From a virus, in the IMG/VR virus record IMGVR_UViG_3300005663_000753, positions 1 through 21,800 of that record: a stretch of 21,800 nt of DNA. One strand, written 5' to 3'. The notes beneath the pieces were generated by a model. That model was not told the origin of the DNA, made no database searches, and saw only the letters and a list, made by a program, of their open reading frames with translations. This document shows positions 1 to 21,800 of the stretch, piece by piece; position 1 is the first letter of the stretch; each line of letters starts with the position of its first letter. Position numbers and translations under genes: made by a program.

Positions 1-459
1 GGAGGGTATGATGAAGCATTTGCACTTGTAGGTGAAGATGAGGACTTATCTCGAAGGTTGGGTTATGCAGGGGGGAAGCTTTTATATATCCCGTCTGCAG
101 AAGTGCTTCATTTTCAAAGGGACACAATAAAGACATGGGCTGACAACATGTTTGTTTACGGGAAGGGAAGGGTTTGGCTGATTCGGCGACACCCGCAAGC
201 CTTTTCTTTGGTTTTTCTTTTGCCTGTATTGGCTCTATTGTTTCTTCCAGTGTATCTGCTATGCATACTTTTGTACTCACTTCAGTTGTTAGTGCGCAGG
301 AGGGAGGTTAAGAAGTTGTGGAGGGTGAGTGCTTTATATGTATGTACGCATTTGCCATATGCTTTAGGTATGATTTATGGTCTGTTTGTTAGGGGTGATA
401 CCCCAGAGGCCATCGCTCGTTCAAAAACCCCAAAATTATTTTTAATGGTATTTCATTAG
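1..459 (+). CDS. Family 2 glycosyltransferase, 3' part only
   Basis: The reading frame is open from base 1, so the start lies outside the window. The visible 152 residues begin with the GT2 signature GGYDEAF and the acidic EDEDLS motif, where these enzymes bind the nucleotide-sugar and acceptor. PSAEVLHF and a KGRVWL segment follow, then two strongly hydrophobic stretches (about visible residues 66-96 and 112-130) that should anchor the enzyme in the membrane. Such enzymes add sugars to cell-surface polymers or lipids; the substrate cannot be read here. G+C is clearly higher than in everything to the right. The last residues (about from RSKTPK) lie at a sharp composition change, so the natural C-terminus may have been replaced. 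The family call is firm; whether the gene is whole is not known. Confidence 0.85.
   Translation, partial: GGYDEAFALVGEDEDLSRRLGYAGGKLLYIPSAEVLHFQRDTIKTWADNMFVYGKGRVWLIRRHPQAFSLVFLLPVLALLFLPVYLLCILLYSLQLLVRRREVKKLWRVSALYVCTHLPYALGMIYGLFVRGDTPEAIARSKTPKLFLMVFH
421..432. other. Composition and reading-frame junction
   Basis: Left of this point the DNA is about 45% G+C and codes for a glycosyltransferase. Right of it the DNA is AT-rich and phage-like. A second reading frame (399-614) crosses the same point and gives protein-like sequence only to the right of it, with no start codon or ribosome site on the left. This is what a breakpoint between two unrelated DNAs looks like. It could be a prophage end (att site), a recombination scar or an assembly chimera. 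No integrase, tRNA or duplicated core is visible to decide. Confidence 0.55.
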
Positions 460-482
460 GTGAAATCGTTAATACAGCAAAT

Positions 483-614
483 ATGACTGATGATGAAAAA
501 ATTGATTATTATGAATCGAAAAAAATATTTAAAACAAGATTAGATGCTCAAGTAGGAGCTGAAGAGCTATTACATACATGGATTCAAGAGCAATACAGAA
601 AAATATGTGGATAG
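483..614 (+). CDS. Small ORF, probably the 3' remnant of a gene cut at the junction
   Basis: From the first ATG this gives 43 residues, ending in QEQYRKICG. The open frame extends back to 399, and the residues before the ATG (from KIIFNGISLGEI) look as protein-like as those after it. No Shine-Dalgarno sequence precedes the ATG. It therefore looks like the tail of a longer phage gene that lost its 5' part where the composition changes near 430. No family is recognised. It is rich in charged residues and probably helical. Alternatively it is a genuine small gene with weak initiation. Confidence 0.4.
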   Translation: MTDDEKIDYYESKKIFKTRLDAQVGAEELLHTWIQEQYRKICG

Positions 615-647
615 ATTTAATAATATAATAATAGTGAGGGAAAAGTT

Positions 648-776
648 ATGGAATGCCCAAATTGTCAATATGGTATGCTCCCATACGATGAACCTTTATC
701 AGATGAAGCAAAGGCTTGTCCTAGATGTGGACATCCATTGAAAGATAATGATAAAGAAAATAGTCAGGAGAATTAA
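648..776 (+). CDS. 42-residue zinc-ribbon protein
   Basis: A small ORF with a good ribosome site (GAGGG about seven bases upstream). Two Cys pairs, CPNC near the N-terminus and CPRCGHP about 20 residues later, form a typical four-cysteine zinc ribbon with almost nothing else except a short acidic tail. Such folds usually bind nucleic acid or a protein partner; the partner is unknown. The stop abuts the ATG of the next gene, and that gene's ribosome site lies inside this reading frame, so the two are probably translationally coupled. It is one of nine very small cysteine-pair proteins in this window. Confidence 0.75.
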   Translation: MECPNCQYGMLPYDEPLSDEAKACPRCGHPLKDNDKENSQEN

Positions 777-1529
777 ATGATAGGATTATTAGAAATATTA
801 TATGCATTAGGCACAGGAATTGTTGCAGTATTATTATGGATGCTTGTTAAATCATTCATTAGACGACAGCTAAGAGAGAAGTTATCTAAAAATATTACTA
901 CTGGAAATTCCTCAATAGGTAAAACATATAAAGTAGATAGATTTAGATGGGATAAGTTTAAAGATAACTTTTCATTGGGAAGTGGAAGAAAATGGGGCAA
1001 AGTATTATCAGATATATTTGATGCAAGGAAATGGGTAATAAGAATACTAATATTCCTTATCGCTTTTGGAGCTTATTCTTATTGGCAAGGGCGCATCCAA
1101 GCACCCGCTCAGTTTAATTGGGATTATGAGAAAGAAATAACATTAAAGGTAGCCAGAGGCTCCGTTCTATTACATAAACCTGCTAATTCAGCCGAAGCAT
1201 ATTGGGTATCCGAGAATGGGAGAAAAACGAAAGTAAAAGTTGGCGATATAAAAGAGATAAAAGATTTATTGAAACCAATAGGGTTTGAGTTGAAACCAAT
1301 AATAGTAGCAGGAGTAGGACTAGGAGAACGGGGAGCAGGATTTGAAGGTGGTGCAGGAATAAGATTCCTTAGATTTTTTAAGCAGAGAGCAGAAGCATTT
1401 ATTACTAATAGAGGAATATACTTAGGAACGAGCTATCAATTCACCGACCATTCAGGTGTAGGTCTGGCTGCGGGGCGTGGATTTGCGGGCGACAGCAGAA
1501 TGATGCTATACTGGGTAACGAGGTTTTAA
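777..1529 (+). CDS. Membrane-anchored protein with a glycine-rich, strand-forming C-terminus
   Basis: The 250 residues start with a transmembrane helix (about 3-24), followed by a basic stretch, and a second hydrophobic segment lies at about 87-104. The final ~75 residues (from VAGVGLGERG) alternate Gly and hydrophobic residues with aromatic caps and end in YWVTRF, a pattern of amphipathic beta strands. I do not recognise a named family. The layout would suit a phage protein acting at the cell envelope, but that is inference. The last ~90 bases are locally richer in G+C than the surroundings. A short membrane protein follows 11 bases downstream. Confidence 0.6.
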   Translation: MIGLLEILYALGTGIVAVLLWMLVKSFIRRQLREKLSKNITTGNSSIGKTYKVDRFRWDKFKDNFSLGSGRKWGKVLSDIFDARKWVIRILIFLIAFGAYSYWQGRIQAPAQFNWDYEKEITLKVARGSVLLHKPANSAEAYWVSENGRKTKVKVGDIKEIKDLLKPIGFELKPIIVAGVGLGERGAGFEGGAGIRFLRFFKQRAEAFITNRGIYLGTSYQFTDHSGVGLAAGRGFAGDSRMMLYWVTRF

Positions 1530-1540
1530 AAGGAGCTAAT

Positions 1541-1741
1541 ATGAAGAAGAATTTAATTAAGTATACACTAGGATTACCTGTTTTAGTTATTTCAACAATA
1601 GTTTTAGTATATGTATTAATAATGGCATTGGTTTTTGATGCCATTAGATTCCTTGTATTTGCAGCTATTTATGGCAAAGCTCCTGAGTACAAAATTACCG
1701 AAATCCAGACGTTAAAAAATTTATGGAAACCAATAACATAA
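1541..1741 (+). CDS. Small membrane protein, 66 residues
   Basis: A ribosome site (AAAAGGAG) lies seven bases upstream. Residues about 8-45 are almost continuously hydrophobic, enough for one long or two short transmembrane helices, followed by a short polar tail. Size and topology are compatible with a holin-like or accessory envelope protein, but no endolysin or other lysis gene is visible nearby, so no function is assigned. It follows another membrane protein at 11 bases and probably shares its transcript. Confidence 0.55.
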   Translation: MKKNLIKYTLGLPVLVISTIVLVYVLIMALVFDAIRFLVFAAIYGKAPEYKITEIQTLKNLWKPIT

Positions 1742-1766
1742 TACAGTAATATTGAAAGGAGATACT

Positions 1767-2336
1767 ATGTTTTTTAAAAAATCAGTAAAACAAAAAGTTT
1801 TAGATTTAGCTAAGTTTGATTTAGACAAGTTCTTATTTGGAGATAGACAGTTATTTTTATATGACTATGTAACTTCTGAATCTTCTCAGCGACTTATAAA
1901 GAATATGATAGCTATGGATAAACTAAACCCTAAAACCCCTATAATCCTATGGATTAATTCAGGTGGTGGAAGTATTACTGATGGTTATGCAATAATAAAT
2001 GCAATTAAATATATATCTTCTCCTGTTGTAACCATTATAAATGGCAGAGCTTGTTCAATGGCTGCTTTAATATCTGTACATGGTTATAAGAGATTTATTA
2101 CTCTTGATTCTGTATGGATGGCGCATGATGGGCAAGCATTTATGTGTGATTATTTTCAGAAGCTAAAAGATAGAATGAAATTTATAGAAAGATTAGAATA
2201 TATAAATAATAAGATTTTAGCCACTAAGACTAAGCTATCAGGAGATGAGATTAAACAAGCTACTAACGGAGAGCTATGGCTATTCGATGAAGAGTGTGTA
2301 GTTAAAGGTATTGTAGATGAAGTATTAAAGGTATAG
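1767..2336 (+). CDS. ClpP-like serine protease
   Basis: A 189-residue protein of the ClpP/crotonase fold. Landmarks are the oxyanion-loop glycines in WINSGGGS (62-69), the nucleophile Ser97 in GRACSMAA, and His120 in VWMAHD. The third catalytic position, normally Asp, aligns with Glu169 in NGELWLFDEE, before the conserved GIVDEV end. Phages use such proteases in prohead maturation or to degrade cellular proteins. Here no capsid gene is adjacent, so a maturation role is not supported by context. The ATG at 1767 is chosen because AAAGGAG lies just upstream; a TTG at 1752 would place that ribosome site inside the gene. Family call is firm, role open. Confidence 0.85.
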   Translation: MFFKKSVKQKVLDLAKFDLDKFLFGDRQLFLYDYVTSESSQRLIKNMIAMDKLNPKTPIILWINSGGGSITDGYAIINAIKYISSPVVTIINGRACSMAALISVHGYKRFITLDSVWMAHDGQAFMCDYFQKLKDRMKFIERLEYINNKILATKTKLSGDEIKQATNGELWLFDEECVVKGIVDEVLKV

Positions 2337-2347
2337 GAGGATATAAT

Positions 2348-2473
2348 ATGCCAGAAAATTATCAACATTTAATAGTGTGTCCAAAATGTCGTAAGCGCAG
2401 AGTATACCTAAGAGAAATAGATTTTGAATTTTGGTATTTCTGTCAAGCTTGCAGCTATGAATGGAAGGTCTAG
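2348..2473 (+). CDS. 41-residue zinc-ribbon protein
   Basis: Preceded by AGGAGG at good spacing. It contains CPKC at residues 11-14 and CQAC about 20 residues later, followed by SYEWKV. The spacing is that of a minimal zinc ribbon as found in transcription-associated and phage accessory proteins. There is no room for another domain. It sits 11 bases after the protease gene and 9 bases before the deoxyribosyltransferase-like gene. Function is unknown. Confidence 0.72.
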   Translation: MPENYQHLIVCPKCRKRRVYLREIDFEFWYFCQACSYEWKV

Positions 2474-2482
2474 GAGGTCATT

Positions 2483-3271
2483 ATGATAAATGAATATGAC
2501 TATGATAGATTACTACATGATGTAAAAAGAATAGCAATTACTTTTGAATCTCTTTCTGATTTAGAGGATTCTAGGGCTAGGTCTAAATTAAAAGTTTTAG
2601 CAGACTCTGAGATAAAACGATTTGTGCAAGATTTAGAAGAAGCGAAGATAAAGAAACTACCAGAAGAAGAACTTATAGATTATAGCCATTTTTTATTCAA
2701 TACTTATCTCATAGGGTCTATGGAGAGTACTGCAGATAAAGATGATGGTAAGGGCTGGAGAACAGATTTATCACCGCATTTAGAGGCAAGAAAAATATAT
2801 GTTTTTGACCCTACAAGAGAAGAAATTGCTAAAGTAGGTATGCCGACAGGTGAATTTCATGAAAAGTTAACTGGATTACAGCTAGGTGGGCATTGGAATA
2901 AGTTTATTGAGAACATGGACTTAATTTGGAGAGGTAAATCTATATTAAAAAGAAATTCTACAACAGGCTCTTCCAGGCTTATACATATTCTCGGTGATGT
3001 TGACTATGTAGAAAGAAGTAAATTTCTTATCATGCGTTTAAAGGCAGGAGATAAACCAGGAGGAACTATAGCCGAATTAGTTATAGCATGGTACAGAGGT
3101 ATACCTGTTTATCTAATGACAGATATACCTAAATCAAAAATAAATAAAAGTATTCTTTACTTCCTCTTAGATAGTGGACACAGACAAGGAAGAATATTTC
3201 AAAATCAATCTCAGCTATTAGACTTCCTAGATAAAAAGTATGACTTACAAATAGGAGAAAAGGATGACTAA
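2483..3271 (+). CDS. Nucleoside 2-deoxyribosyltransferase-like protein
   Basis: Residues 1-70 form a charged helical extension. From about 70 the protein shows the landmarks of the nucleoside 2-deoxyribosyltransferase fold: YLIGSME (75-81), DDGKGWR (87-93), VFDPTREE (107-114), an acidic DLIWRG segment near 145-151, and PGGTIAEL with Glu198 in the place of the catalytic glutamate. Known members exchange bases on deoxynucleosides or hydrolyse N-glycosidic bonds of nucleotides. In phages, relatives serve nucleotide salvage or base modification. With the diphosphohydrolase-like gene at 4647 and the aldolase at 12413 it suggests reworked deoxynucleotide metabolism. Ribosome site TAGGAGG supports the start. 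The exact substrate is unknown. Confidence 0.7.
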   Translation: MINEYDYDRLLHDVKRIAITFESLSDLEDSRARSKLKVLADSEIKRFVQDLEEAKIKKLPEEELIDYSHFLFNTYLIGSMESTADKDDGKGWRTDLSPHLEARKIYVFDPTREEIAKVGMPTGEFHEKLTGLQLGGHWNKFIENMDLIWRGKSILKRNSTTGSSRLIHILGDVDYVERSKFLIMRLKAGDKPGGTIAELVIAWYRGIPVYLMTDIPKSKINKSILYFLLDSGHRQGRIFQNQSQLLDFLDKKYDLQIGEKDD

Positions 3272-3500
3272 AAAGTGTATAAGAACTATTAGAGCTAAAT
3301 CAAAGAGTACGGTAAGCAGAGCTGCTGCCAAAGATGCAGCAAAGCTAACAGTAGAAAAACATATTAAAATTAGGTTATGTAAAATATGTGGAGGAGTTGA
3401 ATCGGGCTGTAAAAGATGTAAAGGTGCGGGAAAAGTTACAGAGTACGATTTTACCTTTATCTACAAGGGTATGGCTTTTTTTGGCGATACACTACAATAA
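3264..3500 (+). CDS. Small zinc-finger protein, DnaJ-type cysteine motif
   Basis: 78 residues overlapping the previous gene by eight bases. After a basic N-terminal half comes CKICGGVESGCKRCKGAG at about residues 39-56, close to the CxxCxGxG repeats of the DnaJ zinc domain, then a short hydrophobic tail. It probably binds one zinc ion and may bind nucleic acid through the basic N-terminus. No J-domain is present, so it is not a DnaJ. Function unknown. Confidence 0.65.
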   Translation: MTKKCIRTIRAKSKSTVSRAAAKDAAKLTVEKHIKIRLCKICGGVESGCKRCKGAGKVTEYDFTFIYKGMAFFGDTLQ

Positions 3501-3508
3501 GGAGTTCG

Positions 3509-3772
3509 ATGAGTGTTTCACATTTTTGTGATGTCTGTGGTTTAATCCTTAAAGAGGGTGAAAAAACATATTTAATACTTATTCCTGAAGCTGAATTTAG
3601 TCAATACTTATATGGTAAAGGCAACCCAGAAAATAGTAAGGAAATTTGCCCAACCTGTAAGGGGATACTGGATATGTTCTTGAACCTTAGAAAGAGCGGA
3701 GTAGATGCTATAATGAAACAAATAAAAGATTCTTTTAAAACAAAAATTAAGAGAAGGATTAAAAAGAAATGA
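3509..3772 (+). CDS. Small zinc-binding protein with basic tail
   Basis: 87 residues, preceded by AAGGAG. CDVC at residues 7-10 and CPTC at about 48-51 could coordinate zinc. The last ~20 residues are strongly basic (many Lys/Arg), which suggests nucleic-acid contact. The stop overlaps the ATG of the next gene (ATGA). No named family is recognised. Confidence 0.62.
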   Translation: MSVSHFCDVCGLILKEGEKTYLILIPEAEFSQYLYGKGNPENSKEICPTCKGILDMFLNLRKSGVDAIMKQIKDSFKTKIKRRIKKK

Positions 3773-4221
3773 ATAGTATAAATAAATTAAGACAAAAATT
3801 GGATAAGGTTTATTGGAAAGGTAACAGCCAATGCCTTTATTTAAGAACAGTATCTGATTGGTATTGGAAACCTAAATGTAGGTGTATCTACGATATTGTT
3901 ATAACTGATAAGGCAGGTAAAGAATGCGGAGATTACTTATTTGAAATAAGGAACCTTATGGCTTTTAGGGATTTAGAGCTAACTGCTGACTGGAGTAAAC
4001 TAAGAACTTTTAATAGAGATTTTTACGAAACTCTAGACTTAAAAGATGTAGCTCATATACCTTTTTATATGGATGGAATATTTACTCTAAAAACTTTTAA
4101 GAATATTACTCAAGAGGATATACATAATTGTGCAAATTATTTAGTTGAAAAAGTATTGAATATGTGGTTATTCAATATTAAAGTAGTAATACCACCAAGA
4201 ATAAAAAATAAAAATGATTAG
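3769..4221 (+). CDS. Hypothetical protein, 150 residues
   Basis: Start overlaps the stop of the preceding gene (ATGA) and the end overlaps the next gene by eight bases, so it sits inside a coupled series. It is soluble, aromatic-rich and mixed alpha/beta in appearance, with a KCRC pair near residues 36-39 and a positively charged C-terminus (PPRIKNKND). No catalytic motif or family is recognised. Confidence 0.55.
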   Translation: MNSINKLRQKLDKVYWKGNSQCLYLRTVSDWYWKPKCRCIYDIVITDKAGKECGDYLFEIRNLMAFRDLELTADWSKLRTFNRDFYETLDLKDVAHIPFYMDGIFTLKTFKNITQEDIHNCANYLVEKVLNMWLFNIKVVIPPRIKNKND

Positions 4222-4654
4222 CTTAATACCCTATACAAAAATATTATTAGTACTTTTACTCAGCGCTATAATTGGCTTTGAGCGAGAAAGAAGTCATAAA
4301 GAGGCTGGGTTAAGAACTGTAATGTTAATAAGCTTAGGTACAGTTACCTTTACCCTAGTGCCATTTACACTTTTAGATATAGCTAAAACTTTACCTATAA
4401 TATTTGATTTTAGCAGAATACTGGCTTATATAATAGGTGGTATAGGTTTTCTTTCAGGCATAGTTATTATAGTTAAAAAAAATACAGTAGAGGGAATTAC
4501 TACCAGTGCATGTATATTTTCTACTGTAGCATTCTCTATGATGATAGGTTTAGGCGAGTATATTTTAGGCAGCTTTATTGCTCTATGTACTTGGATTGTA
4601 TTAATATCAAAATATTATTCCATAAAAAAGAAGCGAGGTAAAAAGAATGGGTAA
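4214..4654 (+). CDS. MgtC/SapB family membrane protein
   Basis: 146 residues with about four transmembrane helices. It carries family landmarks: GFERER at 21-26, AGLRT at 31-35, GGIGFLSG at 75-82 (usually SGIGFLGAG) and EGITTSAC at 93-100, with a short basic tail. This matches the membrane domain of MgtC; the C-terminal ACT-like domain of Salmonella MgtC is absent, as in many short homologues. In bacteria, MgtC supports growth in low magnesium and inside macrophages and acts on the F-type ATP synthase. On a phage it is unusual and may alter membrane energetics or ion balance during infection (inference). It overlaps neighbours at both ends and shares their AT-rich composition, so it looks settled in this genome. 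Confidence 0.8.
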   Translation: MISLIPYTKILLVLLLSAIIGFERERSHKEAGLRTVMLISLGTVTFTLVPFTLLDIAKTLPIIFDFSRILAYIIGGIGFLSGIVIIVKKNTVEGITTSACIFSTVAFSMMIGLGEYILGSFIALCTWIVLISKYYSIKKKRGKKNG

Positions 4655-5024
4655 GCAAAAAATGCGTGAGTTTAAAACAGGTGCAACTAGGAATTCTGTA
4701 GAAGGTAAGAATGACTATGAGGGATTTTTAAGTCCACTGGTTATTGAAGAGTATGGTAACTACATGAATAGTCATAGGAAACAGGCAGATGGGAAACTTA
4801 GAGATTCAGATAATTGGCAGAAAGGAATACCCATAGATGTATATATGAAATCTAGTTGGCGACATCTTTTAGATTTATGGTTTATACACAGAGGTCATAA
4901 ACGCTACGATAAGCTAGATGGTCATGAAGTTACACTAAAAGAAGCTTTATGCGCTATACTATTTAATACTATGGGATACTTACATGAGATACTGAAAGAT
5001 GCTGTAGATTATGAGGATTTATGA
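4647..5024 (+). CDS. dATP/dGTP diphosphohydrolase N-terminal-like protein (DUF5664 type)
   Basis: 125 residues matching the phage family I know as DUF5664, or dATP/dGTP diphosphohydrolase N-terminal domain. Conserved landmarks are REFKTGATR (7-15), EGFLSPLVIEEYGNYM (25-40), the SDNWQKGIP block (54-62), RHLLDLWFIHRG (72-83) and LCAILFNTMGYLHEIL (101-116). Members occur with dNTP-degrading enzymes in phages, including some with altered bases, and probably remove particular dNTPs. There is no second catalytic domain here, so it is either a stand-alone form or works with a partner. It overlaps both neighbours, consistent with coupled translation. Family fit is good; the reaction is inferred from the family name. 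Confidence 0.72.
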   Translation: MGKQKMREFKTGATRNSVEGKNDYEGFLSPLVIEEYGNYMNSHRKQADGKLRDSDNWQKGIPIDVYMKSSWRHLLDLWFIHRGHKRYDKLDGHEVTLKEALCAILFNTMGYLHEILKDAVDYEDL

Positions 5025-5308
5025 GTTTACCTAAATACATGCAGCCCGATTCAGTAAAGAAGACTGCTAATAAAAAAGAGGCAAAGGTTTTTAAACATCT
5101 TGTTAGCGGTGCATTAAACTTCAAAGGCGACTTCAGTACATCTGATACTTTAATTGATAACAAATCTACTAAGTATAAATCTATAAGAGTTACTGAAGAA
5201 ATGTTGCAAAAAATTATTGACGATTCTTTAGCTATGGGTAAAAGAAATTCTGTAATTATTTTAGATTTACCTAATTACTATGTAGTAGGGAGGATAGTTA
5301 AGAAATGA
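5021..5308 (+). CDS. Minimal Hjc/Hjr-like nuclease
   Basis: 95 residues with the core of an archaeal-type Holliday junction resolvase/PD-(D/E)XK fold: Glu20 in an N-terminal helix, Gly36-Asp37 in FKGDFS, then LIDNKST with Asp46 and Lys48 as the D/E-x-K pair, and a short KSIRV strand-helix end. Such enzymes cut branched DNA or trim ends. The usual Glu of the ExK motif is Asp. It lies directly before a P-loop protein and the Mre11-like gene, a recombination context. Because the protein is so short, a related endonuclease or an inactive relative is possible. Confidence 0.6.
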   Translation: MSLPKYMQPDSVKKTANKKEAKVFKHLVSGALNFKGDFSTSDTLIDNKSTKYKSIRVTEEMLQKIIDDSLAMGKRNSVIILDLPNYYVVGRIVKK

Positions 5309-5748
5309 GTAAAATAATTAGTGGCTTTCCTGGAATAGGCAAGTCTTATTATAAACAAGATGCTAATAGCCTACGAGTAGCTGATTCAGACAGCGGTTCT
5401 TTTAGTTGGGAAAAGCCTGGGATTAGACATCCTGATTTTCCGCAGAATTATATGGAACACATTAAGGTTCTGATACCTATTACAGACTTGATATTTGTAT
5501 CATCTCATAAAGTTGTTAGAGATGCACTAGTAAGCAATGAATTATATTTTACTCTAGTTATACCTGATATAAGTTTAAAGGAAGAGTATATTAAAAGATA
5601 TATAGATAGGGATAATGATTCAAAATTTATTAACTTTATAGAATCAAATTGGAATAGTTTTATTAATGAAATGCTAACTCAAAAAGGCTGTGAAATAGCG
5701 CAACTAAAATCAGGAGAATACTTAAGTAACTATCTGGAGAGTTTATGA
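5305..5748 (+). CDS. P-loop kinase-like protein
   Basis: 147 residues. The N-terminus is a clear Walker A, SGFPGIGKSYY, with Lys13 and Ser14. ADSDSGSFSW (27-36) follows, in the place where small phage kinases bind their substrate, then an IFVSSHKVVRDAL strand-helix and an LVIPD segment as in adenylate-kinase-like folds. I recognise this arrangement as a widespread phage P-loop protein usually annotated as ATP-binding or adenylate kinase-like. The likely role is phosphorylating a nucleotide. Start overlaps the preceding stop (ATGA), and its stop overlaps the next start. Confidence 0.68.
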   Translation: MSKIISGFPGIGKSYYKQDANSLRVADSDSGSFSWEKPGIRHPDFPQNYMEHIKVLIPITDLIFVSSHKVVRDALVSNELYFTLVIPDISLKEEYIKRYIDRDNDSKFINFIESNWNSFINEMLTQKGCEIAQLKSGEYLSNYLESL

Positions 5749-6620
5749 AAATAGGTATAATAGGAGATACACATATTAATTCTAAGAGAGAGAAGGCAAT
5801 TAAACTTGCCCTTTCTTCTGTCTTAAGAGAATTAAAAACTCATGGTAAACTAGATGTAATAATTTTACTAGGGGATATATTTGATAAGTACCCTAATATG
5901 CTGGAGAGGGTTGTATTTGCTAAATTCTTAAAAGTTATTAGAAAACATTGCAAGAAAGTTATTATGATAAAAGGTACAGATTTACATGAGTATCAAAATT
6001 CAATATATAATCTTGAAGATATTTGTAACCTACTTGATATAGAAGCCTATGATATTTATGAAGCTGCAGGTTATACCTTTGGACACTTTGAATTAGCGGG
6101 CTCAGTTTATTCTAATGGTTTTAAGAGTGAATCAAAGATTAAACCAGAGAAAGGTAAGAAGTATTGCTTAGGGCATATTCACTGCCCTCAAGAAAATTAT
6201 CTTGGCTCTGTTTATAAAACATCATTTGCAGAAAAAGATGAGAAGAAAAGAATTGCATTGATTACAGATGGTGAGATAGAATACTTTCCTATAGCTATGA
6301 GACCTATGTATACTGTACACTTAGAAGGTAAAGAAGGTAAGGTTAAGTGTAAGGAACTTCAACTACTTAAAGATTTACTCAAAGATGCAGAAATAGATTT
6401 AAAGATATTTGCCACAACTGATTCAGCTACACTACCATCTATACATTCTAATATAGCAAAGATAAAGGCAAAGTTTAATATAGAATATTTTAAAGAAGAT
6501 ATAGAAATTAATAGAGTAAAGATAGATATGCCAGATAGTTTAGATGAGCAAGAACTTTTAAAAATTTATTGTAAGAAAAATAAATATGATTTTGAATTGG
6601 TAAATAAGGAGATAAAATAG
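5745..6620 (+). CDS. Mre11/SbcD (T4 gp47)-like nuclease subunit
   Basis: 291 residues of the calcineurin-like phosphoesterase fold. Metal-binding motifs seen are GDTH (Asp8, His10), LLGDIFD (Asp44), GHFE (His114) and LGHIH (His144, His146), followed by the NYLGSVYKTSFAE strand typical of Mre11. The usual GNHD/E motif is replaced by KGTDLHEYQ (76-84), so the normal Asn is not in place and His81 is shifted by one residue. With the Rad50-like protein at 8522 it should form the end-processing complex of recombination-dependent replication. In many phages the two genes are adjacent; here about 1.9 kb separates them. The C-terminal ~80 residues may dock the partner. Confidence 0.85.
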   Translation: MKIGIIGDTHINSKREKAIKLALSSVLRELKTHGKLDVIILLGDIFDKYPNMLERVVFAKFLKVIRKHCKKVIMIKGTDLHEYQNSIYNLEDICNLLDIEAYDIYEAAGYTFGHFELAGSVYSNGFKSESKIKPEKGKKYCLGHIHCPQENYLGSVYKTSFAEKDEKKRIALITDGEIEYFPIAMRPMYTVHLEGKEGKVKCKELQLLKDLLKDAEIDLKIFATTDSATLPSIHSNIAKIKAKFNIEYFKEDIEINRVKIDMPDSLDEQELLKIYCKKNKYDFELVNKEIK

Positions 6621-6727
6621 TGTACTGTGAAGTATGTGGTACATATGGGGTAAAGTGGAATGAAGCATATATGTGCTATAAATGTGATGATTGTAACACA
6701 GAGTATGATTTAATAAAAAGGAGATAA
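6620..6727 (+). CDS. 35-residue zinc-binding peptide with GTG start
   Basis: The GTG shares its G with the preceding TAG stop and has AAGGAG upstream inside the previous gene. The peptide carries CEVC at 3-6 and CYKCDDC at 19-25, enough to bind zinc. Its own 3' end encodes the ribosome site (AAGGAG) of the next gene. The tight overlap and cysteine spacing support it as real. Function unknown. Confidence 0.58.
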   Translation: MYCEVCGTYGVKWNEAYMCYKCDDCNTEYDLIKRR

Positions 6728-6728
6728 A

Positions 6729-6908
6729 ATGAAAATTAACCCAGAAGATGAGTTTAGGGTAAGCTGCACATTTGTGTGTAAGTGTAAAAAAGCTAAAGGC
6801 TGGATTGCAGCAGGAAGAATAACAACCCCTTGCCCTAATTGTGGCAGAAAATATAGTGGTTTTTATTCACCTAAGAAAATGCAGATACTCGCAAAGGAGA
6901 TAGAATGA
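6729..6908 (+). CDS. 59-residue zinc-binding protein
   Basis: Starts two bases after the preceding stop with AAGGAG upstream. Cysteines at 13, 18 and 20 and a CPNCGRKY motif at 35-42 form a probable zinc ribbon. The stop overlaps the next ATG (ATGA). No family name can be given. It belongs to the set of mini zinc proteins spread along this genome. Confidence 0.65.
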   Translation: MKINPEDEFRVSCTFVCKCKKAKGWIAAGRITTPCPNCGRKYSGFYSPKKMQILAKEIE

Positions 6909-7300
6909 AAGTAAAAGAATTAATATTTAAAAATGCGGTTTATTGGCATGATTATGTGGATGCAGATGATTTAAAGCTAGATTTAAAAATACAAGTTCTA
7001 GACCCCTGTAAGCAGAAAGGCATTACTCTAAAAAAAGTAAGAACTTCCGACTTACCCCAAGTACTAAAAGAGAATTTTGATATACTATTTTTTGATTGGG
7101 GCGGAATGTCAATGGGCAATTCTTGTTTACAGCATTTCTGTAGGTATATTATTAAGCATGCTGAAGATAATCCCAGTAGGGTTTATGTCATGGTGTCTAC
7201 TATGACAAGCTACGCTATGGCAGATGCTCTAGACTTCATGAATGATTGTGGAGAAAAACCATGTAATGTATACCTGTCAATAGAGGAAATAAAATGTTAG
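6905..7300 (+). CDS. Hypothetical protein, 131 residues
   Basis: Overlaps the previous stop (ATGA) and is overlapped by the next start. The sequence alternates predicted strands and helices, with an ILFFDWGGMSMGN segment near 60-72 and a YVMVSTMTSYAMADA segment, suggestive of a Rossmann-like alpha/beta protein. Several scattered cysteines do not form a clear zinc motif. I do not recognise it. Confidence 0.55.
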   Translation: MKVKELIFKNAVYWHDYVDADDLKLDLKIQVLDPCKQKGITLKKVRTSDLPQVLKENFDILFFDWGGMSMGNSCLQHFCRYIIKHAEDNPSRVYVMVSTMTSYAMADALDFMNDCGEKPCNVYLSIEEIKC

Positions 7301-7500
7301 GCTTTAAGGAATGTCAAAAAGGTAATCATGAACTGCAAGAAATAGTAACCTATGGTGAACTGTACGATGTATACACAGTTGTGAGATGGTGTAGCGTTTG
7401 TGGAGCTATCATAGTGGATAAAGAACGTGATGGTAGAACCTATCCTGGAAAGGGTATGAAAATGAAATTACCAGATATAACTAAAAAGGAGTTATGGTGA
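7294..7500 (+). CDS. Small zinc-finger protein of a common phage type
   Basis: 68 residues. An N-terminal CxxxH-like pair (Cys7, His11 in KECQKGNHE) and RWCSVCGAIIVDKERDGRTY near 31-50 form the probable zinc site. The WCSVCGAI...DGRTYPG arrangement is familiar from phage and prophage hypothetical proteins, function unknown. Its 3' end encodes the AAGGAG that serves the RuvC-like gene, whose ATG overlaps this stop. Confidence 0.6.
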   Translation: MLGFKECQKGNHELQEIVTYGELYDVYTVVRWCSVCGAIIVDKERDGRTYPGKGMKMKLPDITKKELW

Positions 7501-8057
7501 GCTATAAAATTAAAATAACTGAAGTCGAAGACTATCTGGATAAAAACCTAAAGAGAAACCACTTATCTCTTGGATTTGATGTAGCTCTGCATACTACAGG
7601 GATAGCTCTTCTAAGGACTACTAATGATTTTCTTATCATAGAGCATACACATAAATTAATAACTCCTAAAGAAGCTATAGAGGAAAAGGCTGAAGATATT
7701 TTTACATCTCAATTAGATACTTATAAGAATAAAATAGTGCAAGAATATTCCTTGAACTCTGTTGTTATAGAGAATTGTTTTTATGGTCAGAATGTAAAAA
7801 CTTTAAAAGGTCTTGCTAGATGTAGTGCTTTAGCCAGAGATAGATTTAAGACTATATCAGACGAGTGTTATTATAAATTTCCTAAGCAAATAAGAAAAAT
7901 AATTAATTGCAATACAGGTAAACTAAAAGCATATCAATTAAAAAAGTATGTAGTAGAGTATATCAATGCAGCTTTGAATCTACAGCTCAAGAACAAAGAC
8001 CATGATATCGCAGATGCTTTTGCATGTGCCTTAGTGGGCTTAATAGATAATGATTAA
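7494..8057 (+). CDS. RuvC-like Holliday junction resolvase
   Basis: 187 residues of the RNase H-like RuvC fold. The catalytic acids are visible: Asp29 in LGFDVALHTTGIALL, Glu93 in SVVIENCFYGQN, and Asp171/Asp174 in KDHDIADAFACAL near the C-terminus. GKLKAYQLKKYV lies where RuvC relatives contact DNA. It should resolve branched intermediates before packaging. A second, unrelated resolvase-type nuclease is encoded at 5021. ATG at 7494 has AAGGAG upstream; the first ~23 residues precede the fold and a slightly later start cannot be excluded. Confidence 0.82.
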   Translation: MVSYKIKITEVEDYLDKNLKRNHLSLGFDVALHTTGIALLRTTNDFLIIEHTHKLITPKEAIEEKAEDIFTSQLDTYKNKIVQEYSLNSVVIENCFYGQNVKTLKGLARCSALARDRFKTISDECYYKFPKQIRKIINCNTGKLKAYQLKKYVVEYINAALNLQLKNKDHDIADAFACALVGLIDND

Positions 8058-8066
8058 GAGGGTATA

Positions 8067-8522
8067 ATGAATTATTCAGATATTATTAAACTAAAGAGAG
8101 ATAAGCTAAATAGGGAAGAAGACATTAGAGTGGCTGCTAATACTAAATTATGTGTAGCATTAACAGCTTCTACTAGGTTTCTTTTAAATATTTGTAAACG
8201 GAAGTTTGGGGAAGAATTTAGTTTTATGGTAGCTAATGACGGGAGTGCAAGCATTTATTTTCATGTGAGTGCTGGTAATCGAGTTAGACTAAATATAGAA
8301 TCACATGAAAACAATAGTGGGGGTGAAAAGTATTCGGTTCACTTTCCCATTGCTAAACCTGGAAGTCTAGAATTAGGGTTTATGAATAAGCATATCGGAA
8401 AATATGCGTGTAAGCCCCTTAGCCTGAGTAAGCTTGGACTGCATCTAAGTAATACCTGTACGCCTTTAGAACTATGTATAATGTTAGATGAGTTAGCAAA
8501 ATATATTATAGAGAATATATAA
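8067..8522 (+). CDS. Hypothetical protein, 151 residues
   Basis: Lies between the RuvC-like and Rad50-like genes, with GAGGG upstream and its stop overlapping the next start (TAATG). The N-terminal 40 residues are basic and helical; the middle is beta-rich (SASIYFHVSAGNRVRLNIES). No known motif. Position suggests a part in recombination, but that rests on context only. Confidence 0.55.
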   Translation: MNYSDIIKLKRDKLNREEDIRVAANTKLCVALTASTRFLLNICKRKFGEEFSFMVANDGSASIYFHVSAGNRVRLNIESHENNSGGEKYSVHFPIAKPGSLELGFMNKHIGKYACKPLSLSKLGLHLSNTCTPLELCIMLDELAKYIIENI

Positions 8523-9958
8523 TGATTAAAAAATTAAAAATAAAAGAATTCTGTCAGCATAAAGATGTGGAGTTAAACCTAACTGAGGGTATTAATATCC
8601 TACTGGGTAAGAATACTATAGGCAAAACTAATCTTCTTGAATCTATTTCTTTTGCAGCATACAGTAAAACTAATCATTCGACTTTAGATAAAGTTATAAA
8701 CTATGATGCCGACTCTGCCAGTGTAGAGCTTACACATCAGGATTTTACAGCCAAACGTACTAGGACTAAAGGTATATCTAAGTTATCTAAAATTAAGAAA
8801 TCGGATTTACTAAACAAACTTAATGTAGAGTATCAAGAATATTTAAGAATATTTTATATATCTGTCCATGAGTCCAGTAAGTTATTTGATGCAAGTTATC
8901 TAAAGAAATTTTTAATAGCTCTTTTTAAAATAGAGAAATATACTAAAACTTATGAAAGGCTACGAATAGAACTCAATACTCTAAAGAGTATACAGCCACC
9001 TAAAAAAATTAATAGAGTGTTACTTACTAACAGATTTAATAGGGTAAGAGATATTGTAGCTAAATTTAAAGAGAAGAGGGTTAGTGCAGAGAAAGAGGGC
9101 TACAAATATTATACAGTGAGAGAGCAGATAAATCTAGCTAAAGGAAAACTAGCTAGTGCTAAAGATGAGTATTCCAGAAAAGTTAAAAGGATAAAATGGG
9201 ATAAATGCTATACTTGTGATAGACCTATTACAGCAAAAGAAAAAGAGCCAGCTATTAAGGAACTAAAATCGCAGAAACCTAAGTTGCTTGCAGCAGATAA
9301 ACTTATAACAGAAAAGTATAATAAATTAAGAATTTTAATAGATAAGCATTCCACTAAGCTAGGTGTATTAGATAACAGGATTAGTAAAGGAAGAATAATT
9401 TTAGCTACTATAAAAGAGAAGTTATCTGAAAGACAAGAAACTCCTAACATCAATAGAATAAAGGAGTTACAGAAGATTATACCTGTGTTTTCTAACAATG
9501 GTTTTCCTGCATACCTATTACAAGCGTATACTCCTGTCATACAAGAAACAGCAAATAGTCTTATTCAACTTATTTTTAAAGACCTCTCAATAAAAATTAG
9601 AACCTATAGACCTAATAGTAACATACCAGATTTTAAAGTTATGATTTACAGGAATGGCATAGAGGTAGGAACACTGGACGATTTAAGTGGAGCAGAAAGA
9701 GTACTTGTAAATCTTTGCTTACGCTTAGGAGTTATAGTTATATATAAACAGTTGCATAATACTTGTATTGACTGGTTACTCGTAGACGAAGGATTAGAGA
9801 AGTTAGATACAGAGAATAGTTTAAAAATAATTCATTTGTTTAAAAACTTTATCAAACTTGGATATCTAAAGCAGATAGCAATAGTAAGTCATAAAGAGTG
9901 TTTGAAAAATTTAGAAGATATAAACTATGTGAAAATAGGAGGTACAGATGATAGCTAG
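8522..9958 (+). CDS. Rad50/SbcC (T4 gp46)-like ATPase
   Basis: 478 residues, short for the family because the coiled-coil arms are reduced. Walker A is LGKNTIGKTNLLE (Gly29-Lys35-Thr36). Charged helices (about 140-225) lead to a zinc hook KCYTCDRP with Cys229 and Cys232, and a returning coil follows (about 240-320). ABC signature LSGAERVLVNLCLRLG starts at 388, Walker B is WLLVDEGLEKLD (Asp422, Glu423), and the H-loop is VSHKE (His457). It drives end processing with the Mre11-like subunit at 5745. All ATPase motifs are intact. Start overlaps the preceding stop. Confidence 0.92.
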   Translation: MIKKLKIKEFCQHKDVELNLTEGINILLGKNTIGKTNLLESISFAAYSKTNHSTLDKVINYDADSASVELTHQDFTAKRTRTKGISKLSKIKKSDLLNKLNVEYQEYLRIFYISVHESSKLFDASYLKKFLIALFKIEKYTKTYERLRIELNTLKSIQPPKKINRVLLTNRFNRVRDIVAKFKEKRVSAEKEGYKYYTVREQINLAKGKLASAKDEYSRKVKRIKWDKCYTCDRPITAKEKEPAIKELKSQKPKLLAADKLITEKYNKLRILIDKHSTKLGVLDNRISKGRIILATIKEKLSERQETPNINRIKELQKIIPVFSNNGFPAYLLQAYTPVIQETANSLIQLIFKDLSIKIRTYRPNSNIPDFKVMIYRNGIEVGTLDDLSGAERVLVNLCLRLGVIVIYKQLHNTCIDWLLVDEGLEKLDTENSLKIIHLFKNFIKLGYLKQIAIVSHKECLKNLEDINYVKIGGTDDS

Positions 9959-10196
9959 GGTACACATTAAGCAAAAGGATATGGTGAGACTGGGAGTTAA
10001 GAAAGCTTTAAGCGAAGCAACTGATGGGTTATTAAATGCACTCAAAACAGATACTGTGGTATTTTCTGTAAAAAAGATTGTATCAAAAGAACATAATGTG
10101 TTTAAGAAAGAATACACATATACACTAGACTTGAGTGCTGCTTTAAATGAAGAGTTATTCGATGAGGTGGAGGAGAGGCTTAAAACAGGGTTATAA
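9948..10196 (+). CDS. Hypothetical protein, 82 residues
   Basis: Starts inside the 3' end of the Rad50-like gene with AGGAGG in good position, and ends sharing a base with the next ATG. The sequence is basic in the first half and acidic at the C-terminus (FDEVEERLKTGL). No family is recognised. Its place between two recombination genes suggests it belongs to the same module. Confidence 0.55.
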   Translation: MIARVHIKQKDMVRLGVKKALSEATDGLLNALKTDTVVFSVKKIVSKEHNVFKKEYTYTLDLSAALNEELFDEVEERLKTGL

Positions 10197-10894
10197 TGGA
10201 AATTAAAACTATAACAAAAAATGGTTTAAGATTTTATCAAGTCGGGAATAAATTTTTTAAATCAAATACTTCGGTAGTGGGTTTACTAGATAAACCAGCT
10301 ATACAAGACTGGGCTATAAGACAAACAGTTGAATGGATAGTTAAACAAAAACAACTAGACAAAGAAACTATAGCTAAAGCATTAAGATATTCTAAGATTA
10401 GACTAAATGAACTGGGGGATAAGGGTACAGCAAAGCATAAAGCAGCACAAAAGTATTTACTTACAAAGGAGTTCGACTCTAAAGATAAATGGATTAAAAT
10501 GTTTATTGCTTGGAAAGAAGAGGTAGACTTTAAAACCAAACCTCAGTTTATTGAACGAGTGATAATAAGTGAATCTTTAAAGTGTGCTGGAAGAGTAGAT
10601 ATGCTAGGTACAGTGTTTGGGGAACCCATGCTAATAGATATAAAAACATCTTCAGGTATATACCTAGGGCATAAGATTCAAGTATGTGGCTATAAACTTA
10701 TGTCGGGAAAACAGAACTTAAAATTAGCTATACTACAGATTCCTAGAACTGGTTACAAGAGAACTTTTCATATTTTGAGTCAAGTAGAGGAAGAATTTTG
10801 CTCTAAGATATTTTTATGTCTTAATAAGATATTCGATTGTATGCTAGAGCTTGGTGAGTTAAAAGTTGACAAAGCCATATTAGATATGGTATAA
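10196..10894 (+). CDS. RecB-type PD-(D/E)XK exonuclease
   Basis: 232 residues. An early helix carries GDKGTAKHKAAQKY with His81, as in Cas4/RecB-type nucleases. Glu120 follows, then the GRVDML motif (Asp135), LIDIKTSS (Asp148, Lys150) and Gln162 in HKIQVCGYKL, the classic motif I-III plus QxxxY arrangement. Such phage exonucleases degrade one DNA strand to give tails for annealing, or act as Cas4-like nucleases; no four-cysteine iron-sulfur set is seen. The 3' end of the gene contains the strong promoter for the following genes. Confidence 0.83.
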   Translation: MEIKTITKNGLRFYQVGNKFFKSNTSVVGLLDKPAIQDWAIRQTVEWIVKQKQLDKETIAKALRYSKIRLNELGDKGTAKHKAAQKYLLTKEFDSKDKWIKMFIAWKEEVDFKTKPQFIERVIISESLKCAGRVDMLGTVFGEPMLIDIKTSSGIYLGHKIQVCGYKLMSGKQNLKLAILQIPRTGYKRTFHILSQVEEEFCSKIFLCLNKIFDCMLELGELKVDKAILDMV

Positions 10895-10895
10895 T
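10866..10895 (+). promoter_or_regulatory. Consensus sigma-70/sigma-A promoter
   Basis: TTGACA at 10866-10871 and TATAAT at 10890-10895 are both perfect matches, separated by 18 bases. TGG directly before the -10 box adds an extended -10 element. Transcription would start near 10901-10903, just upstream of AGGAGG and the ATG at 10914, leaving a very short leader. It lies inside the end of the exonuclease gene. It would let the host polymerase transcribe the HTH-phosphoesterase gene and those beyond. Confidence 0.8.
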
Positions 10896-10913
10896 ATAAT
10901 TAAGGAGGGCATA

Positions 10914-12038
10914 ATGACAGTACCTAATGAAATCTTTTATATAGAGTTGTACGCTAATGGTAAGTCTGATATAGAACTGGCTAACCTATGGAAAACTTCT
11001 TTACGAACAGTGCAGAGATATAATGCCTTTTTAAGAAGCAAAGGTAAGATTAAACTTAGACAACCAGCTAATAAGAGAGAAAAAACTAGGTTTAGCCATT
11101 CTGAAGTTGTGATAGAGGTGGAGGCTTACTTAAAGCAAGTTAGAGAGGTTTGTTTCAAATATAATGACATATACAAAAATGTGAAGTTAAAGACTACCTG
11201 GGATAGAAATAAACAAATAGAAGACCAAGTATTACTTTTCTCTGATATGCATACGGGCATGATTAACAAAGCCCCGATTACAGGAGAAATTACTTACAAT
11301 GACGAAATTCAAGTACAAGAGCTTACAAATTTACTCAGAGGTGTTAACAGATTCTATCAGCTATATAAACCATCTTATAATATAGAAACATTCTATATCT
11401 ATGGCTTAGGGGATTTAATAACTAACGATAGAATATTTGAAGGTCAAAAACTTGAGATAACTTGCGGGGTAGGTTCTCAAATACAAAAGGCTTTTGAATA
11501 CATAAGCGGTATGATTAGAAAATTATTAGAGATATATCCAAGAGTAGTTTACATTAATGAGGAAGGGAATCATGGAAGGACATCTGCAAAACCCAATGGG
11601 GAAGAGGCGAACAGTAACTTTGAATATCTTCTAGGAATGCTTATTAAAGAAAGATTTGCGGATAATAAGAGAGTGGAAGTAATATTACCCGATGATTATA
11701 GCTATACCCATTTGATTAGAGGTCATAGATACTTATTAACTCATGGTAATAATATTAAAGGATGTACTTTGAACTCTATTGAAAAAGCAGCAAAGGAAAT
11801 TTCTTTACTAGTTGAACAAGAAAACTATGATGTTATAACTATAGGGCATTTTCATAGCTGCTATGAGTTTCCCATATCCCCTAAGACTACCCTATTGGTG
11901 AATGGATGCTTTATAAACAAAGATACTTATGCTTATTATAAATTAAGAAAATTTTCAACAGCTAAACAGTATCTATTTAATGTATCAAAAAGGTCAGCAC
12001 TACACAATCTACAAAAGATAGATTTAACCTGGAAATAA
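10914..12038 (+). CDS. HTH-fused calcineurin-like metallophosphoesterase
   Basis: 374 residues. Residues about 8-45 form a helix-turn-helix (NGKSDIELANLWKTSLRTVQ), then a linker, then an intact phosphoesterase: SDMHTG (Asp111, His113), LGDLITND (Asp167), EEGNHGR (Asn219, His220), LLTHGNN (His277) and GHFHS (His312, His314). It is a second, separate metallophosphoesterase beside the Mre11-like one and lacks Mre11's capping features. The HTH suggests DNA targeting. Similar phage proteins are usually left as putative phosphoesterase or DNA repair exonuclease; the substrate (nucleic acid or nucleotide) is not known. A strong promoter sits directly upstream. Confidence 0.8.
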   Translation: MTVPNEIFYIELYANGKSDIELANLWKTSLRTVQRYNAFLRSKGKIKLRQPANKREKTRFSHSEVVIEVEAYLKQVREVCFKYNDIYKNVKLKTTWDRNKQIEDQVLLFSDMHTGMINKAPITGEITYNDEIQVQELTNLLRGVNRFYQLYKPSYNIETFYIYGLGDLITNDRIFEGQKLEITCGVGSQIQKAFEYISGMIRKLLEIYPRVVYINEEGNHGRTSAKPNGEEANSNFEYLLGMLIKERFADNKRVEVILPDDYSYTHLIRGHRYLLTHGNNIKGCTLNSIEKAAKEISLLVEQENYDVITIGHFHSCYEFPISPKTTLLVNGCFINKDTYAYYKLRKFSTAKQYLFNVSKRSALHNLQKIDLTWK

Positions 12039-12051
12039 AAAAGGAGTACAT

Positions 12052-12363
12052 ATGGCTAGTGATGTTAAGGTAAAACGATTTAGATTGAAGAAAGAGGCGG
12101 ATAGGTATGTAGCTACATTTAAACTGTTAGTTCCTGTTACTATAGTAATACCCACTCAAGGTAAAAAAGTTAATAGACGAGAGCTTAAGAAGAATCTTAA
12201 GACAAGTGCATCTAATATAGCTAATTTAACAGCAAATAATTTTCAAAACTTTTTACAAGCCATTACAGCGCCTAAGAAAGAAGTTATTAAAGCACCTAGA
12301 GGCGGAATAGGAGAATCAAGAAAGAGCTTAACAAAGAAAAAGAAAAATAGAAAACGTAGATAA
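12052..12363 (+). CDS. Small basic protein, 103 residues
   Basis: Preceded by AAGGAG. The N-terminal half looks beta-rich (RYVATFKLLVPVTIVIP), and the C-terminal 35 residues are extremely basic, ending in a Lys/Arg run (KKKKNRKRR). This is typical of nucleic-acid-binding or DNA-condensing proteins, but no family is recognised. A 49-base gap follows. Confidence 0.55.
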   Translation: MASDVKVKRFRLKKEADRYVATFKLLVPVTIVIPTQGKKVNRRELKKNLKTSASNIANLTANNFQNFLQAITAPKKEVIKAPRGGIGESRKSLTKKKKNRKRR

Positions 12364-12412
12364 GTATTACAGGTGGGGTAAGAATACTAGCATAGTAAAA
12401 ATAAGGAGACAC

Positions 12413-13126
12413 ATGGATTGGAAACAGACTATAGAGTTGACTGACTTAAAAAGCCCAAGGAGTAAAGTACTAAAATTACTCACTAAAAAAGCTAATAATG
12501 AAGGTTACTTAGGCGTATGTGTACAAGCTAGAGATTTGCTAGTAATTAAAAAGTATGCGAGAGAAGGTCTTAAACTAGTTACTATAGCTGGATTTCCTCC
12601 AATTATTATGTTCCCCAGGATACATGATTTAATTAAAAAGGATTTCAGATATTCTTTCTTACTGGGGCATTACACTAGAGCTGAAATTAAAAGAATCAGA
12701 GAGATAGCTAAAGAAAATATTGCTGATGAGCTGGATATAATTTTTCCCTTTTCTTGGCATACAATGGGATACGACAAAAGAATTTTACACTTTCTTAAGG
12801 GAGTTAAAAAAATATTTCCAGGAAAGGTCAAAGTAATTATTGAATTAGGAACTATATTTAAAGAGGAAAAACATCTAAAGAAAATTTGCTCATTACTCGA
12901 AGAGGCTGGTATAGATATAGTTAAAACTAATTCAGGATTAATAAAACAATCCTTTACAACCTTGTTAGCGCATGTAATAGTGTTAAAAAAAATAACTAAG
13001 CTACCCATAAAAGCTAGTGGTGGTATTAGGTCGGTTGGCGAAGCACAATTATTAATTCATTCTGGAGTTACTAGAATAGGTTCAAGTGGTTTGAAAAATA
13101 GTCAAACTGAAGGAGAGAACAAATGA
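12413..13126 (+). CDS. deoC-like: Deoxyribose-phosphate aldolase-like (DeoC family)
   Basis: 237 residues of the DeoC TIM-barrel. Landmarks are GVCVQARDL (34-42), VTIAGFPP (56-63), ADELDIIFPFSW (104-115) with Asp108, KVKVIIELG (138-146), the Schiff-base lysine Lys171 in DIVKTNSG, Lys200 in IKASGGIRS, and the phosphate-binding RIGSSG (221-226). All active-site residues appear present. DeoC cleaves 2-deoxyribose-5-phosphate to glyceraldehyde-3-phosphate and acetaldehyde. The N-terminal IDHT-like motif is changed (IELTDL). On a phage it could dispose of, or make, deoxyribose phosphate in step with the deoxyribosyltransferase-like enzyme at 2483. AAGGAG supports the start. Confidence 0.82.
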   Translation: MDWKQTIELTDLKSPRSKVLKLLTKKANNEGYLGVCVQARDLLVIKKYAREGLKLVTIAGFPPIIMFPRIHDLIKKDFRYSFLLGHYTRAEIKRIREIAKENIADELDIIFPFSWHTMGYDKRILHFLKGVKKIFPGKVKVIIELGTIFKEEKHLKKICSLLEEAGIDIVKTNSGLIKQSFTTLLAHVIVLKKITKLPIKASGGIRSVGEAQLLIHSGVTRIGSSGLKNSQTEGENK

Positions 13127-13458
13127 CTACCAAGATACCTGAAGATATCTTAGAAAGCGCATCTTATCTTGCATATGTGTTTTCAAAGAGTATGCATAGC
13201 ATAGTTGACAGCAAGCAAGACCTATATCATGACCTTATAGTTCTTTACTTAGATAAAAAAAATTCATCTAAGTTTAAGTCGGTAGCTGCAAAAAAGGATA
13301 GGCAAGAATACAAGAACTACTGTTTTACAGTTTTTAAAAATTATTTATTGGATAAGTATAAACGCATTATTATTAAGCGAAAAATAGATAAGGAGTTATT
13401 AAGGCATGCAAAGCAACAGCAAGATTCCCAGAGAATTAAAAAACCTATTAACTGCTAA
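13123..13458 (+). CDS. Sigma-factor region 2-like protein
   Basis: 111 residues overlapping the aldolase stop (ATGA). Residues about 30-85 (SKQDLYHDLIVLYLDKK, then KNYCFTVFKNYLLDKYKR) resemble region 2 of ECF-type sigma factors, which binds core polymerase and melts the -10 region. A basic tail follows. No region 4 is present in this frame, but the next ORF, overlapping by 53 bases in the +1 frame, looks like one. It may direct late phage transcription. The match is by pattern only and remote. Confidence 0.5.
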   Translation: MTTKIPEDILESASYLAYVFSKSMHSIVDSKQDLYHDLIVLYLDKKNSSKFKSVAAKKDRQEYKNYCFTVFKNYLLDKYKRIIIKRKIDKELLRHAKQQQDSQRIKKPINC

Positions 13459-13750
13459 ACAATATAAGATACTAAAGGCTTATCTTTACAACTATGGTAT
13501 TAACGAAATGGTTAAGAAGCTTAAGGTAGTTAAACGAGATGAGCTAATATTACAACTTATTTATATTGGCAAGAAGTTAGCTATCTATGAACTAATCTAT
13601 TGTAAAATTTATCCTAATTTATCTAAGTTGGATAAAAAGTATATGGCGGGATTTAATGATTTTAGAGAAAAGCTTATTAAGGAGATTAAGTATGAGCAAC
13701 TCAAAAGCAGGAAGAAAGGATTTAGTCGAAAGAAAAGAAAGACGACTTGA
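13406..13750 (+). CDS. Possible sigma region 4-like protein
   Basis: 114 residues, starting 53 bases before the end of the previous gene with AAGGAG upstream (about 13391-13396). The first ~50 residues, ELKNLLTAKQYKILKAYL through LQLIYIGKKL, follow the helix pattern of sigma region 4, the -35-binding HTH. The tail is strongly basic. Read with the preceding ORF it would make a two-part sigma factor. A single gene split by frameshift is the alternative, though the own ribosome site argues for separate translation. Low-similarity call. Confidence 0.42.
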   Translation: MQSNSKIPRELKNLLTAKQYKILKAYLYNYGINEMVKKLKVVKRDELILQLIYIGKKLAIYELIYCKIYPNLSKLDKKYMAGFNDFREKLIKEIKYEQLKSRKKGFSRKKRKTT

Positions 13751-14300
13751 AGTTAAAGAACTTTATCTTAAAGATTTCTCTATTAATAAGATAGCTACTG
13801 AATTAGGTATGCATCCAGATACAGCTAGAAAGTATGTCGCTTATTGGCAAGCTTATTATACTAAACTAGCTTTAACCAATCCCTATATTGCGGAAAAGCA
13901 GATAGCTAGAATAGAAAAACTTACTGACGAGGTATCATTAATAAAACAGGAATTGTGGACAATATATGGAGAAGTATCAAAAAAAGCTAAAGAAAACCTT
14001 ACATCAAAGCGTAAAGATAAACCTACTTATTATAATACCAGAATGGACTTACTAAAATCTATAATGTCTAGAATAGAAACTGAGCAAAGATTAATGAAAT
14101 TATTTTCTCCAGCAGAGTTAATACAAAATAATTATATATCAGCAGAGGTATTAAAAGAAATATTACTAGTTTTTAGGGGGATTATTCAAGAAATGGTTCC
14201 CCAAGATAAACAGGATTATGCTATTAAGAGGATGCAGTCTATAGACGTTCAAGCTTTAAGCGGTAAAGAGATTATTGATGTAGAGGTAGTAGGAGAATAA
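13692..14300 (+). CDS. Probable small terminase subunit
   Basis: 202 residues. An HTH occupies about residues 20-50 (KDFSINKIATELGMHPDTAR), followed by long charged helices suited to ring assembly. Small terminases bind phage DNA and hand it to the large subunit, whose gene follows within about 150 bases. The ATG at 13692 is chosen because AAGGAG lies 7-12 bases upstream; an upstream in-frame ATG at 13656 lacks such a site. The gene start overlaps the preceding ORF. The role is inferred from position plus domain order. Confidence 0.65.
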   Translation: MSNSKAGRKDLVERKERRLEVKELYLKDFSINKIATELGMHPDTARKYVAYWQAYYTKLALTNPYIAEKQIARIEKLTDEVSLIKQELWTIYGEVSKKAKENLTSKRKDKPTYYNTRMDLLKSIMSRIETEQRLMKLFSPAELIQNNYISAEVLKEILLVFRGIIQEMVPQDKQDYAIKRMQSIDVQALSGKEIIDVEVVGE

Positions 14301-14301
14301 A

Positions 14302-14436
14302 ATGAGAGAACCTAAATATAAAGTGTGGGATACAGAAAAAAAGACAATGAGCTACTATTCCCTATCTGGTATACGCAAATGTTGTGAGTTAATGAGTAGA
14401 TATATTGTCATGCAATACTCAGGCTTAAAACCTTGA
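14302..14436 (+). CDS. 44-residue YopX-like mini-protein
   Basis: Starts directly after the small-terminase stop, with AGGAG inside that gene. The start MREPKYKVWDTEKKTM matches the N-terminus of the YopX family, and VMQYSGLKP resembles the family's MQYTGLKDKNG segment. The rest of YopX, including the beta-rich part beginning near YEGDIV, is missing, so it is a short form or a truncated relic. Function of YopX proteins is unknown. It lies between the two terminase genes. Confidence 0.55.
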   Translation: MREPKYKVWDTEKKTMSYYSLSGIRKCCELMSRYIVMQYSGLKP

Positions 14437-14451
14437 ATTAATTAAATAATT

Positions 14452-17274
14452 ATGGAAAAAGATATTAAAAATACTTACAAAAACTTTTGGAAAGGCTTAG
14501 AAGAAGAGCATAAGCAGCATAGTTCTAAGTTTAGGGTAGAGCCTGTATCTCCTAGAATATTTTTTAAGGATTACTTGAAGACTATTTTATTCCCTAGGCA
14601 GCAAAGAGCTGTTGATGCAGCATATTCAGCAGATTACAAAGATATAAGTGATACTAAGAATGAATTCTTATTAGGTTGGGGTAAGAGGTCAGGTAAAGAT
14701 TTGACTATAGCTAATCTTATGTGTTACATGGCATATTTTTTACTCTGCCTAAATGACCCTCAAGATTACCTTGGTATTAAATCAGGCGAACCTATTGATA
14801 TAGTTAATGTAGCATTTGATAGAGAGCAAGCGGAGAGTGTATTTTTTGAAAAATTTACTAGAAAAATAAAAAATGCTAGAGACCCTGTAACGGGCAATAA
14901 TATATTTGAGGATTTAGGTATGAACATTGATAGAGCTATTCTAAAAAATAGAGTAGAGTTTCCTAAGAATATTAGAGCTTGGAGTTTGAACTGTTTACCT
15001 TCTATTGCAAAAGTACTAACTAAAAATCACGGTTACATGCGTATCGGAGATATAGTTAACAAAAAAATAAAAGATGATGTCAAAAGCTATAATACAGAAA
15101 CTGAAAAAATAGAATGGAAACCTATTACAAATTGGTTTAGGAAAGAGGATTCAAATGTTAATTGGTATAAAATAAACTTCGACTTTAAATCGAGTTGCCA
15201 TCCAGGTAAATCAATTATATGTACTCATGACCACAGAGTTTATATTGTTGGTAAGGGTTTAACAGAGGCACAGCATATAAAAATAGGTGATTCCGTAATT
15301 AACTATAGACCATCACCCAATAGTATACAGCAGCAAGTTATGTATGGCAATCTATTAGGCGATGGGTCTATATCTAAAAGCTGTCTTACTATGTCTCACA
15401 GTGATAAACAGTTAGATTATTTACAGCATAAGTATAATATTCTAAAATCTTTATGTAAATCTGGAATTAAACCTATTACATCCGTATCAAGGTTAGGTGT
15501 ATTCAAAGGTAATTACTTTCAGACAAAAGCTTTATATGAGCTAAGAACTATGCCAACACAAGGAGCAAAAAGATTTAAACACTATTTACCTAAATTAACT
15601 GCTTTAGGTTTGGGTGTATGGTATATGGATGATGGGTCTAAAACCTGTAATGATTATGCAACCATAGCTTTACCTATAATACCCGATGAAGTTAGAGACT
15701 TTATTATAGCGGAATTACATAACAAAGGGTATATAGTTAAAATACATAGGTACAAAAATAATGCTACTATACTAAGTTTTAATGCAGACAGCTCTAGGAA
15801 GTTATATAAAGATATTGCACCGTATATTCCAAAATCTATGCAGTACAAACTGCCTAAAATAAACAGAGGTAAGAATACTTTCAGATGGGGGCGTCAAGAA
15901 CCCACATATACAGAGGTTAAAATAACAAGTATTACAAAAAATTACCATAACGGAAAACTAGACAAGTATGGATGGTATAAGGCTAGCTTATCTCAAAATG
16001 TTAAATATTGCATAGAAGTTAAAGATAATCATAATTTTTTTGCTCACGGAGTTTTAGTTGAGAATTCGAGAGAATATAAAGCTGAAGGAAAGAATACGGT
16101 ACTAGCTGTATTCGATGAAATAGGTTCATTTCAATTTGATAAAGCGGTATCAATAAGAAAACATATTAGAACTACAGCTAGAACTACAGCATTAAAATAC
16201 TACAAGTTATTTTTTATATCTTATTTAACATCGGGTAATGATTATATGGCTCACTTACTAGATAAAGCCGAAACAGAAAATACACCTAATGTCTATGTGG
16301 ATAGAGCTGCCACATGGGATATTAGGACAGCCAAAAATTGTCCAAAAGAATTACTTAAATATGTTGTTAATAAGGAAGATTATACTGATGATTATGATGA
16401 CGACCCCGAAGGTTCAATGCTTATGTATGAGTGTAAAGTACCTAAGTTTTTTTCTAACAATCTTATAAAGAAAAGGGAGAAAATTCTTGAATGTATTAAT
16501 ATGGATAGACCTGAACCCTTCATGGATAAAGAAAATATATGGACTCTAAACATAATGGATGAAGTAATGGAACCTTGGTTCAATCCTTTCACTACCTGGG
16601 AAATATGGAATTTAGAACAGAAATATGTAGATAATCCTACAGAGGAACTGGAGAGAAAAATTAAAATTTTAAAAGAAAGACATTCAACTGGGGAATACTT
16701 TATTCATATAGATTTATCTAGAGGTGTTAGGGATGGTGCTGGGCTTGCTTTAGGACATTCATACAGAATACTAGATAGAACAAAAGCTTATATTGATTTA
16801 ATGATTCAAATAAGGGCTGATAAAAGTGGCGAAGGTATTTCAAAAGAAATAGATATGGAAAAGATATTACAGTATATAATATGGCTAAAGAGAATTAAAA
16901 AATTTCCTATTACTAAATTAACTACTGATAGTTGGAACTCTGCTCTTTTTATGGATATCTGCAGAAAGAATCATATAGATTCAGAATTACTATCATTAGA
17001 AAGTTCTACAGCTCCCTATGAAACTTTTAAAGACTTTATTTACAGGATGGATGTAGACTTATATGCTTATGCACCTTTTATACGAGAAGCCTCTGAATTA
17101 GTAGTAACTACTAAAGGTAAAACAAAAATAGACCATCCAAGGAAAAGTCCGTGGAGATTGAAGGAAGAGGGGATTAATCGTGGGTCAAAAGATGTTACAG
17201 ATTGTGTGGCTGGAATTTTATATACCATAATGAAAGATAGTGATGGAGAAGGTTTAGCATATCACTCAAAATAG
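14452..17274 (+). CDS. terL: Large terminase subunit with in-frame intein
   Basis: 940 residues before splicing, 582 after. The ATPase domain has an atypical Walker A GWGKRSGKD (75-83), Walker B VLAVFDEIG (550-558) and a coupling motif ISYLTSGND (589-597). The C-terminal RNase H-like nuclease has FIHIDLSRG (Asp754), LTTDSW (Asp826) and KDVTD (Asp914/Asp917). It packages DNA into the prohead and cuts the concatemer. Residues 181-538 are an intein inserted between Asn180 and Ser539, just before the SREYKAEGKN strand leading into Walker B, so splicing is needed for packaging. The ATG has no clear Shine-Dalgarno sequence (AT-only upstream), unlike its neighbours; translation may depend on the YopX-like ORF 15 bases upstream. 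Confidence 0.93.
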   Translation: MEKDIKNTYKNFWKGLEEEHKQHSSKFRVEPVSPRIFFKDYLKTILFPRQQRAVDAAYSADYKDISDTKNEFLLGWGKRSGKDLTIANLMCYMAYFLLCLNDPQDYLGIKSGEPIDIVNVAFDREQAESVFFEKFTRKIKNARDPVTGNNIFEDLGMNIDRAILKNRVEFPKNIRAWSLNCLPSIAKVLTKNHGYMRIGDIVNKKIKDDVKSYNTETEKIEWKPITNWFRKEDSNVNWYKINFDFKSSCHPGKSIICTHDHRVYIVGKGLTEAQHIKIGDSVINYRPSPNSIQQQVMYGNLLGDGSISKSCLTMSHSDKQLDYLQHKYNILKSLCKSGIKPITSVSRLGVFKGNYFQTKALYELRTMPTQGAKRFKHYLPKLTALGLGVWYMDDGSKTCNDYATIALPIIPDEVRDFIIAELHNKGYIVKIHRYKNNATILSFNADSSRKLYKDIAPYIPKSMQYKLPKINRGKNTFRWGRQEPTYTEVKITSITKNYHNGKLDKYGWYKASLSQNVKYCIEVKDNHNFFAHGVLVENSREYKAEGKNTVLAVFDEIGSFQFDKAVSIRKHIRTTARTTALKYYKLFFISYLTSGNDYMAHLLDKAETENTPNVYVDRAATWDIRTAKNCPKELLKYVVNKEDYTDDYDDDPEGSMLMYECKVPKFFSNNLIKKREKILECINMDRPEPFMDKENIWTLNIMDEVMEPWFNPFTTWEIWNLEQKYVDNPTEELERKIKILKERHSTGEYFIHIDLSRGVRDGAGLALGHSYRILDRTKAYIDLMIQIRADKSGEGISKEIDMEKILQYIIWLKRIKKFPITKLTTDSWNSALFMDICRKNHIDSELLSLESSTAPYETFKDFIYRMDVDLYAYAPFIREASELVVTTKGKTKIDHPRKSPWRLKEEGINRGSKDVTDCVAGILYTIMKDSDGEGLAYHSK
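14992..16065 (+). mobile_element. LAGLIDADG intein within the large terminase
   Basis: 358 residues. It begins with Cys (CLPSIAKVLTKNHGYMRIGD), has the block B TxxH as THDH (Thr258, His261 of the precursor) and block F DNHNFFAHG, and ends VLVEN before Ser+1. The two LAGLIDADG helices are GNLLGDGS (299-306, Asp304) and GLGVWYMDDGS (386-396, Asp394), so the homing endonuclease looks intact. The penultimate residue is Glu rather than the usual His, which normally helps Asn cyclisation. Composition matches the host gene, suggesting long residence or a donor of similar composition. Boundaries are assigned from splice-site chemistry and the continuity of the terminase motif. Confidence 0.9.
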
Positions 17275-17286
17275 GAGGAGATTAAA

Positions 17287-18477
17287 ATGGGTAGACAAAA
17301 AGGAAGTACAAACAAAAAATTACCTACAAGAGGTAGTACTACATCTAAAAGACTATATAAGCAACAGCAGGTTAGAGAGAGTAAAGTAAAAATGACTGGT
17401 TTTGGTATTAAAGAAGTCTATGTTCCATATGAGAACTTGGGCTCTACAGAAGTAAGAACTTTAGTGCTTTCTTGCGCTTGGATTGACAACTGTATTAATA
17501 CCATAATTGATGAAGTTGTTAAGTATCCGCTTACTAGTAAAGATAAGAAAATTCAAGCTTTCTTATCATACCCATCGTTAGTAGAACCACTTTTCACTAT
17601 CCGAAAAAAGTACTTAAAGGATATGTTAAGATATGGTAATGGTGCTTGTATGGTTAAGTACAGAAAAGATAAACCTTACGAGCTTAGAATAATCCCTGGT
17701 TATACTGTAAAAGTAGATGACAGTAATCCGCCAAAGTATCCTCTCACAAAAATTGATAGTAGCTCGCCTTTGCAGGATAAAAGTGGCAAAGAGATAAAAC
17801 TTCAAAATAAAGAATGCTTACTATTTCAAATAGATGCTGACAGTGATAGAACCCTAGCCATAAGCCCTTTAAAACGAATTTACAACATGGTTAGAGCAGA
17901 GAAAAACTTAACTAAAGCTCTACAGCAATTTACCAATAGAGGTTTTTTCTTACCTAGCTTTATTAGTATGGAGAAAACCAATGGTACTGAAATAAAAGAA
18001 TTTGTAGAGTATCTAAACAATATTGCACTTGAGGGAGCTAAGATGTTTGGAGTAAACAAAAAAGCTACTGTTACAGCTATACCTTATTGGTCTGCTGAAG
18101 ACATAATTAAGATAAATAAATGGTTAGCCTTATATATAGCCAATGCTTACAAGGTTCCGCCATTTATGCTTAATCTAGTAGAGAATACTGGGTCTCTTAA
18201 TGCCAGAGAGCAAAGGTCAAGATTCTTAGAAAATGTGGTTCTGCCAATTCTTGAATACGAGAGTTACATTTACACTATGAAGATTGCCAGACAGGGGTTT
18301 CAAACTAGCTCAACTATAACAGCACCTACTATGTCTATTAAACTGAGTTTTAACAAAGTAAGAGCTGCAGCTATAGCTATAGGTAGTGATGAGGCACTGA
18401 TGTCTGTAGACGAAGCAAGAAAATGGTTCTTAAATTTAGAACCTAAAAAGAAAGAAAGGTTGGCTAAGGATAAATAA
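17287..18477 (+). CDS. Portal protein
   Basis: 396 residues, AGGAGG upstream, 12 bases after the large terminase. A Lys/Arg-rich N-terminus is followed by SCAWIDNCINTIIDEVVKYP (about 59-78), LKDMLRYGNGACMVKYRKDK and LRIIPGYTVKV, then the PFMLNLVENTGSLNAREQ and FLENVVLPILE helices. These match HK97-type portal proteins (GNAY-like and stem-crown helices). It forms the dodecameric DNA channel at the capsid vertex. It is at the short end for portals. The usual next genes (protease, major capsid protein) do not follow here. Confidence 0.82.
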   Translation: MGRQKGSTNKKLPTRGSTTSKRLYKQQQVRESKVKMTGFGIKEVYVPYENLGSTEVRTLVLSCAWIDNCINTIIDEVVKYPLTSKDKKIQAFLSYPSLVEPLFTIRKKYLKDMLRYGNGACMVKYRKDKPYELRIIPGYTVKVDDSNPPKYPLTKIDSSSPLQDKSGKEIKLQNKECLLFQIDADSDRTLAISPLKRIYNMVRAEKNLTKALQQFTNRGFFLPSFISMEKTNGTEIKEFVEYLNNIALEGAKMFGVNKKATVTAIPYWSAEDIIKINKWLALYIANAYKVPPFMLNLVENTGSLNAREQRSRFLENVVLPILEYESYIYTMKIARQGFQTSSTITAPTMSIKLSFNKVRAAAIAIGSDEALMSVDEARKWFLNLEPKKKERLAKDK

Positions 18478-18489
18478 ATATGATATACT
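18460..18489 (+). promoter_or_regulatory. Possible extended -10 promoter
   Basis: TTGGCT (18460-18465, four of six consensus) and TATACT (18484-18489, five of six) are 18 bases apart, with TGA before the -10 giving an extended -10 element. It overlaps the end of the portal gene, in one of the few small gaps, and precedes a small membrane-protein gene. It could start transcription of the replication block to the right. Weaker than the site at 10866. Confidence 0.4.
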
Positions 18490-18507
18490 TTAAATAGGAG
18501 GTTATCT

Positions 18508-18621
18508 ATGATTCAAGCAATAACTCAAACAATACAGGCAGTGGGTCTGGTGCTATTAGGGATTATCCTAGGTGGCGCAGGTATGTTTATCTGGCTATCA
18601 TTTACAAACCGTTTAAAATAA
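18508..18621 (+). CDS. 37-residue membrane peptide
   Basis: AGGAGG upstream at good spacing. After a short polar start, residues 11-33 form one transmembrane helix rich in Gly and Leu (VGLVLLGIILGGAGMFIWL), ending in a short basic tail. Size resembles small phage membrane accessory peptides. Function unknown; it pairs with the next small membrane protein 13 bases downstream. Confidence 0.55.
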   Translation: MIQAITQTIQAVGLVLLGIILGGAGMFIWLSFTNRLK

Positions 18622-18634
18622 GGGAGTTGAAACC

Positions 18635-18823
18635 ATGACATCTATTGTAGCTACGTTTATAGCACTGGGAATAATTCATTTAATTAATTGGGTAATAGTT
18701 AAACTTATAATAGCTGGAACCCTGGGATTATGGCATGTAGACTTATCAAGTAAATTTTGGTGGGTTTACTTGTTATTAGTTCTAATTAAAATGTTTATAA
18801 GGTCATTAAGAGGGGGTAAATAA
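18635..18823 (+). CDS. Small membrane protein, 62 residues
   Basis: Two predicted transmembrane helices (about 4-29 and 41-55) and a short basic end. AGGGAG upstream. Its TAA overlaps the next ATG (TAATG), indicating coupling. No family is recognised; a holin is possible only by topology, as no endolysin is visible. Confidence 0.55.
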   Translation: MTSIVATFIALGIIHLINWVIVKLIIAGTLGLWHVDLSSKFWWVYLLLVLIKMFIRSLRGGK

Positions 18824-19275
18824 TGTTGGATAAAATAGCGGAAAAATATTTAAAGGATAATACAGCAACTCTAGAGAAAATACTTAAAAGGTTTAAACCC
18901 ATTTTTGAGCAAGTAGATAAACTAAAAAAAGCGACAACAAAACTAGATGCTGCCAATACTACTGCAGTTAAAGATACACTTACTAAGTTAACAGGGTATT
19001 ACATGGAGATAGTAGATATACTTAGAAAAATAGAGGCTCTAAAAAAGAATAAAGAGACAGCTTATTATCATACCAAAAAAGTAGAGATAGAAAATAGTGA
19101 TACTAAGTTTGTATCTGCTCCAGTGGATAAAGAAGCAAGTCTTTATGTTGCTGATGAAAGACGAGTAAGAAGTATTCTTCAAGGTAAACTCGATGCTTGC
19201 TTAGAAGGAATGCGAACTTGTAGAACATTTGTTCATGATAACAAAAATGTAAACTTAAACCCAGAGGAGAATTAA
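18823..19275 (+). CDS. Coiled-coil protein, possible UvsY-like recombination mediator
   Basis: 150 residues, mostly helical. Heptad-rich stretches lie at about 15-80 (DKLKKATTKLDAANTTAVKD), followed by AYYHTKKVEIENS near 83, a KFVSAPVDKEASLYVADERR segment and a C-terminal helix with two cysteines (GKLDACLEGMRTC). The order, a helical start, a YY-containing arm, a Ser/Ala-Asp-Lys segment and a final helix, recalls T4 UvsY, which helps load the recombinase on single-stranded DNA. The resemblance is by eye and remote. The nearby primase-helicase fits a replication role. Confidence 0.4.
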   Translation: MLDKIAEKYLKDNTATLEKILKRFKPIFEQVDKLKKATTKLDAANTTAVKDTLTKLTGYYMEIVDILRKIEALKKNKETAYYHTKKVEIENSDTKFVSAPVDKEASLYVADERRVRSILQGKLDACLEGMRTCRTFVHDNKNVNLNPEEN

Positions 19276-19277
19276 TT

Positions 19278-19469
19278 ATGGATTTTGGTATACCACAACG
19301 TAGAAAAGGTTTTTGCGTTACTGAAATATGTCCTTTCTGTGATACTAGACTAGTAATAACAGACCAGAGGATTATATTAAACAATGAGGAAATTACTTGC
19401 TTAATTTGTAAAAACACCTATAGGTTAGACGTTAATTCCACTAAAGACAAACCTACTAAGGAGGGCTAG
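19278..19469 (+). CDS. 63-residue zinc-ribbon protein
   Basis: GAGGAG upstream, two bases after the preceding stop. CPFC at 18-21 and CLIC at about 41-44 enclose a short strand region, a standard zinc ribbon; the ends are polar. The next gene begins on the base after its stop and takes its AAGGAGG ribosome site from within this ORF. Function unknown. Confidence 0.66.
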   Translation: MDFGIPQRRKGFCVTEICPFCDTRLVITDQRIILNNEEITCLICKNTYRLDVNSTKDKPTKEG

Positions 19470-19700
19470 ATGGACTATACAGTAGAGATAATTAGAGGGG
19501 ATACTGTTGTAATTAATAACCACAAAGTAGAGAAGCTAAAGATAGATGATGTCATAATTATAAAAGTACCCTTAGACTCTCCTGGTTCAGAAATGGAAAA
19601 TTTTCTTATACAGATTAAGATAGCTTTTCCAGATAAAACAGTAGTAATTACTAAAGAGGATGTTAAATTCTGTAGACTAAGGGAGAAAAATGCCAGATAG
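19470..19700 (+). CDS. Hypothetical protein, 76 residues
   Basis: Starts immediately after the previous stop with AAGGAGG upstream. It looks like a small beta-rich domain (YTVEIIRGDTVVINN, then KTVVITKEDVKF). It overlaps the next gene by 11 bases. No family is recognised. Confidence 0.52.
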   Translation: MDYTVEIIRGDTVVINNHKVEKLKIDDVIIIKVPLDSPGSEMENFLIQIKIAFPDKTVVITKEDVKFCRLREKNAR

Positions 19701-19926
19701 TTATTCTGAAGTAGCTAAAATTATGCACTTGGATAGCAACCAAGTAGGAAAGATATTTGACTATATCTATTCATTAGGAAGTATACCCTCTTTTGTGGTC
19801 TATAATTCACTTACTACAGCTAGAACTAATGGAGTAGATTGGACTCCTCAAGAGGTTAGATTCGCATTCTTTATCTGGGGGGTTAACTTTGGTTATGAAA
19901 CAAGGAGGGTAGAGGCTGATGAGTAA
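19690..19926 (+). CDS. Hypothetical helical protein, 78 residues
   Basis: AGGGAG upstream within the previous gene; its 3' end overlaps the next by eight bases. Helical, with a region near the start (YSEVAKIMHLDSNQVGKIFD) that could be a winged-helix or HTH-like domain, and an aromatic-rich second half (RFAFFIWGVNFGYETR). No name can be given. Confidence 0.52.
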   Translation: MPDSYSEVAKIMHLDSNQVGKIFDYIYSLGSIPSFVVYNSLTTARTNGVDWTPQEVRFAFFIWGVNFGYETRRVEADE

Positions 19927-20335
19927 AGTAACAATGCAAGAACTCAATGAAGTTATGTTATCTGGATTCAAAGATATGTTATCATCTCATGATGACTTCA
20001 AAGATAGGGAATTTTGTATTACAGCTCTTGCTAAAGATGGCAGAGGTAACTATGTTGGTATTCTAATTGATGTAGACTCTAGTTTAGGTTTTAACTTTTC
20101 AGTTTCCCATAAGCTAGGTCATTTATTTACTAAGACAGTATTTGAGGGTATAGCTAGAAAGTTAGCAACAAGAATAGTACTAAATGCTAAGACACAACCG
20201 TACAAAAAATATGATTGGAATAAAACCCCAATGAAAGCTAAAGGAAGGACTAGCATATACGAGGGCTGTACACAATTTACTGGGGGCAAAGGTAAGTTAC
20301 ACTTATTAAGTTGGAGTAAGATAATTACAAAATGA
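19919..20335 (+). CDS. Hypothetical protein, 138 residues
   Basis: AGGAGG lies about ten bases upstream inside the preceding gene; its stop overlaps the next start (ATGA). The first 85 residues are mixed alpha/beta with a GNYVGILIDVDSS core. The last third is basic and Gly-rich (KTQPYKKYDWNKTPMKAKG), suggesting contact with nucleic acid. Not recognised. Confidence 0.53.
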   Translation: MSKVTMQELNEVMLSGFKDMLSSHDDFKDREFCITALAKDGRGNYVGILIDVDSSLGFNFSVSHKLGHLFTKTVFEGIARKLATRIVLNAKTQPYKKYDWNKTPMKAKGRTSIYEGCTQFTGGKGKLHLLSWSKIITK

Positions 20336-20463
20336 TTAAAACATTTTTTAAAAGCTTATTTTGTAGACACGGAAATACACGGATTAAATTTTTACCCTGT
20401 ATCTTAAAGACCACTGTATGTAAATACTGCAATAGGGTGATTAAAAAGGAAATAATTAAATGA
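20332..20463 (+). CDS. 43-residue cysteine-pair peptide
   Basis: Joined to both neighbours by ATGA overlaps. Basic throughout, with CRH at 11-13, Cys23 and a CKYC pair at 30-33, probably one zinc site. The AAGGA for the primase gene lies in its 3' end. The same general layout, a short basic peptide with CRHxxT and CxxC, is common among phage hypothetical proteins. Function unknown. Confidence 0.58.
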   Translation: MIKTFFKSLFCRHGNTRIKFLPCILKTTVCKYCNRVIKKEIIK

Positions 20464-21800
20464 GAGTTAAAAATATAGAAGAGCTTAAAAATATTCTTAA
20501 AACTAAGTTACCAGAATATCTAAAATCTAAAGGGCTTAGAATAGACAGAAACAAAGTACAATGCCCTCATTTTTCTGAGCACAGGAATATGGATAAGGGA
20601 AAAATATCTGCAGCATTTCTTCCTGGGCATAACAACGGTTTAATTTGGTGCTTTGTCGAAAATAGAAAATTTGATATTTTTGATGTATACTCTATATTAG
20701 AAAACAAAAAAATAATAGGTGAGGGATTTTATGCTTGTTTAAAAGATTTAGCAGCTAGATTCGAGATTCCCTTTGAGATAGAGAAAGAATATTCCTTAAA
20801 GGAAGTTGAGAAATCTAAAAAAAGGCTTCTCCTAGAAAAATTACATAGGCAAAGTCTAACTGACTTACAATCGGCTATACCTCTATATAAAGAGAGAAAT
20901 ATATCTAAAGCTAAACTTAAAACATACAAAATAGGACATCTTTCTCCGAAGCTTATTACCCCAGAATTAGATAAGGAATTCAAACAGTTCTATGAGTACA
21001 AACTATCTACTATATTAAACTATCCATCTTTAGTAATACCAGTATTTGATGAATATAAACAATATGTAGGTTTAATTGTTAGGCAGTTTGGTTGCCCTGT
21101 TGATGACAGATATTTAAATATTACTTTAGACGGAAAGAACTTATTTAATACTCACAATATCCGAGGTATGGATGAAGTTTATTTAGTTGAAGGGGTTTTT
21201 GATGCCATAAGCCTTTTTCCAGAAACCAATGTGCTAGGTATACTTACTAATTCTTTACACGACCATGATTTAGAATTTGTTGCTAAACAAGGTTTTAAAA
21301 AAATAAAAATAGCTTTAGATTCGGATAATCTTTATCAAGGTAAAAGTCGAGATGGTATACTTAAAACTATTCTAAAACTTAAGAATTTAGATACTACTGT
21401 AGAAGTTATTCTACTGCCTGAGAATGACCCCGATGAGTGTATGAAGAAACATTCTCTTGAAGAATTTAAAAAATTTAAAAAAATATCTGCTATAGACTAT
21501 CTCTTAGATAATATTTCTAAAGAAAGAATAAAAATGGATATTATATATGAGTATATATCAGGCTGTCCTAATATAGTAACTAAAGAAAAATTAATAAGTA
21601 TTGTATCTAAAAAATTAGGTATTGGTAAAAGACAAATAACTAAGGAGATAGAGAAGTTAGAAGACAAAAATCCATTATATAATATCGTACAATATGTACA
21701 AGAAAAAGAGTCCTTTGAAGAATTACTTGAAGACTTTACTCAGTCTGCTTGGAATAAAGACTTTAAAGGTATATCCTCTGGATTTCCATTATTCGATTCC
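20460..21800 (+). CDS. Primase-helicase, 5' part (447 residues, runs off the window)
   Basis: The frame stays open to the last base. An N-terminal zinc-binding region (Cys35, His37/His41, Cys64 in LIWCF) lacks the usual final cysteine. Then comes a primase core with a TOPRIM domain: YLVEGVFDAISLF (Glu244), IALDSDN (Asp287, Asp289) and LPENDPDECM (319-328). A helical linker follows, and from about 434 KGISSGFPLFD starts what looks like a RecA-type DnaB helicase domain, as in T7 gp4 or Twinkle. It would unwind DNA and lay primers at the phage fork. Start ATG has AAGGA upstream and overlaps the previous stop. The helicase half is predicted from its first residues only. Confidence 0.82.
   Translation, partial: MRVKNIEELKNILKTKLPEYLKSKGLRIDRNKVQCPHFSEHRNMDKGKISAAFLPGHNNGLIWCFVENRKFDIFDVYSILENKKIIGEGFYACLKDLAARFEIPFEIEKEYSLKEVEKSKKRLLLEKLHRQSLTDLQSAIPLYKERNISKAKLKTYKIGHLSPKLITPELDKEFKQFYEYKLSTILNYPSLVIPVFDEYKQYVGLIVRQFGCPVDDRYLNITLDGKNLFNTHNIRGMDEVYLVEGVFDAISLFPETNVLGILTNSLHDHDLEFVAKQGFKKIKIALDSDNLYQGKSRDGILKTILKLKNLDTTVEVILLPENDPDECMKKHSLEEFKKFKKISAIDYLLDNISKERIKMDIIYEYISGCPNIVTKEKLISIVSKKLGIGKRQITKEIEKLEDKNPLYNIVQYVQEKESFEELLEDFTQSAWNKDFKGISSGFPLFDS

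Follow-up and report, generated by a model that had tools for sequence, protein, structure and literature searches.

The large terminase gene of a metagenomic virus is very probably interrupted, between terminase residues Asn180 and Ser181 beside the Walker B strand, by a cis-splicing intein of class 1 in which a two-motif LAGLIDADG endonuclease is nested. The element is of an ordinary, well-known kind with one uncommon residue, a penultimate glutamate (Glu357) that is known from one metagenomic virus record. Its boundaries, its motifs, its predicted fold and the empty alleles of related phages carry this identification. The DNA analysed (the window) is bases 1-21,800 of a virus record 62,983 bases long, and the coordinates of the element and its host gene are collected in Table 1.

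Table 1. Terminase precursor, intein and their parts in the window.
Feature	Position	Strand	Basis
Large terminase precursor, 940 aa (N-extein + intein + C-extein)	14452..17274	+	single open frame
N-extein, 180 aa	14452..14991	+	aligned to intein-free terminases
Intein, 358 aa, class 1 (Cys1 ... Glu357-Asn358)	14992..16065	+	
HINT splicing domain, N-terminal part, blocks A + B	14992..15303	+	intein_Nterm, PDB profile matches, DSSP strands in model
LAGLIDADG_2 homing endonuclease domain, I-SceI type, motifs GNLLGDGS + VWYMDDGS	15334..15804	+	Pfam PF03161
C-terminal splicing blocks F + G, VKYCIEVKDNHNFFAHGVLVEN	16000..16065	+	intein_Cterm; motif match
GAG, penultimate Glu357, block G:6, where His is usual	16060..16062	+	
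C-extein, 402 aa, starts with Ser+1, carries Walker B LAVFDE	16066..17271	+	

The 940-codon frame runs without a stop or frameshift, and the exteins, in frame on both sides of the intein, keep the ATPase motifs, Walker A (WGKRSGKD) lying at residues 76-83 of the N-extein. Joined, the exteins match annotated terminases of Streptomyces, Rhodococcus, Gordonia and Rhodobacter phages (E about 1e-24 for the Streptomyces phage proteins) and, weakly, the PHROG terminase large subunit families; the whole precursor also matches a Brevibacillus phage terminase. Walker A, Walker B and this homology mark the gene as a phage large terminase, an assignment consistent with the portal gene, the expected neighbour, that directly follows it. 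The phage gene cluster beside the terminase genes also encodes a deoxyribose-phosphate aldolase-like protein (12413-13126; TIGR00126, 73 bits, below the cut-off of that model). Elsewhere in the window, a 250-aa protein without a PHROG match (777-1529) resembles in make-up, by eye, a protein encoded near the terminase on contig L010 (4207-4872), each having a hydrophobic stretch followed by GxGAGxE...GLSY/GTSY.

Both intein boundaries are settled because intein-free terminases from IMG/VR contigs, 56-60% identical to the joined exteins, read through FPKNIRAWSLN/SREYKAEGKN. Intein-free homologues run NIRAWSLNSREYKAEGKN gap-free across the junction; L008 has FPKNIRAWSLNSREYKAEGKN where the window has FPKNIRAWSLN-[358 aa]-SREYKAEGKN, and the empty site is also seen in L009/L157, L156 and others. 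The intein spans residues 181-538 of the precursor, from TGT for Cys1 (14992-14994) to GAG-AAT for Glu357-Asn358 (16060-16065), with TCG for Ser+1 starting at 16066. Asn flanks both ends (..LN/C...EN/S.., a slash marking the junction here and below), so the empty site alone is ambiguous by one residue; this ambiguity is resolved because only the reading Cys1...Asn358/Ser+1 suits intein chemistry. Ser stands at +1 in all aligned terminases except one (L170). An earlier note, made from the DNA letters alone, had placed the intein at 14992-16065, just before Walker B, and predicted a spliced product of 582 residues. These coordinates are exact: the junctions match the empty alleles, which rule out a different splice junction, the Walker B strand LAVFDE follows the insertion point by 12 residues, and the joined exteins come to 582 aa. 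The same note had allowed that homologues might hold the segment as a normal domain; among about 79 distinct relatives readable at this site, none does, and none has an intein-sized insert there.

Three profile models recognise the splicing domain, namely Pfam Intein_splicing (41 bits; cut-off 35.8), NCBIfam intein_Nterm (37.6 bits over residues 1-84; cut-off 24.5) and NCBIfam intein_Cterm (19.5 bits; cut-off 15.6). The window has a single copy of the C-terminal motif, and 100 shuffles gave none. PDB profile matches to the splicing domain include the Mtu RecA intein, and an AlphaFold2 model built with 16 viral relatives (mean pLDDT 88) is matched by Foldseek, over the same domain, to PI-PfuI, PI-SceI and the Mtu RecA, Npu DnaE and Ssp DnaB inteins, the last three at 1.8-3 A over about 107 columns. 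The first Cys, TxxH, HNF block, terminal Asn and Ser+1 that the earlier note had read from the translation are all found. The block B TxxH is Thr78/His81, invariant in two intein alignments; block F has His347 at F:13 and Cys at F:4 (VKYCIEV); and all class 1 catalytic residues align with those of the phage RNA ligase, T5-like DNA polymerase, UvsX and plasmid RecA inteins. Block A is without the usual Gly-Asp (CLPSIAKV versus CxxGDTxV). Cys1, TxxH, terminal Asn358 with Ser+1, the HINT fold and precise absence from intein-free homologues together define a class 1 intein, an assignment that Glu357, in place of the usual but not obligatory penultimate His, does not disqualify.

The Cys at F:4 had also suggested a class 3 intein, the marks of which are no nucleophile at position 1, Trp at B:12, Cys at F:4 and Thr at G:5; this is ruled out by Cys1 and by Val at both B:12 and G:5. 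Across inteins, Asp is the most frequent residue at F:4 and Cys the next (PMC4031507). A Pfam splicing-model search of the virus record missed even the window intein, and cannot speak for other inteins in that record.

The endonuclease domain scores 67 bits against Pfam LAGLIDADG_2 (cut-off 25), and the intein family profile matches I-SceI and I-WcaI at E of about 1e-27 to 1e-31. I-SceI and I-WcaI have the same domain (TM 0.66-0.68 by target length; 0.68 over 204 columns for I-SceI by Foldseek) but are free-standing and intron-encoded, whereas the window endonuclease is nested in the splicing domain. Both LAGLIDADG motifs retain the metal-binding acid, in agreement with the earlier note: Asp124 is invariant among 8 aligned inteins, and of the pair Asp213/214, Asp214 aligns with the second Asp in the MDDG motif of I-SceI. 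The endonuclease looks intact by these residues. GC3 is 0.23 in the intein and 0.23 in the exteins, and intein codon usage fits the phage. Candidate intein-less targets were looked for and are present, 11-18 of the central 24 bases being identical at close empty sites. Because no other phage with an intein at the window's site was found among the readable relatives, transmission or recent spread of the intein is undocumented.

Penultimate Glu was uncommon wherever we compared phage inteins, as the earlier note had proposed. A scan of IMG/VR DNA used the pattern HNFxAx[G/D/E]xxVxN with the penultimate codon free; at least 120 phage C-termini match, and of the 120 listed, 109 have His, 11 have Ser and none has Glu. 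A second, somewhat looser pattern fixed to Asp/Glu gave no match in all of IMG/VR. Ten of the nearest inteins, taken from phages, from a plasmid and from IMG/VR, have His without exception, and 25 IMG/VR relatives (a few of them near-duplicates), sought on viral contigs with the KLEP7 intein, comprise 14 with His, 6 with Ser and 5 with Lys, so that Glu is found in 0/35. The residue varies even inside one well-supported clade, where the sister pair L239 and L243 have Lys and Ser, respectively; the tree gives the window intein no firm placement with any relative. Of 5 relatives with Cys at F:4, 3 have no His at G:6, an apparent association that was set aside because Cys at F:4 goes with His in the larger motif sample. 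A single read error is an unlikely source of Glu357 because CAY to GAR takes two base changes.

The Glu pattern, extended by [AT][CG], has 13 matches in 84,980 prokaryote genomes, and in all of them the +1 residue is Ser or Thr although the pattern permitted Cys. Twelve of them end VEN/S(I/L/V)EQ, a DnaB sequence, with the N-side junction LRESG/C seen in 10 of the 12 loci; these (L135-L145, L147) are DnaB inteins from Actinomycetota and from candidate-phyla bacteria, with V(V/I)EN/S(I/L/V)EQ at the C-terminal junction. The thirteenth, in an archaeal record (L146), is an EF-2 P-loop intein (HIDHGK/C ... VVEN/TTLTDN; gene named from sequence). Across 396 genomes of one phylum around a Glu carrier there were 45 matches, 43 with His and 2 with Glu, one of the two being the carrier itself. 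DnaB inteins that end VVEN at the site LRESG/S(I/L)EQDADV, which we take to be the Ssp DnaB intein site, share the Glu-Asn C-terminus, Cys1 and Ser+1 with the window intein but have Asp rather than Cys at F:4. When the window intein was searched in five Glu-Asn DnaB genomes, four gave no match and the fifth gave a short frame resembling the endonuclease part.

In architecture and endonuclease family, the window intein is like the LAGLIDADG_2 inteins of RNA ligase (KLEP7, mycobacteriophage Phoebus), T5-like DNA polymerase (Gostya9), UvsX and Acinetobacter plasmid RecA, which are 349-367 aa long and 24-33% identical to the whole of it; they differ in lying in other host genes and in having penultimate His in all those named. 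Mycobacteriophage TerL inteins (TerL1-a to -e, TerL6-f) are likewise class 1 homing inteins in the terminase ATPase domain, one of them in Walker B, but belong to a different terminase family (PMC5050341). About 40% of mycobacteriophage inteins sit in terminases, and their penultimate His is often replaced by Gly, Lys or Ser, with Glu not listed (PMC5050341).

Histidine at G:6 is not needed in all inteins: about 5% of functional inteins are without it, and putting it back may help or harm (PMC4031507). DnaE inteins splice with Ser or Ala at the penultimate position (PMC5874633), and the Bethlehem RDF phage intein splices completely with Gly and is slowed when His is restored (PMC5050341). Among open-licence papers we found none on a penultimate glutamate in inteins. 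The bacterial DnaB inteins that end Glu-Asn, we infer, must splice, the DnaB helicase being essential. The fairest reading of these comparisons is that Glu357 would be a rare tolerated state at a position that varies often in this intein family. The intein, its location, its Glu-Asn end, the probable need for splicing and the intact-looking endonuclease of the earlier note therefore stand. Its suggestion that Glu may slow splicing or make it conditional is unsupported, since His is dispensable elsewhere, a phage intein with Gly splices fully and DnaB inteins carry Glu; the sequence does not imply that splicing is slow or conditional, and no kinetic statement can be drawn from it.

A regulatory role for Glu357, in which Asn cyclisation would be slow or pH- or redox-dependent and the packaging ATPase would mature late in infection, seems improbable to us. 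Phage inteins rarely have Glu at G:6, the penultimate residue alters precursor accumulation in the mycobacteriophage RDF intein (PMC5050341) and the terminase is required only late, but the effect in that published case is the opposite, non-His being fast and His slow. Moreover, no switch was noticed in the sequence, Glu is likewise penultimate in inteins of DnaB, a protein required constantly, and the recurrence of Ser and Lys at G:6 in the intein family looks like relaxed constraint. We put less trust still in a decaying intein, in which loss of His would be the first step of degeneration and would lead to partial or dead-end splicing and weaker packaging. The non-canonical G:6 residue agrees with decay, and so does the search result that no further phage carries the intein at this position, a pattern that could fit a late homing cycle; but the other catalytic residues, both LAGLIDADG acids and the whole 940-codon frame are intact, and a non-splicing intein should be lost from an essential terminase.

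That the segment is no intein at all, but an ordinary domain of the terminase or a chimera made in assembly, is scarcely credible even though this form is known from one sequence record only: intein families, HINT and LAGLIDADG folds and catalytic residues are all present, about 79 homologues are without the segment exactly at the predicted junctions, and the reading frame is continuous on both sides. A rather unlikely but not fanciful suggestion is that penultimate Glu is a separate, recurring solution for Asn cyclisation in phage terminase, bacterial DnaB and archaeal EF-2, with Ser or Thr and never Cys at +1 in the cases found; the residue could act as a general acid, and its charge could make C-terminal cleavage pH-dependent.

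We conclude that the homing intein is real and probably functional, and that its position is new for terminases of this family. With Glu357 as a tolerated residue in an otherwise ordinary class 1 intein, the HINT fold would activate Cys1 after translation through an N-to-S acyl shift aided by Thr78 and His81, and the N-extein would pass to Ser+1, a residue conserved by the terminase itself. Asn358 would then cyclise; His347 of block F would presumably be its main helper, and Glu357 would be either tolerated or a substitute hydrogen-bond or acid-base group. Ester rearrangement would yield the 582-aa terminase. Once free, the intein may cleave the continuous extein sequence of intein-less alleles, into which repair would copy it.

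The element is a clean natural case, with exact empty alleles, for how inteins manage without the penultimate histidine, and penultimate Glu is rare yet used more than once. Its site beside Walker B joins the list of terminase ATPase insertion hot spots. The practical gain is modest, in that an intein with Glu at G:6 and Ser+1 suits testing of an acidic residue's effect on the rate-limiting step.

Within this terminase family the P-loop site is often occupied and the window's Walker B site once; the P-loop inteins are unrelated to the window intein. An unsplit P-loop intein (GEG/C ... HN/SGKD) is found in relatives of the window terminase on L010 (5890-8598), L169, L185, L190, L215 and L216, and the P-loop intein of L010/L187 has a PD-(D/E)xK-like nuclease region. 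On L180 (2230-4979), L181, L186 (2173-4982), L168 (2215-5027) and L179, the terminase gene is split within a different, Walker A P-loop intein (WG[EK]G/C ... HHN/SGKD). There, ORF 1 encodes the N-extein, the N-intein and a putative nuclease marked by the pattern SSWEV..PDFY..EIKG, ORF 2 starts with a C-intein of about 38 aa, and on L180 and L168 the ORF 1 stop overlaps the ORF 2 ATG (ATGA). These five resemble natural split inteins of the terminase that carry a VSR/EDxHD-type endonuclease. A different terminase, on L002 (1681-4620), is interrupted by a LAGLIDADG_2 intein immediately after the acidic residues of Walker B (FLDE/C ... SHN/CQDM).
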